Source: Silvibacterium dinghuense | GTDB lineage: Bacteria > Acidobacteriota > Terriglobia > Terriglobales > Acidobacteriaceae | Assembly: GCF_004123295.1 (NCBI RefSeq) | Contig: NZ_SDMK01000005.1 | Location: 62,001 to 126,000, forward strand | Direction of reading: 5' to 3' | DNA length: 64,000 bases | Shown: positions 1-64,000 of the stretch, piece by piece | How the letters are laid out: the number at the start of each line of letters is the position of its first letter | How positions within the stretch are numbered: position 1 is the stretch's first letter | Notes under the pieces: model-generated | The model's database searches: none | What the model was told of the DNA's origin: nothing | The model's input: only the letters and a program-made list of their open reading frames with translations | Position numbers and translations under genes: made by a program

Positions 1-1540
1 GCACAATCATGCTCAGCGGCACAGACTGTCCAATCGTCTGACCATCGATCCCTTGTATGACACTGCCTGGTCCGCCAATCGCGTCGCCGAGCTTTGGCCG
101 ATGCAACGCATCGTCCGGAGATGGAAGCTTTAGCTTCGATCCGCCTTTCGCAACGGTAAGGAGATAGACCGGCAGCATCCGGGTCTCCCAGTGCGCCCTG
201 AGATGAAAGCGATCCAGTAAGACAGGCTGGAGCATATGAAGACGCTGTTTGTAGTGGAGCTTTTCTATGACCGGAATATCCGGGCCATCGACCTTTGCCT
301 CGATGGCATAATGGGTTGAGTTCGTCCAGGCTGGCAGATGATCGATCTGGTAGCTCTTATCGATGCCATAGGCAGACTCGATCAAGGCTTTGAGCGATTC
401 GGTTTCACAGTGATAGCCCTCTTTTGACAAGCCGCAGTTGCCGCGATCGTCATGCGTCGGATGTATCGATACAACCGCAAAACGCGGCAGACCTGCGGTG
501 TCCACATCCTGCATGGCAGCAACAGCATCACCGAAGAGCCCTGGCGCCACGGCAAAGCCGACAACCAGAATCGAGGTAATAGCCACAGCGGCTTTTGCGC
601 GACCGCTCATGCGGTCCGCAATAGCGCCTGTCATGATGCGCACAACCCGCCGCTTAAGATCGGCTCCGGTGACTCCGGCCATAGGCGTCACAGGAGATTC
701 GAGATACCAGCGGCAGACGCCGAGAATACTCTCGGCATAGACTTCTGGCCGGCTCCCGGCACACAGTACGGCCTCATCGCAGGCCTGCTCACGCTCTTCG
801 AGCAGCCGCGCGCGGATCATCCAGACCGCGGGATGAAACCAGAAAACGGCAGTAATGCACATGTGCAGGAATGCGGTCAGATTGTCGCGCCTGCGGATAT
901 GGCAGAGCTCATGCGCAAGAATGGCATCGACCTGCGCCGGCGAAAAATCCTGGAGCAGGCTGCTCGGAATCAGGATGCGCGGGCGCACAATGCCGACCAC
1001 ACCAGGCTCCACGCTGCCTTCATGCGCGAGGATCGAAACACCGGAAACCCGGCCCAGCGGCAGCGTAACGCGCAGCAAAGTGCGGATGCGATTCCATTCG
1101 TGAACATATAGAAACACAACGATGCCTGCGCCACACAGCCACATTGTGGCCAGGAGCGAGAGTGCAAGACCAATCGACGCGTGAGAGCCTGCAGCCGCGT
1201 TAGAGAGATTCACCGGGTATGCGGATTGCTGCGGAAACGGCATTGAAAACCGCACCACACCTGCAGTCAGTGCCGCATCATGCGGCTTTGCGATGAAGCG
1301 CCATGAGGCATACCGCATCCCCACCCACCTGCCGAGCGAGAGAAACAGTCCAAAAGGCAGGCAGAACTTCACAGAGGCCATCATCCACAAGCGATAGCGC
1401 ACACGCGCCTGCGCACGATGCAGCATCGCAACCAACAACCATATAGCAAGAAAAACAGCGGTGGACTGCCAGAGATGATTCAACACTGCAGCCGGCCATG
1501 GAGAATCTGCAGAAACGATCGCACCGTGGACTGCAAACAT
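1..1540 (-). CDS. M56 (BlaR1/MecR1-type) peptidase fused to TIGR03435 domain, C-terminus off window
   Basis: The gene starts at ATG 1540, 5-12 bases after an AGGAGGAGG ribosome binding site that overlaps the stop of the upstream gene. About 513 codons are visible and the left window edge cuts the end. The N-terminal half has hydrophobic segments and a zinc-peptidase motif HELCH at residues 210-214 followed by IRRRDN, as in BlaR1/MecR1 membrane metallopeptidases. After a further hydrophobic segment near residue 320 it continues with a sequence like the soil-associated TIGR03435 domain (FAVVSIHPTHDDRG, later HWETRMLPVY). It is the third gene of an operon with the BlaI regulator and a paralogous M56 protein. 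Inferred role: a membrane sensor-protease that inactivates BlaI; the signal is unknown. The M56 assignment is firm and the TIGR03435 assignment is by resemblance. Confidence 0.88.
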   Translation of the reverse strand, partial: MFAVHGAIVSADSPWPAAVLNHLWQSTAVFLAIWLLVAMLHRAQARVRYRLWMMASVKFCLPFGLFLSLGRWVGMRYASWRFIAKPHDAALTAGVVRFSMPFPQQSAYPVNLSNAAAGSHASIGLALSLLATMWLCGAGIVVFLYVHEWNRIRTLLRVTLPLGRVSGVSILAHEGSVEPGVVGIVRPRILIPSSLLQDFSPAQVDAILAHELCHIRRRDNLTAFLHMCITAVFWFHPAVWMIRARLLEEREQACDEAVLCAGSRPEVYAESILGVCRWYLESPVTPMAGVTGADLKRRVVRIMTGAIADRMSGRAKAAVAITSILVVGFAVAPGLFGDAVAAMQDVDTAGLPRFAVVSIHPTHDDRGNCGLSKEGYHCETESLKALIESAYGIDKSYQIDHLPAWTNSTHYAIEAKVDGPDIPVIEKLHYKQRLHMLQPVLLDRFHLRAHWETRMLPVYLLTVAKGGSKLKLPSPDDALHRPKLGDAIGGPGSVIQGIDGQTIGQSVPLSMIV

Positions 1541-1558
1541 AGCTCGCACCGCCTCCTC

Positions 1559-3364
1559 CTAATTCTCCGTCGGCATTTCGACATGGTCGATGACCAATAC
1601 CTTCACCGGCCCTTTTGAGGGAACCAGTTTCAGCCCTAACTGCTCCTGCAAGGCTGTGAAGATCGAGGGTCCAGCGTCGCCTGCACCGGAGTCGCTCGAA
1701 TCTGGCGGTGCATCCTGCGGCGTGAACTTCAGCACAAAACTGTATTTTCCGGTGAGGCCTGTCTGATCGATGATGTCGCGATTGAGATCGCTGGCGAGAC
1801 TGAATACCAGCGACTTCATGGGGGCTCCATTGAATTTGATCTTGTGCTCCGTGGGAGACCAGTTCGAAGACATGCCGCCGGAGGGAATGGACTTCACATC
1901 GGCTGCATTCTGCGCCGCATTCTCCGAGAACTTAGGACCGTTCTTTTCGAGCACAAGGTCATAGGTCGGAAGCTCTCTCGTCTCCCAGTGCGCCTTCGCA
2001 TGAAAGCGCTCAGCCAGCATATTGACCGCGAATTGTCTTTCCTGCTCCTCCGTGAGGTTCATCTTCTTCACCTCTTCCGGGGTTGGATCGACGGTCTTGG
2101 CGTGAATATCCCAGTCCTTCCCTTTTGCCCAGGCAGGGATTCCAAAGATGAGACCGGAGCGAATGTCGTAGGCATTCATAAACAGTGTCACCAGATCGAC
2201 GTTCGTACCGTCGAACTTCCCATCGCCAAACCCAATGCCCATGCCGTCATTGGCCCCCGGTTTATGGACATGAATGGAGATCACGTCAAACGCCGTTGGT
2301 ACCTTTGCAGGTGATGTGGCCGCCTGCGCATGAACGCGATCTATCTGTATCAGGCCAGGCAGCACCGGAATGCTCACCGCGGCAAACGCCGTGACGCAAA
2401 GCAGCAATTTGCGGCGCATCCCGAGCGCTCGTGGCGCCTCACCCTTCATGATGTACACGATGCGCCGCTTGAGGTCGGAACCTGTGATGCCCGAAAGGCA
2501 CGGCAGCGGTGACTCGACATACAGACGGCACACACTCAAAATGCTCTCCGCATAAAGCTCTGCGGCGTTGCCCGACTGCAGCACAGCCTCATCGCAGGCC
2601 TGTTCACGCTCTGCGAGCAGGCGCGTCCTGATCCACCAGACAGCAGGATGAAACCAGAACAATGCTGCCACGCCCATATGCAGCATGGCGGTCAGGTTAT
2701 CGCGGCGGCGCATATGTGCCAGCTCATGCTCGATCACGGCACGCAATTGCGGCTCGGAGAGATGAGAAAGAACACCCTCCGGCAACAGCAGCACAGGACG
2801 CATGATGCCGAAGATGCCCGGCTCCAGTGCGGTGTCAGAGAGACGCACCTCGATACCCGCAGCAAGATCGAGCTCGATGGGCATCGCAGCACGCACCAAG
2901 CGACGCACCTCAAACCACTGCCGCAACCAGGACAAGACAAGAAGAACGAAACCGACGAGCCACATGCCAACCAGCGCTGGAAGCAGAATCCGCTTCACCT
3001 GCTGCCACGGATTCGCAACAGCAGCTCCCATTTCACTGCGGGCTGAAGAAGAAAAAGCGCGCTGCTGCAGCGGTTGCGAAACACTTTGCATCCATACAGC
3101 AGCGCTATGTTCTGTGCCATGCGCTGGCAGAACAAACTGGGTATGCGACCAGGAGGCAACAGACGCAGCGAGAGCACTGACAAGCGCCAGTGGCACCAGG
3201 AACTTGATCGACGCGGCCATCCACACCCAGAAGCGTGCGCGGGCCGGGGCATGGCGCAACGCAAGAGTCAGCAGCCATGCAACGGCAACCGTCAGCGTGG
3301 ATTGCCACAGATGATCGGCAAGGGCTGAAAGCCAGGCATGGTCAAAGAGCATGAACACATTCAT
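1559..3364 (-). CDS. M56 (BlaR1/MecR1-type) peptidase fused to TIGR03435 domain
   Basis: A 601-residue membrane protein. The N-terminus has hydrophobic helices, and the zinc motif HELAH lies at residues 213-217 followed by MRRRDN and a downstream EREQACDEAV stretch, all typical of the M56 family. After a hydrophobic segment near residue 320-340 comes a roughly 250-residue TIGR03435-type domain (FDVISIHVHKPG, later HWETRELPTYDLV, ending VLVIDHVEMPTEN). Its start overlaps the BlaI stop by four bases (ATGA) and its stop overlaps the Shine-Dalgarno of the next M56 gene, so the three are translationally coupled. In BlaR1 the equivalent outer domain is a penicillin-binding sensor. Here no SxxK penicillin-binding domain is seen, so the ligand is unlikely to be a beta-lactam recognised in the usual way (inference). 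Confidence 0.92.
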   Translation of the reverse strand: MNVFMLFDHAWLSALADHLWQSTLTVAVAWLLTLALRHAPARARFWVWMAASIKFLVPLALVSALAASVASWSHTQFVLPAHGTEHSAAVWMQSVSQPLQQRAFSSSARSEMGAAVANPWQQVKRILLPALVGMWLVGFVLLVLSWLRQWFEVRRLVRAAMPIELDLAAGIEVRLSDTALEPGIFGIMRPVLLLPEGVLSHLSEPQLRAVIEHELAHMRRRDNLTAMLHMGVAALFWFHPAVWWIRTRLLAEREQACDEAVLQSGNAAELYAESILSVCRLYVESPLPCLSGITGSDLKRRIVYIMKGEAPRALGMRRKLLLCVTAFAAVSIPVLPGLIQIDRVHAQAATSPAKVPTAFDVISIHVHKPGANDGMGIGFGDGKFDGTNVDLVTLFMNAYDIRSGLIFGIPAWAKGKDWDIHAKTVDPTPEEVKKMNLTEEQERQFAVNMLAERFHAKAHWETRELPTYDLVLEKNGPKFSENAAQNAADVKSIPSGGMSSNWSPTEHKIKFNGAPMKSLVFSLASDLNRDIIDQTGLTGKYSFVLKFTPQDAPPDSSDSGAGDAGPSIFTALQEQLGLKLVPSKGPVKVLVIDHVEMPTEN

Positions 3365-3750
3365 GACTTCTTCCCCTTTTCGCGGGCCAGATCACGCAAC
3401 ACCCGCTCTGCATCCTTCACATCGTCGAGCGAAAGCTTTCCGGATTCGATCAGGTGCGCCATCACCGGCTGGGAGCGCCCTCCAAACAGCGACAGGAGAT
3501 CATCGATCAGCGTGCGTTGCGCGGATTCGCGGGAGATGGCCGCGGCAAAGAGATGAAAATTGCCCACCTTGCGAACCCTCTGAAGCACACCCTTGGCTTC
3601 CAGCCGGTAGACCGTGGTCTGGATAGTCGTATAGGCAGCACGCTTTTTAGCCGGAAGCGACTCCTGGATCTCGCGGATCGAGAGCTCACCCTTCGCCCAG
3701 AAGACCTCCATGATCTGAAACTCGAGACGGGACAGTTTGGGATTGGGCAT
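3361..3750 (-). CDS. BlaI/MecI/CopY-family transcriptional repressor
   Basis: About 129 residues of winged-helix DNA-binding protein: LSRLEFQIMEVFWAKGELSI followed by a second helix with AYTTIQTTVYRLEAKG, the classic BlaI recognition region, then a C-terminal dimerisation part. I chose the ATG at 3750 because it has AGGA just upstream. The longer frame from a GTG at 3783 would put its first codons inside the palindromic operator, which is less likely. First gene of an operon with two M56 proteases. By analogy with BlaI-BlaR1, it would be cleaved by those proteases to relieve autorepression. Confidence 0.93.
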   Translation of the reverse strand: MPNPKLSRLEFQIMEVFWAKGELSIREIQESLPAKKRAAYTTIQTTVYRLEAKGVLQRVRKVGNFHLFAAAISRESAQRTLIDDLLSLFGGRSQPVMAHLIESGKLSLDDVKDAERVLRDLAREKGKKS

Positions 3751-3762
3751 ATTTTCCTGATT

Positions 3763-3789
3763 TACTACTGTGGTAGTAGACACTACTAC
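3763..3789. promoter_or_regulatory. BlaI-type operator (TACTAC-N4-GTAGTA) plus a half site
   Basis: TACTAC at 3763-3768 and GTAGTA at 3773-3778 form a perfect 6-bp dyad around TGTG. A further TACTAC half site follows at 3784-3789. BlaI/MecI operators are built on TACA/TGTA-type dyads, commonly TACTACnnnTGTAGTA. It lies just upstream of the chosen BlaI start, which fits autoregulation of the whole BlaI-M56-M56 operon. Confidence 0.75.
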
Positions 3790-3873
3790 GCGCGTATGCC
3801 ACGCGCAAGCTTTTTATCTCGTTGGATAAAAATCTTTCATGGCCACGCCCACGGGCATTGACGCCAGAACCAG

Positions 3874-5247
3874 TTAGAAGATGATCCGCATCCTCGCGCC
3901 CATCAGCACCGTCGAGTACGCCTTCGCCGCGTTTGTCGGATGGATCGAGACTTCCATATCCGGCCCAACTTCCATGCTTGTCGTCAGACGCAACCGATAG
4001 AAGGTCTCGATCACGCCTTCCTGGCGTTTGCCCTGACCCGTGCTCGGCTTCGTCCAGTTGAAGGCCGTGCCGAAGAAATCACCCTGCCGTCCAAAGGGCT
4101 TGGTGTTGACGACGCCCACCGACTCGATCTGCTTGGTCGCCGTGCCTTTGTCGGTGGCCTGCGTGAAGCGGCCGAAGGGCGCCCAACCGTTGGCGAACTC
4201 ATGATCGAAGCCGATGCCGCCGCCGTGCCCGCTGCCTAGCGTCTTCGTATCGTTGCGCCACAGCACACCGCGATAGTTCACCCACTTGCTGCCGGGAAAG
4301 CCCTTGAACCAGCCGACCTCGATGGCCTCGAGATACTTGCGGTCCGCCAGCGTGCCGATATTCCGCTGCTGCGCGCCCTCGGTATCGACAGCGAGAGCAT
4401 GCACAAACAAACGCGGCGTCGCCTGAAATTCCATCGCCGCGCCGCCGGCATACGTTCCATCCGAGGCGATAGCAAGATCGCCGTCGTTTTCGCCGTTCAA
4501 AAACTGCGTGCGCTCGTCGTTGTTGAACATCGACAGGCTGATGTGCTGATTCGGATGCAGCTTGCCCACATAGAACGAGAGGCGCCGCGCCAGGAAGTCC
4601 TGCCGCCAGTACAGAATGTTCAGCGTGATCGGCTCCTGCTCGCCGCCGCCCTGCAGGCAGTTCAGATACAGCCCGGAGCCCAGTTGATCGCTCAGGTTCC
4701 ACTGCTGGCTCATGCCGATGTTCGTCCCCGAGCGCACCAGCAACCCGATCGACCCTGCCGTGGACTCGGAGCTATACACCGCCCAGTTCCCATTCAGATC
4801 GAGACGCCCACTCAACTGATCGTGCCGCACGCTCTCCGGCGTCACCGTCGCGTACTGGTTCAGAAAGGTATAGGTTGCGCCGAAGTTGATATGCGAAGTC
4901 TTTGCCGCCCAGTTCCCTGCTGTTCGAAAAGGCTTCAGCGGCCAGCCCAATGGATCGCGCTGATAGAGCGGATCGGCAGGAATCTTCGCCATCGGCCCGG
5001 CAATGGCATCGAGTTCCTGCTGGATCGGCTGCCCCTCCGGAAAGATCGCCGGAATGGCCTGCGGCTGGAAGCGCGCATTCCTTTGCGGCTCGCTCGGAAT
5101 CATGACCTGCGGAGGCGTTCCCTGCGGCTTCAGCTGCGCGGTCGAGTCCTGCGCCCACATTGTGCCTGTCAGCCAAACGCCACCAGCGGCGGCAATCATC
5201 CATGAACCCAACATGCGTGCCCACCCACCTGTCGATCTGCGCATCAA
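3874..5247 (-). CDS. OprB-like carbohydrate-selective porin
   Basis: A 457-residue outer-membrane protein with an N-terminal signal peptide (hydrophobic stretch to about residue 32, ending GTMWAQ). The rest has features of the OprB/COG3659 porin family: an INFGATYTFLNQYAT opening strand, an LFVRSGTNIG-like strand (here LLVRSGTNIG), the YVGKLHPNQHISLSMFNND block, and alternating aromatic beta strands ending in MRIIF, a terminal Phe typical of outer-membrane barrels. It would let sugars or similar small solutes cross the outer membrane. Two ATGs stand in tandem at the start (5247 and 5244). It is divergent from the amidase gene with about 93 bases between them. Confidence 0.8.
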   Translation of the reverse strand: MMRRSTGGWARMLGSWMIAAAGGVWLTGTMWAQDSTAQLKPQGTPPQVMIPSEPQRNARFQPQAIPAIFPEGQPIQQELDAIAGPMAKIPADPLYQRDPLGWPLKPFRTAGNWAAKTSHINFGATYTFLNQYATVTPESVRHDQLSGRLDLNGNWAVYSSESTAGSIGLLVRSGTNIGMSQQWNLSDQLGSGLYLNCLQGGGEQEPITLNILYWRQDFLARRLSFYVGKLHPNQHISLSMFNNDERTQFLNGENDGDLAIASDGTYAGGAAMEFQATPRLFVHALAVDTEGAQQRNIGTLADRKYLEAIEVGWFKGFPGSKWVNYRGVLWRNDTKTLGSGHGGGIGFDHEFANGWAPFGRFTQATDKGTATKQIESVGVVNTKPFGRQGDFFGTAFNWTKPSTGQGKRQEGVIETFYRLRLTTSMEVGPDMEVSIHPTNAAKAYSTVLMGARMRIIF

Positions 5248-5340
5248 GAAAAGGTCCTCTCCACAGCCAGCATAGCTCCGCCCATCACCTTCTCTTCCGT
5301 ATACTGCAAAACAATCCGTACACAGAGGTCTTCCGCCTGC

Positions 5341-7212
5341 ATGCCCAGCCAGACGCTGTTCGATCGCCGTACATTGCTTGCCGTCACTTCACGCCTCGGC
5401 ATCGCCTCCGCGCTCTTCCCCGGAGCGCTCTTCACGCTCGCCGCGCAGGCTCAGCAGGACGCGCAACCCGGGCAAGCTCTCAAGCCGATCACAACCGACA
5501 TGATCGATCAGGCCGCTGCTCTCGCCGGCATCACCATTGCACCCGACCAGAAGCAGATGCTCATCGCCGGCCTTACTCAGCAGCGTGAAGGCTATGAGTC
5601 CATCCGCAAGCTCCATCTGCCCAATAGCGTTCCGCCCGCCTATATCTTTGATCCTCTGCCCCCGGGTGCAGTCGTAAATACGCAGAAAAAAACTCCCGTC
5701 TACAGCCAGGCCGTCGCCACCATGCCAACCGACCTCGAAGACCTGGCCTTTGCGACCGTGCCACAGCTGGCCGATCTTGTCCGAAGAAAGAAAGTCTCTT
5801 CTCTCGACCTGACGGAGATGTACCTTCGCCGCCTCGAACGCTACAACCCCACGTTGCAATTTGCCGTCACCCTCACCAGAGAGCGGGCACTCGCGCAGGC
5901 CCGCGATGCAGATGCGGAGATTGCCCGCGGCCACTCTCGCGGACCGCTGCATGGCCTGCCCTGGGGCGCGAAAGACCTGCTCGCCGTCAAGGGCTATCCG
6001 ACTACATGGGGAGCCGGCGGTTTCGAGCACCAGGTCATCGACGAAGATGCAACCGTCGTACAGCGTCTCGACGCCGCCGGGGCTGTCCTCGTTGCCAAAC
6101 TCACCCTTGGTGCCCTGGCTATGGGCGATTATTGGTTCGGCGGACGCACGCGCAATCCCTGGAATCCGAAGCAAGGCTCGAGCGGCTCATCGGCCGGTCC
6201 CGCTTCTGCGACCTCTGCCGGCTGCGTCGCATTTTCCATCGGCTCCGAAACGCTTGGCTCTATCTCTTCACCCTCCACACGCTGCGGAGTAACCGGACTC
6301 CGCCCGACCTTCGGCTTTGTGCCGCGCACCGGCGCCATGACGCTGAGCTGGACCATGGACAAGCTCGGCCCCATCTGTCGCGCGGTCGAAGACTGCGCCA
6401 TCGTCATGCAGGCTATCTATGGTCCCGATGGCCAAGATCTCGCCGCACGCGAGGCGGCTTTCAACTGGAATGCCGATCTCGACTGGCGAAAGCTGCGCGT
6501 CGGATACATTGTCAGCGAGTTTGAAGCCGACAAGCCTGAGCCCGAACAGCCAGCAAAGCCGGACGAGACAGCCGAAGAAAGAACACAGCGTGAAACTGCC
6601 CGCCGCGAAAACGAAGCCAGCCACGCCCGGCGTGCCTACGATCGCAACTATGATCTCGCCGCGCTCGATAAGTTGCGCGCCATGGGCGTTTCCCTCGTGC
6701 CGGTAGAACTTCCGAAGCTCCCTTACGATGCCATGGCCGCATTGCTCACCGCTGAAGCCGCCGCGGCCTTCGACGAGCTGACGCGCAGCGGCCGCGACCG
6801 CCTGCTCACCCGTCAGACAGAAGACGACTGGCCGAATCTCTTCCGCATCCACCGCTTCTATCCCGCGGTCGAATACATCCAGGCCAACCGTGCCCGCACC
6901 CTCGCTATCCGCGAGATCTCAACGCTCTTTGAACAAGTCGATATTATTGTCGCCGCCTCGAGCAGCGTGCAATTAACAGCGACGAATCTGACCGGACATC
7001 CCGCGGTGATTGTGCCAAACGGCCTGCGCGGTCCCGATGCTCCCACGGCGCCAGTCAGGAACACCGGAGACGACGATCAGGTCGGAGGACCGGGCACACC
7101 GGTGAGCCTCACCTTCCTCGGCGGACACTACCAGGATGCGAAGCTATGTGCCTTTGCCCGGGCCTATCAGGAAGCGACAGGATTTCACACGTCGCATCCC
7201 AGGCTCGCTTAA
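5341..7212 (+). CDS. Tat-exported amidase (amidase signature family)
   Basis: 623 residues. The N-terminus FDRRTLLAVTSRLG followed by a hydrophobic run to AAQAQQ is a twin-arginine signal, so the enzyme probably acts in the periplasm. The amidase-signature Ser-Ser-Lys triad is visible: Lys211 in GLPWGAKDLL, cis-Ser283 in GSSGSSAG, and nucleophile Ser307 in GSETLGSIS. These residues sit with the usual 24-residue spacing between the two serines. The mature enzyme has a roughly 110-residue N-terminal extension before the amidase core. The sequence resembles GatA-type and hydrolytic amidases, but the export signal argues against a tRNA amidotransferase role. The substrate cannot be read from the sequence. 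Confidence 0.9.
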   Translation: MPSQTLFDRRTLLAVTSRLGIASALFPGALFTLAAQAQQDAQPGQALKPITTDMIDQAAALAGITIAPDQKQMLIAGLTQQREGYESIRKLHLPNSVPPAYIFDPLPPGAVVNTQKKTPVYSQAVATMPTDLEDLAFATVPQLADLVRRKKVSSLDLTEMYLRRLERYNPTLQFAVTLTRERALAQARDADAEIARGHSRGPLHGLPWGAKDLLAVKGYPTTWGAGGFEHQVIDEDATVVQRLDAAGAVLVAKLTLGALAMGDYWFGGRTRNPWNPKQGSSGSSAGPASATSAGCVAFSIGSETLGSISSPSTRCGVTGLRPTFGFVPRTGAMTLSWTMDKLGPICRAVEDCAIVMQAIYGPDGQDLAAREAAFNWNADLDWRKLRVGYIVSEFEADKPEPEQPAKPDETAEERTQRETARRENEASHARRAYDRNYDLAALDKLRAMGVSLVPVELPKLPYDAMAALLTAEAAAAFDELTRSGRDRLLTRQTEDDWPNLFRIHRFYPAVEYIQANRARTLAIREISTLFEQVDIIVAASSSVQLTATNLTGHPAVIVPNGLRGPDAPTAPVRNTGDDDQVGGPGTPVSLTFLGGHYQDAKLCAFARAYQEATGFHTSHPRLA

Positions 7213-7232
7213 CGCAGAGAGCCGGACAGGCT

Positions 7233-8282
7233 CTAGGTTCCCGGGGAGGTGCGTTGCGCATCTTCATGCACCTCCACCCGGTTCCGGCCGGAGGTCTTGG
7301 CCTGATACAAAGCGCGGTCGGCATGCCCAAGAAGCGTGTCGACATCGTCCAGTGAAGTCGCGGAAGACGCAGCGCAGCCAACGCTGCAGGTCACAGGAAT
7401 GAAGTGCTGCTCGAATGGAACGGGCGCCACGGCTATGGCCTGGCAGATTCGCTCCGCCACCTGAACCGCGACCTCGATGTCGGCCTCCGGCAGCACCACC
7501 ATAAACTCCTCGCCGCCATATCTGCCCACCGCATCCCGCACGCGAATACTGGCACGCAGCCTGGAAGCGACTACCCGCAATACCTCGTCGCCGGCTGGAT
7601 GGCCAAAGGTATCGTTGATCTTCTTGAAGTGGTCGATGTCGATCATCAGAACCGATGTGGCAGCGGCCGCCTCGGCGCGGGCGCGTTCAGCGGCCATCAA
7701 CTCCAGAATCGCTCCCCGGTTCCATACATGGGTCAGCACATCGATGCGTGCCTTCATCTCGAGCTCTTCGTTGGAAGCAGCCAACGCCAGCTGCGACTCG
7801 GACAGCGCCGCGATCTCAAGCTCACGCTCGGCAAGCTCGGCGAGATCGAACAGGGCGGAAAGCTGGTCCGCGCCGAATTCGCGAGGACTGCTATCTCCGA
7901 TGCAGAGCACGCCGATGCGCTCTCCATCGAAGTGCAGCGGCACGCCGGCGTAAAAAACCCAGAAATCCGCAAGGATGCTGTCAAAGACGCGCGCGTCGGT
8001 GCGGGCATCCTGCACCAGGCATACCCCATCATCGAGAACGGTGTGGTGACAATACGAATCCTTCCGCAGCCCTTCGAGGCCATCGAAGCCCTGGACGCTT
8101 TTCAGCCAGGCAAGTTTCTCCCCGACGATATCCAGGCATGCCATCGGTACATCGAACATGCGCCGGGCAAGCCGCGTGATCTTGTCGAATCGTTCTTCCG
8201 CTGGCGTACCGAGCAGGCGAACTCTATGGACAGCAGCCATACGTCGGGCTTCATACGGCGAGACCGGTGCAGCTGGCATATT
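7233..8282 (-). CDS. GAF-domain diguanylate cyclase (GGDEF)
   Basis: About 349 residues from ATG 8282, which has GAGGAGAAAT immediately upstream; the frame stays open further upstream but without a better start. The N-terminal ~150 residues are a GAF-like sensor (MACLDIVGEKLAWLKSVQG, VFYAGVPLHFDGERIGVLCI). A short helix leads into a GGDEF domain starting DVLTHVWNRG. The active site reads GGEEF at residues 256-260, and an RVRD I-site lies five residues before it, so both c-di-GMP synthesis and product inhibition look intact. There are no membrane segments, so it is a cytoplasmic c-di-GMP synthase controlled by an unknown small ligand or redox signal. Confidence 0.93.
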   Translation of the reverse strand, partial: NMPAAPVSPYEARRMAAVHRVRLLGTPAEERFDKITRLARRMFDVPMACLDIVGEKLAWLKSVQGFDGLEGLRKDSYCHHTVLDDGVCLVQDARTDARVFDSILADFWVFYAGVPLHFDGERIGVLCIGDSSPREFGADQLSALFDLAELAERELEIAALSESQLALAASNEELEMKARIDVLTHVWNRGAILELMAAERARAEAAAATSVLMIDIDHFKKINDTFGHPAGDEVLRVVASRLRASIRVRDAVGRYGGEEFMVVLPEADIEVAVQVAERICQAIAVAPVPFEQHFIPVTCSVGCAASSATSLDDVDTLLGHADRALYQAKTSGRNRVEVHEDAQRTSPGT

Positions 8283-8404
8283 TCTCCTCTGTCCATCGCT
8301 CGGACACCCCGATGATAGCAACACCCTCATATCGCAAAAGAGAAGAAACCACAGGCAGCGCTGCCCTCCAGCCAAACTCCATCCCGCCGATAAAATATCC
8401 TTCC

Positions 8405-9190
8405 ATGCACATGTCCTTCGATCTGGCCGGCATCTGGCTGGTGGTGGCCTCATTTTTAGCCGGAGCGCTCAACGCCGTGGCAGGCGGCGGCTCCTTTCTC
8501 TCCTTCCCCGCGATCCTCGGTGTCGGCGTGCCTCCAATCCAGGCCAACGCAACCAACACCGTCGCTCTGTGGCCGGGACAGTTCACCTCCATTGCCGCCT
8601 ACTGGGAAGATCTGAAACACAATCTGAAGCTGATAGGGCCGCTCGGCTCGGCTGCGCTCATCGGAGGCTGCGCCGGTGGACTGGTCCTGCTGCATACCGG
8701 GCAAAGCACCTTCATGAAGCTGGTTCCCTGGCTGTTGCTCGTCGCAGCCATTCTCTTTGCGGCCAGCGGTCCCATCTCGCGCTGGCTCAACCAGCGCGGA
8801 CGCGGCGTGGAAGAGACGGAAGTTCATCCGCCGATGCTGCCGCTCTTTCTGCTCATGATCGTGGTGTGCTTCTATATCGGCTATTTCGGCGCCGGCGCGG
8901 GATTCCTCATCATGAGCCTGCTCGCCCTCTTCGGCATTCAGAATATCCACCAGATCAACGCACTGAAGGTGGTCACCACCACGCTCGCCAACGGTATCGC
9001 CGTGGTCGTCTTCATCGTGCGCGGGCAGGTGCTCTGGCAGCACTGCCTGCTGATGATGGTGACCGCGGCGCTCGGCGGCTATCTCGGCGCAAAAGGCGGG
9101 AAGCGCCTCGATCCGCGGCTGGCGCGGGCCTTCGTCATCGCTATCGGCTTCAGCATGGCAGGCTACTTTTTCTGGCGGAACGCGCACTAA
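8405..9190 (+). CDS. TauE/SafE (TSUP) family membrane permease
   Basis: 261 residues from ATG 8405. The protein is almost entirely hydrophobic helices with two similar halves. The first begins LVVASFLAGALNAVAGGGSF, with the GGGSFLSFPAIL motif characteristic of TSUP proteins. The second repeats it as CFYIGYFGAGAGFLIMSLLA. Members export sulfite, sulfoacetate or related organic anions, or take up sulfur compounds, but the substrate cannot be predicted here. The start lies about 120 bases from the divergent diguanylate cyclase. Confidence 0.92.
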   Translation: MHMSFDLAGIWLVVASFLAGALNAVAGGGSFLSFPAILGVGVPPIQANATNTVALWPGQFTSIAAYWEDLKHNLKLIGPLGSAALIGGCAGGLVLLHTGQSTFMKLVPWLLLVAAILFAASGPISRWLNQRGRGVEETEVHPPMLPLFLLMIVVCFYIGYFGAGAGFLIMSLLALFGIQNIHQINALKVVTTTLANGIAVVVFIVRGQVLWQHCLLMMVTAALGGYLGAKGGKRLDPRLARAFVIAIGFSMAGYFFWRNAH

Positions 9191-9225
9191 GCGCAAGCGA
9201 TGTCATTCTGAGGGACAATGAAAGC

Positions 9226-9657
9226 ATGAGCCACGAAGGAATCAGGATGGTGTCGGCCGAAGAGGCCCGCCGCGCCGAAGAAGCCGACCGGCCACTGCCG
9301 AAAGAGGCCACAGACCCGGCCAAGGTACGCGTCCACAAGACCGAAGGCACCGGCGTTGAGATCGACTGGAAGGACGGCCATCGCAGCGCATGGACCTTCG
9401 CATGGCTGCGCCTCGCCTGCCCCTGCGCCACCTGCGTGGAAGAGCGCGAGCGCGAAGGCCGCAAGCCCGGCGAGCCAAAGGCGAAGCCTGTCGAGCTGCT
9501 GCCCATGTACCAGGCGCCGCCGCGCCCTGAGACCGTGACTCCGGTCGGCCGCTACGCCATCAGCTTCCACTGGAATGACGGCCATTCCAGCGGCATCTAC
9601 TCCTGGGATTTTCTGCGACGCAACTGCATTTGCGAGGCGTGCAAAAACAGCTTCTAG
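9226..9657 (+). CDS. DUF971 (GBBH-like N-terminal domain) protein
   Basis: 143 residues, starting at ATG 9226 with GAGGG about ten bases upstream. It has the DUF971 layout, related to the N-terminal domain of gamma-butyrobetaine hydroxylase: IDWKDGHRSAWTFAWLRLACPCATCVEE, then YAISFHWNDGHSSGIYSWDFLR, and a Cys-rich end CICEAC. The conserved cysteines (CPC-x2-C and C-x-C-x2-C) could bind metal. In other bacteria stand-alone DUF971 proteins occur near iron-sulfur or Mrp-type genes. No such neighbour is seen here, and the precise function is unknown. Confidence 0.85.
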   Translation: MSHEGIRMVSAEEARRAEEADRPLPKEATDPAKVRVHKTEGTGVEIDWKDGHRSAWTFAWLRLACPCATCVEEREREGRKPGEPKAKPVELLPMYQAPPRPETVTPVGRYAISFHWNDGHSSGIYSWDFLRRNCICEACKNSF

Positions 9658-9689
9658 CTTCCAGGGAAAAAGCCCAACGCGGCAGGAAG

Positions 9690-9716
9690 GACCCTTTTTC
9701 TTTCCCCTAAAGGGTC
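9690..9716. other. Short hairpin after the DUF971 gene
   Basis: GACCCTTT (9690-9697) and AAAGGGTC (9709-9716) can pair across a pyrimidine-rich loop. It sits between two convergent genes, so it may end transcription, though the U-tract is inside the loop rather than after the stem. Just downstream, 9746-9775 is made of repeated AGCTAAA/AGCTAGA words. Confidence 0.35.
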
Positions 9717-9764
9717 GAAGCCGCCCGCACCGGCACGAACAAGCTAAAGGCTAGAAGCTAAGAG

Positions 9765-10517
9765 CTAAAAGCTAGCCAGGCTGGGCGTCGCCTCCAGCAG
9801 CGACCGCGTATACGCCTCGCGCGGAGCGGCGCACAGTTCGAGGCTCGGGCCTTCTTCGACAAGCTTCCCGCGATGCAGCACCGCAATCCGCGTGGAAAGA
9901 TAGCGCACCAGCGGCATCGAGTGCGAAATGAAGAGATACGTCAGCGCGAAATCCCGCTGCAGCTCACGCAGCAGGTTGATCACCTGCGCGCCCACGCTCA
10001 CATCCAACGCCGAGACCGGCTCATCGAGCACCAGCATCTTCGGCCGCAGAATCAGCGCCCGGGCAATGTTGACGCGCTGACGCTGGCCACCGGAAAACTC
10101 GTGCGGATAGCGCTCCAGCGCGGATTCATCCAGCCCCACCGCGCGCAGCATCTCCGTCACGCGCCCGCGCAACTCGCCTGCCGCGCATGTCTTGTGGATC
10201 ACCAGAGGCTCGGCCACCAGCTCCCGTACCCTCATCCGCGGATTCAGCGCTGCAAAGGGATCCTGAAAGACCACCTGCATCCGCCGCCGCAACTCCCGCT
10301 GGCCGGATCTTCCGACGGGCTGGCCGTCGAAAAGCACCTCACCCGAGGTCGGCTCGATCAGGCCCAGCACCATCCGCGCAATCGTCGACTTGCCCGAGCC
10401 CGATTCCCCGACGAGGCCAAGTGTCTCGCCTTCGGCAATGGAGAAGGAGACATCATCGACAACGCGTGCGTCGGGTCCATAGGATTTGGCAAGACTGCGG
10501 GCTTCGAGCAGGGCCAT
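9765..10517 (-). CDS. Oligopeptide/dipeptide-type ABC transporter ATP-binding protein (OppF/DppF-like)
   Basis: 250 residues from ATG 10517. All nucleotide-binding motifs are present: Walker A GESGSGKST near residue 39-47, Q-loop VVFQDPFAALNP, signature SGGQRQR, and Walker B MLVLDEPVSALD followed by an H-loop in FISHSM. The DPFAALNPRMRV segment is typical of OppF/DppF. The usual partners (permeases, binding protein, OppD) are absent nearby, so it is either an orphan or serves a transporter encoded elsewhere. It is the last of four minus-strand genes, 23 bases after the LOG gene. No Shine-Dalgarno is evident. Confidence 0.88.
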   Translation of the reverse strand: MALLEARSLAKSYGPDARVVDDVSFSIAEGETLGLVGESGSGKSTIARMVLGLIEPTSGEVLFDGQPVGRSGQRELRRRMQVVFQDPFAALNPRMRVRELVAEPLVIHKTCAAGELRGRVTEMLRAVGLDESALERYPHEFSGGQRQRVNIARALILRPKMLVLDEPVSALDVSVGAQVINLLRELQRDFALTYLFISHSMPLVRYLSTRIAVLHRGKLVEEGPSLELCAAPREAYTRSLLEATPSLASF

Positions 10518-10540
10518 GGAAGGAGGATAGCAACTCTGAC

Positions 10541-11140
10541 CTAAATCACCGAAGGATCGCCGATGAGCCCGGCATGCGGATGCGCCGCCCAGTGCTGTTC
10601 GACCCGATCCAGCGCCTCGTTCACACTGCCCGCCAGCTGCACCAGCGCCCGCGTCTCCGGCTTGAGAAACCCCTCGGCGAGCACATGGTCCAGAAACGCC
10701 AGCATCGGGTCCCAGTAGCCATCGATATTGATCAGCACGCACGGACTCGCGTGAATCTTCAGCACCGCCCAGGTCACGATCTCAAAAAACTCGTCCAGCG
10801 TGCCATACCCGCCCGGCAGTGCGAGAAACGCATGTGACCGCTCGGCCATCAGCGCCTTGCGCTCGTGCATGGTGCCCACGGCGTGCAGCTCGGTCAGGTG
10901 GCGATGCGCAATCTCGCGGCCGGCGAGTACGTCAGGAATCACGCCGATCACCGGAGCCCCGTCCGCGAGCGCAGCTTCGGCCACCGCGCCCATCAGGCCC
11001 ACAGTCGCTCCGCCATACACCAGGCCATGCCCACGGGTAGCGATCCCGCGGCCAAGTGCGCGGGCGGCTTCAAGATATGCAGGGCGGCTGCCGGAGGCCG
11101 ATCCGCAGAAGACAGCAATATTGTGTCGGGGGAGATTCAT
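10541..11140 (-). CDS. LOG family protein (cytokinin riboside 5'-monophosphate phosphoribohydrolase-like)
   Basis: 199 residues. It opens with the Rossmann-like strand NIAVFCGSASGS, has LVYGGATVGLMGAVAEAAL, and carries the family signature PGGYGTLDEFFE starting at Pro109, the nucleotide-binding and catalytic motif of LOG/TIGR00730 proteins. Members cleave the N-glycosidic bond of AMP or cytokinin ribotides. In bacteria most act on purine or pyrimidine nucleotides. Cytoplasmic. It lies between VapC and the ABC ATPase gene on the same strand, with no obvious functional link. Confidence 0.9.
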   Translation of the reverse strand: MNLPRHNIAVFCGSASGSRPAYLEAARALGRGIATRGHGLVYGGATVGLMGAVAEAALADGAPVIGVIPDVLAGREIAHRHLTELHAVGTMHERKALMAERSHAFLALPGGYGTLDEFFEIVTWAVLKIHASPCVLINIDGYWDPMLAFLDHVLAEGFLKPETRALVQLAGSVNEALDRVEQHWAAHPHAGLIGDPSVI

Positions 11141-11175
11141 GCTCCCGCCATCCTATCGCAGCCGCATGAGAGGGG

Positions 11176-11571
11176 TTAGACGAGCAGCTTCATACCCGGA
11201 AGCTTCGCAGCATGGCGGTCAAAGCTCACGGTGTATTCGCATCCGGCATGGCGACCAAGCTGCGCGATCAGGCAATCGGAAAGACCGGCGCGGGACTCCT
11301 CGAAGAGATGGAGCGCTTCGCGAACCACTTCGGCTTGCTCAACCACCAGCTCTTCTGCTTGCAGAAGAGCTGTAATGACCGCGACGATCATCTTGCGATC
11401 AAATTCATAGTTTCCGCCCAGGACCCAAGCCGTTTCTGCAAGAGTGATGAGAGAAATGAATCCGGGGGATGCGGCAGAGAGAGCATGCATAAACACGCGA
11501 ACACGAATGATCTGCGCAGGATCATCCTTGGCCAGATAACGGACCAGTACATTCGTGTCGAGCCCAATCAT
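11176..11571 (-). CDS. VapC-like PIN-domain toxin ribonuclease
   Basis: 131 residues with a PIN-domain start MIGLDTNVLVRYLAKDDP (the first catalytic Asp at residue 5), a central conserved Glu in LAETAWVL, and a C-terminal acidic site in LSDCLIAQLG and VSFDRHAAKL. This is the Mg-dependent RNase fold of type II toxins. The start overlaps the stop of the upstream AbrB-like antitoxin by four bases, the usual VapBC arrangement. Confidence 0.92.
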   Translation of the reverse strand: MIGLDTNVLVRYLAKDDPAQIIRVRVFMHALSAASPGFISLITLAETAWVLGGNYEFDRKMIVAVITALLQAEELVVEQAEVVREALHLFEESRAGLSDCLIAQLGRHAGCEYTVSFDRHAAKLPGMKLLV

Positions 11572-11822
11572 CCTCGACCAGATCCCATTTCAGCGATCGC
11601 CTCATTCATTTCTTCAATCGACACAGGCTTCCTGCCAGGCCGATGGAGCATTCCCTCCAGAGAACGAACAGAAATAGTCGCGGGAATGATCTCGTAACGG
11701 CCAGTCCGCTGATTGCGAACGAACTCCAGCCGATCTCCGGCCTTCAGTCCAAGCTCTTCCCGGACCTTCGCGGGAACAGTAATCTGGCCTTTCGAAGTAA
11801 GAGTAGCCGTAGCCATATGCAC
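11568..11822 (-). CDS. AbrB/MazE-type antitoxin (VapB-like)
   Basis: 84 residues (or 82 from the second ATG at 11816). The N-terminus ATLTSKGQITVPAKVREELG is the SpoVT-AbrB swapped-hairpin DNA-binding domain, followed by RLEFVRNQRTGRYEI and an acidic tail that would bind the toxin. As antitoxin and autorepressor it should control the vapBC operon from its own promoter in the AT-rich stretch 11823-11880 shared with the divergent helicase gene. Confidence 0.9.
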   Translation of the reverse strand: MHMATATLTSKGQITVPAKVREELGLKAGDRLEFVRNQRTGRYEIIPATISVRSLEGMLHRPGRKPVSIEEMNEAIAEMGSGRG

Positions 11823-11884
11823 TCCTTACGCTTCATTCTATTCCTTACTTTTATAAAAAGGTAAGGAATCCAGCAGGCGATAAA

Positions 11885-14812
11885 ATGGAGAAGACACCTT
11901 CAGGATTGGACACATCCCCCTTGCGGCATTTACTGGACAAGCTGAACCCCGAGCAGCGCGCCGGCGTCGAGACCGTCGACGGCCCCGTGCTTTTGCTCGC
12001 CGGCGCCGGATCGGGCAAGACCCGCGTCATCACCCATCGCATCGCCTACCTTATCGAGGAGCGCGGTGTCGCACCCGACGCCATCCTGGCCGTGACCTTC
12101 ACCAACAAGGCCTCGAAAGAGATGGCCGAGCGCGTCGACAAGCTCATCGGCCATAACTCGCTGGCGAAACCGATGGTCGCCACCTTCCACTCCTTCTGCG
12201 TGCGCCTGCTGCGCCGCGACATCGAAGTGCTGCGCATCGGCAACGAAGGACTGACGAAGGACTTCGTCATCTACGACGAGAGCGATCAGCAGAACATCGT
12301 CAAAGCCGCCATGCGCCGCATGGGCATCGACGACAAGCAGCTCACCCCGCGCACCGTGCTCTCGAAGATCTCCTGGGCGAAAAACCACATGATCGATCCG
12401 CAGGAGTACTACCTGAACTCCGCGGATGCCAACGGCGAGCGCATCGCGCACATCTTCGAGGCTTATCGCAAGGAGCTGCGCAAGGCCAACGCCCTCGACT
12501 TCGACGACATCCTCCTCGAGGCTGTGCGTGTGCTTAAGTCATCGGCTGAGGTGCGCGAGCGCTACAACCGCCGCTACCGCTACGTCATGATCGACGAGTA
12601 CCAGGACACCAACCGCCCGCAGTACGAGCTGATGAAACTCCTCGCCGGCGAAGCGAAGAACATCTGCGTCGTCGGCGACGAGGACCAGAGCATTTACTCC
12701 TGGCGCGGCGCCGATATCCGCAACATCCTCGACTTCGAAAAGGATTTCCCCGGCGGCAGGATCATCCGCCTGGAGCAGAACTACCGGTCTACGAGCGTCA
12801 TCCTCGAGGCTGCATCGGCCGTGGTTTCGCGCAACACCCAGCGCAAGGGCAAGAACCTGTGGACCTCGCGCGAGGGCGGCTCGCTCATCGGCTATTACGA
12901 GGCGCCGGACGGCGAGAACGAGGCGCTGTTCATCGCCGACACCATCCAGAAATACTTCCGCAAGGTCGGCCCCGAGCAGGAAGAGCCGCGCGCGGCGGTG
13001 CTCTACCGCACCAACTCGCAGTCGCGCCTGGTGGAAGAGGCGCTGCGCCGCTACGGCATCAAGTACACCATGGTCGGCGGCTTCTCCTTCTACGAGCGCG
13101 CCGAAATCAAGGATCTGCTCTGCTACCTGAAGTTCATCCAGAACCCGGACGACTCGGTCGCTCTGCAGCGGGTCATCAACACGCCGGCACGGGGCATCGG
13201 CAAGACGACAGTCGAGACGCTGGAGCGCATCGCGCTCGAAACCGGCACCAGCACCTGGACGGCGATTCAACGCGCACTCCATGAGAAGCTGCTGCCCTCG
13301 CGCGCGCTGATCGCCCTCGACACTTTCCGCAAGATCATCGAAGACTCGCGCGCACTGCTTGCTCCGAACTTCGCCGACAAGCTCGCGGCCGATGTCGCGC
13401 CCGAAGAGCTCACAGAAGCTGGCGACGCAGCAGAACCGGAAACCGACACCAGCTTCGGCTTCGGCGATGCCGCCGAAGAAGACAGCATCCTGGCCGAGGC
13501 GAGCACCGCCGAGGAAGCCACCAGCTTCGATTTCGGCGACGAATTCCAGACCGGCTTCGCCTTCGGTGCCTCCGAACCCGTTTCCTCACCCGGTCATACC
13601 GGCCCCGGAGACGAGCCTGAAACCCTGGTCGATGCAATGGCCTTCAATCCCTTTGCCGACGAGCCGCCCGTACCGCACGCTGCGGCATCAGGCCGTGCGC
13701 TGCGTGCCGACAAGCTCGCGCCGAAGCAGGAAGAAGCAAGCGCAAGCCTCGAGACCAGCGGCCGCATTGACGGCTTCCGCGCCCCGGGAGACGCCGCGAC
13801 GCTGCCCGAGCTCATCAAGTTCGTCATCGATCGCACCGGCTACATCCGCTCGCTCGAGGAAGAAGGCACGCCCGAGGCCATCTCGCGCATTGAAAACCTG
13901 AAAGAACTGGCCAACGCGGCGCAGGACGCTCAGGAGCGCGGCGAAACACTGGCTGAATTCCTCGACCATGCAGCTCTCGCCAGCGACACCGACCAGTACG
14001 ACCCCGAGTCGCGCGTGACGCTGATGACGCTGCACGCCGCCAAGGGTCTCGAGTTCCCGCTCGTGCTGCTGGCAGGCATGGAGGAAGGTCTCTTCCCGCA
14101 CTCGCGCACGCTCAACGATCCAAACCAGATGGAAGAAGAGCGGCGGCTCTGCTACGTGGGCCTCACCCGCGCCATGGACACGCTCTACATCACCCGCGCG
14201 CGCTATCGCCGCCGCTACGGCAACGATTCGCCCGAGGCGAGCATGGCTTCGCGCTTCCTCGAAGAGATTCCCTCGGCGCTGATCGAAGAGGCCGCCGGCA
14301 GCATGCGCCGGGCGGAAGCAAACTACGGCGGGCGCGGCGACGATCAGAGCGGCGGCCACTACAGCTACGAGGACGAAGACCAGAGCGCGAGCAGCTACGG
14401 TTCGAGCTACAACCGCGGCGGCTCGAATTACGGCGGCCGCAGCGGGTCAGGCTACGGAGGGTCGGGCTATAGCCGCGGCGGCTCCAGCTATGGAACTTCG
14501 AACTCCTCTCGCGGAGCCGGTTCGTCCGGCAAAGCCGGCAGCGGCGAGTCGCTCGACAACATCGCCCGGTTCTTTGGCGGAAAGGGCGGCTACAGCAGCT
14601 CGAGCGCCGGTTCACGACCCAAGGTCGAAGCCCCTGAACCCTCCGGCGGCAAGGGCTTCAAGAGCGGCCAGCGTGTTCGCCATGCCAAGTACGGGGATGG
14701 CGTGGTCTTCCGGCGCGAAGGCGACGGTGACGATGCCAAGCTCACCGTGCAGTTCGCGAAGTTCGGCACCAAGAAGCTGGTGGAAAAGTTCGCGAACCTG
14801 GAGAAGCTGTAA
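11885..14812 (+). CDS. UvrD/PcrA/Rep-type DNA helicase with long low-complexity insertions
   Basis: 975 residues, against about 720-780 for typical PcrA/UvrD. Superfamily 1 motifs are clear: LNPEQRAGVE (Q motif), LAGAGSGKTRV (Walker A, about 37-47), TFTNKASKEM, MIDEYQDTNRPQYE (motif II), GDEDQSIYSWRGA (III), RLEQNYRS (IV), VTLMTLHAAKGLEF (V) and YVGLTRAMDTL (VI). The C-terminus (920-975, GQRVRHAKYGDGVVF) is the Tudor-like domain that binds RNA polymerase in PcrA. Extra sequence accounts for the length: an acidic disordered insertion at about 493-635 and a Gly/Ser/Tyr-rich linker at about 812-918. Role: ATP-driven 3'-5' unwinding in nucleotide excision repair and replication-transcription conflicts. 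Confidence 0.95.
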   Translation: MEKTPSGLDTSPLRHLLDKLNPEQRAGVETVDGPVLLLAGAGSGKTRVITHRIAYLIEERGVAPDAILAVTFTNKASKEMAERVDKLIGHNSLAKPMVATFHSFCVRLLRRDIEVLRIGNEGLTKDFVIYDESDQQNIVKAAMRRMGIDDKQLTPRTVLSKISWAKNHMIDPQEYYLNSADANGERIAHIFEAYRKELRKANALDFDDILLEAVRVLKSSAEVRERYNRRYRYVMIDEYQDTNRPQYELMKLLAGEAKNICVVGDEDQSIYSWRGADIRNILDFEKDFPGGRIIRLEQNYRSTSVILEAASAVVSRNTQRKGKNLWTSREGGSLIGYYEAPDGENEALFIADTIQKYFRKVGPEQEEPRAAVLYRTNSQSRLVEEALRRYGIKYTMVGGFSFYERAEIKDLLCYLKFIQNPDDSVALQRVINTPARGIGKTTVETLERIALETGTSTWTAIQRALHEKLLPSRALIALDTFRKIIEDSRALLAPNFADKLAADVAPEELTEAGDAAEPETDTSFGFGDAAEEDSILAEASTAEEATSFDFGDEFQTGFAFGASEPVSSPGHTGPGDEPETLVDAMAFNPFADEPPVPHAAASGRALRADKLAPKQEEASASLETSGRIDGFRAPGDAATLPELIKFVIDRTGYIRSLEEEGTPEAISRIENLKELANAAQDAQERGETLAEFLDHAALASDTDQYDPESRVTLMTLHAAKGLEFPLVLLAGMEEGLFPHSRTLNDPNQMEEERRLCYVGLTRAMDTLYITRARYRRRYGNDSPEASMASRFLEEIPSALIEEAAGSMRRAEANYGGRGDDQSGGHYSYEDEDQSASSYGSSYNRGGSNYGGRSGSGYGGSGYSRGGSSYGTSNSSRGAGSSGKAGSGESLDNIARFFGGKGGYSSSSAGSRPKVEAPEPSGGKGFKSGQRVRHAKYGDGVVFRREGDGDDAKLTVQFAKFGTKKLVEKFANLEKL

Positions 14813-14913
14813 GAGCCTGTTCACGATCTTCGCGCGAGGGGCAGCAGGAACGGCCAGCAGTCAGCCATAAAGACGGCCAGTGAAACCGCGGCTGGCCGCC
14901 GTCATCCTGCGAA

Positions 14914-14939
14914 CCCACATCTCAAAATCGAGATGTGGG
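14914..14939. terminator. Hairpin downstream of the helicase gene
   Basis: CCCACATCTC (14914-14923), loop AAAATC, GAGATGTGGG (14930-14939): a perfect 10-bp stem. It is followed by GGCACCCGG, and the same hairpin-plus-GCACCCGG layout recurs at 38933-38966 with a changed stem. It may end transcription of the helicase gene, but there is no U-tract. Confidence 0.45.
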
Positions 14940-14969
14940 GCACCCGGCGCGAGGCGGAGGGTTTACCTT

Positions 14970-15074
14970 CCCGCCCAAGCGGAGCTTGGACGGGATACCC
15001 CTATCCCCGCTGCCTGAGTCCTCACTTGCGACCAGCGGGAGCGGAGGCGAAACGCCTGGACGGCCAGTCCCGTT
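14970..15074. repeat. Composite intergenic repeat, copy 1 (modules A and B)
   Basis: Module A at 14970-14994 is an inverted repeat of 11-base arms (CCCGCCCAAGC and GCTTGGACGGG with one mismatch) around GGA. Module B begins near 15026 with TTGCGACCAGCGGGAGCGGA and ends in GGACGGCCAGTCCCG. The same A-then-B order occurs at 16837, 38978 and 41128. Confidence 0.8.
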
Positions 15075-15076
15075 GC

Positions 15077-16762
15077 CTATTTCGCAGCTACGCTGCTGTG
15101 TTCGAGATAGCGCCGTGCTTCGGCCAGCTCCGGACGTGCCGAGCTTGCCTGTCCTGCCGACTGGACCAGGGCGGCGTAATATTGGCCCGCGTCCTGGTGG
15201 TCGCCCGACTTTTCCGCCGCATCGGCGGCATGCGCCAGCCCGTTGAAGCGGTTCGGGCTAAGCCGGAGAGAAACCCGGTACTCCCCCAGCGCCGCCTGCG
15301 GCTGTCCCATGGCGAGCAGCATGTCGCCCAGCATCTCCCGCGCCGGGATATCGACCTCACCCTAGCCTACCTTGTCCTGCAGATCGGCCGCCGCACGCAT
15401 CGTTGCCACGGCGTCCTGAGGCCTGTCCGCGGCATAGTCCGCCCATGCGGCGATCTCATCACGCGTGATGCGGGCTCCCGTCGATTCCGCCGCATAAGCC
15501 CGCGGCGTCCCCCTGGTCGAGGCCATCAACCGGTCATATGCGGCCAGATCCGCCTGGGCTGCGGCTGCCTGCTTCAGGTGCCCGTGCGCAACTGCCCGCG
15601 CCCACCAGGCCATGGCCGCAATGTCCGGCGGAGCACCAGCCGCCGGAGTCAGATTCGCCGCCGCCGCCCAGTCCTGCATCTCCAGGTCATAGAAAATGGG
15701 CAGCTTCTCCTGGTAGTAAGCGACCATACCGGACATGAAGCCGCTACCCATGCCCGGCATGGCGTCGATCCGCGCCAGCACCGCCGGCATCTTCGCCAGC
15801 ACCGCGCGGGCCTCGGCATCATGGCCGCTCTGCAGGTAGGCATAGAGCAGGAAATCATAGGAGTGCGGCTCATCCATCAGACCGGAAAGCCGGTGCGCCT
15901 CCGCCGCATCCGAGGCGCGAATCGAGGCCAGCTGGGAGTCGATATCCTGCGGCCAGAGCCCCAGCCGCGCGTAGATATGTCCGGACATGTGCACGGCGTG
16001 CGCGCCCGAAGGGGCGATCAGCCCATAACGGTCTGCGGCGGCAAGGCCCTGCGGTGCCAGCTCAGGGTTGTCGCAGGCGTGGATGACGTAATGCACGACA
16101 CCCGGATTATCCGGATATTTCACAAACAAGGGCCGGAGCACCTGCATCGCAGCCTCTTCCGGGGCAACGGTGGTGTCGTCAGGAGCCTTGGCCGCCAGAA
16201 GAGACAGCGCGTAGAACGCGCCCGCATCCACGTCGTCCGGATATTGGCGGTAGAGCTCCTTCATAGCTGCCGCATAGGCCTGAACGCGCTCGGGATAAGC
16301 CTGGGAGCCGGGCTGGTAGAAGTCAGCCAGCGCTGCGATGTAGGCGCGCTCGCGCGGCGTGGGTGCGGCCAGAGACTGCGCCTGCTCGATCTGCTTCCAG
16401 CCCTCGGCCATCGTTGCCGCGTCGGGGCGCTGCCATATCTGGTGGTAGAGGCTCATCGCCACGCCCCAGTGGGCCATGGCACAATGCGGGTCCTGGGCCA
16501 CGATGCGCCGGAATTGCGGCTCCGTCTCGGCGTACCAGAAATCATGCAGCAGAGCGACGCCGCGATTGAATGCCGGCTGCACAGCCGGAGCGCAGGAAAC
16601 AGGAAAAGCAACCACGCCCAGCTTCTCACCCGCAGGCAGAGCGGGCGAAGCCTTGTCCATGGGCATGTGGCCCGCGGGCATGGAGGACATGGTCTGGCCA
16701 GGGATTTGGCCGGTAGAAAGCAGGGGGAGAAGCAGGAAGAGGCCAAAGGCAGACACGTTCAT
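15077..16762 (-). pseudogene. Secreted TPR protein interrupted by an in-frame TAG
   Basis: From ATG 16762 the frame encodes a signal peptide (MNVSAFGLFLLLPLLSTG) and a long TPR-like protein (FNRGVALLHDFWYAETEPQF, then MAHWGVAMSLYHQIW). It stops at TAG 15362-15364 after 466 residues. The same frame continues without a shift for 95 more codons with an obvious TPR pair (MLGDMLLAMGQPQAALGEY and NRFNGLAHAADAAEKSGDHQ) to a second stop at 15077. A CAG-to-TAG change would explain the break. The first part alone could still be made as a truncated product. Function of the intact family is unknown. A sequencing error is possible. Confidence 0.75.
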
Positions 16763-16836
16763 GGCCCGGCAAGTATACGACGGCAGCCGCTCACCCGATT
16801 TTCCCGGGGCACCCGGCAACCGGCGGACTTATTCTT

Positions 16837-17101
16837 CCCGCCCAAGCAGAGCTTGGACGGGGCACCCGCCCACTCACTCGATCTTCTAGTTAAACTAAGT
16901 CCAGTGGACTAAGTTCACTCTCGCGACCAGCGGGAGCGGGGGCCGAAGGCGGTTCGCACTGCGCGAAGCAGCCGAAGGCGGTTTGCCCTGCGCAAAGCAG
17001 CCGAAGGCGATAAGCCCGCACGGCCAGTGCCGCGACCAACGGGAGCGCCACGCGAAGCGAAATCGCCCTGCGCGCAGCCGCATAGGGCGATTCGCCCTAT
17101 G
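16837..17101. repeat. Composite intergenic repeat, copy 2 (A and an expanded B)
   Basis: The stretch 16763-17178 holds no gene except the start region of the next one. Module A is at 16837-16861. Module B starts at 16921 (TCGCGACCAGCGGGAGCGGG) and is expanded: the words GAAGCAGCCGAAGGCG and CCCTGCGC recur, and a second GCGACCAACGGGAGCG appears near 17032-17047. It ends in a GGGCGATTCGCCCTA-type palindrome near 17086-17100. Confidence 0.75.
16895..16913. promoter_or_regulatory. 19-bp dyad, possible operator
   Basis: CTAAGTCC (16895-16902), AGT, GGACTAAG (16906-16913) is an inverted repeat with one mismatch per arm of eight. It looks like a binding site for a dimeric regulator. It is 130 bases upstream of the TPR gene and 265 bases upstream of the 51-residue basic protein gene. 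Which gene it serves, and which protein binds it, are unknown. Confidence 0.4.
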
Positions 17102-17178
17102 CGGAATAGCATGATTTAATCTAAAGGAAGAGATTTCTGGAGAAAGAAGCCCCATTCCGATGGCGGCTGAGAACAACC

Positions 17179-17334
17179 ATGGCGAATACCACCAAGATTG
17201 AAGACAAGGCGGAACGGAAAGCGATCAAGCGCACCGCCCGCAAGAAGGCCGCTCCGAAGGCGAAGCGCACTGCGCCCCGCGGCTCCAACAAGAAGAAGAC
17301 CAAGAAGCTGGCACGCGGCCAGAGCAAGCGCTAG
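17179..17334 (+). CDS. 51-residue Lys/Arg/Ala-rich basic protein
   Basis: ATG 17179 to TAG 17334. Nearly half the residues are Lys or Arg (KRTARKKAAPKAKRTAPRG, then NKKKTKKLARGQSKR), with Ala and Pro between, so it is predicted to be unstructured and very basic. The composition is like the tails of bacterial H1-type histones, suggesting nucleic-acid binding (inference). A 12-bp-stem terminator follows at 17449. The 17335-17447 spacer includes an inverted copy of repeat module B at 17399-17419. No close family is recognised. Confidence 0.65.
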   Translation: MANTTKIEDKAERKAIKRTARKKAAPKAKRTAPRGSNKKKTKKLARGQSKR

Positions 17335-17398
17335 GACTAGCCGTCCAGGCAACGGCGCCTTCGGCGCGTCTGTGCCTGTGTGGACGGTACCGGCTCTT

Positions 17399-17419
17399 GC
17401 CTCCGCTCCCGTTGGTCGC
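17399..17419 (-). repeat. Repeat module B, solitary, inverted
   Basis: GCCTCCGCTCCCGTTGGTCGC is the reverse complement of the module B core (GCGACCAACGGGAGCGGAGG...). There is no module A next to it. Confidence 0.6.
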
Positions 17420-17448
17420 TGCATCTGCGACCGGCTTCGATTCACCGG

Positions 17449-17484
17449 ACGCCACATCTCCCGCGAGATGTGGCGTTTGTCTTT
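17449..17484 (+). terminator. Rho-independent terminator after the basic protein gene
   Basis: ACGCCACATCTC (17449-17460), loop CCGC, GAGATGTGGCGT (17465-17476), then TTGTCTTT. The 12-bp stem is perfect. It separates the basic protein gene from the downstream permease. Confidence 0.75.
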
Positions 17485-17547
17485 CCCTCTGAAAACTCCA
17501 CCTGAACCTTATGTCTGCCCTGTTACACTCCCGAGAAGAAACTGCCT

Positions 17548-19110
17548 GTGAGGAGTCGTACCCTGCCGCGCCAAGCCTTAGCCTGTAAATCGATCGACAA
17601 GCTCATCCAGGAGTCGGAAAACCCCGAGACAAGTCTGAAAAAGACACTGGGACCGGTCTCCCTGACCTCGCTCGGCATCGGCGCCGTCATCGGCTCGGGC
17701 ATCTTCACCGTCATCGGCACGGCCATCTCCGGCGAGAAGTTCGACACCTCCTCCATCCTGAACACCCCGCTCCTCGATTATCTTGTGCACCATACGGCGC
17801 TCGTCGGACGTCCCGGAGCCGGCCCGGCGCTGGCACTTTCGCTCGTCCTGGTCGCCATTGTCTGCGCCTTCACCGGTTTCTGCTATGCGGAGCTGGCCTC
17901 GATGATCCCTATCGCCGGCTCGGCGTACACCTATACCTATGCCACGCTTGGCGAGCTGATCGCGTGGATCATCGGCTGGGACCTTATCCTCGAATACGCG
18001 GTCTCCAACATGGCGGTCTCGGTCGGCTTCGCCGAGCACGCCGTCGGCTTCCTCGACTGGTTCGGCATCCATCCCAGCCTGCGATGGATCTCGCCCGCTT
18101 ATCTGCCCTCCGGCCTGCAGGACCTGCAGGGACACGACCTCTATGCCTCGGGCTGGCACTTCGGCTTCAACATTCCGGCCTTCCTCATCGTGATGCTGCT
18201 GACCATGGTCCTGGTGCGCGGCATCCGCGAGTCGGCGGAGACCAATAACATCATGGTCCTGCTGAAGATCGCCGCCATCCTGGCCTTTGTCGGCGTGGGC
18301 GCGCACTTCGTGCATCCTTCCAACTGGAAGCCGTTCTATCCCAGCGGCTGGTCGGGCGTGCTCACCGGCGGCTCGATCATCTTCTTCACCTATATCGGCT
18401 TCGATTCCGTCTCGACCGCCGCCGAGGAGTGCAAGAACCCGCAGCGCGATGTACCCATCGGCATCATCGCCACGCTGGTCATCTGCACCATCCTCTACAT
18501 CGGCGTGGCGGTGGTGCTCACCGGGCTCATCAAGTGGGACTCACTGGTCGACGACGCGGCACCGGTCGTCAATACGCTCAAGAAGGTTTATCTCGCGCAC
18601 CCCAGCGCGACGCTCAACTGGACGCGCCTCGCCATCCTCATCGGCGCGATGATGGGCATGATTTCGTCCATCCTCGTCTTCCAGATCGGCCAGGCGCGCG
18701 TGTGGTTTGCCATGTCGCGCGACCGCCTGCTGCCCTCCATCTTCAGCAAGGTGCATCCGCGCTTCCGGACCCCGGCCGTCTCCACCTGGGTCGCGGGGTT
18801 CGTCGTCGGCATACCGGCCGGCCTGCTCGACATCGGCACCTTCTCCGATCTCTCAAACATCGGCACGCTCTTCGCGTTTGTGCTGGTCTCGGCCGGCGTG
18901 CTGATCCTTCGCTACAAGGAACCCCATCGCCACCGCAGCTTCCGCTGCCCTGGTGGACCGGTTCTGCCGGTTCTGAGCATCATCTTTTGCGTCCTGCTCA
19001 TGGCCGGACTGCCGATCATGACCTGGCTCCGCTTCTTCGTCTGGCTGGCCATCGGCCTGGTGATCTACTTCTTCTACAGCCGCAAGCGGAGCGAGTTCGC
19101 GAGTAATTAG
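17548..19110 (+). CDS. APC-superfamily amino acid permease
   Basis: 520 residues with a GTG start at 17548 preceded by AGAAGAAAC. The N-terminal SIDKLIQESENPETSLKKTL helix is followed by the APC signature LGIGAVIGSGIFTVIGTAIS. About 12-14 hydrophobic helices follow, including a conserved IAGSAYTYTYATLGELIAWI and FTYIGFDSVSTAAEECKNPQ, both typical of the cationic amino acid transporter (CAT/YfnA) branch. The end overlaps the convergent VOC gene by four bases. Predicted inner-membrane amino acid importer; the substrate (perhaps basic or branched amino acids) is not certain. Confidence 0.93.
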   Translation: MRSRTLPRQALACKSIDKLIQESENPETSLKKTLGPVSLTSLGIGAVIGSGIFTVIGTAISGEKFDTSSILNTPLLDYLVHHTALVGRPGAGPALALSLVLVAIVCAFTGFCYAELASMIPIAGSAYTYTYATLGELIAWIIGWDLILEYAVSNMAVSVGFAEHAVGFLDWFGIHPSLRWISPAYLPSGLQDLQGHDLYASGWHFGFNIPAFLIVMLLTMVLVRGIRESAETNNIMVLLKIAAILAFVGVGAHFVHPSNWKPFYPSGWSGVLTGGSIIFFTYIGFDSVSTAAEECKNPQRDVPIGIIATLVICTILYIGVAVVLTGLIKWDSLVDDAAPVVNTLKKVYLAHPSATLNWTRLAILIGAMMGMISSILVFQIGQARVWFAMSRDRLLPSIFSKVHPRFRTPAVSTWVAGFVVGIPAGLLDIGTFSDLSNIGTLFAFVLVSAGVLILRYKEPHRHRSFRCPGGPVLPVLSIIFCVLLMAGLPIMTWLRFFVWLAIGLVIYFFYSRKRSEFASN

Positions 19111-19523
19111 CGTTCGCTGCTCGCGATTTCCTGGAAGACCACGATGTAGCCGTCCGGATCTTTCACACTGAAGAGCCGGAGCCCATAACGAGCCATCTGC
19201 GGGGGCTTGGATTTGAGCCCCCTGCCGGTCAGCTCTTTGTAAGCCAGATCGATATCCGCGCAGTGGATGTAGAACACCGTATCGCCCGATCTTCGCTCCG
19301 GAGGCTCCGGCGGCCGCTCGTTCGAGTCATAGATCGTGTTCAGCATGATCTCGGCCTCGCCAAAGCGCAGCCACATCCAGTGCGAAAAGCGGCCTTCGCG
19401 CGTCTCCACCGCAGGTGAGGCATTCACGACTGAGAAGCCGAGCACATCCCGGTAGAACGCAAGCGACGCATGCATGTCGAAAACGCCGATCAACGGCGTC
19501 AGTCCCAGCGGCGAGAAGCTCAT
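19107..19523 (-). CDS. VOC-superfamily protein (glyoxalase/bleomycin-resistance-like)
   Basis: 138 residues with two beta-alpha-beta-beta-beta halves: LTPLIGVFDMHASLAFYRDVLGF and then VFYIHCADIDLAYKELTGRG, closing with FSVKDPDGYIVVFQE. This is the vicinal-oxygen-chelate fold shared by glyoxalases, dioxygenases and antibiotic-sequestering proteins. The substrate cannot be named. It ends convergently with the permease gene and sits 19 bases downstream of the Gfo/Idh/MocA stop strand-wise, although transcribed away from it. Confidence 0.85.
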   Translation of the reverse strand: MSFSPLGLTPLIGVFDMHASLAFYRDVLGFSVVNASPAVETREGRFSHWMWLRFGEAEIMLNTIYDSNERPPEPPERRSGDTVFYIHCADIDLAYKELTGRGLKSKPPQMARYGLRLFSVKDPDGYIVVFQEIASSER

Positions 19524-19542
19524 GCTTCCTCCTGCACTCGAT

Positions 19543-20766
19543 CTAAGTCAGCCCCGGAATCGCGTACGACTTCTCCTCATACAACGCCTGGTTGCCGATC
19601 ACGGTAGCAATGGCAGAGTGGTAGCCGATACGCACATCCGCGACCGGCTTCTTGCCGTTACGCACGCAGTCGAGGAAAGAACGGCAGCAGGCCAATGTCG
19701 GATCTTCCGCATTCGGCGTCGAGAGGCGCTCGCCTTCACCGCGATAGGGCATCTCGCCTCTGGGCGAGTACGACGCCCCCGTCGTAATGCCGCGCTCTAC
19801 CACCTCGGCGCCTGCAGGCGCCGCCTTCGGCTTCTTCGGCTCGTAGTAGAAGGTCGCGTCTTCGATCGTGAACTGCACCGTGCCCTCGGTGCCATACACC
19901 CAGAGCTGGTTGCCCATCTCGGCGTTGTCGGTGATGGAGCTGAAGACCATGCGCCGCCCCTTCGAATAGCTGAAGATGGCCTGCACATTGTCGCCGACGG
20001 TGCGCCCATCCTGCCAGCGAACAATGCTCGTCGTGCCGGTGACACGCGCCGGCGGCTCATCGAAGACCCAGTTGGCAATGTCGATGTGGTGCGAGCCGAG
20101 CTCGGTCAGCAGCCCACCCGAGGTCTCGCGATAGAGCCTCCAGTTGATGAGGTGCTCGAGCTTCTTGTCCGGATCGGGACTGGGCACCGGCCTGCGCCAG
20201 TCGTTGTTGCGATGCCAGTACGCGTACACATGTGTTGGTTCGCCGATATGTCCCGCCTGGATGCGCCTTACGCCCTCCTGCACCCACGCCGCATAACGAT
20301 ATTCGAAACCCATCTGGAAGACATGGCCTCCAGCCTCCGCCGTCTTCACCTGATCGCGGCACTCACCGGCGGTGAAGGCCAGCGCCTTCTCGCAATACAC
20401 TGGACGGCCGGAACGCACCGCGGCCTGCGCATGCTCGGCGTGCAACGACACCGGCGTGGAGATCACAATCGCGTCGAGATCTGTCCGTGCCAGCAGCTCG
20501 CGGTAATCCTTGTAATGCGGAACGCTGCGCCCCACCAGCTTGTCCACCTGCGCATAGCGCGGCTCGTAGATATCGGCGACGGCGGCAATCTCGTTGCCCG
20601 GCAGGTGCAGGAACTGGCGAATCAGCTCCTGTCCGCGGCTGCCCGGCCCGATCACGCCGATGCGGATGCGGTCATTCGGGGAATTCGTGGCCTTCGCACT
20701 CAGCGAATCGAGAAGCATGGCCGAACCAGCGGCCGCGACGGGAACAAACTGCCTGCGATTGAGCAA
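19543..20766 (-). CDS. Tat-exported Gfo/Idh/MocA-family oxidoreductase
   Basis: About 407 residues from TTG 20766, chosen because CTGAGGAGT lies just upstream and the protein then begins LLNRRQFVPVAAAG, a twin-arginine signal. The NAD(P)-binding fold follows (IRIGVIGPGSRGQELI, then AAVADIYEPRYAQ), then YEKALA-like YCEKALAFTAGECRD and a C-terminal alpha/beta domain with HHIDIANWVFDEPPARV. Such proteins oxidise or epimerise sugars and inositols, and exported forms are common in Acidobacteriota and Planctomycetota. Located 24 bases downstream of apbE on the same strand. Confidence 0.9.
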   Translation of the reverse strand: MLNRRQFVPVAAAGSAMLLDSLSAKATNSPNDRIRIGVIGPGSRGQELIRQFLHLPGNEIAAVADIYEPRYAQVDKLVGRSVPHYKDYRELLARTDLDAIVISTPVSLHAEHAQAAVRSGRPVYCEKALAFTAGECRDQVKTAEAGGHVFQMGFEYRYAAWVQEGVRRIQAGHIGEPTHVYAYWHRNNDWRRPVPSPDPDKKLEHLINWRLYRETSGGLLTELGSHHIDIANWVFDEPPARVTGTTSIVRWQDGRTVGDNVQAIFSYSKGRRMVFSSITDNAEMGNQLWVYGTEGTVQFTIEDATFYYEPKKPKAAPAGAEVVERGITTGASYSPRGEMPYRGEGERLSTPNAEDPTLACCRSFLDCVRNGKKPVADVRIGYHSAIATVIGNQALYEEKSYAIPGLT

Positions 20767-20789
20767 CGATGACTCCTCAGGGGTCTTGA

Positions 20790-21860
20790 CTAGGGGTTGA
20801 AGTCGAGCGTGCAACGTCTCGCATCGATGGTATCGCGCCAGCGCATGGGATGGCACGCGGACCCCGTACTTGCACCGGATGACACATCGGCAGCGGGCTC
20901 TCCCGTGATGACCAGCGCATGATCCTCCGGCAGCGTCGTGAGCAAACGCCTGCTCTCCGCCACCGGCTCCACGAAAAGCACATTCGAGAGCGCATCGCTG
21001 GCCGTCGCCGAAGGATCGACAATCGTCACCTGCAGCATGCCTTCCACCGGCCGCAGCTTTGCCGGGTTCATGATGTGGCAATAGAGATGCCCGCCCAGGA
21101 TGAAGTGCTTCTCCGCGCAGCTCGCGCTTGATAGAGAAGTGTCACGCAGCGTGATCGTCGAGACGGCCTCGCCCGCGTGATTGGGATCGGGCACGACCAC
21201 CTTCCATCCCTGCTCGCCCTTCGGCGCATCCGGAGGCACACCCAGCGCATAGATCGTGCTCGAGCCCGCCGAGAGCATCGCTGCCTGCACATGCTCCTCG
21301 CGCAGGATGGCCACGGCCTTGTCCACGGCAAATCCTTTGCCGATGCCGCCGGGATCCAGCTCCACGCCCGGCGCAGTGAAGCGCACCGTGCGATTCGCCG
21401 CATCGAGCACCATCTTCTGCCAGCCCGTCTCCGCGCGCAGCTGATCGAGCTCCGCCTCGGATGGAATGCGTCCCTCGTGCCGGAAGAACCCCCAGCCCTT
21501 CATCAGCTTTCCCACCGTAATATCGAAGCCGCCGTGGCTCACCTCGCTCCAGTGCTGCGCCGCTGCGAGAAAGGCGAAGGTCTCGGGATCGGTCGTGACG
21601 GGACCGGGATACGCCTCGCGATTGATGCGCGACAGCTCGCTCGACGGCCGGTAGTTGCTCAGCAGTTCTTCCAGCCGATCGATCTCATCGAAGACCGGCC
21701 CGGCCTCGGCCTCAGCCTGCGCGCGGTCAGCAGCGTAAATGTAAAGCGTGTACGTCGTGCCCATCGCCGGATGATCGAGCGTGAAGAGCTGCGGCTTCGC
21801 CTGCGCGTCAGCAGGCATGGTCAGCAAGATTGAGAGCAGTGCCGCAGCGAGAAAACGCAT
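20790..21860 (-). CDS. apbE: FAD:protein FMN transferase (ApbE family)
   Basis: 356 residues with a Sec signal peptide (MRFLAAALLSILLTMPADAQA). ApbE features are clear: HPAMGTTYTLYIYAADRAQA, EIDRLEELLSNYRPSSELSRIN, FDITVGKLMKGWGF, then ELDPGGIGKGFAVDKAVAIL and AMLSAGSSTIYALG. ApbE covalently attaches FMN to threonine in flavoproteins such as Nqr/Rnf subunits or reductases outside the cytoplasm. The HIMNP motif replaces the commoner HIIDP. No flavoprotein partner is encoded nearby; the adjacent gene is an exported oxidoreductase that uses NAD(P). Confidence 0.92.
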   Translation of the reverse strand: MRFLAAALLSILLTMPADAQAKPQLFTLDHPAMGTTYTLYIYAADRAQAEAEAGPVFDEIDRLEELLSNYRPSSELSRINREAYPGPVTTDPETFAFLAAAQHWSEVSHGGFDITVGKLMKGWGFFRHEGRIPSEAELDQLRAETGWQKMVLDAANRTVRFTAPGVELDPGGIGKGFAVDKAVAILREEHVQAAMLSAGSSTIYALGVPPDAPKGEQGWKVVVPDPNHAGEAVSTITLRDTSLSSASCAEKHFILGGHLYCHIMNPAKLRPVEGMLQVTIVDPSATASDALSNVLFVEPVAESRRLLTTLPEDHALVITGEPAADVSSGASTGSACHPMRWRDTIDARRCTLDFNP

Positions 21861-22061
21861 CGGGAACCAGAGTAGTGGGCGGCTGCACTATGCTGCAAGA
21901 CGGGACCAATTACACGTGCGGCACTGCCTGAATTTGAGGCCCTAAATCTAAATATTGTGGTTTCGCATCGTAGTTAGGCAATTTAAGAATGCTCTTATAT
22001 TGAATGACTGACGATAAGCCGACATGTCAGGACTAATTGAAAGATCCGTATTCTGTGGGTC

Positions 22062-22817
22062 TTACCTTGAGCCGGCCGGTTCAGCTTGTTGAATGAGGGT
22101 CGCAGAGAGGAAAGAAATCGAGAGCGGCAGTCGCACGCTCAACTGCAAAAGTCCCGTGTCGAGGTCAGGTGTGTCGGCGAGCAGGGCAAAGCCAGTGATG
22201 GGTTGGTCAGACGGCAGAAGCCAGGACATCGTGCCGAGCCCTTTATGGTGACCGGGCGTGGTGAACTCGACGAGCTTCTTACCTTTGTATGTGAGGTGAT
22301 CGGATGGGAAAGGACCGAAAGTATAGTCCGAGGCGGGACCAAAGCCTTCTGCGATGATCTTGCGGGCGTAGTTGCGGTACGCCGGAAAAACACGAGCTAC
22401 CGTCCGCGCCACTTCGAAGCGGCCCGATGTGCCGCCATCCCAAGCGGAGAGTTGAATGACTGGACCCGTGAAGCCCTTCCAATCCTTGTGTTCTAGGATC
22501 TTTGCGCTATCTAGTGCCTCAGGGGCCACATACAGAGTCTCGCCATCAGACCCGATTGTGACAAAACAGTTCCAGCCTCGTGGACCGAGCGTTCCGAACT
22601 GACCTGCGTCACTTTTGTACTCATACCACGCTAGCTTGTTAGCGATTTCAGGCGAAAGGTTTACCAGCTTCGGTGAGCCTTTCGCAGCTGAGAAGGAGCC
22701 CGTCTGGCCGTCTCCAGGGCACCCGACGTATGGCACGGACGTTTGAGCAAACGCTGACAAGCTCGCTGCTGCGACAAGTGCGACGGTTGCGTGCCAGACT
22801 ACGCCATGAAACCTCAT
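22062..22817 (-). CDS. Secreted protein of unknown function
   Basis: 251 residues from ATG 22817, which has GGAGG five bases upstream. A signal peptide (MRFHGVVWHATVALVAAASLSAFA) is followed by a mature domain beginning SVPYVGCPGDGQTG. It contains two cysteines (GCPG and WNCFVTIG), a possible disulfide, and an HLTYKGKKLVEFTTPGHHKG block. I do not recognise a family with an assigned role. Its base composition and the 200-base upstream flank (21861-22061) are richer in AT than the neighbours, which may mean later acquisition. Confidence 0.8.
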   Translation of the reverse strand: MRFHGVVWHATVALVAAASLSAFAQTSVPYVGCPGDGQTGSFSAAKGSPKLVNLSPEIANKLAWYEYKSDAGQFGTLGPRGWNCFVTIGSDGETLYVAPEALDSAKILEHKDWKGFTGPVIQLSAWDGGTSGRFEVARTVARVFPAYRNYARKIIAEGFGPASDYTFGPFPSDHLTYKGKKLVEFTTPGHHKGLGTMSWLLPSDQPITGFALLADTPDLDTGLLQLSVRLPLSISFLSATLIQQAEPAGSR

Positions 22818-22952
22818 CAAGCCTCCATTAAAAGCCATCTGGACTTTGGAAACAGCATAACTCCTCATAAACGCCGTTCTCATCAGCGATTCCCCTCCAA
22901 GAGTCCCAAACCAACGGCTCCCTCCACGCCCCCGCAGTAAGATGAAGACGCG

Positions 22953-23708
22953 ATGATCATCACTGATAACGAATTCGTCGACCTGCCTACGCCGTATGGC
23001 CCGATGCGCACCCACATCTTCCGCCCCAAGGCCGCGGGCAAGTATCCCGGCATCGTCTTCTACAGCGAAATCTTCCAGGTCACCGGGCCCATCCGCCGCA
23101 TGGCCTCGCAGATTGCCGGGCAGGGCTACATCGTGGCCGTGCCGGAGGTTTACCACGAGTTCGAGCCCGCGGGCACAGTGCTCGCCTATGACCAGGCCGG
23201 CTCCGACCGCGGCAACGCGCTGAAGACCACCAAGGAGCTGGCCAGCTTCGACGCCGACGCCAAGGCCGCGCTCGACTATCTCGCCTCGCGGCCGGACTGC
23301 ACCGGGCGGCTGGGCGCGATGGGCATCTGCCTCGGCGGCCATCTCGCCTACCGCGCGGCCATGGACCCCAGGGTGCGCGGCACGGTCTGCTTCTATGCCA
23401 CCGACATTCACAAAGGCAGCCTGGCCAAGGGCATGAACGACGACTCGCTCGCCCGCACCGGCGACATCAAGGGCGAGCTGATGATGGTGTGGGGACGGCA
23501 GGACCCGCATATCTCGCTCGAAGGCCGCATGACCGTGCTCAACCGGCTCAACGAGGCAGGCGTGACCTTCAACTGGCACGAGGTCAACGGAGCCCACGCA
23601 TTCCTCCGCGACGAAGGCCCGCGCTACGATCCACAGCTCGCACATGCGCTGCTCGGCCTCGCCTATACCTTCTTCCATCGCCGCCTGGGCATGGGAGACG
23701 ACGAGTAG
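22953..23708 (+). CDS. Dienelactone hydrolase family protein
   Basis: 251 residues with an alpha/beta-hydrolase fold. The Cys-Asp-His triad of dienelactone hydrolases is visible: Cys126 in GICLGGH, Asp184 in VWGRQDPH and His215 in NGAHAFL. IVFYSEIFQVTGPIRRMA and GQGYIVAVPEVYHEF match the family N-terminus. There is no signal peptide, so it acts in the cytoplasm. Natural substrates range from dienelactones in chloroaromatic degradation to generic esters, and nothing nearby points to an aromatic pathway. Confidence 0.92.
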   Translation: MIITDNEFVDLPTPYGPMRTHIFRPKAAGKYPGIVFYSEIFQVTGPIRRMASQIAGQGYIVAVPEVYHEFEPAGTVLAYDQAGSDRGNALKTTKELASFDADAKAALDYLASRPDCTGRLGAMGICLGGHLAYRAAMDPRVRGTVCFYATDIHKGSLAKGMNDDSLARTGDIKGELMMVWGRQDPHISLEGRMTVLNRLNEAGVTFNWHEVNGAHAFLRDEGPRYDPQLAHALLGLAYTFFHRRLGMGDDE

Positions 23709-23719
23709 CAGCGCGCAAA

Positions 23720-23743
23720 GCGGGCATCGCTTCCGATGCCCGC
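23720..23743. terminator. Hairpin between the hydrolase and Hsp70 genes
   Basis: GCGGGCATCG (23720-23729), loop CTTC, CGATGCCCGC (23734-23743): a perfect 10-bp stem. It lacks a U-tract, so it may be a weak terminator or an mRNA stability element between two genes on the same strand. Confidence 0.45.
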
Positions 23744-23769
23744 CGCACTCTTGCGACAATAGGAAGAGA

Positions 23770-25095
23770 GTGCAGAACGAATTACGCAATACCATCGGCA
23801 TCGACTTTGGCACCACGAACAGCTCCGTCGCCTTCGCGCAGGATGGACAGGTCCGCATGGTGTCCTTCCCTCTGGGCACAGGCGGAGAAACCTTCTCCTC
23901 GCGCTCGCTGCTTTATCTCGAGCGGCAGATGCACGCTCCGCGCAAGCCCGTCTCCGTCTGGACCGGCCCGCTCGGCATCGAGAAGTATCTCGCCCATGAC
24001 GGCTTCAGCGACGAGGCGCAGGGCCGCCTCATCCAGTCGCTCAAAAGCTATCTCTCGGCGCGCACCCTCACCGGCACTGAGATCTTCGGCAAGCAGTATC
24101 GCTTTGAGGATCTCGTCGCCCGCATCCTCGCCAACCTGCGTCTGCGCGCCAGTGAAGCACTCGGCTTCGAAGTAAAGCGCGCCATCGCCGGCCGCCCGGT
24201 CATGTTTGTCGGCGCAGAGAATGAGGACGACAACGCCTTCGCAGAAAATCGCCTGCGTTCGGCCTTCGAGCAAGCCGGATTCACCGACGTCACCTTCGCC
24301 ATGGAGCCGGTGGCAGCTGCCTACGCCTACGAATCCGCAGTCGAGCGCGACGAGCTGGTGCTGATCGGAGACTTCGGCGGCGGTACTACGGATTTTTCAT
24401 TGCTGCGCGTAGGCCCAGCAGCACGCGCATCGGGACAACTCCAGGTGCTCGGCAACAGCGGCGTCGGCATTGCCGGTGACGCTTTCGACGCGCGCATCGT
24501 GCGCCGCCTCATCTCGCCCGCACTCGGCTCGGAATCGGTCACGCTCTCGGCCGGCAAGAAGCTGCCCGTGCTGCCCGCATGGGTGTACGCCAACCTCGAA
24601 CGCTGGCATACGCTCTCCTTCCTGCGCACGCACGCCACCATGGACATGCTGCGCATGGCCGAGAAGCGCGCCGCCGCGAAGAAGGCGCCCGAGCGTGAAC
24701 AGATTGCCGCGCTCATCACCATCGTCGAACACGATCTCGGCTACCGCCTCCATCAGGCTGTGCAGCGCGTCAAGGTCGAGCTCTCACGCCATGAGCAGGC
24801 CGAGTTCGTTCTCCATGCCGAGCTATTGCACCTGCGCGCAGCGGTCACCCGCACACAATTCGAAGAGTGGATCTCGCCCGAACTGGAACGCATGTCCGAA
24901 AGCCTCGATGGTCTGCTGCAGGATACCGGCATCGCCGCTCATCAGGTCGATCGCGTCTTCCTCACTGGAGGTACCTCGCTCGTGCCTGCCGTGCGGCGCA
25001 TCTTTACCTCGCGCTTCGGCGAAGACCGCGTGCAGAGCGGCGAAGCCTTCACCTCGGTCGCGTATGGGCTGGCGCTGATGGCCGCGCAAGAGTAA
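23770..25095 (+). CDS. Hsp70-family protein (YegD-like)
   Basis: 441 residues from a GTG start at 23770 with AGGAAGAG directly upstream. It has the actin/Hsp70 ATPase fold: NTIGIDFGTTNSSVAFA (phosphate 1), ELVLIGDFGGGTTDFSLL (phosphate 2) and VFLTGGTSLVPAVRRIF (adenosine). No substrate-binding beta-sandwich domain follows, so this is an ATPase-only chaperone relative like E. coli YegD. The function of YegD proteins is not established. The upstream frame is open, but the added residues do not resemble the family. Confidence 0.9.
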   Translation: MQNELRNTIGIDFGTTNSSVAFAQDGQVRMVSFPLGTGGETFSSRSLLYLERQMHAPRKPVSVWTGPLGIEKYLAHDGFSDEAQGRLIQSLKSYLSARTLTGTEIFGKQYRFEDLVARILANLRLRASEALGFEVKRAIAGRPVMFVGAENEDDNAFAENRLRSAFEQAGFTDVTFAMEPVAAAYAYESAVERDELVLIGDFGGGTTDFSLLRVGPAARASGQLQVLGNSGVGIAGDAFDARIVRRLISPALGSESVTLSAGKKLPVLPAWVYANLERWHTLSFLRTHATMDMLRMAEKRAAAKKAPEREQIAALITIVEHDLGYRLHQAVQRVKVELSRHEQAEFVLHAELLHLRAAVTRTQFEEWISPELERMSESLDGLLQDTGIAAHQVDRVFLTGGTSLVPAVRRIFTSRFGEDRVQSGEAFTSVAYGLALMAAQE

Positions 25096-25104
25096 TACGA
25101 CGAT

Positions 25105-26466
25105 CTAACTCCATGCGCGCAATTCCGGATAGCGGGCATAAATGCGGCGCTGATCCTCCTGCGAAAGCTCGCGCAGCCGTATCGGCTTGTCCTGTGGCCG
25201 GGTTCCCTTCTGATTGAGCACGTTCATCAGGCTCCATTCCCGCTGCGGCGTTGCAGGTTCCTGTGCCGGCAAATCATAGCGGGTAAAGTCGATCACCTGG
25301 TGCGGCGCATTTCCACGCAGCGAGTGCAGCAAGGCCAGACGAAACTCCTGGTTCATGTACCACTCGATTTCTAAATCTTTTTCAGAGCCAGGCGCACCCG
25401 TCCCTTGCTCCTCGAAACGATAGTTGAGCGAAGCATTGTCGTGATGATGCTCGCGCCATTTCATACCGAACTCGCCTTCGGTCAGCACCTGCGTATCCGG
25501 CCAGCGCTCCATGATTGCCTGCAGCCACCAGGCGAGATCTTCGTCGTGCCCGAGTGAAGTCTCCCATATGCCAGTCACCCAGCCAAAGCCATTCAGCGAA
25601 TAGCCGCGGTCGAAATGCACAGCCGTGGTGTCGATCATCTCCCTGCGGCCCATATCGCGGCCGAGATCCTGCACGGTCTCGATAGGCCCCACGCCCATGC
25701 GGCTGTTGAAGCCATTTTGAAAGCCTTCGCGGCGCGCTGCAAGAAAATCGCAGGTCCAGCCATCGAGGCAGACACAATCGATGAAATCCTCCTTGCCCTG
25801 CGCGGGCTTGAGATAATGCTCGCGGCTCGGATAATAGGGATAGCAGATGCCTCCATCGCCGTCGCCGTGATCGATGCCGTGCTGGCTCCAGATCTGCCCC
25901 TGGCAGACATGAATGCCTTCGTCGTGTGCGAGCCAGTACTGGTTCTGCGCATCGAGGAATCCGGCAACGACACATTGTGGACGATACCCGCCGCCAACCA
26001 TCTTCGAGATCTGCCCGAGCGCAGTATGAATCGTCTGCCGATTCTCCTCGCGCGTATTGTACATGGGTGCAAAATATCCGCCTGGAATGAAGGTGATCTC
26101 ATCTCCATAACGGTCGTGGTAGGAAGCCAGCAGGCGGCGTGCCTCTTGATATTCTGCGCGCGTGTCCTGCAGGGCGAGCCAGCTGATTGCCCATGTCATG
26201 CGCGCCTGCGGACAACCACGGGCAAGAGCCTCGCGCCGCGAACGAATATGAGCGGGACTGTTATCCGCCGATTCGTCTTCACCGATGGAGCGGGTTCGGG
26301 TAACTTCCACCTGGTTCACGCGAACAACAGAGACATGCGTAAGAAAGCGGCCGCGCAGTGGTGGAGCAGCAGCCGTGGCAAACGCCGCCGGTCGTGCCGA
26401 TGCGATGGCTGCTGCGGATAATCCTGCATATTTCAGAAACTCTCTTCTGCTTCGATGTGCGTGCAT
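25105..26466 (-). CDS. Tat-exported DUF3863-like protein
   Basis: About 453 residues from ATG 26466 (an ATG at 26499 would add 11). The N-terminus HRSRREFLKYAGLSAAAIAS is a twin-arginine signal. The mature part has THVSVVRVNQVEVTRTRSIG, YHDRYGDEITFIPGGYF and many aromatic and acidic residues (DGWTCDFLAARREGFQNGF, FDRGYSLNGFGWVTGIWET). It resembles DUF3863-type proteins with a TIM-barrel-like, glycosidase-like look. No catalytic residues can be assigned safely. A 266-bp CTAG-bracketed element begins 37 bases upstream of its start. Confidence 0.65.
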   Translation of the reverse strand: MHAHRSRREFLKYAGLSAAAIASARPAAFATAAAPPLRGRFLTHVSVVRVNQVEVTRTRSIGEDESADNSPAHIRSRREALARGCPQARMTWAISWLALQDTRAEYQEARRLLASYHDRYGDEITFIPGGYFAPMYNTREENRQTIHTALGQISKMVGGGYRPQCVVAGFLDAQNQYWLAHDEGIHVCQGQIWSQHGIDHGDGDGGICYPYYPSREHYLKPAQGKEDFIDCVCLDGWTCDFLAARREGFQNGFNSRMGVGPIETVQDLGRDMGRREMIDTTAVHFDRGYSLNGFGWVTGIWETSLGHDEDLAWWLQAIMERWPDTQVLTEGEFGMKWREHHHDNASLNYRFEEQGTGAPGSEKDLEIEWYMNQEFRLALLHSLRGNAPHQVIDFTRYDLPAQEPATPQREWSLMNVLNQKGTRPQDKPIRLRELSQEDQRRIYARYPELRAWS

Positions 26467-26506
26467 GACCTGTCCTTGTTCGCGCAACTTGCGGCTCATT
26501 CGCTAG

Positions 26507-26772
26507 AGGGTGTTATGAACTTTCCGGCGGTCGTCGCTGGGCGCCAATTTTTACGAGGTCGAGGAGCGAGTTGCGACGGATATCGGGTTATATCCGAGCA
26601 GCGAGCGACGAAGAGATCGGGAAAATTGGCCCCAGCCCTGAAGGGTTGCGGGGAAAATCGGCCCATACTTCGTTGTCGGCCTCGCCTAGGAATAGCCTAT
26701 GTCTTCGTCCTCCGCCTCGTCTGGGCCGATTTTCCCCAGCAACGACGGCCACCTGAAAGTCCATAACACCCT
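26507..26772. mobile_element. 266-bp MITE-like element with long terminal inverted repeats and nested hairpins
   Basis: The left end AGGGTGTTATGAACTTTC (26507-26524) matches the inverted right end AGGGTGTTATGGACTTTC (from 26772 leftward) with one difference, and the similarity continues to GCTGGG at about 35-38 bases. CTAG stands on both sides (26503-26506 and 26773-26776), a likely target duplication. Inside there are two further hairpins: one with arms GCCAATTTTT/AAAATTGGC (about 26542-26635), the other with GGGGAAAATCGGCCCA and TGGGCCGATTTTCCCC. No protein is encoded. Confidence 0.75.
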
Positions 26773-26776
26773 CTAG

Positions 26777-27385
26777 AACAGCCTCGACAGCCAGCAGGTG
26801 AAACACAGGCCGGCAATCTGTTTTTTTGAAAAATAGCGCTTGACGAATTTGTAAGAATGCGGGCACTATGATTGCCGTCCCATGGAATCGTTTCCACGAA
26901 TACCGTGTTGCCGATTATATCGCTACAGAGTTCCTGCTCACGCACCAGTGAGTAGAGATCCTCTGTAGCGTATCGCCAGTGCCGGACTCATAGAGCACGC
27001 AGCACCATCACTGCTGTCCCATATCAGTATTCCGCTTTCGCTACAGCCTTGCCGGATGATCCTGGCAGCGCTGTGGCATCGAACGGTGTTGCACTTTTAA
27101 AAGCACGCATCACTTAGGCAAACACTGCTGCACATCGATAGCCGCCGGCATCGCAGATACCGCTGGCCGGAGCAGGTGCGCCTTTTCAGCGGCACTGCTG
27201 CATACCCATGCATACGTATAGCCGTCGTATCGAGCTCTCTCGAACGAGAAACTCGATCTGCGCCTGCGTGTGCTTTGCCGAAATGCACGGCCACGTTCGC
27301 CTGGCCGTCTAATCACAACGATCGCCTTCTTTGCTTCAGCACGTTTCCAGATCAAGTGTTGCGCAGTAAGAGGAGACCTCTCGAT
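26777..27385 (+). promoter_or_regulatory. Long upstream region of the TonB receptor gene
   Basis: There is no supported gene in these 609 bases. A TTGACG at 26840-26845 and TATGAT at 26867-26872 resemble promoter hexamers, though 21 bases apart is longer than usual. A LacI-type operator follows at 26883. If transcription starts there, the leader is nearly 500 bases long. An AGGAGA ribosome binding site lies at 27371-27376. Confidence 0.4.
26883..26896. promoter_or_regulatory. LacI-family operator (perfect dyad)
   Basis: TGGAATCGTTTCCA fits the LacI/GalR consensus TGnAAnCGnTTnCA at every fixed position, with the central CG. It starts ten bases after the TATGAT box, where a repressor would block transcription, and is upstream of the TonB receptor gene. 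No LacI regulator is encoded in the window. Confidence 0.6.
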
Positions 27386-30300
27386 ATGACCCCACGTGCA
27401 AATCACCCACGCTTATCAGTGAGACCAACTTCACCCCAAACCCACGGCACTATGCGCACCCTCGCCAGTCTCTTTGCCTTCTTCTTCCTGTTGAGCCTGG
27501 CCCTGGTTGCGCCTTACCGCGCATCGGCGCAGGAATATCGCGGCACCATCACCGGCCTGGTAAGCGATCAGGCAGGAAGCATCATTCAGAATGCCTCCGT
27601 CGTCGCCAGCAGCCCCGAGCACACCTACCGGGGAAAGACAGATGCGAAGGGCGAATACTACATCCCCTACGTACAGCCAGGCACTTACCAGATCAAGGTC
27701 GATGCGCCGGGTTTTAAGTCCGTCGCACATCTTGGCGTAGTCGTCGAAGTCTCGGCTAAAGTCTCCGATAACTTTCAACTGCCGATTGGCTCGGTGAGTG
27801 AGACCGTCACAGTCAGTGAAAATGCTCTTGAGCTGAGCACCGCAGACGCCTCGGGCGGAACAGTCATCGACTCAGAAAAAGTACAGAACCTACCCCTCAA
27901 CGGCCGACAGGTCTATATGCTGATGAGCCTCACGCCAGGCGTTCGTTTCACGCAGACGCAGTTTGGCCCTGGTGGCTACTCCGGCACTCGCGGATGGGAC
28001 ACATCGAATGCTTATTCCATCAGCGGCCAGCCTGGCACAACCAATCAATTCCTGCTCAATGGTGCTCCTATCTCGGTACAAGGAGGCGGCCCCGCCGGCA
28101 CCTGGAATATCTCGCCGACGATCGATGCGGTGCAGGAGTTCAAGATCATGACCATCACCTTCGATGCGCAGTATGGCCGCGTCGGCGGTGGCGCAGTCAA
28201 TATCATCCTCAAGAACGGCTCACCGCATTTTCACGGTACGCTCTATGACTTCTGGCGTAACTCGGTCCTCGATGCGAATACCTTCCAGCTCAACCAGGAG
28301 AACGAAGCCAAGCCCTTTCATAACGAGCATCAGTTCGGCGGCACGGTGGGCGGACCGTTTCTCAAACACAATGCCTTCTTCTTCTTCAGCTACGAAGGCT
28401 ATCGGCAGGTGCTCCCGGCCGGCGTAGTCACCACCGTTCCTACAGCCGATCTTTATCCGGGCAGTGATGGCTCTGTCGATCTTTCGAGTTATCTCACCTC
28501 AGTCGGCCGCACCGGAGGCATCTACGATCCGGAGACGACGGCCTGCATGGTGGAAAGCAGCACCGGATGCACGACATATGGACGCCAGCAATTTGCCGGG
28601 AACATCATTCCTGCCAACCGCATCAGCTCGGTCGGTCTTGCCTTTATGAAGCTCTTCCCCGCGCCTAACCGTTCCGGTTATACGAATAACTACGTCTTCA
28701 ACGGCAAGGACCGCTATCGCTATAACATGCCGATCGCGCGCGTCGATTATGACTTTACCGACCGCACAAAGCTCTACGGCATCTTCGCATGGTGGTCGGG
28801 CCACGAATACCGCAACAGCAATGGGCTTGTCGGTCCGGCCATCACCGGCGACATCGACAACTATCGCTCCAGCCTGACCCAGGTACTCGATCTAACGCAC
28901 ACCTTCAGTCCCAGGCTGATCGGCGATATCCGCGTTTCTTTCAACCGCTACTACTATGCCGATCCCGATGGCACTGTTTCCGCCGGCCTGAATACTCTCA
29001 CAGCTGGAGACGTAGGGCTTTCCATGCCGAAGATTCCTACGACGGACAAAGACTACGCGCCAGAACTCTCTCTCGGAGATAACTTCCCGAATATCATCGG
29101 CAACCAGGTAAATCCGAATATCTTTGAGACCTACGACGTAGGTCCTTCGCTCACGCATGTACTGGGTAACCACAACCTGCACTATGGCGCCGAGTGGTCG
29201 CTCTATCATGATGTGCCTTCCGGCATCGGCCGGCCGAATGGCTACTTCGGATTCGGCACCGACTTCACACAGGAGAATCCTTTCCAGCAGCACGAGGACG
29301 GCTCGATCATCGCCAACCTGCTGCTTGGTTATTCTGACTCCGGGGGCGTGGACTATAACATCGCTCCGTATGAGTCCTACCGCTATGTTGCCGGCTATGT
29401 TCAGGACGACTGGAAGATAAGCCGGAACCTTACTATCAACGCCGGCATTCGCTGGGACGAAGAGTTTTCTCCCATCGAGCGGCATAACCGCCTGCTGGCC
29501 GGCATGTGCCTCACCTGCGTCAACCCTATCTCCAACAGCGTGCCATCACTTGCACCGCTCTATGGGACCGTGCTCTTCGCCAGCAGCAGCCAGCCGGCCT
29601 ATCCGAATAACACCGCCTACTGGCAGCCGAAGATCGGTCTCTCCTACGGCTTCAGCAGGAATACGGTGCTGCACGCCGGATACACACTGAGCAAAGCCTT
29701 CGGCATTGAGCTTGGCGGTGCCTCGGCGTGGAACGAGTCCACCGGATATAACGATTCGCCGGATGGCAATCTGCATCCCGGCACCGGCTTCATCGACGGC
29801 AATCCGTTCCCGAACGGTTATGTCACGCCGCCCGGCAACTCGCAGGGCGCGCTGGCGCTGGTCGGAACCGGCTTCGGCATCGACATGCGCGACCGCAAGA
29901 TCATCCATGTGCATCAGTGGACGCTCGGCATCCAGCAGGCTCTGCCCTTCCAGATGCTCGGCGAAATCGACTACCTGGGAATCCACGGGGACAATCTGCG
30001 CGCCTCGAAGCAGCTCAATGCTCTCAGCGCACAGGATTTCGCAGAAGGCCACGCCAACCCGAACTATCTGGATCAGCAAGTTCCCAACCCGTTCTATGGA
30101 GTGCTGCCCAGCACGGTCTCACTGGGGCAGAATCCCACCATCCAGGCTCGCTACCTGAAGGTTCCGTATCCGGCCTTTGATGGAAACATCTACGACTACA
30201 CCTATCCCGGCGGCTACAGCAACTACGACGCTCTGCTGGCCAAGCTCGAGAAGCGCTTTTCCGGCACCGGCGTACTGTCAAAGGGGCTCAGCTTCCTGAC

Positions 30301-30985
30301 CTCCTTCACCTGGTCGCACCTGCTCTCGGCCACAGGCTATCTCAACAACAACGGAGCCGGACTGGCCGATCCGAAGCCCTACTACACCACCGACGGTGGC
30401 GACCGGCCATGGGATCTCGCATTCAGCGGACTCTGGGGCCTGCCTGTCGGCCGCGGTGGAGCGTTATTCTCCGACGCGCACGGCATCCTGGGCCAGGTCG
30501 TCAACGACTGGCAGATGGAATGGATCTTCCAGAATGACGGCGGCACACCGGTCGGCTTCCCCAATGGCTATAACTATAACTGCGGAAACTACAACATCCT
30601 TTCCACGCATAAGAGCTGGAAGAGCTACATCAACAATTCCGATTCTTCCTGCTTCTCAACTTTCGCCGAATACACGGCTGTGACCCAGCTGCCGATTACA
30701 ACGAAGATTCGTAATCCCTGGGCACAGCAGACGGCGATCGGCTTTGAGAAGAAGTTCCGCATCCGTGAAGGCACAACCCTGCAGTTCAAAGCCGAGGCCT
30801 TCAACCTGACGAACACAGCAATCTTCGGCGGTCCGAACACCGGCTCGCCGGATCAGGAGGTCACACGCAATACCAGCGTAGCCAGTGATAACCAGCCGGG
30901 CTCATGGTCCGGATACGGCACCATCGGCTCAACCGAACAAAACTTCCCGCGCCAGATTCAGATGTCGTTGAAGCTGCAGTTCTGA
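27386..30985 (+). CDS. Oar-like TonB-dependent receptor with carboxypeptidase-regulatory domain
   Basis: About 1,200 residues from ATG 27386 (AGGAGA upstream); a later ATG at 27452 lacks a ribosome binding site. A long N-region precedes the hydrophobic signal (LASLFAFFFLLSLALVAPYR, cleavage near SAQ). Then comes a carboxypeptidase-regulatory-like domain (YRGTITGLVSDQAGSIIQNA, YYIPYVQPGTYQIKVDAPGF), a plug domain (VQNLPLNGRQVYMLMSLTPG) and a large beta-barrel ending KLQF with a terminal Phe. This is the expanded Acidobacteriota Oar/SusC-like type, taking up large substrates, probably plant or microbial polysaccharide fragments. The LacI-type operator upstream supports sugar control. Confidence 0.93.
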   Translation: MTPRANHPRLSVRPTSPQTHGTMRTLASLFAFFFLLSLALVAPYRASAQEYRGTITGLVSDQAGSIIQNASVVASSPEHTYRGKTDAKGEYYIPYVQPGTYQIKVDAPGFKSVAHLGVVVEVSAKVSDNFQLPIGSVSETVTVSENALELSTADASGGTVIDSEKVQNLPLNGRQVYMLMSLTPGVRFTQTQFGPGGYSGTRGWDTSNAYSISGQPGTTNQFLLNGAPISVQGGGPAGTWNISPTIDAVQEFKIMTITFDAQYGRVGGGAVNIILKNGSPHFHGTLYDFWRNSVLDANTFQLNQENEAKPFHNEHQFGGTVGGPFLKHNAFFFFSYEGYRQVLPAGVVTTVPTADLYPGSDGSVDLSSYLTSVGRTGGIYDPETTACMVESSTGCTTYGRQQFAGNIIPANRISSVGLAFMKLFPAPNRSGYTNNYVFNGKDRYRYNMPIARVDYDFTDRTKLYGIFAWWSGHEYRNSNGLVGPAITGDIDNYRSSLTQVLDLTHTFSPRLIGDIRVSFNRYYYADPDGTVSAGLNTLTAGDVGLSMPKIPTTDKDYAPELSLGDNFPNIIGNQVNPNIFETYDVGPSLTHVLGNHNLHYGAEWSLYHDVPSGIGRPNGYFGFGTDFTQENPFQQHEDGSIIANLLLGYSDSGGVDYNIAPYESYRYVAGYVQDDWKISRNLTINAGIRWDEEFSPIERHNRLLAGMCLTCVNPISNSVPSLAPLYGTVLFASSSQPAYPNNTAYWQPKIGLSYGFSRNTVLHAGYTLSKAFGIELGGASAWNESTGYNDSPDGNLHPGTGFIDGNPFPNGYVTPPGNSQGALALVGTGFGIDMRDRKIIHVHQWTLGIQQALPFQMLGEIDYLGIHGDNLRASKQLNALSAQDFAEGHANPNYLDQQVPNPFYGVLPSTVSLGQNPTIQARYLKVPYPAFDGNIYDYTYPGGYSNYDALLAKLEKRFSGTGVLSKGLSFLTSFTWSHLLSATGYLNNNGAGLADPKPYYTTDGGDRPWDLAFSGLWGLPVGRGGALFSDAHGILGQVVNDWQMEWIFQNDGGTPVGFPNGYNYNCGNYNILSTHKSWKSYINNSDSSCFSTFAEYTAVTQLPITTKIRNPWAQQTAIGFEKKFRIREGTTLQFKAEAFNLTNTAIFGGPNTGSPDQEVTRNTSVASDNQPGSWSGYGTIGSTEQNFPRQIQMSLKLQF

Positions 30986-31007
30986 ATCACCGCAAGAAGA
31001 GCGCACA

Positions 31008-31053
31008 GCGTCCTGCTGCTGCCTGAAACAAGGCAGCAGCAGGACGCTTTTTT
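31008..31053 (+). terminator. Strong Rho-independent terminator after the TonB receptor gene
   Basis: A perfect 16-bp stem, GCGTCCTGCTGCTGCC (31008-31023) and GGCAGCAGCAGGACGC (31032-31047), with an 8-base loop and a run of six T. Confidence 0.93.
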
Positions 31054-31122
31054 ATCGATGCTTCCGCAAAGGCCTGGGCTACACAAGAAAAGCTCCGCGC
31101 AAAGCAAACGATCATAGCCTAG

Positions 31123-31378
31123 GGCGTATCCACATAGAGCTGATATGAAACTAAAGAACTTGCCCTTATCGTTGTCATCCCGGCCGGAGCGCAGTGGAGG
31201 GACCTGCGTTTTTGTTTAGCCCGCAACACTCCAACTCGCGACCAACGGAAGCGGAGGCCGAAGGCACATTCGCCCTGCGCGCAGCAGAACCGCAGGTTTC
31301 TCCACTCCGCAGGACCACAAAACGGTCCTGCTCCGGTCGAAATGACAGCCTTTTACTAGCGCTCTATGGAGATACGGC
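31123..31378. mobile_element. 256-bp MITE-like element, copy 1
   Basis: Inverted ends GGCGTATCCACATAGAG (31123-31139) and CTCTATGGAGATACGGC (31362-31378) are 14 of 17 complementary. CTAG flanks both sides (31119-31122, 31379-31382). Inside are a second inverted pair (GTCATCCCGGCCGGAGC against CTCCGGTCGAAATGACA) and a copy of repeat module B near 31235. A near-identical element lies at 56068-56328. It encodes nothing. Confidence 0.82.
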
Positions 31379-31427
31379 CTAGGAAGAGGACAAGCTCGTC
31401 GGAAGATGAGATTTTGGGATCTGAAGA

Positions 31428-31503
31428 TGGTGGACGCGGTAGGAATCGAACCTACAACCTGTCGATTAAGAGTCGAATGCTCTGCCAGTTGAGCTACGCG
31501 TCC
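31428..31503 (-). tRNA. tRNA-Lys (CTT)
   Basis: The minus strand reads a complete cloverleaf: acceptor GGACGCG pairing with CGCGTCC, D-arm GCTC/GAGC, anticodon loop CTCTTAA with CTT at 34-36, variable region, T-arm with GGTTCGAATCC and an encoded CCA end (31428-31430). The T27-C43 pair in the anticodon stem is a mismatch; the other stems are intact. Confidence 0.95.
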
Positions 31504-31653
31504 AGATTGTGAGAAGCAACGCTTTACAGCGAAGGCTTTCGTTGGCCGGGAATCACTGTCGTGACTCAACCGCCTCTATGAATATAGCACAAAGTTTAGA
31601 TTGCGCCAGTCGCTCCGTGGAAAACCGGAAAGAAGCCTCTCGCGATGCTGCGA

Positions 31654-33402
31654 TCAGAAACTAAACGCCAATCCGGCTTCGATGGCACGCGACTCCTGCG
31701 CAAAATAGAGCAGGCTGCCATCGCTGGTGAGCACCGGCCTGTAGCCCTGTGCCAGCAGGTTGCGCACATCGATCATCGCCTCCATGCCGTTCGGCAGGAG
31801 GCACCGGTAGTGCAGCGGCTGGCGAAGGTAGAAGCTGAGATAAGGATCGGCCAGGCTGCGGTTGAAGGAGTCGACCGCGGTGAGCGTATTGCCCGGCTGC
31901 CAGCGATAAGAAGCCTGCCACTGCGTCTTGGCTCCCTGCAGCTTGCCGCCAAACGAGGCAGCCACCGTCTCCGCGCGGCCGGGGTGAATTGCGGCAATCG
32001 TCTGCTGCAGCGAGGCCGGTGCAGCAGACGACGAGCCCGATGCGGCATCCATCGTCATCGCGTTGCCCATGGCCGCGGCGACGGAGATCCACATGTCCTG
32101 CGGCAGCACGTCGCGCAGCTCCGCAACAATGCCGTTGGTGGAATAGCCCTCGCCTGCGATCCGGAGGGTATCCGTGGACGCGTCGTAGAGCAGGTCGTTC
32201 TCTTTCCAGTCGGCTTCGCTGACCGTTCCGCCGCCTTCGATCATCGGATGCTCATCGCGATCATGGTAGACAGCCATCGTCCAGCGAACATTGCCGCTCT
32301 CGTGACTGAGGGCCAGCTCCTGATGCAGCCCGTGCTCGAGGAGAAGATGCCCATCCGCCTCCCCGACAGCCGGAACCAGCGTGCTCTCGCGGTCCAGTTG
32401 CCCGGAGCCTTCGAGTCCGGGAGAGGTGGTAACGCGATAGGCCAGCGAGGTATCCCCGGCCTTCACCTGCACCACCCCAAAGGGATGGCTGGCAACTTCC
32501 GTCCCGCCCAGGTGAATGGCCTCAAATTCGCTTCCGCCTTCCAGATGGATGGCAGGGGTAAGATCCAGGCTCTCCGCCGAGCGGAATACCAGCGCCTCGA
32601 GGCCCTGTGCATCGGGTCCACCCGCGATCTCCGGACGATCGAGAAAGGCGGCTACGGTCTTCAGAGTGCTTACCGGGGAGAGCTGCTGCTCATATCCAAC
32701 GACGGTATTCAGCGAGGTATTTCCGGCCTGACTCAGATCGGCGCGGACCAGCAGCTGCTTGGTGTCGTCGGTATTGCGGCGCATCTCGAAGCCGTTGTGT
32801 ACGCCTCCGTCTCCAAACCCGCTCTCGCCGCCACGCACCGAAACCCGCGCCTTGAGCGCCTGGTTCTGCCCATCGGCCTCCTGCAGCACCACCAGCGGAC
32901 CGTCGCCGAGGACCCGCAACAACGGGCGATTGGCAGAGAGCCGCAGCGTCCAGGTCCAGTCGTCCTGAGGCTCGTCCACCTGGCGCGGCTGTGCCGGGAG
33001 CCATCGGAAGGCCTCGTAGAGGGTGGTCAGCGTAAGGTTGACGACCAGTTTCGAGCTCGGGGCCACATGCAGGTTTTCGCGGAGGGTGGGCAGGAAGAGC
33101 GCAGCTGTCGCCTTGACGCCATAGACGCCAGGAATGATCCGGGGCAGAGAGTAGTGGCCCCGGTCATCGGTAAATGTCTGAGAGATCACGCTGAGATCGG
33201 GACGGACAAGCTGGACGAGAGTACCGATCTGGGGAGCACCGCCGGCATCGCGCACCACGCCCGAGACCGCGCCATCGCTCAGAGCGCGGGCAGGCAGCTG
33301 CAGGGCCGCGCACAGCAGCACGAAGATCGGGACGTAAATGGTCAGCCTTCTCGTCACAGGTTCAACTTTATGGATTGCTCCTGGCCGCCAGCTCCAAAAC
33401 AT
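31654..33402 (-). CDS. Carboxypeptidase-regulatory domain protein, outer-membrane-like
   Basis: 582 residues. After a signal-like hydrophobic stretch (LTIYVPIFVLLCAALQLPARA) comes a carboxypeptidase-regulatory-like domain (GAVSGVVRDAGGAPQIGTLVQ, TDDRGHYSLPRIIPGVYGVK). The rest alternates polar and hydrophobic residues like beta strands and ends AGLAFSF with a terminal Phe. It lacks a recognisable TonB plug and is about half the length of Oar-like receptors. It probably sits in the outer membrane, with unknown role. The stop is 50 bases before the GWxTD gene's stop-side neighbour; both run on the minus strand. Confidence 0.7.
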   Translation of the reverse strand: MFWSWRPGAIHKVEPVTRRLTIYVPIFVLLCAALQLPARALSDGAVSGVVRDAGGAPQIGTLVQLVRPDLSVISQTFTDDRGHYSLPRIIPGVYGVKATAALFLPTLRENLHVAPSSKLVVNLTLTTLYEAFRWLPAQPRQVDEPQDDWTWTLRLSANRPLLRVLGDGPLVVLQEADGQNQALKARVSVRGGESGFGDGGVHNGFEMRRNTDDTKQLLVRADLSQAGNTSLNTVVGYEQQLSPVSTLKTVAAFLDRPEIAGGPDAQGLEALVFRSAESLDLTPAIHLEGGSEFEAIHLGGTEVASHPFGVVQVKAGDTSLAYRVTTSPGLEGSGQLDRESTLVPAVGEADGHLLLEHGLHQELALSHESGNVRWTMAVYHDRDEHPMIEGGGTVSEADWKENDLLYDASTDTLRIAGEGYSTNGIVAELRDVLPQDMWISVAAAMGNAMTMDAASGSSSAAPASLQQTIAAIHPGRAETVAASFGGKLQGAKTQWQASYRWQPGNTLTAVDSFNRSLADPYLSFYLRQPLHYRCLLPNGMEAMIDVRNLLAQGYRPVLTSDGSLLYFAQESRAIEAGLAFSF

Positions 33403-33452
33403 ACTGCAAACAAACAGGGCGGCTCTGTGGCCGCCTCTGCAGGACTTCCGGG

Positions 33453-35171
33453 TTAGTCCACGGTAAACGGTGCAGACTGGGCGATCTCCTGGCGGGAGAC
33501 GCTGTCATTCACCAGCACCTTCACCATGTACTTGCCGGGCTGGAGGCTTGCGAGGGGGAGACTCTTTTCGACCGTCAGCTGGTCGGAATTGGCGCTCATC
33601 TTCCTGGAATCCTCCTGCGTATCCAGCAGCGCCTTATTGGACGCAACGTCGATGATTTGGTAAGTAATCGTCGCGCTGTTCTGCTTACTTTTTTCGTCGA
33701 TGCCCAGGTTGTATACCTGCATCCAGAAGTTCAGCTTCTGGTCGCGGTGGAAGGTCACCGGGTCCATCGGGCCCGCGGACACGCGCGGCCGGATGAAGGT
33801 ATTGCTGATGATGAAGTTACCGGTGCCGATCTGCTTCGAAGGCACGCGCTCCATCTTGTCGGCCAGGATCAGCGACGAGGCCGAGAGCCTGTCATCGTCA
33901 TACTTCGGCACCGTGATGCCCTGTGCCCACATGCCGACGTGATCGGGGTTGTTCACATCCTTGATCACGATGTCGACGCGGTAGCGGCCCGGACGCAGCG
34001 GAATCGCCTTCCAGTAGAGCTCCGACGTATCGAGCGTCTTGGCAAGCAGCTCTTGCGGCTGCTCAACCTCGACCGGGTCCTCGAAGGTGTAGACGACGTG
34101 ATCGGTGATCGTCGAGACGCGGCCGAGGATGTTCACCACACCCTTGGAAACGCCTTCTTTCGTCTGGAAGGTGATATCGCGGTTCTTGATCTGCAGAGTG
34201 ATCGGCACCAGCACCGTATCGTCGGTCACCTTCACATAATCAGTGCGCACTTCGAACGGGAAAACCGGCCCCGTCAGCAGCTTGTGATCCGAGATAAAGG
34301 CTTCCAGGTCCTTGAACTTGACCGGCGGGGGAGCCTGCAGCTTGGCATACAGCTCGAGCCGGTCGAATTCCTTGCTCTGCTGCTGCGAGCTCATCGGGCC
34401 GGTGCCCAGGTTCTCGAGTCCACCCTTGAAGCGGTCGGCCTGCTTGGCCATGCCCATCTGCTCGTAGAGCGTCGCGCCCGCACCTGGAACGTGCAGCAGG
34501 GCGTCCTTCTCCGAGCGGTCGATGGTCATGTGATAGTCGCCGCACATGCAGGTGTCGACGAATTCGATATCGATGTTCTCGCCGATGCCTTCGAGATAGC
34601 GGTAGTGCCACACTTCAAAGGGATAGGTCGAAGTTTGGCCGCCGCCTTCTTCCATGGGACGGTCGTACATACCGCCCGAAGGATGCTCGTCCTTGCTGTC
34701 TGGCGGACCGAAGGCGATGTAGATATGGCCGCGGTCGGTCTTCCAGCCAGGCTTGCCGGCGGCAAAATGCTCGTTTGCGTAAGCAATACGGCGATAGTGC
34801 TCTTCGCGGAACTCGTTCTCGGGCGAATCCGGGTTCGGATTGCGGCGCTGCCAGAAGGCTTCGATGAAGGAGTCACGCTCTTCGTCGTTGCTGAGGCTCT
34901 TGAAGGCCTTCAGCTCCTGGTCGGTGATGATCCAGTGGACGTCTTCGTCGACCCACTTCTTATAAATGCCGTGCAGCTCCTGCTTCAGTTCTTTCTGCTG
35001 CTTGAACTTTTCCTTATCGGAGAGCTGACGCTTGAGCGGGTCAGGAGTCTGGTCCTGGCTCTGGCTGTCCGCGGACGCCTGGGGGTCGGCCTGCTGGGCT
35101 CGAACAGAAGGAAGAAACAGGAACGCACCAATGGCGATCGCAAAAATGGCGGAGGTACGACCCTTAGACAT
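33453..35171 (-). CDS. GWxTD domain-containing exported protein
   Basis: 572 residues with a signal peptide (AIGAFLFLPSVRA). The N-terminal third holds the GWxTD domain: KWVDEDVHWIITDQE, FWQRRNPNPDSPENEFREEH, and GWKTD at residues 142-146 followed by RGHIYIAFGPPD. The C-terminal half is beta-rich with Ig-like stretches (YVKVTDDTVLVPITLQIKNR, FWMQVYNLGIDEKS). GWxTD proteins are common in Acidobacteriota and gliding or predatory bacteria, but their function is not known. The 50-base gap to the next gene suggests co-transcription. Confidence 0.9.
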   Translation of the reverse strand: MSKGRTSAIFAIAIGAFLFLPSVRAQQADPQASADSQSQDQTPDPLKRQLSDKEKFKQQKELKQELHGIYKKWVDEDVHWIITDQELKAFKSLSNDEERDSFIEAFWQRRNPNPDSPENEFREEHYRRIAYANEHFAAGKPGWKTDRGHIYIAFGPPDSKDEHPSGGMYDRPMEEGGGQTSTYPFEVWHYRYLEGIGENIDIEFVDTCMCGDYHMTIDRSEKDALLHVPGAGATLYEQMGMAKQADRFKGGLENLGTGPMSSQQQSKEFDRLELYAKLQAPPPVKFKDLEAFISDHKLLTGPVFPFEVRTDYVKVTDDTVLVPITLQIKNRDITFQTKEGVSKGVVNILGRVSTITDHVVYTFEDPVEVEQPQELLAKTLDTSELYWKAIPLRPGRYRVDIVIKDVNNPDHVGMWAQGITVPKYDDDRLSASSLILADKMERVPSKQIGTGNFIISNTFIRPRVSAGPMDPVTFHRDQKLNFWMQVYNLGIDEKSKQNSATITYQIIDVASNKALLDTQEDSRKMSANSDQLTVEKSLPLASLQPGKYMVKVLVNDSVSRQEIAQSAPFTVD

Positions 35172-35564
35172 ACGCCGTCTGACTGCTCCTCTACAGCTAT
35201 CCGATTTTACGGGCTTGAAATAAGAGATTCAAGCACCGGAGCCGCTTCCGTCAACCTGCCAGGCAACCCGCCCGGCCTGTGGAAAAGGTGCAAATCCCCA
35301 GATGACATCCCGGATTCCACGCTTCGCCCATGCCCAGATGGCTCACAATCCGCGCTGCTATGATGGCTGACGCGGAGTCCTGTCTCTCGCCAGACCGGCT
35401 CGAAGATAAGACTCGGGCGGCAGGAAAAGGACAGCGATGCCCTGTGGATATCTGAGACCGTCCGGTTTCGTACATTCCGGCTCTGTGCCATGGAACCGAT
35501 GCCCGGTCCGTTGCGTATTTCTGCCGAGAGGTGGCGCGTAAGCGTCTGATTACGGGATAAAAGC
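35172..35564. other. Intergenic region without a supported feature
   Basis: These 393 bases separate the GWxTD gene from the divergent efflux adaptor gene and must contain both promoters. I see no clear hexamer pair, RNA gene or repeat family member here. Confidence 0.5.
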
Positions 35565-36947
35565 TTGAAAAAAATCATTCTTAGCGTACTTGCGGTCGTC
35601 GTGGTGGCAGGCATTGTGGTGTTGACGATCGTCCGGGCACAGTCCGGCTACACCAAGGTCTATACCGGCAAAGTAGTACGCCAGGACCTGGTCTCGACCG
35701 TCAGCGGCACCGGGCAGATCAAGCCTAAAACCTATGTGAACCTGGGTGCCACAGCCTTTGGCCGCATCACCCATCTCTATGTAAAAGAAGGAGATAAGGT
35801 TCACAAGGGCGAGGTCGTGGCCTCCATTGAAAATGTTCAGCAGGGAGCGAATGTGGAGGGCCAGAGGGCCGCCATCGCCGCTGCTCAGACCGATATCGCC
35901 TCCTACATCGCCGCCGAGAAGACGCAGCAGGCCAATATCGAGCATGCCAAGGCCGATCTTGAGCAAAAGAAGCTCGATTTCGAACGTGCCCAGGCGCTCT
36001 ATAAGGACGGCATCATGGCGAAACAGGACTTTGATGCCAAGAAGGCCGCCTATGACCTCGACATAGCAACCCTGGCACAGAGCGACGCTGCCCTGGCGCA
36101 GGCCAAGGCGCAGACCGACTCTGCCCGCGGCCACCTGACCACACAGGAAGCCACCCTGCGCGCCAATGTCGATCTGCTCGGCAAAACTGTCGCCTCGGCA
36201 CCTTTCGACGGCATCGTGACCAACCTCCCCGTCCGCGAGGGAGAAACCGTGGTCGAAGGTATCCAGAATGCAGAAGGCTCGACGCTGATGACCCTTGCCG
36301 ATATGTCGGTCATCACCGCCGAAGTCAAGGTCGACGAAACCGATATCGTGAACGTGGCGCTCGGCCAGGAGGCCGATGTCACCGTGGACGCCCTGCCAGG
36401 CAAGGTCTTCAAGGGGCACGTGACGCTGGTCGGCGACCAGGCGCTGCTGCGCTCAACCGGTCAGGCAACCAGCACCTCGACCAGCGGCCAGGAAGAGGCC
36501 AAGGACTTCAAGGTGGTCGTCACCCTCGACGTGCCATCCGATGAGCTACGGCCCGGCCTTTCCACCACGGCCAAGATCGTCACCGCGCACAAGCAGAACG
36601 TGCTGACAATTCCCATCCAGGCACTCGCGCTCCGAGCTCCGAGCACAGGCAAGACCGGCACAGGCGCCACGGTTCAAGCGGCCAGCGCCGACGGCGCCGC
36701 ACAGAAGCAGCAGCAGGGCGTCTTCGTCGTACGCAATGATGGCGGCAAGCTCCGCGTCCACTTCGTTCCTGTCTCAACCGGCATCACCGGCACCACGGAC
36801 ATCGAGGTGCTGAGCGGCCTCCAGACCGGCGATGAAATCGTGACCGGCAGCTTCAGCGTGCTGCGCGACCTGAAGGACGACGCCCTCATCAAGCGCGACA
36901 CCACCCCACAGACCACCACCACCAGCAGCAGCGGGTCAGGCTCATAA
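35565..36947 (+). CDS. Periplasmic adaptor (HlyD/RND-type membrane fusion protein), MacA-like
   Basis: 460 residues from a TTG start at 35565. One N-terminal membrane anchor (IILSVLAVVVVAGIVVLTIV) leads to a lipoyl-like half domain (TVSGTGQIKPKTYVNLGA, KVHKGEVVASIE), a long helical hairpin with coiled-coil character, the second lipoyl half (ASAPFDGIVTNLPVREGETV), and beta-barrel and membrane-proximal domains (LRPGLSTTAKIVTAHKQNVL, TGITGTTDIEVLSGLQTGDE). It should link an inner-membrane transporter to an outer-membrane channel. The next gene is a MacB-type ATPase, which supports a MacAB-like tripartite pump. Confidence 0.92.
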   Translation: MKKIILSVLAVVVVAGIVVLTIVRAQSGYTKVYTGKVVRQDLVSTVSGTGQIKPKTYVNLGATAFGRITHLYVKEGDKVHKGEVVASIENVQQGANVEGQRAAIAAAQTDIASYIAAEKTQQANIEHAKADLEQKKLDFERAQALYKDGIMAKQDFDAKKAAYDLDIATLAQSDAALAQAKAQTDSARGHLTTQEATLRANVDLLGKTVASAPFDGIVTNLPVREGETVVEGIQNAEGSTLMTLADMSVITAEVKVDETDIVNVALGQEADVTVDALPGKVFKGHVTLVGDQALLRSTGQATSTSTSGQEEAKDFKVVVTLDVPSDELRPGLSTTAKIVTAHKQNVLTIPIQALALRAPSTGKTGTGATVQAASADGAAQKQQQGVFVVRNDGGKLRVHFVPVSTGITGTTDIEVLSGLQTGDEIVTGSFSVLRDLKDDALIKRDTTPQTTTTSSSGSGS

Positions 36948-36987
36948 CCCTTGCTGAGAATGCGCGGGCGAGTAGTCTAAAGAAGCT

Positions 36988-37773
36988 ATGGGGATTGAGG
37001 ACCAGAGGATGACGACCGGAACGACCAACGAAATAGAAGCGAGGGCCGCCGCGGCCGTAGAGCCGAGCGACGTCATCGTGGTCGACGATATCTGGAAGAC
37101 CTACGACATGGGCTCCGAGCAGCAGGTGCACGCGCTGCAGGGCGTCTCGCTGCGCATCAAGCACAACGAGTACGTCGCTATCATGGGCCCGTCGGGCTCC
37201 GGCAAGTCGACGCTGATGAACCTGATCGGCTGCCTGGACTCACCGAGCAAAGGCCAGTACTGGCTCAACGGTCACCTGGTGAGCGAGCTGAATGACGACG
37301 AACTGGCCCGCATCCGTAATAAAGAGATTGGCTTTGTTTTTCAGACCTTCAACCTGCTGGCGCGCGCCTCGGCACTGCAGAATGTGGAACTGCCCCTGAT
37401 CTATAACGGGACATCCGCGTCGGAACGGCTGGAGCGGGCGGAGAATGCACTGAAGGCCGTAAACCTCGGTGAGCGCATGCACCACAAGCCGAACGAGCTC
37501 TCCGGCGGTCAGCGGCAGCGCGTAGCCATTGCGCGCGCCCTCATCAACCGCCCATCGATCATCCTGGCCGACGAGCCCACCGGCAACCTGGACTCGAAGA
37601 CCGGCGATGAGATCATGGCTCTCTTCGACGAGCTGCATGGGCGCGGCAACACGATTGTGCTCGTCACCCACGAGCCGGATATCGCCGAGTACGCGCATCG
37701 CGTCGTGCACATCCGCGACGGCAAGATCTTCTCCGATCAGCCTTCTTCCCGTGTGAAGCGGCCGCAGGAGTGA
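36988..37773 (+). CDS. MacB/LolD-type ABC transporter ATP-binding protein
   Basis: 261 residues. The motifs are intact: Walker [11 protein letters not shown]-loop [20 protein letters not shown], signature LSGGQRQR, Walker [17 protein letters not shown] and H-loop [13 protein letters not shown]. The DEPTGNLD sequence and [16 protein letters not shown] are typical of MacB/LolD/FtsE ATPases. It starts 40 bases after the adaptor gene. The expected FtsX-type permease is not found after it; a regulator gene follows instead. A second ATG at 37009 could also be the start. Confidence 0.92.
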
Positions 37774-37781
37774 GTTGTTCG

Positions 37782-37827
37782 TTGCCAGTTCTCAGTTGTC
37801 AGTCCCCCAGTAACTGAGAACTGGCAA
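37782..37827. terminator. Long hairpin after the ABC ATPase gene
   Basis: TTGCCAGTTCTCAGTT (37782-37797) and AACTGAGAACTGGCAA (37812-37827) form a perfect 16-bp stem with a 14-base loop. It lies nine bases after the stop codon. There is no U-tract, so it may terminate, protect the mRNA end, or be a repeat unit. Confidence 0.55.
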
Positions 37828-37940
37828 CTGAGAACCAGCGACCGGCAACGGCCCCACGCTGAAGGGATTCTCCCCTCTGGCCGATATGGCCCGTGAGGGT
37901 CACACGCTTGGAGTCTCTGGAGCACGCAGAAGAAATCGCA

Positions 37941-38909
37941 ATGGATGCGGCCGTGACGACTTCCACGGACCATCCGGAGTGGACGCTGGGTTTTCTCAAC
38001 GGCCGCAGCGCTGTCATGCAACGGCTTTTTTCGCAGATGCGGTCCACGGCCACGCACCTGCGCATTGCCACCCTTGAGGGCGAGAGCGGCACCGGCAAGA
38101 CCGCCGCTGCCCGCACTCTGCATGCGCTGGGACCGGCAGCCGGCCACGCCTTCCTTCCCTGCCCCGCCACGCAATTCTTCGAGCAGCTTCCGGCCATCAT
38201 TCGCGAGGCCCGTGACGGCACATTGCTGCTCACGCACATTGAAGCTCTCAGCTCGCCGCAACAGATGCGGCTCATCGAGTTCCTGCAATGGCTCGATCAT
38301 CAGCATGCGCGCCACCTGCCGGATTCGGCCCCGCGGCAGGTCTTCTTTTCCAGCAGCGTGCCGGTTCGCCGCCTGGTTTCTTCTGCCACGCTGCGCATCG
38401 ATCTCGCCAACCGGCTTACGGTCATCCGCTTCCTCATCCCTCCGCTGCGCGAGCGCCGCGAGGACATTCCGCTGCTGGCCACCGAACTGGCGCAGGGCTT
38501 CGGCGCCACGCAGGGACGCATCATTCGCGGCCTGCATCCGCAGACCCTGGCGCGGCTGCTCGCCCATCGCTGGCCGGACAACATCCGTGAGCTTGAAACC
38601 GTGATCCATGCCGCCGCGCTCAGCTGCCAGGGGCAGTGGATTCGCCCTATCGACATTCCCCCGCTCGGTCCCGACCCCTTACCCGGCACCGAGTCCGCAA
38701 CCTCAGCAGCCAATCCCCAGGCCACGCACCGACCCACGGCGGGTGCCGACGAGGACCCGAATCTCGACCACGCCATCCAGCGCCATGTGCATCGGGTGCT
38801 GGAGCGCGCAGAGGGCAACAAGCTCCGCGCAGCGCGCATGCTGGGCATCAGCCGCTCCACGCTCTATCGCCTGCTCGACGCCGAAGAAGCAGCACACGAA
38901 GAGGCATAA
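37941..38909 (+). CDS. Bacterial enhancer-binding-like AAA+ regulator with Fis-type HTH (degenerate)
   Basis: 322 residues from ATG 37941 (a GTG at 37893 would add 16). A AAA+ core has Walker A GESGTGKT at 47-54 and NRLTVIRFLIPPLRERREDI, then HRWPDNIRELETVIHAAALS as in sigma-54 activators, and the C-terminus EGNKLRAARMLGISRSTLYR is a Fis-type helix-turn-helix. The sigma-54 contact loop GAFTGA is absent, and the Walker B region reads GTLLLTHIEA instead of GTLFLDEIGE. It therefore probably does not hydrolyse ATP normally or remodel sigma-54 polymerase. It may be a repressor or a sigma-70-type regulator. Confidence 0.85.
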   Translation: MDAAVTTSTDHPEWTLGFLNGRSAVMQRLFSQMRSTATHLRIATLEGESGTGKTAAARTLHALGPAAGHAFLPCPATQFFEQLPAIIREARDGTLLLTHIEALSSPQQMRLIEFLQWLDHQHARHLPDSAPRQVFFSSSVPVRRLVSSATLRIDLANRLTVIRFLIPPLRERREDIPLLATELAQGFGATQGRIIRGLHPQTLARLLAHRWPDNIRELETVIHAAALSCQGQWIRPIDIPPLGPDPLPGTESATSAANPQATHRPTAGADEDPNLDHAIQRHVHRVLERAEGNKLRAARMLGISRSTLYRLLDAEEAAHEEA

Positions 38910-38932
38910 GGGCTCAGGGCTCAGATAAAAAT

Positions 38933-39126
38933 CCCACGTCTCAACGGCGAGACGCGGGGCACCCGGAGTTCTCCCCTCCCGCCCAAGCGGAGCTTGGACG
39001 GGGCACCCCGCTTCTTTGCCCATGCAGAGAAAGCAAGCCTCGGATCGCGACCAAAGGGAGCGGGGGCTGAAGGCGGGTCGCCCTGCGCGAAGCAGCCGAA
39101 GGCATAAGGCCTGGACGGCCAGTCCC
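38933..39126. repeat. Composite intergenic repeat, copy 3 (hairpin, A and B)
   Basis: A 10-bp stem with one mismatch (CCCACGTCTC 38933-38942, GAGACGCGGG 38949-38958) leads into GCACCCGG. Module A is at 38978-39002, and module B runs from 39045 (TCGCGACCAAAGGGAGCGGG) to the GGACGGCCAGTCCCG end near 39126. Confidence 0.78.
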
Positions 39127-39159
39127 GCGCTGCGCGCAGCAGTACACTGCTTTTAGACT

Positions 39160-41022
39160 ATGAATCGACTGCTTCCCGCCGCCCTCCTCGCCCTGGCCAT
39201 GCCCGTATCTGCGCAGAGTTTCCCCAAATCCGTGCAGCAGCAGGCCGCGCAGCACGCGGCAGAACAGAAGCAGATGGGCACCACAGCCGCCACGCCGACG
39301 ATCGCGCCGGCCTCGGACGCACTCGAAGACCGGCGCAAGGCGCTCAACGCGCTCTTCGATCAGATCTGGCAGGACCGCCTCAAGCACGAACCTGAATTCG
39401 CTTCGACCATCGGCGACAAGCGCTACAACGACCAGCTCACGGACTATTCCGTCGATGCGTATAACGAGGAGCTGGCACGCGGACGCGACTATATTGTGCA
39501 GCTCGGCTCCATCGACACCACCGGCATGAGCGACCAGGAGATTCTCAGCCGCGATCTGCTGGTGCGCCAGCTTGTCGATCAGCAGGAAGCCGCCGAATTC
39601 AAGCCCTGGGAGATGCCGGTGAACCAGTTCAGCGGCCTGCACAGCGAGTTGCCGCAACTTGTTTCCCGGCTCAGCTTCCAGTCGATCAAGGACTACGACG
39701 ATTACATCGCGCGCCTCAAGAAGATTCCCACCGCCTTCGAGCAGATCAGCGCGAACATGAGCACCGGCATCGAAGATGGCCGCGTGCCGCCGAAGTATCT
39801 GCTCGAAAAGGTGCTGGTACAGGTGAACGCCATCGCCACGGCGAAGCCTGCCGATACGCCTTTCGCACAGCCATTGCAGAAGTTCCCGGCATCGATCCCG
39901 GCGGCCGATCAGGAGCGCATCAAGGGCGAGGTGCTCACCGCGATCGAGAAGCAGGTCATTCCGGCCTACCAGCAGTTCGGGCGCTTTCTTAAGGCGACGT
40001 ACATCCCTGCCGGACGCACCGACCCCGGCGTGTGGTCTCTGCCCGACGGCGATAAGTACTACGCCTTCCGCGTGCATGAATCGACGACCACCGACCTCAC
40101 GCCACAGCAGATTCACCAGATCGGCCTCGACGAAGTGAAGCGCGACGAGGCGGAGATGCTGGTGATTGCGCAGAAGCTCGGCTTCAAATCCATCGCCGAT
40201 CTACGCGCTTCGATTGCCGCGAATCCGAAGCTGCATCCGACGACCAAGGAGCAGTATCTCGACGCCTATCGCACCGATATCGACCAGATGAAGACCAAGC
40301 TGCCCGACCTTTTCGGACGCCTGCCCAAGGCGCCGCTCGCGGTCGAAGCCGTTCCGGCGTTCATCGAAAAAGACCAGGCCCCGGCCTACTATGAGCGCGG
40401 CACACCCGACGGCAGCCGCCCCGGCACGGTATATGTCAATACTTACGATGTGCAGCATCGCTCGCTGGCTAACGTCGAGTCGATCGCCTACCACGAGGGC
40501 CTGCCCGGCCATCACCTGCAAATCTCCATCGCGCAGGAGCTGACCGGCCTGCCCGAGTTCCGCAAGTATCTCGGCTACACGGCGTATACCGAGGGCTGGG
40601 GGCTTTATGCCGAGCGCCTCGGCAAGGACGTCGGCTTCTATCAGGACCCCTACTCCGACTACGGACGCCTTGAGACCGATGTCTTCCGCGCCGTCCGCCT
40701 GGTGGTCGATACCGGCGTGCACTCCGAGCACTGGTCGCGCGAGCAGATGGTGCAGTACTTCAAGGACCACTCCGGTCTCGACGACGCCACGGTGCAATCC
40801 GAGGTCGACCGCTATATCGCATGGCCCGCGCAGGCGCTCGGCTACAAGATCGGTCAGCTGAAACTGCTCGAGCTGCGCGCCGACGCGGAGAAGACGATCG
40901 GCCCCAAGTTCGACCTCAAGGCCTTTCATGACGAGGTGCTGGATTCCGGCGCGCTGCCGCTCGACGTGCTCGAACAGCGGGTGAAGGCGTGGGCTGCGCA
41001 GCAGGCTGTTACCGCCAAATAG
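39160..41022 (+). CDS. DUF885-family exported metallopeptidase-like protein
   Basis: 620 residues with a signal peptide (MNRLLPAALLALAMPVSAQ). The DUF885 zinc motif HEGLPGHH is at residues 445-452, followed by a downstream YTEGWGLYAERLGKD block carrying a likely third ligand Glu. LDQGRDYI-like stretches and LRDEAEMLVIAQKLGF flank it. DUF885 proteins form a metallopeptidase-like superfamily, often annotated as dipeptidyl or oligopeptidase relatives. Substrate unknown; it acts outside the cytoplasm. No operon partner; ProC follows 235 bases later. Confidence 0.92.
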   Translation: MNRLLPAALLALAMPVSAQSFPKSVQQQAAQHAAEQKQMGTTAATPTIAPASDALEDRRKALNALFDQIWQDRLKHEPEFASTIGDKRYNDQLTDYSVDAYNEELARGRDYIVQLGSIDTTGMSDQEILSRDLLVRQLVDQQEAAEFKPWEMPVNQFSGLHSELPQLVSRLSFQSIKDYDDYIARLKKIPTAFEQISANMSTGIEDGRVPPKYLLEKVLVQVNAIATAKPADTPFAQPLQKFPASIPAADQERIKGEVLTAIEKQVIPAYQQFGRFLKATYIPAGRTDPGVWSLPDGDKYYAFRVHESTTTDLTPQQIHQIGLDEVKRDEAEMLVIAQKLGFKSIADLRASIAANPKLHPTTKEQYLDAYRTDIDQMKTKLPDLFGRLPKAPLAVEAVPAFIEKDQAPAYYERGTPDGSRPGTVYVNTYDVQHRSLANVESIAYHEGLPGHHLQISIAQELTGLPEFRKYLGYTAYTEGWGLYAERLGKDVGFYQDPYSDYGRLETDVFRAVRLVVDTGVHSEHWSREQMVQYFKDHSGLDDATVQSEVDRYIAWPAQALGYKIGQLKLLELRADAEKTIGPKFDLKAFHDEVLDSGALPLDVLEQRVKAWAAQQAVTAK

Positions 41023-41127
41023 CAGCCGGCTCCCACACGGTAGCCCACTCAAGCTTCCGCTGCTTCCGCATCCCTTCAGTACCAAGACACAAAGACCGCC
41101 AAGCTGCGCAAAGGGGCTTTGTGCCTT

Positions 41128-41245
41128 CCCGCCCAAGCAGAGCTTGGACGGGGCACCCATTCCGATTCCCCTGCGAAGATTCCGGATCGCGACCGAAGGG
41201 AGCGGAGGCCGAAGGCGATCCGCCCTGCGCGGAGCAGTGCGTTAG
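41128..41245. repeat. Composite intergenic repeat, copy 4 (A and B)
   Basis: Module A is at 41128-41152 (arms CCCGCCCAAGC and GCTTGGACGGG). Module B starts at 41187 (TCGCGACCGAAGGGAGCGGA) and ends in CCCTGCGCGGAGCAGTGCG. It lies just upstream of proC. Confidence 0.78.
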
Positions 41246-41257
41246 TCTGGATGCACC

Positions 41258-42094
41258 ATGAACTCCGCAGTGAATCCTGATCTTTCTTCCTTGCGTGTCG
41301 CCGTGCTCGGCGCCGGTAAGATGGGCGGCATCCTGCTGCAGGCATTTCTGAAGCAGCAGATCCTTACGCCAGAGCAGCTGCTGGCCACCGTCGCCCACCC
41401 CGAGCGCGCCTCCGTGCTCTCCGCACAATGGGGCGTCGAAGTTTCGACCGACAACCTCGCCGTTGCGAAACAGGCCGACATCATCCTGCTGGGCGTGAAG
41501 CCCCTGCAAATGCCCGACCTGATCGCGAAGATTCGCCCGGCACTTACGCCGGAGAAGTTGCTGATCTCCTTTGCCGCGTCGGTAACGACGGGCGCGATCG
41601 AGGAAGCCGCGGGCGTCGATGTGCCCGTCATCCGCGCGATGCCGAACACCCCATCGCTGCTGGGCGCGGGCATCTCGGCACTGTGCCGCGGACGCTTCGT
41701 CAGCCATGCGCAGATGGCGCTGGCCGAGCGCATCTTCGAGACTGTGGGCCGTACGGTCGTCGTCGACGAGAAGCACATGGACGCAGTGACCGGCCTCTCG
41801 GCCTGCGGACCGGCCTACATTTACATCATCCTGGAATCACTGGCCGAGGCAGGCGTCAAAGTGGGCCTGCCCCGTGACATCGCTACGCTGCTGGCCGCGC
41901 AGACCACCTTTGGCGCTGCAAAAATGGTGCTCGAGACGGGCTACCATCCGGCGCTGCTCAAGGACGCGGTGACCACACCTGCCGGCTGCACCATCGACGG
42001 CATCCTCGAACTCGAGGAAGGCGGTCTGCGCATCACGCTGATCAAGGCCGTGACGCGGGCCGCGCAGCGCGCCAAGGAGCTTGCGGCGGGTTAG
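41258..42094 (+). CDS. proC: Pyrroline-5-carboxylate reductase
   Basis: 278 residues, the family's usual length. The NAD(P)-binding N-terminus LRVAVLGAGKMGGILLQAFL and the conserved VIRAMPNTPSLLGAGISALC, DAVTGLSACGPAYIYIILES and TTPAGCTIDGILELEEGGLR motifs are present. It performs the last step of proline synthesis, reducing pyrroline-5-carboxylate with NADPH, in the cytoplasm. The stop TAG sits inside TTAGAGCCTGTTATG, a string that recurs at other gene ends. Confidence 0.96.
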   Translation: MNSAVNPDLSSLRVAVLGAGKMGGILLQAFLKQQILTPEQLLATVAHPERASVLSAQWGVEVSTDNLAVAKQADIILLGVKPLQMPDLIAKIRPALTPEKLLISFAASVTTGAIEEAAGVDVPVIRAMPNTPSLLGAGISALCRGRFVSHAQMALAERIFETVGRTVVVDEKHMDAVTGLSACGPAYIYIILESLAEAGVKVGLPRDIATLLAAQTTFGAAKMVLETGYHPALLKDAVTTPAGCTIDGILELEEGGLRITLIKAVTRAAQRAKELAAG

Positions 42095-42149
42095 AGCCTG
42101 TTATGCCTTTTGTCGAAGCAAGAACATGGAGCGGGGAGCAGGCAAGCTC

Positions 42150-42797
42150 ATGAAACTGCGCACGCGTCAGGGATTGATGATGGAGTGCCTGCTCCTTTTT
42201 CTCTTCATCCCTGCCCTGCTTGCGCTGCTCCCGCCTTTTATTCCGCCCATGCCGCTGCTGTGGGCACTGGCACTCTACTGTCTCGTTGCGCTGCGCCGCG
42301 ATCCTGCGTTCCATCGCCGCGAGCTGTGGAACCGGAAGCCCTTTCCGGCCGCGCTCCCCTCCATCTGCATGCTCTTTGCCGCCGGCGCGGCGCTGATTGC
42401 AGCCCTGGTATGGAAAAACTCACCCACGCTCTTCTTCACCTTCACGCGCGAACACCCCGTGGTGTGGGCCGTGGTCATGCTGCTGTATCCAGTGTTCTCC
42501 GTGTATCCGCAGGGGATCGTCTACCGCGCCTTCCTTATGCACAGGTACCGGGAGTTGGCTCCGGGCAGGCAAAAGGAGACAGCACTGATTCTCCTCAGCG
42601 CCGTCTCCTTTGCCTTCATGCACATTGTCTTTCGCAACTGGGTTGCGATGGCGCTGACCTTCCCAGGCGGACTGCTCTTTGCCTGGCGGCAGCTTCGCAC
42701 CCGATCGCTGCTGACCTCTTCGGTCGAGCACGCGCTCTACGGCTGCTTCCTCTTCAGCGTCGGCCTGGGATCGTATTTCTATGCCAGGCTTATCTGA
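42150..42797 (+). CDS. CPBP-like membrane protein without the usual catalytic glutamates
   Basis: About 215 residues from ATG 42150 (ATG 42126 is possible). Six or so hydrophobic helices. The C-terminal half is like CPBP/Abi intramembrane proteases: motif 1 region YPQGIVYRAFLMHRY, motif 2 FAFMHIVFRN, motif 3 SSVEHALYG. In canonical CPBP enzymes motif 1 is EExxxR, but here it reads QGIVYR at 121-126, so both catalytic glutamates are missing while the Arg and His residues remain. It may be a pseudoprotease or a membrane binding protein. Confidence 0.75.
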   Translation: MKLRTRQGLMMECLLLFLFIPALLALLPPFIPPMPLLWALALYCLVALRRDPAFHRRELWNRKPFPAALPSICMLFAAGAALIAALVWKNSPTLFFTFTREHPVVWAVVMLLYPVFSVYPQGIVYRAFLMHRYRELAPGRQKETALILLSAVSFAFMHIVFRNWVAMALTFPGGLLFAWRQLRTRSLLTSSVEHALYGCFLFSVGLGSYFYARLI

Positions 42798-42806
42798 CGC
42801 GGAAAG

Positions 42807-43235
42807 CTACTGCGGCGTAGAGTCATTCACCTTCTGGTCGGTTTCCTTGGTGCGATCCTTGGCCTTGGTCTTCGCCTGCGCAGCCTTGTCCTTGGCCGCG
42901 GTTGAGGATTCCTTCTTCGAGCCGAAGAGCTTCTCCGTGCCTTCCTTGGTCTTGTCGGCTACCTTCTCGGTGCCTTCCTTGGTGCGGTCATAGCCCTTGG
43001 TGCTGCCTTCCTTGGTCTTGTCATAGGCTGTGTGCGTGCCGCTCTTGGTCGCGTGATAACTCTTCTTCGTGCCCGTTGCCACCGCGTGACCGGTGTCCTT
43101 GGCCGCGTCCTTGGTGTCCGTGCCGGCATTCTTGACGTCTTGCGTTGCGCTCGAATCCTGCGCGAGCACAATCGAACCGGTCCCACCGAGAAGCGTGGCG
43201 GCCAGCAGGAAGCTGAAAACCCGTGAGTTCTTCAT
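42807..43235 (-). CDS. Secreted LEA-like Lys/Thr-rich repeat protein
   Basis: About 142 residues from ATG 43235; a start at 43259 lacks proper spacing. A signal peptide (RVFSFLLAATLLGGTGSIVLA) precedes a highly charged region of 11-residue-like repeats: YDKTKEGSTKG, YDRTKEGTEKV, ADKTKEGTEKL, and VATGTKKSYHATKSGTH. The repeats resemble group-3 LEA proteins, which protect cell contents during drying. The periplasmic location is inferred from the signal. The convergent CPBP-like gene ends ten bases away. Confidence 0.75.
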   Translation of the reverse strand: MKNSRVFSFLLAATLLGGTGSIVLAQDSSATQDVKNAGTDTKDAAKDTGHAVATGTKKSYHATKSGTHTAYDKTKEGSTKGYDRTKEGTEKVADKTKEGTEKLFGSKKESSTAAKDKAAQAKTKAKDRTKETDQKVNDSTPQ

Positions 43236-43333
43236 ATCGATGCACAGATTATCGCGCATCCTTCCGAGTTGCCTCCCTGCCCGCTAAAAAATCATTCATG
43301 GCAGAGATGCCATAAAATAAAGGAGGAGTGGCC

Positions 43334-44311
43334 ATGAACGCTGTTTCCGTACCAGCCCCTGCGACCTCCGCGCCAGCCCAGCAACCCACGCGCGCCCTGC
43401 GGCGCTTTGCCTGGGGTGTGGTGGCCTATAACGTCCTCGTCGTCATCGATGGCGTGGCCGTGCGCGCTACCGGTTCAGGCGCCGGCTGCGGAGATCACTG
43501 GCCGCTATGCAACGGCTCGGTGGTGCAGCATCACCCCACAGTCGCCACGATGATCGAATTCGCGCACCGCTCCATGAGCGGAGTTGCTCTCATCGCCATC
43601 ATCGGGCTCGTCTGGTGGACCTTCCGCACCACGGCTAAATGGCACCTGGCCCGCGCCGCCGCGATTGCCGCCCTCGTACTCACGCTGAATGAAGCGCTGC
43701 TCGGCGCGCTGCTGGTGCTGCTCGGCAAAGTGGCCACAGACCAGTCGGCCTCACGCGGTGTCTACCTCGCGCTGCACCTGACCAACACGCTGCTCATGGT
43801 CGCGGCACTTACGCTGACAGCACACTTTCTCTCCCGGCAGCGCGGTTACATGCGCGGCAGCGTGGAACTCCGCTCCAAAGGCCTGATCTTTACCGGGCTC
43901 TTCACCATCCTCGTCACCGGCGTCTTCGGCTCGCTGGCTGCCCTGGCCGATACGCTGTATCCCTCGCCCACGCTGCGCGCCGCCATCCTCGAGGACTTCG
44001 CCACCGACGCTCCCACGCTCCTGCATCTGCGCTGGCTGCACCCGGTCATCAGCCTGGTGGCGGGCGTCTTCATCCTCTGGATGGTTCTTCGCGCCTTCCG
44101 CTCGCCTGCGCATCGCGGCCTCGGCTTCGGCGTGATCGGCCTGCTGCTGCTGCAATACTGGATCGGCTTTGCCGACCTCGCGCTGCTGGCTCCGGTGGCG
44201 CTGCAAATGCTGCACCTGCTCGGCGCCGATCTGCTGTGGATCGCCCTGATCGTACTGACCGCCCGCCTGTACCTGCGGCCCATCGGCTGCACAGACGGGC
44301 TGTGCAGTTAG
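43334..44311 (+). CDS. COX15/CtaA-family heme A synthase-like protein
   Basis: 325 residues from ATG 43334, with AGGAGGAG seven bases upstream. Eight hydrophobic helices are arranged in two four-helix halves. The first loop has the conserved cysteine pair RATGSGAGCGDHWPLCNG and the heme-ligand region EFAHRSMSG; the second half has LRWLHPVISLV. CtaA oxidises the C8 methyl of heme O to make heme A for cytochrome oxidase. No ctaB or oxidase genes lie nearby. Its stop TAG overlaps TTAGAGCCTGTTAGGG. Confidence 0.88.
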   Translation: MNAVSVPAPATSAPAQQPTRALRRFAWGVVAYNVLVVIDGVAVRATGSGAGCGDHWPLCNGSVVQHHPTVATMIEFAHRSMSGVALIAIIGLVWWTFRTTAKWHLARAAAIAALVLTLNEALLGALLVLLGKVATDQSASRGVYLALHLTNTLLMVAALTLTAHFLSRQRGYMRGSVELRSKGLIFTGLFTILVTGVFGSLAALADTLYPSPTLRAAILEDFATDAPTLLHLRWLHPVISLVAGVFILWMVLRAFRSPAHRGLGFGVIGLLLLQYWIGFADLALLAPVALQMLHLLGADLLWIALIVLTARLYLRPIGCTDGLCS

Positions 44312-44564
44312 AGCCTGTTAGGGTGCAACGACAAGCTTTTCTTCCCTGAGCAATCTTTTCCAGCCTCTCCTCTTCTTTCTTTTCCCTCCATTCCAAGCCC
44401 GAGACTTGGCAAGCCTCCCATGAGGCGTGCACACTTGTGGCAGCAATCGCCGTTCCTTAAAGAAAACGATTTATCGAAGCATTGCGCGCCTCTGCAAACC
44501 GGCGATCCGTACCGAACTGCGTCTCCGAACGCCCTATCCCGCACATCGCAGATAAAGGAAACCG

Positions 44565-45698
44565 ATGAGCCAGACCGTCCAACAGCCCACGCTTGCCAGC
44601 TCCCCGGACCGGGAACACGAAATCGCCACCAAACTCGACCGCCTGTTTTCCCTCCTCGAAGAGCGGAAGCTGGATGCCGTGCTCCTGAGCCGGCACGAAA
44701 ATCTGGCCTGGATCACCGCCGGACAGTTCGAAGCCCGCGTAGCCCAGGGCTCGGAGACCGCGGTCGGCTCTCTGCTGATCACCCGCGAAGGCGGCAAGTA
44801 TTGTGTCACCTCGGAAAATGAAGCGCCCCGCCTCGAAGCCGAAGAGCTCGGCGGTCTCGGCTACGAGCTGGCAACCTATCCCTGGTGGGGCTCGCCGGCC
44901 GAAGTGCTGAAGAAGCTGGCCGGCAGCCGCCTGGGTGCGGATACCGCACGGCCCGACGCGGAGCTCCTGAACCTGACCGGCCTGCGCGCACCGCTGCTCG
45001 AGCCGGAGATCGCCCGTTTCCGCCAGCTGGGCGAGGAAACCGCCGAGGCGACGGTCGAGGTCCTCGAAGACCTGGAGCCGGGCGTGACCGAGTACGAGAT
45101 GGCCGCGCAGGTCTCGTTCGAACTGCTCGCCCGCGGCATTACGCCGACGGTGCTGCTGATGGGCGTCGACGAGCGTATCTATCGCTACAAGCACGCTGTG
45201 CCCCGCGCCGGCGTGCTGGAGCGCTACGGCATGCTCAACCTTTGTGCGCGCCGGCATGGCCTGATCCTTTCCATCACCCGCTTCGTGCACTTCGGCCAGC
45301 CTCCGGCCGAGCTGCTGGCCAACTACGAGCACGTAGCCCGGATCAACGCCGCGCTGCATCATGCCACGCGCGAGGGAGTGACCTCGGCCGAACTCTTCTC
45401 CACCGCGGCCAAAGCCTATGCAGCCGCCGGAGCGCCGGATGACATCCGTCTCCATCACCAGGGAGGCCCCTGCGGCTACGTCGCGCGCGAATGGGTCATC
45501 ACGCCCGAAGGCAAGGAGCGGGTCACGCTGCCGCAGGCCTATGCGTATAACCCCAGCCTGCGCGGCGCCAAGGTAGAGGACACGGTCATCGTGACCGGAA
45601 ACGGTGTCGAGGTGCTCACCGCGACGCCGACGCTGCCCGTCATTGAAACCGAACTTGACGGCACCCTCTACCGGGCGTCGAATGTGCTGGTGAAATAA
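44565..45698 (+). CDS. M24-family (creatinase/prolidase-like) protein with missing metal ligands
   Basis: 377 residues from ATG 44565 (AAGGAAA upstream). The creatinase-type N-terminal domain (RLFSLLEERKLDAVLLSRHENLAWITAGQF) and a pita-bread C-terminal domain are recognisable (LEPGVTEYEMAAQVSFELLA, HHQGGPCGYVAREW, VIVTGNGVEVLT). The Asp ligands normally seen in D-x-G and S-D-I-T-R are replaced by MLNLCARRHGLILSITRF, and only the His and distal Glu positions look retained. It is probably not a metal aminopeptidase. A metal-independent creatinase-like activity or a pseudoenzyme role is possible. Confidence 0.82.
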   Translation: MSQTVQQPTLASSPDREHEIATKLDRLFSLLEERKLDAVLLSRHENLAWITAGQFEARVAQGSETAVGSLLITREGGKYCVTSENEAPRLEAEELGGLGYELATYPWWGSPAEVLKKLAGSRLGADTARPDAELLNLTGLRAPLLEPEIARFRQLGEETAEATVEVLEDLEPGVTEYEMAAQVSFELLARGITPTVLLMGVDERIYRYKHAVPRAGVLERYGMLNLCARRHGLILSITRFVHFGQPPAELLANYEHVARINAALHHATREGVTSAELFSTAAKAYAAAGAPDDIRLHHQGGPCGYVAREWVITPEGKERVTLPQAYAYNPSLRGAKVEDTVIVTGNGVEVLTATPTLPVIETELDGTLYRASNVLVK

Positions 45699-45771
45699 GC
45701 CCGGCAGGCCATCCGGTCTGCCCATATCGAACTGGACAGCGCCACGGTGCTGTCCAGAGGAGCGAGAGAGA

Positions 45772-47838
45772 ATGCGGGTATTTGCTTCGCTGTGCCGCCG
45801 CGCTGCCGTTGCGGCTCTTTGCGTCACCGTGACCGCGCCGTTTGCCTCGGCGCAGGCCACGCAGTATGCCGATCAGCCACCGCTCCTGGTGGGGGCGGCG
45901 TGGTATCCCGAGCAGTGGCCCGCATCGCAGTGGGAGCCGGATCTCGAGCGCATGGAAGCCGCGCATATCCATCTCGTACGCGTCGGCGAATTTGCCTGGA
46001 GCTCCATGGAGCCACGCGAAGGCGAGTATCACTTCGAATGGCTGGAGAAGGCCATCGCGCTGGCGGCGAAACACCACATCTGCGTGATCCTCGGCACACC
46101 GACCGCCGCGCCTCCCGCATGGCTCACGCAGAAGTATCCTGAGACGCTGCGTGTCGACAACTGGGGCCGCCGCGACGAACATGGCAACCGCCAGCAGTTC
46201 TCCTTTGCCAGCACCAAGTACCGGGAACTGGGCTTCAAGATCGCCGAGGAGATGGCCACGCGCTTCGGTCATAATCCGGATGTCGTCGGCTGGCAGCTCG
46301 ACAACGAACTGGCCGCCGATTCCTTCGATCCGGACGCCATCGCGCAGTGGCATGCGTATCTCAAGACAAAGTACGGCACCATCGACAATCTGAACAAGCA
46401 CTGGGCGACCGCGTACTGGAGCCAGTCGTACAACGATTTCGACCAGATTCCGGCCCACAACTCGGATGAGAACCCGGCGCTGCTCCTGGAGTGGAAGCAC
46501 TTCGTCAGCGAGACGTGGAAGAGCTATTCGGAGAACCAGATCCGCGCCATCCGTCCACATGCCGACAAGCGCCAGTTCATCACGACCAACACCATGGGCT
46601 GGTTCGACGGCTTCGATTCGTACATTGAGCATTCGGTGCTCGACATCGCCGCCTGGGACGACTACATCAGCACCGATGTGCTCGACCCTTATGACAACGG
46701 CCTGCGCCACGACCTGACGCGCGGCTACAAGCAGAAGAACTTCTGGGTGATGGAGACCGAACCGGCCTTCGTCAACTGGCGTCCGACCAACAACGCGCTC
46801 GACAAGGGACAGACCCGCGACCTGGCCTGGCAGGCCATCGGCCACGGCTCCGATGCGGTGGAGTACTGGCAATGGCGTGCCGCGCCAAATGGGCAGGAGG
46901 AATACCACGGCGTGCTGGTCGGTATCGACGGCAAGCCGGTACCGGTCTATGACGAGGTCAAACAGGTCGGCGAGGAATTCGAGAAGACGGGCAAGGCGCT
47001 CGCCGGCACCTCACCCCACTCCGAGGTCGCGCTTATCAACGACTTCGACAGCCGCTGGGCCATCGACTTCCAGCGCCACAGCGCAAAGTTCTCGCCCACC
47101 GCGGAGATGACGGCCTTCTATCGCCCGCTGCGGGATGGCGCACAGGCTGTGGACGTCATCAGCGCGCATGCGCCGCTCGATCAGTACAAGCTGGTCGTCG
47201 CTCCGGCATTGAACGTGCTGCCGCAGGATGTGGGCGATCACCTGCTCGCGTACGTGAAGCAGGGTGGCCATCTGGTGCTGGGTCCGCGCTCAGGCATGAA
47301 GGACGGCTACGATGCGCTGAATCCTCAGCGCCAGCCGGGTCCGCTGGCCGATGCGCTGGGGGCGAACGTCTCGCAGTTCTACGCGCTCGACAAGCCGGTA
47401 CCGGTGGAAGGCGACGCAGGCACAGGCGAGGCAGAGATCTGGGCTGAAACCATCGCCGTGGCCTCATCGGAGACCAAGGTGCTGATGCGCTATGGCGCGA
47501 GCAACGGATGGCTCGACGGCCAGCCCGCTGTGGTCGCGCGGCAGGTGGGCAAGGGCACCATCACCTACATCGGCGCATGGCTCGAGCAGCCGCTGCTCGA
47601 CAAGCTGACGGCCTCGATCCTCGATGACGCGGGCATCAAGCCGCTCATTCCGGGCGTGCCCGAGGGCGTCGAAGTCTGCGAGCGCTCCGGCGACGGCAAG
47701 CGCGTGCTCATCTTCATCAACCACACCACGGATACGCAGCAGGTGAGCCTGCCTACCGGCATGCGCGACCTGCTCCACGGAGGCAACACCTCGTCCGTGA
47801 GCCTCGAAAAATATGGTGTAGCCGTTCTCGCACAATAA
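45772..47838 (+). CDS. Exported GH42 beta-galactosidase
   Basis: 688 residues with a signal peptide (SLCRRAAVAALCVTVTAPFASA). The GH42 TIM barrel is clear: GAAWYPEQWPASQWEPDLERM, VRVGEFAWSSMEPREGEYHF, and LGTPTAAPPAWLTQKYPE. The acid/base Glu is Glu179 in WQLDNEL, and the nucleophile is likely Glu328 in WVMETEPAF. The C-terminal trimer domain (QGGHLVLGPRSGMKD-like) and a final beta domain follow. It would release galactose from beta-galactosides or arabinogalactan outside the cytoplasm, in line with the nearby GH16. Confidence 0.94.
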   Translation: MRVFASLCRRAAVAALCVTVTAPFASAQATQYADQPPLLVGAAWYPEQWPASQWEPDLERMEAAHIHLVRVGEFAWSSMEPREGEYHFEWLEKAIALAAKHHICVILGTPTAAPPAWLTQKYPETLRVDNWGRRDEHGNRQQFSFASTKYRELGFKIAEEMATRFGHNPDVVGWQLDNELAADSFDPDAIAQWHAYLKTKYGTIDNLNKHWATAYWSQSYNDFDQIPAHNSDENPALLLEWKHFVSETWKSYSENQIRAIRPHADKRQFITTNTMGWFDGFDSYIEHSVLDIAAWDDYISTDVLDPYDNGLRHDLTRGYKQKNFWVMETEPAFVNWRPTNNALDKGQTRDLAWQAIGHGSDAVEYWQWRAAPNGQEEYHGVLVGIDGKPVPVYDEVKQVGEEFEKTGKALAGTSPHSEVALINDFDSRWAIDFQRHSAKFSPTAEMTAFYRPLRDGAQAVDVISAHAPLDQYKLVVAPALNVLPQDVGDHLLAYVKQGGHLVLGPRSGMKDGYDALNPQRQPGPLADALGANVSQFYALDKPVPVEGDAGTGEAEIWAETIAVASSETKVLMRYGASNGWLDGQPAVVARQVGKGTITYIGAWLEQPLLDKLTASILDDAGIKPLIPGVPEGVEVCERSGDGKRVLIFINHTTDTQQVSLPTGMRDLLHGGNTSSVSLEKYGVAVLAQ

Positions 47839-47854
47839 CGACAGCTCTAAACAG

Positions 47855-47886
47855 AAAACGCCGGAGGCAAATGCCTCCGGCGTTTT
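47855..47886. terminator. Bidirectional terminator
   Basis: AAAACGCCGGAGGCA (47855-47869) pairs with TGCCTCCGGCGTTTT (47872-47886). The A-tract and T-tract make it work in both directions, between the convergent GH42 and aminotransferase genes. Confidence 0.92.
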
Positions 47887-47904
47887 CATTTGTAACAGCA
47901 AAGA

Positions 47905-49077
47905 TTACTTAAGAGAGCGGATCAGCTCGCAGGCACGCTCGAGATCATGCTCGCGCTTGGCAAAGCAGAAGCGGAGCAGATTCTCACCCCGGCCCTCGGT
48001 GAAGAACGCCGTACCCGCCACGGCGGCAACCTTCGTCTCCCGCAGCAGATTACGAGCCTTCTCGCGAGCCGTCTCACCCGGCAGGCGGGAAACATCGGCC
48101 AGCACATAGTAGGCACCGGCAGGCACCGCCGGAGTCAGGCCGACATCGGTCAGCGCCGCGCAGAGCTGATCGCGCTTGAGCTGATACTCACTCGAAAGAC
48201 TCTCGTAAAAGGTACGCGGAAGCTCCATGAGTCCGGCAGCCGCACCATATTGGAAGGGCGACGGAGCACACACGTATGTCAGGTCATGGAAATAGCCAAT
48301 CGCGCCCGTCCAGCGCTTGTCCGCTGCCAGATAGCCGATACGCCAGCCGGTAATGCTGAAGGTCTTCGAGAGTCCGGAGATGGTGATGGTGCGCTCGCGC
48401 ATGCCGGGCAGCGTGGCCGGACTGATGTGCTCCGTGCCGTCGAAGACGAAGTACTCGTAGATCTCGTCGGTAAAGACGAAGAGATCGTGCTCGATGGCCA
48501 GTTCGGCAATGGCCTCGAGCTCCTTACGCGAAAAGACCTTGCCGCAGGGGTTCGACGGCGTGTTCACGAGAATGGCGCGCGTCTTCGGCGTGATCGAGGC
48601 ACGCAGCCGGTCGAGATCGAGCTCCCAGGTGTGCATCGCCAGCGGCACAGCCACCGGCTTGATGCGCAGCGAGAGCAGCGTATTCAGGTGATAGCCATAG
48701 AACGGCTCGAAAAGGATGACCTCATCCCCAGGATCGAGCAGCGCCAGCGCCGCCGCATAAAGGCCGCCGGTCGCTCCGGAGGTGACCAGCACCTCGGCTT
48801 CGGGATCCACCTGCATCCCGTTGTCGCGGGCGAGCTTCCTGGCAATAGCCTGGCGCAGCGGCGCCACGCCGTCGAGGCGCGTGTAGATGTTGTAGCCGTC
48901 GTGGATCGCTTCGATCGCGCGCGCGACCACCGGTGAGGGCACCTCGGTGTCGCAGATCCCCTGCGCAAGGTTCACGCCGCCGAGGCGGTCACACTCGACG
49001 CTCATCGAGCGAATCTCGGACTGGACGACGTGGGGAGCAATCTGGCTGAGGTGCAGTTTCGTGGTCGCGGTAGCCAT
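47905..49077 (-). CDS. Class I/II pyridoxal-phosphate aminotransferase
   Basis: About 390 residues from ATG 49077; ATG 49092 is also possible, and neither has a good Shine-Dalgarno. Fold-type I features: GGVNLAQGICDTEVPSPV, VTSGATGGLYAAALALLDPG, EPFYGYHL, VNTPSNPCGKVFSRKEL, FTDEIYEYFVFDG and the PLP lysine in ISGLSKTFSITGWRIGY. It is of the aspartate/kynurenine aminotransferase-like type acting on amino acids with 2-oxo acids. The specific substrate is not readable. Cytoplasmic. Confidence 0.93.
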   Translation of the reverse strand: MATATTKLHLSQIAPHVVQSEIRSMSVECDRLGGVNLAQGICDTEVPSPVVARAIEAIHDGYNIYTRLDGVAPLRQAIARKLARDNGMQVDPEAEVLVTSGATGGLYAAALALLDPGDEVILFEPFYGYHLNTLLSLRIKPVAVPLAMHTWELDLDRLRASITPKTRAILVNTPSNPCGKVFSRKELEAIAELAIEHDLFVFTDEIYEYFVFDGTEHISPATLPGMRERTITISGLSKTFSITGWRIGYLAADKRWTGAIGYFHDLTYVCAPSPFQYGAAAGLMELPRTFYESLSSEYQLKRDQLCAALTDVGLTPAVPAGAYYVLADVSRLPGETAREKARNLLRETKVAAVAGTAFFTEGRGENLLRFCFAKREHDLERACELIRSLK

Positions 49078-49212
49078 AAGGAATGCATCCATGATGGCAC
49101 TCTGCGAAACGGGAATCCACCGAAAAGGCGCCCGGAGTGGACCATGCCTTTCCCCTGCACTATCCTTCAAGGAAAAATGAGCCCTAAGAAAAATGAGCCG
49201 GGAGTTCACAGG

Positions 49213-50070
49213 ATGAAGAAGCGTCGGGGTATCTCCGCAGGTGCGGCTGCATGGCTGCTGGGAGCCATGCTGGTATCACTCGCAGGCACCGCCCGGGCGC
49301 AGGAGCAGCTCGTCTGGTCGGACGAATTCAACGGCCCGGCGCAAAGCCTGCCCGATCCGCAGAACTGGACCTTCGACACCGGGGCAAACCGCTGGGGCAA
49401 CCACGAGCTTGAGACCTACTGCGGATGGAAGTCCGACGCAGCTCCCTGCAATCCAGCCAGCCCGAATGCCTATGTCGGCGGCGACGGTTATCTGCACATC
49501 GTCGCGCATTCGCTCGGCGGAGGCATCTACACCTCGGCACGGCTCAAGACACAGGGGCTGAAGAGCTTTCTCTATGGCCGCATCGAGGCACGCATCAAGA
49601 TGCCTGCTGGCCAGGGGCTCTGGCCGGCCTTCTGGATGCTCGGCGACGATATCGACCGCGTGCAATGGCCGGCCTGCGGCGAAATTGACATTATGGAGAG
49701 CGTAGGTAAGACACCGACCATCAATTATGGCTCGATTCATGGACTCGGCTTCACCGGCACTTCCATCACCAGCATGTATCCGCTGCCGGGCGGCGCGAAG
49801 TTTGCCGATGATTTCCATACCTTCGGCATCCTGTGGTCGCCGAAAGAGGTCCGCTTCTATGTGGACGATCCATCCAGGCCCTACGCTATCGATACTCCGG
49901 CCGACCTGAAGGCCGGCGGCATCTGGCCTTTCGATTCGAGGCGCTTCTTCCTGCTGCTGAATCTTGCCGTAGGCGGCGACTGGCCCGGCGCTCCGGATCG
50001 CACCAGCATATTTCCTCAGGAAATGCTGGTGGACTATGTGCGGGTCTATTCGCTCGTACCGGCGCACTAA
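49213..50070 (+). CDS. Exported GH16 beta-glucanase-like hydrolase
   Basis: 285 residues from ATG 49213 (GGGAG upstream). A signal peptide (AAAWLLGAMLVSLAGTARA) precedes a GH16 jelly-roll domain: LVWSDEFNGPAQS, NPYVGGDGYLHI-like AYVGGDGYLHIVAHS, then the catalytic stretch GEIDIMESVG with Glu157 (nucleophile), Asp159 and Glu162 (acid/base). The WPAFWMLGDDID block and AVGGDWPGAP fit laminarinase/lichenase-type members. It would cut beta-1,3 or mixed-linkage beta-glucans. Confidence 0.95.
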   Translation: MKKRRGISAGAAAWLLGAMLVSLAGTARAQEQLVWSDEFNGPAQSLPDPQNWTFDTGANRWGNHELETYCGWKSDAAPCNPASPNAYVGGDGYLHIVAHSLGGGIYTSARLKTQGLKSFLYGRIEARIKMPAGQGLWPAFWMLGDDIDRVQWPACGEIDIMESVGKTPTINYGSIHGLGFTGTSITSMYPLPGGAKFADDFHTFGILWSPKEVRFYVDDPSRPYAIDTPADLKAGGIWPFDSRRFFLLLNLAVGGDWPGAPDRTSIFPQEMLVDYVRVYSLVPAH

Positions 50071-50248
50071 AACGTGTTAGTAAATGCGGGGACATACAGT
50101 CTTACCCGGAAATACCGATAACAACGCTTTCGTCGGAAGCAGTTGCAGAGCGGCCATATCTCGAAGCTGCTTTCTTCCAGTGGCGTTTTCCTCAAGAAAA
50201 CGCCACCCTGCACAAGGCCAGAAATGGCATGGATACTCTGCAACAGCT
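50071..50248. other. Structured intergenic region with a strong hairpin
   Basis: A perfect 11-bp hairpin, GTGGCGTTTTC (50180-50190), loop CTCAA, GAAAACGCCAC (50196-50206), can end transcription of the converging GH16 and acyltransferase genes. Outside it GCAGTTGCAGAG (about 50140-50151) and CTCTGCAACAGC (about 50240-50251) are almost complementary, giving a larger fold around it. Confidence 0.55.
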
Positions 50249-50989
50249 CTAATTGCCTCTTATTCCTTTCATCCTTTGCTCCATGACCCATTGCCGCGTC
50301 TGCCGCGCCGCGATGCGGCGGTCGGGATAGGCCGGCTCGGATGAAAGATAGGTAATGCGCGCGCGAATTCCGCGACGGCCAAGAGCAAAAAGCAAATGCG
50401 GGCCAAAGGTAATATCGCCGAAATAACAAAGTTCGGCCTCGGTCGCATCGTCTGCATGATAGGCAATGGCTGCAGCGGTGATCGGCTCTTCCGCCTTCAG
50501 CGCAGCCTCGAAGAGCGCCGGGAAGAAAGGAAGTACATGGCTGCCGTCGGTGCTTGTGCCTTCCGGAAAGAGCACAACAGGAAGCCCGGCAGCAAAGGCT
50601 TCGCGCATCCGGGTAGAAACCGAGGCGAGCACCGAACTCTGCCCACGCTCGACAAAGATCGTTCCGCCACATGCGGCCAATAATCCGAACAGCGGCCAGC
50701 TACGCACTTCGGATTTAGAGACAAAAACACACGGTCCGAGCGTGGCGAAGAACAGAATATCCAGATAACTCAGGTGATTGGAGACAACAAGGCCACGCTG
50801 TGGCGCTGTGCCCTCGGCTACAACCTGCATGCCCAGCCGCGAAGTGACCCGCCGGCAGGATGCATGCAGCCAGAGAGCACGCTCGATCCGGCTGATTCTG
50901 CCGCCACACCGCATCCAGAGCAGAGCAAACCGCAGCAGAAGTTCAAGCAGCGTCAGGAGGAGACGCACCGCCCGCACAGCGGCCCGCAC
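50249..50989 (-). CDS. olsA: 1-acylglycerol-3-phosphate acyltransferase-like (PlsC family), probable OlsA
   Basis: About 246 residues from GTG 50989, 19 bases after the upstream stop, with AGGG nearby; an ATG at 51109 would overlap the upstream gene by 100 bases. PlsC motifs: NHLSYLD (the NHx4D acyltransferase motif) and FPEGTSTDG (substrate site). An N-terminal hydrophobic helix (LLLTLLELLLRFALLWM) anchors it in the membrane. The gene directly upstream encodes an OlsB-like acyltransferase, so this protein may O-acylate lyso-ornithine lipid rather than lysophosphatidate (inference from context). Confidence 0.78.
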   Translation of the reverse strand: MRAAVRAVRLLLTLLELLLRFALLWMRCGGRISRIERALWLHASCRRVTSRLGMQVVAEGTAPQRGLVVSNHLSYLDILFFATLGPCVFVSKSEVRSWPLFGLLAACGGTIFVERGQSSVLASVSTRMREAFAAGLPVVLFPEGTSTDGSHVLPFFPALFEAALKAEEPITAAAIAYHADDATEAELCYFGDITFGPHLLFALGRRGIRARITYLSSEPAYPDRRIAARQTRQWVMEQRMKGIRGN

Positions 50990-51009
50990 ACGTACCCTGC
51001 TTTCTGCGA

Positions 51010-51876
51010 TCAGGCTCCTGCGCCGAGGAAGCGATTGCGAGCCGCCGAGCTCAGATTCTCGAGGTCCAGCAGCGTCAAGAAGTCGATCGTGCGAAATTCC
51101 CTGTCCCATGCCGGTGTGCTGCCGATCCTTGCTCCTACGCCAATGTACGCCCTGAGGAGGCGAGGTACTTTCTCCTGTATCTCACTCTGGAGCACTGCGG
51201 GAGGAAGTTCATAGTCCGCGCGCGGCAGTGTACGGAAAGAGTCCGGTACCAGAAAGGGAGAAAGCTGTTCATACACAGACCAGCCGGCAAGCGGGTCTTC
51301 GGAGTTCAGTGAAGAGCAACCGATGAGATAGCGCAAACCATGATTGCGCGCATAAAGTGCAATGCCGCGCCAGAGAAGGTTCAGCACTTCGCTTGTTCTA
51401 TGCTCACGGTCGATGGAAGCGCGCCCCAGCTCGAGCACCTGGCTGCGCACAGGCTCATAAGGAGATAAGTCAAACTCCTGATCGCTGTAGTAGCCGATAT
51501 TGCGCAGAGCCATCGCGCCGGACTGCATGCGATAAGTTCCGACGACCTCGCCGCGCGTGCGGTCCGTTACAATGAGGTGGTCGCAGAATAAGTCGAAGCC
51601 GTCCTGATCCATGCCCGTGGAGTAAGAACTGGAAAGACCTTCGCCTAGTTCGATATTGAAGACCCGGAAGCGAAGACGGCATGCCGCTTCACGTTCGGCG
51701 AGTGACTGAGCAACCCGGATCTCATATCTCCCCTTCTCAGAGGAGGTCTGGAATACAGGGACAGCAGGCACCTGGGGGAGAGGAAAAGAGATAGGCAACA
51801 CACGGGTTTCCATCTCTACCTGACCGCTTCCCTTGGCTTCATGCGGCAGTTCAGCAGCATGATATGGGGTCATCAT
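51010..51876 (-). CDS. olsB: OlsB-like GNAT-family N-acyltransferase (ornithine lipid synthesis)
   Basis: 288 residues. The core resembles the OlsB/hemolysin-type acyltransferases: YEIRVAQSLAEREAACRLRFRVF, LFCDHLIVTDRTRGEVVGTYRM, and LELGRASIDREHRTSEVLNLLW. OlsB transfers a 3-hydroxyacyl chain to ornithine, the first step to ornithine lipids, at the inner membrane. It is followed after a short gap by an OlsA-like PlsC gene, the usual pair. The two tandem ATGs (51876, 51873) make the exact start uncertain. Confidence 0.85.
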   Translation of the reverse strand: MMTPYHAAELPHEAKGSGQVEMETRVLPISFPLPQVPAVPVFQTSSEKGRYEIRVAQSLAEREAACRLRFRVFNIELGEGLSSSYSTGMDQDGFDLFCDHLIVTDRTRGEVVGTYRMQSGAMALRNIGYYSDQEFDLSPYEPVRSQVLELGRASIDREHRTSEVLNLLWRGIALYARNHGLRYLIGCSSLNSEDPLAGWSVYEQLSPFLVPDSFRTLPRADYELPPAVLQSEIQEKVPRLLRAYIGVGARIGSTPAWDREFRTIDFLTLLDLENLSSAARNRFLGAGA

Positions 51877-52109
51877 GCTGATATCATGCGTGTGACGATC
51901 AAAACGTGTCTTAAAGTTTTGCTAAAAGAGAACGAATTATCGTTAAACGCCGATCTGGTTCGGCAGTACCATAAAGTGTAGTACCTTCCAGATTTCAGGA
52001 AGAGATGAACGCTTTATCCTGTCTGCAGCAAGAACGCAGAAAGAGCGTTGCAAGTATTTCTTCCTCTGTTGCACCAAGTAATAAAAAAACACGAAGGACT
52101 TAAGAAATC

Positions 52110-52340
52110 ATGAATCGTGAACAGATCATCGCGGCCCTCGACGAAGAAATTGCACGGCTCCAGCAGGTTAAGAAGCTTCTGCAGAGCGCGAGCGGTCGAA
52201 GCATTGAGGGCAATACTGCCATCAAACCTGCCTCCAAGCGGAACCTGAGCCCCGAAGCTCGTCAGCGGATCGCGGCTGCGCAGAAGCGGCGCTGGGCCAA
52301 GCAGAAGAAAGAAGCCTCGTCGACCCCGGCCAAGAAGTAA
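52110..52340 (+). CDS. 76-residue basic protein, coiled N-terminus and Lys/Arg-rich tail
   Basis: ATG 52110 to stop 52340. It starts with a likely short helix (REQIIAALDEEIARLQQVKK) and ends in NLSPEARQRIAAAQKRRWAK with a lysine-rich tail. A Glu/Lys pattern suggests a helix-forming, DNA- or RNA-binding small protein. No named family is recognised. It starts only six bases upstream of the dUTPase start, so the two are probably co-expressed. Confidence 0.8.
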   Translation: MNREQIIAALDEEIARLQQVKKLLQSASGRSIEGNTAIKPASKRNLSPEARQRIAAAQKRRWAKQKKEASSTPAKK

Positions 52341-52346
52341 CCGGGA

Positions 52347-52841
52347 ATGCTGAAAGTTAAACTCCTCCACCCCGAAGCCCAGCCCCCCACGGTGGCCTAC
52401 GCTGGCAGCGACCTGGGCTTTGACCTTTATTCCGTAGAAGATATTGACTTACCCCCCGGGGTCCCGGTGAAGGTTCATACCGGTATTGCGGTCGAAGGCC
52501 CTCCCGGCTGCGGCTTTGTTCTCGGAGACAGGTCCTCGATGGCCTCGAAAGGCGTAACTTACGCAGGAGGCCGCATCGACGCAGGATATCGCGGCGAGCT
52601 TCTCGTCTGCCTGGTCAATGTGAACCAGCCGGTATATGCGCTGAAAGTAGACCGCGATCACGCGGGTGCCATTCAGGATGTCCAGCTTACGCACAGCGAT
52701 GTCACGATCCGCATTCGCAAAGGAGACAAAATCGTACAGATGTCCCCTTTCCAGGCGCAGACCACCCTCCCTGTGGTTGTGGTCGAGGATCTTGCCGAGA
52801 GCGATCGCGGCGCAAAGGGCTTCGGCTCTTCAGGCCGTTAA
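52347..52841 (+). CDS. dut: dUTPase-like deoxyuridine 5'-triphosphate nucleotidohydrolase
   Basis: 164 residues. The five trimeric dUTPase motifs can be placed: AGSDLGFDLYS (1), GDRSSMASKGV (2), GRIDAGYRGELLVC (3), KGDKIVQM (4) and RGAKGFGSSGR (5). Motif 2 reads DRSSMASKG rather than the usual PRSGLA, and motif 3 has Arg-Ile-Asp-Ala in place of Val-Ile-Asp, so specificity may be shifted, for instance towards dCTP deaminase-like or uncertain substrates. It would keep uracil out of DNA and supply dUMP. Confidence 0.88.
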   Translation: MLKVKLLHPEAQPPTVAYAGSDLGFDLYSVEDIDLPPGVPVKVHTGIAVEGPPGCGFVLGDRSSMASKGVTYAGGRIDAGYRGELLVCLVNVNQPVYALKVDRDHAGAIQDVQLTHSDVTIRIRKGDKIVQMSPFQAQTTLPVVVVEDLAESDRGAKGFGSSGR

Positions 52842-52899
52842 GCCATAAGCTCTGCATGCGGCGGACATCGCATGCGACAGAAGAAAGCAGGCCAGATGC

Positions 52900-53268
52900 T
52901 TATCGACGGAGATAAGCATCTGTGCCTGTTATCCAGTCTTCCCGCGGTGGAGCAAAGATATCCAGATCGACGGTATCTTCCAGCGCTTCGGCGCTGTGTG
53001 GCAGATGCGGCGGAATTACCAGCGTCTCTCCGGCACGCACAATCACCGTTTCCCGCCCAGTTTCTTCTCCCAGCAGAAAGCGAAGCGCACCTTCGATCAC
53101 ATAGGTGATCTGCTCATTGGCATGACTGTGCTCAGGCACCACGCATCCCTTACGCAGCACGATGCGCGCCAGCATAGCCTGCCTGCCATGAACAAACTGG
53201 CGCTCGAAGAGCGGGTTCAACTGCTCAACCGGCATAGCATTCCAGCCGGCATGTTTCCAATGGCTCAT
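52900..53268 (-). CDS. Cupin-domain protein
   Basis: 122 residues from ATG 53268 with GAGGTC seven bases upstream. A single cupin barrel: CVVPEHSHANEQITYVIEGALRF (the H-x-H-x3-E metal motif) and GETLVIPPHLPHSAEALEDT (the second His motif). It probably binds a metal and a small ligand. Related proteins include sugar-binding or sensing cupins. The function is not assigned. The 67-base gap to the upstream barrel gene leaves co-transcription possible. Confidence 0.9.
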   Translation of the reverse strand: MSHWKHAGWNAMPVEQLNPLFERQFVHGRQAMLARIVLRKGCVVPEHSHANEQITYVIEGALRFLLGEETGRETVIVRAGETLVIPPHLPHSAEALEDTVDLDIFAPPREDWITGTDAYLRR

Positions 53269-53335
53269 GCGAAGACCTCGTGGGTCCACGATAGCCCGCT
53301 CTTCGAGAGCGTGATCTTCGAGGCCGGGCGCAGGA

Positions 53336-54100
53336 TCACTGTCTGACGATATTCCGGCCAAAGCGGAATGTCGGCCCGACCGAGTAGCGTACAGTCCAGG
53401 TGCCATGAGCGAGCAGATCGTCGAACAGTCGCCAATACACCAGATCGGTCTGCATGCGAATGGCAAAGTGCCGGGTCGCATTCCAGTCGAAACCGCCGCC
53501 AACGCCATAGAATCCGGACCAGTCAATCTTGTATCCGGCAGGAACCAGCTGTTCGACGACCAGCGTGGATACAGCATCCTGCGGGCGAGGCGTGACGCGC
53601 TGACGGATCGCACCGAGGGAGGGGCGCAGAAACAATGTGACGGCCGAAAAATGGCGCAGCTCAAGCTGCGGCCCGGCAGCAAAGGTCTGCGAAAAGGCAT
53701 TGGTTGGAACAACCAGCTGATAGTTAGCAGGAATCAGCCCCTCTTCCGCTAACTCCTCCAGCTCCAAAGTAAGCTCCTGCTGCAGAGAAGACTTGAGCAG
53801 GTTGGGCGTGAGCGCATTGTGTCCGGTGACAACGGAGTAATCGAAACCGGCGGAGAGCCAGCCCCTCAGGTTGACACCCGACTGCATATGGAAGCCGCGC
53901 TCCGCGAGATTCAGCTCCGGAGTTTCAAAGCCGGTAAACCCTGCGAAGAGGTCGTAGCGGCGCACGTCATCCTGCTGCGCCGATACCGGACGCGGAAATA
54001 GAAACGCGGCCAGCAGAAAGGGCAGAAACGCGGCCAGGACGCAGGATGGGATCGATGAAAGAGTGGAGCATGAAGCGATCAAACGGCGAACACTTGGCAT
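53336..54100 (-). CDS. Outer-membrane beta-barrel protein
   Basis: 254 residues with a signal peptide (AAFLPFLLAAFLFPRPVSA). The mature part alternates hydrophobic and polar residues (YDLFAGFTGFETPELNL, RGWLSAGFDYSVVTGH, LFLRPSLGAIRQRV, YKIDWSGFYGVGGGFDWN, IRMQTDLVYW) and ends near FRFGRNIV, as small 8-10 strand barrels do. Function unknown; it may be an adhesin, porin or structural protein. Confidence 0.78.
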   Translation of the reverse strand: MPSVRRLIASCSTLSSIPSCVLAAFLPFLLAAFLFPRPVSAQQDDVRRYDLFAGFTGFETPELNLAERGFHMQSGVNLRGWLSAGFDYSVVTGHNALTPNLLKSSLQQELTLELEELAEEGLIPANYQLVVPTNAFSQTFAAGPQLELRHFSAVTLFLRPSLGAIRQRVTPRPQDAVSTLVVEQLVPAGYKIDWSGFYGVGGGFDWNATRHFAIRMQTDLVYWRLFDDLLAHGTWTVRYSVGPTFRFGRNIVRQ

Positions 54101-55938
<1,838 letters not shown>

Positions 55939-55940
55939 CT

Positions 55941-55990
55941 GCTCCGCGCAGGGCGGGACGCCTTCGGCCTCCGCTCCCTCCGGTCGCGAG
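55941..55990 (-). repeat. Repeat module B, solitary, inverted
   Basis: The stretch CTCCGCGCAGGGCGG to CTCCCTCCGGTCGCGAG is the reverse complement of module B (TCGCGACC...GGAGCGGAGGCCGAAGGCG). It lies three bases after the guaB stop codon. No module A is attached. Confidence 0.6.
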
Positions 55991-56013
55991 CCGTTGGTGG
56001 CAGATACGAACCG

Positions 56014-56056
56014 GGAGCCCCACCCATGACAAGCATTTGGTCATGGGTGGGGCTCC
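56014..56056. terminator. Perfect 17-bp palindrome downstream of guaB
   Basis: GGAGCCCCACCCATGAC (56014-56030), loop AAGCATTTG, GTCATGGGTGGGGCTCC (56040-56056). A second copy with two covarying stem positions is at 61853-61896. It may end transcription and is probably a repeat family. Confidence 0.6.
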
Positions 56057-56067
56057 GAAGAAGCTAG

Positions 56068-56328
56068 GCCGTATCCACATAGAGATGGCCTGAAAAGAAA
56101 GAACTTACCTATATCGTTGTCATCCCGACCGGAGCGCAGCGGAGTGGAGGGACCTGCGTTTTTGTTTAGCCCGCAACACTCCAGCTCGCGACCCACGGAA
56201 GCGGAGGCCGAAGGCACATTCGCCCTCCGCGTAACAGAACCGCAGGTTTCTCCACTCCGCAAGACGATGAAACTGTCCTGCTCCGGTCGAAATGACAGCC
56301 TTTTACGATCGCTCTATGGGGATACACC
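56068..56328. mobile_element. 261-bp MITE-like element, copy 2
   Basis: Ends GCCGTATCCACATAGAG (56068-56084) and CTCTATGGGGATACACC (56312-56328) are inverted and nearly complementary. CTAG lies on both sides (56064-56067 and 56329-56332). The interior matches the element at 31123-31378 closely, including module B near 56186 and the inner GTCATCCCGACCGG/CCGGTCGAAATGAC pair. The right CTAG supplies the stop codon of the next gene. Confidence 0.82.
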
Positions 56329-57963
56329 CTAGATCGAAGACGAGAGTCTGGATGCCCATCCCTCGCTCTTCTTGCGTGCAATCACCCGCAGCTGCGTCTT
56401 CCAATCCTCACCCACGCCAACCACCTGCCATGGAATCTCCGGCGAGAGATGGGCCAGCACTGTATCTGTAGCCGGATGCACGCGCAGAATCGGCGACACG
56501 AGATAGAGCAGAGGCGGCGTCGCAGAGAGCTCCATCCCCTGGAAATATCCGTGGCTGGTCAGAGAGCCTTGTTGCTGCAGTTCCCTCACCCTCGCCCAGT
56601 AATCGAGCGATTGCAGCGGCAGCTGCAGGTCGTCGTCGGCCTTTACCTCAACAATGGCCAGCCGTCCCGAACGCGTGACCGCGAGCAGGTCGAGCAATCC
56701 GCGGTCTGCTGTGCCCATGGCTGCAACCTGTGTATAGATCGGCCCAGGACAGAGTGCGGTATCGATCTCCTCAAGATTCCGGCGGAGAACAGACTCAAGC
56801 CAGCGCTCCGGTTGCAGGCGGTAGAGCGGGTTCCGGCGATGATTTCCTGCCCGGCGATGCTCCCCGAGCTGCTGAATCAAGTCACAAAACAGAGCCTCGG
56901 TCTCGTCCGTCAGGGGAGTCTCGTTGGCTCCCGCGCCAAAGGTGATCTCATCCGTCGGAGCGAAGGAATGGCTGGAAAAACCCTGCCGCACCCTGGCAAA
57001 TTCCAGGCCGTGCAGCGCAAGCGATACCTCGGCCGGCGAGTTGGCACGCACCTCCGCGACCTCACGCAAACCCGGAGGCATCAGCCTGCTCAGGCGATCG
57101 AGCCCAGACTGGCAACGGTCGATAGCAGCCGCCGGATTGAAGGCATGCAGCAGCCTGGGTTCGGCCAGTCCGATCTCTGCCGGAGAAACGGAACAGCAGC
57201 CTTCGCTCTTTGCATCCACCGCATATAGCTCCCACGAAGCAATGCGCGGATGAAGCCATGCCAACCGCCGCCGGGTGAGCTGCTCCTGCCCCTCCGGGAC
57301 AAAGATCTTCAGTCCGGCCAGCACCGTGCGCCCGTTGCCGTGGGCCCGGCACCAGGCCAGCCAGAGAATGCCCAGCGTCAGGATGCCGTCAATGGTCGCC
57401 GGCGACTCCTCAGGCCCTGCGGCAATCACCGCCCACGCTGTCTGTCCCCGGCGCAGAAGGCCGCGCACATAGCCGGGGCCGAAGCTGTTTTCAAGGTCGG
57501 GCGCGGCAATCAGGCTATCGATCGCACACTCGGGAAACTCCCGGCACAGCAATCGCTCGAAGACGCGGAGAAATCGCTCGCGGAGGATACGCCGCGTCGA
57601 AGGCGCGCAGCGATCCCGGCCTGAAACCAGCTCGAGCACCTGCGGCTTTGACTGTCCGAGGCGCACGGTCTCGATGCGCAGCGAGTTCTTTCTTTCCCGC
57701 ACCGAGGAGACCGTCCGCACCAGGTTCCGCTCCTCGGACCACAGGTGCCAGAGACAGCGGCCACGTTCAGCGGTCAGAGAAAAGCGGGCAAGCTGCAGAT
57801 CGAAGAGGACGCGGCCATCCTCGAGCACCTGCGCCTGCGGATTCTCCAGCAGGAAATCATGGAGAAGGCGGACGATGGACGCCGCATCCTGAGAAGACAG
57901 CGCAGCCGCACGCGTGGCAAGAGAAGCCATGGCTGCGATCATGCGCAGCCATAAGGCGGGCAA
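56329..57963 (-). CDS. Unknown protein with a C-terminal PD-(D/E)XK-like domain
   Basis: 544 residues; the ATG at 57963 is used. The N-terminal 400 residues are not recognised, but are Arg-rich with VRLLHDFLLENPQAQVLEDG and ILRERFLRVFERLLCREFPE. The C-terminus has GLLDLLAVTRSGRLAIVEVK with Asp425, Glu439 and Lys441, followed by a Gln451 in PLQSLDYW: the D...ExK...Q pattern of the PD-(D/E)XK nuclease fold. It may be a DNA-acting nuclease. It follows the DinB gene by 23 bases. Its TAG stop is part of the CTAG flanking the adjacent MITE-like element. Confidence 0.75.
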   Translation of the reverse strand: MPALWLRMIAAMASLATRAAALSSQDAASIVRLLHDFLLENPQAQVLEDGRVLFDLQLARFSLTAERGRCLWHLWSEERNLVRTVSSVRERKNSLRIETVRLGQSKPQVLELVSGRDRCAPSTRRILRERFLRVFERLLCREFPECAIDSLIAAPDLENSFGPGYVRGLLRRGQTAWAVIAAGPEESPATIDGILTLGILWLAWCRAHGNGRTVLAGLKIFVPEGQEQLTRRRLAWLHPRIASWELYAVDAKSEGCCSVSPAEIGLAEPRLLHAFNPAAAIDRCQSGLDRLSRLMPPGLREVAEVRANSPAEVSLALHGLEFARVRQGFSSHSFAPTDEITFGAGANETPLTDETEALFCDLIQQLGEHRRAGNHRRNPLYRLQPERWLESVLRRNLEEIDTALCPGPIYTQVAAMGTADRGLLDLLAVTRSGRLAIVEVKADDDLQLPLQSLDYWARVRELQQQGSLTSHGYFQGMELSATPPLLYLVSPILRVHPATDTVLAHLSPEIPWQVVGVGEDWKTQLRVIARKKSEGWASRLSSSI

Positions 57964-57986
57964 TCAAGAGAATAGGAGCGGCGGAG

Positions 57987-58526
57987 CTACCAGCCGCGAT
58001 TCTTTCGTAACGCCGTCACGTGCGCGACATGGTGATCGGAGTGCCAGGCATAGCAGGCAACCACCCAGGCCAGTGTCGACCGGCCGCCTACCGAATGCAT
58101 GTAACCGCGCGATTCCCAGTCTTCAGGCTGAAGAGACGAGAAGACCGCCACCCAGCGGCGATGGAGCGACTCCAGCAAATCGAGCGAAATCTGTACCGGA
58201 GTACGGGCATCGGCCAGCTGCGCCCAGCGATTTTCATCGTAGGCAGCGACCGGAGGCCAATCCTCGGTAAGGGCCTGCTTCACGCGGCAGTAAGCATTCA
58301 TATGGCTGTCGGCCACATGATGCACCAGCTGGCGAACGGTCCATCCCCCCTCGCGGTACGGCGTGTCGATCTGCTCGCGGCTGAAGCCGTCGACGGCGGC
58401 GCGGAGATTCTCCGGAAGTGCGGCGAGTGCAACGATGCTGGCCTCAAGAATTTCAGGCGTATAGACAGCAGGAGGGGTAAATCGTCCGATGGGGTAACGC
58501 GGGTCAGTAGTCGCAGGGCTGGCCAT
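57987..58526 (-). CDS. DinB/YfiT-type putative metal-dependent hydrolase
   Basis: 179 residues from ATG 58526. The four-helix DinB-like fold with the metal site: LVHHVADSHMN (first His) and YAWHSDHHVAHV (His-x3-His) plus PREGG-type YREGGWTVRQ. YfiT/BstA relatives include bacillithiol- and mycothiol-dependent transferases; the exact reaction is unclear here. It is divergent from the GT2 gene with 75 bases between. The first 30 residues (TDPRYPIGRFTPPAVYTPEI) match the family N-terminus. Confidence 0.9.
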   Translation of the reverse strand: MASPATTDPRYPIGRFTPPAVYTPEILEASIVALAALPENLRAAVDGFSREQIDTPYREGGWTVRQLVHHVADSHMNAYCRVKQALTEDWPPVAAYDENRWAQLADARTPVQISLDLLESLHRRWVAVFSSLQPEDWESRGYMHSVGGRSTLAWVVACYAWHSDHHVAHVTALRKNRGW

Positions 58527-58601
58527 GGCTCTGAAGGTAGCACACGCATTCCCATTGCGGCACTCCACGCCGGGAGAGGAAAAGGCTTCGACAAATAGAG
58601 C

Positions 58602-60011
58602 GTGAATGCTGTTGCAGCAACCACCGTGGCCTCTAAGCTTCAGCCAGGAAAAGATGCCGTGGCCCGCAAACCGGTGGTAGAGCTTGCCATGATCGTGCGC
58701 AACGGCGGCGACGGCCTCGCGCGCGCCATCCTGAGCGCACAGGCCGCCGTGGATCGCATCGTCATCGGAGATACAGGCTCGACGGACAGCTCCGTGGCAA
58801 CAGCAAGGAATATGGGCGCGTTTGTCTTCCATGTGCCTTGGGAGAATGACTTCTCCCAAGCCCGCAATGCCGTGCTGCAGGCCTGCCGGGGAGACTGGGT
58901 GCTCATTCTCGATGCCGACGAGATGCTGGACCCTGCCGGGGCTGCCAGTATTCCTCAGCTCACGGCGCAATCGCAGGTCGATGCCTGGGAGGTCTGGAAA
59001 TGGCATTACATCCGCGCCCAGACCAGCCGCAGCGGCGTCGAACCGGCGCGGATCAATCCCTGCATACTGCCCGAATCCGGTTCTTATCCCGCCTACACGC
59101 GCAGTCCGAACACGCTGCTTTTTCGCCGCAGGCCGGATGTGTACTTCGAATACACCGTGCATGAGACGGTATCGCGGCGTATCCATAAGCTCGGGCTTCG
59201 GACCGCCGAAGCACCCTTTGTCATTCACCACTTCGGATATGCAGAGGAGACCGCGCAGCAGCGCCGCGAAAAGCTCGAGCAGTATCACCAGATGGGCCTG
59301 CGCAAGGCCGAGGCTCACCCGCTGGACTACTGGGCGCACTATGAGCTGGGGCTGAGCGAGCTCGAACACCGCCATAACCCGCAGCAGGCGCTCGCGAACT
59401 TCGAGAACGCTCTGAAACTGAACCCGGAATTTGCTCCGGGATGGCTTTATGCCGGAATCTGCCTGACCCGGTCAGGGCGCTATCCGCAGGCGCTCGCCTG
59501 TCTCGCCCGCGCAGAAGAGAAGATGCCCCCGCATGGCCCGGTCCATCCCCTGCTCTGCGAGGCAAAGGGCGACGCTTTTTTTCATGGCGGGGAAATCGCG
59601 CAGGCGGAGCAGCAGTACCGGCTCGCGGGGAGAGATACGGATCTGTCCCCGTTGGCAGCCTGCAAGCTGGGCGCCTGCGAGGTGCAGCTGGGCAAGGCCG
59701 AGAATGGCCTGGCGAGAATCGAAGCGGCCGTCGAACGCGAACCGCAGACGGCAGAACTTTATGACATATGGGTCGCGGCAGCGATGCTCGCCGGGGATAT
59801 CCGCACGGCAGCCCAGGTGGCCCGGCAGCGGCTGCGGATCGGCCAGCCCTCCGTTCACAGTTTTGTATTGGCAGCGGGGTTACAGGCGCGCCTGGAAGAC
59901 TGGCGCCGCGCAGTCTCTATCCTGGAGGACGGCATCGGACACTACCCCAACGATGCCGGACTACGCCGGGAGTGGAAGATCGCTATGAAGAGGGGAAATA
60001 TCGGAGGATAG
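58602..60011 (+). CDS. Family 2 glycosyltransferase fused to TPR repeats
   Basis: 469 residues from a GTG start at 58602. The N-terminal 200 residues are a GT-A family 2 domain: ELAMIVRNGGDGLARAILS, DRIVIGDTGSTDSSVATARN and the metal/nucleotide site VLILDADEML. About 230 residues of TPR-like helices follow (LGLSELEHRHNPQQALANFE, PGWLYAGICLTRSGRYPQAL, AEQQYRLAGRDTDLSPLAAC). Such GT2-TPR proteins are often in glycan or protein-glycosylation systems. Substrate not known. Confidence 0.92.
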   Translation: MNAVAATTVASKLQPGKDAVARKPVVELAMIVRNGGDGLARAILSAQAAVDRIVIGDTGSTDSSVATARNMGAFVFHVPWENDFSQARNAVLQACRGDWVLILDADEMLDPAGAASIPQLTAQSQVDAWEVWKWHYIRAQTSRSGVEPARINPCILPESGSYPAYTRSPNTLLFRRRPDVYFEYTVHETVSRRIHKLGLRTAEAPFVIHHFGYAEETAQQRREKLEQYHQMGLRKAEAHPLDYWAHYELGLSELEHRHNPQQALANFENALKLNPEFAPGWLYAGICLTRSGRYPQALACLARAEEKMPPHGPVHPLLCEAKGDAFFHGGEIAQAEQQYRLAGRDTDLSPLAACKLGACEVQLGKAENGLARIEAAVEREPQTAELYDIWVAAAMLAGDIRTAAQVARQRLRIGQPSVHSFVLAAGLQARLEDWRRAVSILEDGIGHYPNDAGLRREWKIAMKRGNIGG

Positions 60012-60067
60012 GCCGCGCAACGGACTTTCCGGCGCCGAGGGGATGCGCGGCGCCGTTGCGCGAAGGC

Positions 60068-60172
60068 CTAGGCGTGATGGTGATGGCGGTGATGACGGCG
60101 ATGATGGTGCGGAGCGGCGAAGGCCGAACCCGAAACCACCAGCAGAAGAGCGAACACAACAAACTTTTTCAT
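60068..60172 (-). CDS. 34-residue secreted histidine-rich peptide
   Basis: ATG 60172 to stop 60068. A clear signal peptide (MKKFVVFALLLVVSGSAFA) is followed by a mature segment of about 15 residues, APHHHRRHHRHHHHA, with nine His and three Arg. The composition fits metal binding (Ni, Cu or Zn) in the periplasm. The frame is open further upstream, but this ATG gives the signal peptide. There is no strong Shine-Dalgarno, so expression is not proven. Confidence 0.55.
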   Translation of the reverse strand: MKKFVVFALLLVVSGSAFAAPHHHRRHHRHHHHA

Positions 60173-60348
60173 GCGCTCATCGTAGCAACAAAGCAGGCCA
60201 CAGGCTGTGGAAGGTTCCTTCCGCGTTACCATCCGGTGCGCAAGTCTTGCAGCCTGACGCAAGTCCGCTGCATGAAACCGGGTCCATGAAGCCTCCATTC
60301 ACAAAGGCATAAAATAGAGACCAGCGGCGCAAGGCCGCATGGAGAGCC

Positions 60349-61830
60349 ATGACCCAGTCGACGACGCAGGCCGCGGGACCAGTTTCTGGCCCGGCTTCGG
60401 GAATCAGCCACAAGCGCTATTTCTTTGAAAAATTTGGCATTACCGAGCGCCTGCTGGAACGCTGCCTGGGTGAGGCGCTCTCTGCCGGGGGAGACTATGC
60501 GGATCTCTACTTCGAGTCCGTCTCCTCGACCTCCATTGGCATCGATGAATCGATTGTGAAATCTGCCAGCCAGGGCGTCAGCGCCGGCTGCGGCATCCGC
60601 GTGCTCAGCGGCGAGCGCACCGGCTACGCCTATACCGATGAGCTTTCCACCGAGAAACTCCTGCACGCCGCCCGCACCGCGGCGCTGATCGCCAGCGGCC
60701 CGGCCAAACAACCGGTGGTCGGCTTTCAGGAGACCAAGGCACCCAGCCTCTACCCGGCTCCGGCGCTCGATCTCGACTCCGATCTTTCCAAGAAGCTCGA
60801 ACTGGTAAACCGTGCCGACAAGGCCGCCCGCGCCTTCGATCCGCGCATCACGCAGGTCCGCGCCAGCTATGCCGACGAGCTGCGCCGCATCCTCATCGCA
60901 GCCTCCGATGGCACCTTCGCCAGCGACACCCAGCCGCTGGCCCGGCTGAACGTCTTCGTCCTGGCCAAGGAGGCGGAACGCACGGCACGTGGAACCTCGG
61001 GTGGTGGAGGACGTGTCGAAATCGACTTCTTCGAGACAGAAAAGACACCTGAGCACTTTGCCCGCGAAGCGGCCCGGCAAGCCATCCTGCAACTGAACGC
61101 GGTAGCCGCTCCGGCAGGCGAGATGAAAGTGGTTCTGGGCCCGGGCTGGCCCGGCGTGCTGCTGCACGAGGCCGTCGGCCACGGGCTCGAAGCGGACTTC
61201 AACCGCAAGAAGACTTCGGCATTCGCCGGACTCATCGGGCGCGAGGTCGCCAGCTCGAAGGTCACCGTGGTCGACAACGGCACCATGCCCAACCGCCGCG
61301 GCTCGCTCAACGTGGACGACGAGGGCTCGGCCACGCAGGAGACGGTGCTCATCGAAAACGGCATTCTCAAGGGCTACCTGAGCGACAAGCTCTCCTCGCG
61401 CCTGATGAACATGCCGCACACCGGCAACGGCCGCCGCGAGAGCTATCAGCAGATCCCCATGCCGCGCATGACCAACACCTACATGCTGGCCGGCGAGGAC
61501 GCGCCGGAAGACATCATCCGCAGCGTGAAGCGCGGTCTCTACGCGGTGAACTTCGGCGGCGGCTCGGTCGATATCACCAGCGGCAAGTTTGTCTTCTCGG
61601 CCAGCGAGGCCTATCTCATCGAAGACGGCAGGATCACCGCACCGGTGCGCGACGCCACGCTGATCGGCAACGGGCCGGAGGCGCTGAAGTACGTGTCGAT
61701 GGTCGGGCATGATTTAGAGCTGGACGAGGGCGTCGGCACCTGCGGCAAAGACGGCCAGAGCGTGCCGGTCGGCGTCGGTATGCCGACGGTCAAGCTGGAT
61801 CGCATGACCGTGGGCGGCACGGGACGATAG
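60349..61830 (+). CDS. tldD: TldD-family metalloprotease
   Basis: 493 residues, close to the E. coli TldD length. The zinc motif HEAVGH is at residues 273-278 in VLLHEAVGHGLEADF. YADLYFESVSSTSIGIDES and RTGYAYTDELSTEKLLHAA match the N-terminal domain, and NFGGGSVDITSGKFVFSASE the end. TldD works with TldE/PmbA to process modified peptides such as microcins or the CcdA antitoxin. No PmbA is encoded in the window after it. No direct substrate is seen nearby. Confidence 0.95.
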   Translation: MTQSTTQAAGPVSGPASGISHKRYFFEKFGITERLLERCLGEALSAGGDYADLYFESVSSTSIGIDESIVKSASQGVSAGCGIRVLSGERTGYAYTDELSTEKLLHAARTAALIASGPAKQPVVGFQETKAPSLYPAPALDLDSDLSKKLELVNRADKAARAFDPRITQVRASYADELRRILIAASDGTFASDTQPLARLNVFVLAKEAERTARGTSGGGGRVEIDFFETEKTPEHFAREAARQAILQLNAVAAPAGEMKVVLGPGWPGVLLHEAVGHGLEADFNRKKTSAFAGLIGREVASSKVTVVDNGTMPNRRGSLNVDDEGSATQETVLIENGILKGYLSDKLSSRLMNMPHTGNGRRESYQQIPMPRMTNTYMLAGEDAPEDIIRSVKRGLYAVNFGGGSVDITSGKFVFSASEAYLIEDGRITAPVRDATLIGNGPEALKYVSMVGHDLELDEGVGTCGKDGQSVPVGVGMPTVKLDRMTVGGTGR

Positions 61831-61852
61831 TTCCTAGAGGAAAAGATAAATC

Positions 61853-61896
61853 GGGAGACCCACCCATGACCGAAGCTGGTCATGGGTGGGTCTCCC
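61853..61896. terminator. Perfect 19-bp palindrome after tldD
   Basis: GGGAGACCCACCCATGACC (61853-61871), loop GAAGCT, GGTCATGGGTGGGTCTCCC (61878-61896). It matches the palindrome at 56014 except for covarying stem positions. The downstream TCATC is short of T, so it is partly a terminator candidate and partly a repeat. Confidence 0.6.
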
Positions 61897-62036
61897 TCAT
61901 CACTCTCACTCATGCCCACATCGTGGTGCTCCATTCAAGCCATTTTCTTCTCCGTAACCGGGAAAAGCCCCGGGACGGTAAAATAGAAGCACGGTTTCTT
62001 CGCATCTCTGCGAGCACTCTTTACCGGAAGATTTGG

Positions 62037-62966
62037 ATGCCCTTGACTGACACTGTCCTGAACACGAAGCTCCAGACGGCGGCCCGCGAGGCCGGCCTGG
62101 TTGTTCTTTCCACCGAAACCGGCGCCGACTTTCACAAGCGCCCCACGGCACGCTATCGTCTGGCCGCTACCCCCGATGCCGATCCCAAGCAGACCCTGAC
62201 GCTCGAGCTGAGCGAGGACTTCGATTTCGACAAGCCGGCCCTGCTGCCCGAGCTGACCCAGCACCTCAAGGAAGAGGCGCGCCGCCTGCAGAATCCGCGT
62301 CCCGATGTCTACGTCACCCAGTACGGCGTCCCGGTCCAGCTCACTGCCTTCCAGTGGCCCTTCCACCAGTCCACCTCGGGTGCGGACAGCTACATCGTCC
62401 ACGGCACGCTTCACCTCGAAGACGGCACCGATTCCCCGCTGCATGCGAAGATCGCAGCCGCCGTAACGGTCACCTTCGCCGAAGTGCTGACGGCGATGGA
62501 GCAGCCCTACGCCGAGAGCTTCCTCTACAACGCCATCCGCAAGACGCTCGACCAGGGCCAGCTGGAGCTGCTCAAGAGCGGCAACCGCCAGCCGGTGCCG
62601 GTGACCACGCGCTACTACTCGCGCTGGAAGAAGACCTTTGTCTTTACCGACACCACCGAGCAGGAACGCGCCAACTTCCTGCTGCTCAAGGTCTACTGGC
62701 TCTCCGGCGTGCTCGGCCACGGCGCCCCGGTCTGGATCTCCGACCCACGCGATGCGCAGTACCTGAACACCACCCCCGCCGATCTCGAAAAGATTGCCGG
62801 CGACCTCTCCCGCCAGGGCCTTATCAGCCTGCAGGGCGACGCGGCCACTGCGACGCCTGCGCTGATGGCTCAGGCCCATGACTTCGAAGAGAAGCTGGAA
62901 AAGGGCATCGCCATCACCAAGCCTGCGTTCAACGAAGAGATGCGCGCCGGCCATACCAACATGTAA
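62037..62966 (+). CDS. Protein of unknown function, cytoplasmic
   Basis: 309 residues from ATG 62037 with GGAAG six bases upstream. There is no signal peptide or membrane helix. It is rich in charged residues with likely beta strands (RYRLAATPDADPKQTLTLEL, DVYVTQYGVPVQLTAFQWPF, YIVHGTLHLEDGT) and helical parts (YAESFLYNAIRKTLDQGQLE, TPADLEKIAGDLSRQGLIS). A family could not be recognised by eye. The 11-bp-stem terminator at 62990 follows. Confidence 0.8.
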   Translation: MPLTDTVLNTKLQTAAREAGLVVLSTETGADFHKRPTARYRLAATPDADPKQTLTLELSEDFDFDKPALLPELTQHLKEEARRLQNPRPDVYVTQYGVPVQLTAFQWPFHQSTSGADSYIVHGTLHLEDGTDSPLHAKIAAAVTVTFAEVLTAMEQPYAESFLYNAIRKTLDQGQLELLKSGNRQPVPVTTRYYSRWKKTFVFTDTTEQERANFLLLKVYWLSGVLGHGAPVWISDPRDAQYLNTTPADLEKIAGDLSRQGLISLQGDAATATPALMAQAHDFEEKLEKGIAITKPAFNEEMRAGHTNM

Positions 62967-62989
62967 TTTCCGGCCACACGGCTACACAG

Positions 62990-63015
62990 AAAACCCCGGC
63001 CATGGCCGGGGTTTT
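62990..63015. terminator. Bidirectional-type terminator
   Basis: AAAACCCCGGC (62990-63000), loop CATG, GCCGGGGTTTT (63005-63015). The A-tract and T-tract border the stem. It lies between two genes on the same strand. Confidence 0.92.
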
Positions 63016-63053
63016 GCTTTGCCCGCTATACTGCGCTCGTCGCGGAGGCAGGC

Positions 63054-64000
63054 ATGGCAAGGAGCAGGTATCCGGCGTTCATCCTCGTTGCGGGAATCGC
63101 TTCAACGGCTGTTCACGCTCAGACGGCAAAATCAGAGCCCGAAAGCCAGGTTGCGCAGCGCATCCACTCGGTGGAAACATGCCTGCCACCACCGGTTATC
63201 GTCACGAACGAGCCAAAACCCTGCACATCGCTCTCCCAGCGCATGGCTGAGCTTCATATTCCTGCCGTGAGCATCGCGGTGATCCACAATGGCGTCATCG
63301 CATGGGCCAAAGGATATGGAGTGCGGCAGACCGGTGGAGCTCCCGTCGATGCAGACACGCTCTTTCAGGCCGGTTCCATCAGCAAGCCGGTCGCTGCCAT
63401 GGGCACGCTTCATCTCGTTCAGGAACAGAAGCTTTCGCTCGATGCGGACATCAATGCGACGCTCACCAGCTGGAAGCTTCCTGCCAGCACAAGCGCGCCG
63501 GGAGCAGTGGTGACGCTGCGGGAGCTGCTCACCCACACCGCAGGACTCACCGTGCATGGCTTTCCAGGGTATGCATCGGGAGTTCCCGTTCCAAGCCTTG
63601 TTCAGGTCCTGAACGGAGAAGCTCCGGCAAACACCGCGCCGATCCGTCTGGACAGCATCCCCGGGAAAGAGTGGAGATATTCCGGCGGCGGATACACCGT
63701 AATGCAGCAAATGGTGATCGATACGGTGAAGGAGCCGTATCCTCAATTTCTGCACGACACCGTTTTGGCTCCGATCGGAATGAGCCACAGCACCTACCAG
63801 CAACCGCTTCCCGCATCCCTCCTCAGCAACGCGGCGATGCCCTATAACGCCGATGGCACACCGGTGCCGGGTGGTCCGCACACCTACCCCGAGATGGCCG
63901 CCGCGGGCCTCTGGACTACGCCCTCGGACCTGTGCCTCTACATCCTCGAGGTGCAGAATTCCCTGGCTGGAAAGGCGAATCACGTTCTTTCCCAGGCAAC
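63054..64000 (+). CDS. Exported beta-lactamase-like serine hydrolase (class C/PBP4*-type), C-terminus off window
   Basis: ATG 63054 with GGAGG five bases upstream; the right edge cuts the gene after about 315 codons. A signal peptide (YPAFILVAGIASTAVHA) precedes a serine-hydrolase domain: IPAVSIAVIHNGVIAWAKGY, FQAGSISKPVAAMGTLHLVQ with the SxxK nucleophile, LRELLTHTAGLTVHGF, and YSGGGYTVMQQMV for the YxN-type motif (here Tyr-Ser-Gly-Gly). FLHDTVLAPIGMSHSTYQ is also typical. It is a DD-peptidase or esterase-like relative; beta-lactam resistance is not implied. Confidence 0.93.
   Translation, partial: MARSRYPAFILVAGIASTAVHAQTAKSEPESQVAQRIHSVETCLPPPVIVTNEPKPCTSLSQRMAELHIPAVSIAVIHNGVIAWAKGYGVRQTGGAPVDADTLFQAGSISKPVAAMGTLHLVQEQKLSLDADINATLTSWKLPASTSAPGAVVTLRELLTHTAGLTVHGFPGYASGVPVPSLVQVLNGEAPANTAPIRLDSIPGKEWRYSGGGYTVMQQMVIDTVKEPYPQFLHDTVLAPIGMSHSTYQQPLPASLLSNAAMPYNADGTPVPGGPHTYPEMAAAGLWTTPSDLCLYILEVQNSLAGKANHVLSQA

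Follow-up and report, generated by a model that had tools for sequence, protein, structure and literature searches.

What kind of element is the 256-bp sequence at positions 31123-31378 of the window (the whole stretch of 64,000 nucleotides from Silvibacterium dinghuense that was analysed), which recurs in a 261-bp version at 56068-56328? Judging from its sequence and from that of its relatives, it is very probably a non-autonomous IS5-family MITE, moved by a transposase acting in trans and carrying a REPIN-like cargo. The two copies are composed as follows.

31119-31122, no strand: CTAG, putative left target duplication of copy 1 (flank read and pattern scan)
31123-31139, plus strand: left terminal inverted repeat of copy 1, GGCGTATCCACATAGAG (inverted-repeat and end-pattern scan)
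31140-31172, plus strand: left arm spacer of copy 1, class La (arm-class assignment)
31173-31208, plus strand: left REP unit of copy 1, TGTCATCCCGGCCGGAGC...GGACCTGCG
31235-31287, plus strand: module B in copy 1, a separate repeat (ends approximate)
31290-31347, minus strand: right REP unit of copy 1, in inverted orientation (left end approximate)
31348-31361, minus strand: right arm spacer of copy 1, class Ra (arm-class assignment)
31362-31378, minus strand: right terminal inverted repeat of copy 1
31379-31382, no strand: CTAG, putative right target duplication of copy 1
31428-31503, minus strand: tRNA-Lys(CTT), the closest gene to the right of copy 1
56064-56067, no strand: CTAG, putative left duplication of copy 2
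56068-56084, plus strand: left terminal inverted repeat of copy 2 (end-pattern scan)
56118-56158, plus strand: left REP unit of copy 2
56185-56237, plus strand: module B in copy 2 (ends approximate)
56240-56297, minus strand: right REP unit of copy 2 (left end approximate)
56312-56328, minus strand: right terminal inverted repeat of copy 2 (end-pattern scan)
56329-56332, no strand: CTAG, putative right duplication of copy 2; its minus-strand TAG is the stop of the ORF 56329-57963 (minus strand)

An earlier note on this DNA had described two CTAG-bracketed elements with inverted ends of about 17 bp, alike in ends and interior, devoid of coding capacity and composite through a second inverted pair and a module B, and this description is borne out. 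CTAG is present on all four sides, and the ends measure 17 bp; in copy 1 they form, with CTAG counted in, an inverted repeat of 23 nt that is 87% complementary. The end pattern CTAGGNYGTATCCMCATAKAG has four matches with up to three mismatches in the window, as compared with none in 100 shuffles, and the two copies align over their full length with 88% identity. The sole ORF of at least 90 aa touching copy 1 (31216-31569, minus strand) also crosses the tRNA-Lys gene, while no ORF of at least 90 aa lies over the interior of copy 2. The second inverted pair is real in both copies, comprising 31189-31214/31285-31310 and 31173-31190/31330-31347 in copy 1, as is module B, whose 30-nt core (31246-31275 and 56196-56225) is exact in both. 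The term composite is apt, as the element combines its ends with a REPIN-like repeat (the inner pair) and with a third repeat, module B, both of which also occur outside it. The tetranucleotide CTAG is rare in the window (25 observed vs 138 expected), so that the CTAG flanking of both copies is not trivial. This tetranucleotide is about five-fold under-represented, and of its 25 occurrences 5 are located at the stops of called genes and 17 have no overlap with any called gene.

The genome (5.1 Mb in nine contigs) contains many further copies with flanks of the CTAG type, as revealed by the BLAST check that the note had proposed: copy 1 gave 75 matches, the best other copy being 92% identical. 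A paired-end scan of the fetched loci yielded 41 pairs, two of which were discarded for overlap with another pair; the remaining 39 copies constitute a lower bound, since unpaired ends occur, 12 of 40 further REP loci have an end (at least 17/21), and end matches with two mismatches were only partly resolved (100 of 200). They span 111-474 bp, 34 of them falling between 193 and 324 bp. Being short, non-coding, multicopy and bounded by terminal inverted repeats, the element has the attributes of a MITE. No burst of near-identical copies is seen: the closest partner is 77-97% identical for 32 of the 39 copies (alignment over most of the length), and the other seven are without a partner. The spacers that separate the ends from the REPs were sorted by hand into classes, which are combined as La+Ra in 21 copies, Lb+Rb in four and Lc+Rc in three; seven copies have mixed arms (La+Lb and La+Rc twice each, La+Rb, Lb+Rd, and Lc+Rd once each), and four have an arm outside the classes. 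Such mixed combinations suggest that arms may have been exchanged between copies.

Copy 1 is predicted to fold into a single long hairpin (-121 kcal/mol, z -8.9), as expected from its nested inverted repeats. This high stability, as well as the stop codon at one or the other boundary of 20 of the 39 copies, would also suit a functional RNA or DNA structure (a terminator or a stabiliser of mRNA 3' ends) that was spread by recombination and not by transposition. The two ends of the same copy are, however, no more similar to each other (0.760) than the ends of different copies (0.759, sd 0.011), and the observed value is equalled or exceeded in 2333 of 5000 shuffles, which is as expected of transposase sites and not of a selected RNA stem. 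This absence of co-variation lowered the standing of the structural explanation, and the direct duplications, the IS5-type ends and the lack of these ends in eight congeners point to transposition; as the account of how the element arose, a spreading RNA or DNA structure is quite unlikely. A secondary structural role could exist beside transposition by an IS5-type enzyme.

The 4-bp motif YTAR is the target of the IS5 family. The flanking tetranucleotides of the 39 copies include an exact direct repeat in 17 cases, namely CTAG on both sides in 14, where a direct repeat is indistinguishable from an inverted one, and a non-palindromic repeat in three (CTAA..CTAA twice and CTGG..CTGG once); none has an exact repeat in inverted orientation only, and 22 have no exact repeat. 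Among the 78 ends, 43 are flanked by CTAG, 13 by TTAG or CTAA (read inward), and 22 by other tetranucleotides. The duplication of YTAR type that the note had assumed finds support here, as all three exact non-palindromic flanks are direct and most of the 78 ends adjoin CTAG, TTAG or CTAA. We infer that the flanking tetranucleotides represent such a duplication, which would have decayed in many copies. Insertion would have occurred into CTAG, less often into CTAA or TTAG, with duplication of the 4 bp. In two congeners (G006 and G001), the element is absent beside tRNA-Lys and guaB as judged by eye, tRNA-Lys identity being confirmed in the regions compared; the proteins by which these regions were located are 41-58% identical to those of the window, a divergence too great for an empty site to be read to the base, and no such site was seen.

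The origin of the ends is indicated by other genera. Among 398 genomes belonging to the same family, the end pattern was present, with up to one mismatch, in 37, the own genome included, and the reversed-pattern control over the same genomes gave one match (in G283). An 839-bp element (L164, in genome G234) and an 832-bp element (L189, in G350), both from other genera, match the pattern of the MITE ends on either side (0 mismatches). Two reading frames of L189 score 135.5 and 145.5 bits against NCBIfam transpos_IS5_3 (cut-off 110) and also exceed the cut-offs for Pfam DUF4096 and DDE_Tnp_1; L189 therefore contains an IS5-type DDE transposase between such ends. The first frame of L164 looks shifted, the domain libraries having been run on L189 only. 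The earlier assignment to the IS5 family, along with the proposed check for a transposase with the same ends, thus holds through L189, and the ends are common to an autonomous type of element through both loci in G350 and G234, none being found in the own genome. MITE L003 is identical to L164 at 22 of 22 terminal bases, and the resemblance of arm class La to the right end of the G350 element reaches as far as 32 bp (81-88%). Beyond these terminal regions, MITE and IS match over 17 bp at best, so that the interior is more than the remnant of a deleted transposase gene. Other species also contain short elements (154-355 bp) that have ends of this kind. With up to one mismatch, the ends are absent from all eight congeners searched, in which interior fragments alone matched; the link between MITE and IS consequently runs via other genera. 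An IS5-type DDE transposase, acting in trans, would have recognised the outer 17-bp repeats of the copies described here, and the source probably belonged to the IS427 group within the IS5 family, a name suggested by the two-frame gene. An exact-end scan of a named genome collection returned no stretches, and a fragment of the resident transposase matched one distant archaeal locus in that collection and no partner IS. Two further genomes (G310 and G417) contain IS5-type ends many times, often less than 200 bp from where a contig stops, a pattern that fits an IS in high copy number that may be active.

In the own genome, searches with two IS5-type Pfam families identified two loci, L062 and L063. 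The latter (809 bp, sequence partly masked) has CTAG at both ends and stop codons within its domain matches, and its ends correspond to the MITE ends in part only. In the former, the DDE match contains a stop and DUF4096 is not matched, for which reasons it is taken as truncated. Searches for IS5-type Pfam families and Y1 transposases in this assembly found no intact IS with the MITE ends. As both resident IS5 loci are broken or truncated, the MITE family is probably fossil, that is inactive, in this genome. At L063 (1200-1320 of the locus, contig C2 at about 640.6 kb), a single CTAG is common to a MITE-like arm and the left end of the broken IS5, which stand back to back as though the duplication of one element had been the insertion site of the other.

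The inner inverted pair consists of a REP-type unit, TGTCATYYCGRCCGGAGC...GGACCTGC. The genome has 249 matches to the REP core pattern at no more than one mismatch, as opposed to 0 for the reversed control. Among the 100 of these 249 sites that were listed, 47 lie within catalogued elements and 53 outside; 40 REP loci, representing most of the 53, include 12 with an end (at least 17/21) within 250 bp, while five inverted pairs and 23 other REPs are without one. In relatives, single or paired REPs without ends are likewise seen by eye. REP cores (at least 16/18) are present in 38 of the 39 own copies, at least two in 34 of them, and in 7 of 78 flanks. In other species, 18 MITEs with such ends from 14 genomes contain the core in ten cases, compared to 1 of 36 flanks (Fisher p 1.7e-5, an optimistic value as several of the 18 are close relatives of each other); a 19th, partly masked, is not in this count, and the ten come from seven genomes and five genera. 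The strict motif of module B is found in seven of the 39 copies and also outside them; one free module B lies in the window at 55939-55990, just past the guaB stop and in opposite orientation to the one in copy 2. The cargo is mainly a REPIN-like inverted REP pair, sometimes joined by module B, and does not represent simply a shrunken transposase gene. Eight of the 18 MITEs from other species lack the core at the threshold used, and five of these (L179, L184, L200, L206, and L207, from other genera), which have IS5-type ends, have in common a second, different interior of 264-355 bp.

The near-universal REP cores in the own copies, together with the REPs that stand without ends, could in principle indicate that the whole element is a RAYT-mobilised REPIN, its outer repeats being merely a long conserved surround. 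The outer ends, however, bound an IS5-family transposase in another genus, and the exact non-palindromic flanks are direct in every case. Moreover, the genome has one match for a Y1-type transposase (locus L061, contig C1 at about 2,075.7 kb), and its 3.3-kb locus contains no REP cores of the MITE type, so that the arrangement characteristic of RAYT-REPIN systems, in which the REP flanks the Y1-type transposase gene, is not found in this genome. The explanation by a RAYT was rejected because the sole Y1-type transposase found is located beside another repeat, and its probability is marginal. The repeat in question is a different palindrome, GCACGGCTTCAGCCGTGCC, which adjoins the gene, occurs once per strand in the locus, and is perhaps the REP of that transposase.

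The occurrence of REPs alone also bears on the possibility that a REP core was the target, into which an IS5-like element inserted and was then deleted, leaving its ends around the REP. Insertion of IS elements into REPs is known in other bacteria. In the copies described here, by contrast, the REP pair is enclosed by the ends, with the duplicated tetranucleotide outside them, and the order of end, spacer and REP is common to the copies, which makes this course of events improbable.

The resemblance to known systems is partial in each case. The fitting ends and the CTAG-type target are those of the IS5 family (NCBIfam transpos_IS5_3, Pfam DUF4096 and DDE_Tnp_1), whereas the MITE lacks a transposase and resembles these elements in the ends only, over a length of at most about 32 bp for one of the arm classes. 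Its size range, short terminal inverted repeats, non-coding nature, multiple copies and proximity to genes are shared with bacterial MITEs such as RUP, NEMIS, and Nezha, from which it differs in the REP-type inverted-pair cargo recurring in other species and in the modular arm classes, as far as the available part of the source describes them (PMC3733652). The inverted pair of short units, which also occurs outside the MITE and in relatives, is a feature of REPINs and REP elements according to portions of the same text (PMC3733652); here, by contrast, no such REP lies beside the sole Y1-type transposase found, and many copies reside inside an IS5-type MITE. The mosaic Tn3-derived TIMEs are equally non-autonomous and proposed to move in trans, but they depend on another transposase family and, in the accessible sections of the source, have duplications of 5-6 bp and repeats of 38 bp (PMC4133298).

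The MITE family appears to be new, and its REP cargo is recurrent in other species; this recurrent cargo and the positions at stop codons are the unusual parts of an element that is otherwise ordinary in kind. A literature search among open-licence papers, by titles and the openings of abstracts, returned no description of this element family, a negative of little weight given that restriction, and the main text of a MITE review (PMC10969869) contains none of the terms CTAG, REPIN, 'stop codon' or 'acidobacteri'. A more tentative and rather doubtful extension is that REPs lacking a transposase of their own have been repeatedly packaged in IS5-type MITEs across the family and are spread by the IS5 transposase, often behind stops. 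How REPs without a dedicated transposase spread is an open question, stated for the CGTC class in the part of the source available (PMC3733652), and a REP-carrying MITE that uses a well-known type of transposase would constitute a concrete, testable vehicle for this spread.

With gene positions taken from a simple codon-usage caller and uncurated, none of the 39 copies lies inside a called gene, and the stop of a neighbouring gene falls within the flanking tetranucleotide in 20. Non-coding CTAG sites that lie apart from element ends in the fetched DNA of this genome coincide with a stop 18 times among 72 (p = 0.005 per copy), and the addition of CTAA and TTAG gives 53 of 236 (p = 0.0003), a background drawn largely from loci fetched around elements, so that the size of the excess is uncertain. 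Counted per site, 19 of 59 CTAG beside an end are at stops, which is a smaller excess; in this count, usually only one of a copy's two tetranucleotides can be at a stop. On a stop codon of the host, the duplicated tetranucleotide would leave the gene end intact, and such harmlessness might explain the positions observed. These positions suggest a way in which a CTAG-targeting transposon could increase in number in a compact genome while causing little harm.

A comparable relation to the stop codon is seen in the transposase genes. In ISPsp10, a member of the IS427 group, the stop (TAA) is reported to be supplied by the target, according to the accessible portion of the source (PMC4133298). In the IS relatives of the MITE, a frame on the transposase strand ends on the TAG of the terminal CTAG, being open over at least 150 aa in five of seven copies and over 78 and 49 aa in the others; openness alone is no proof, as a frame on the opposite strand of L164 is open over 163 aa. 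Shared C-terminal residues are what establishes that the transposase frame runs into the TAG of the target.
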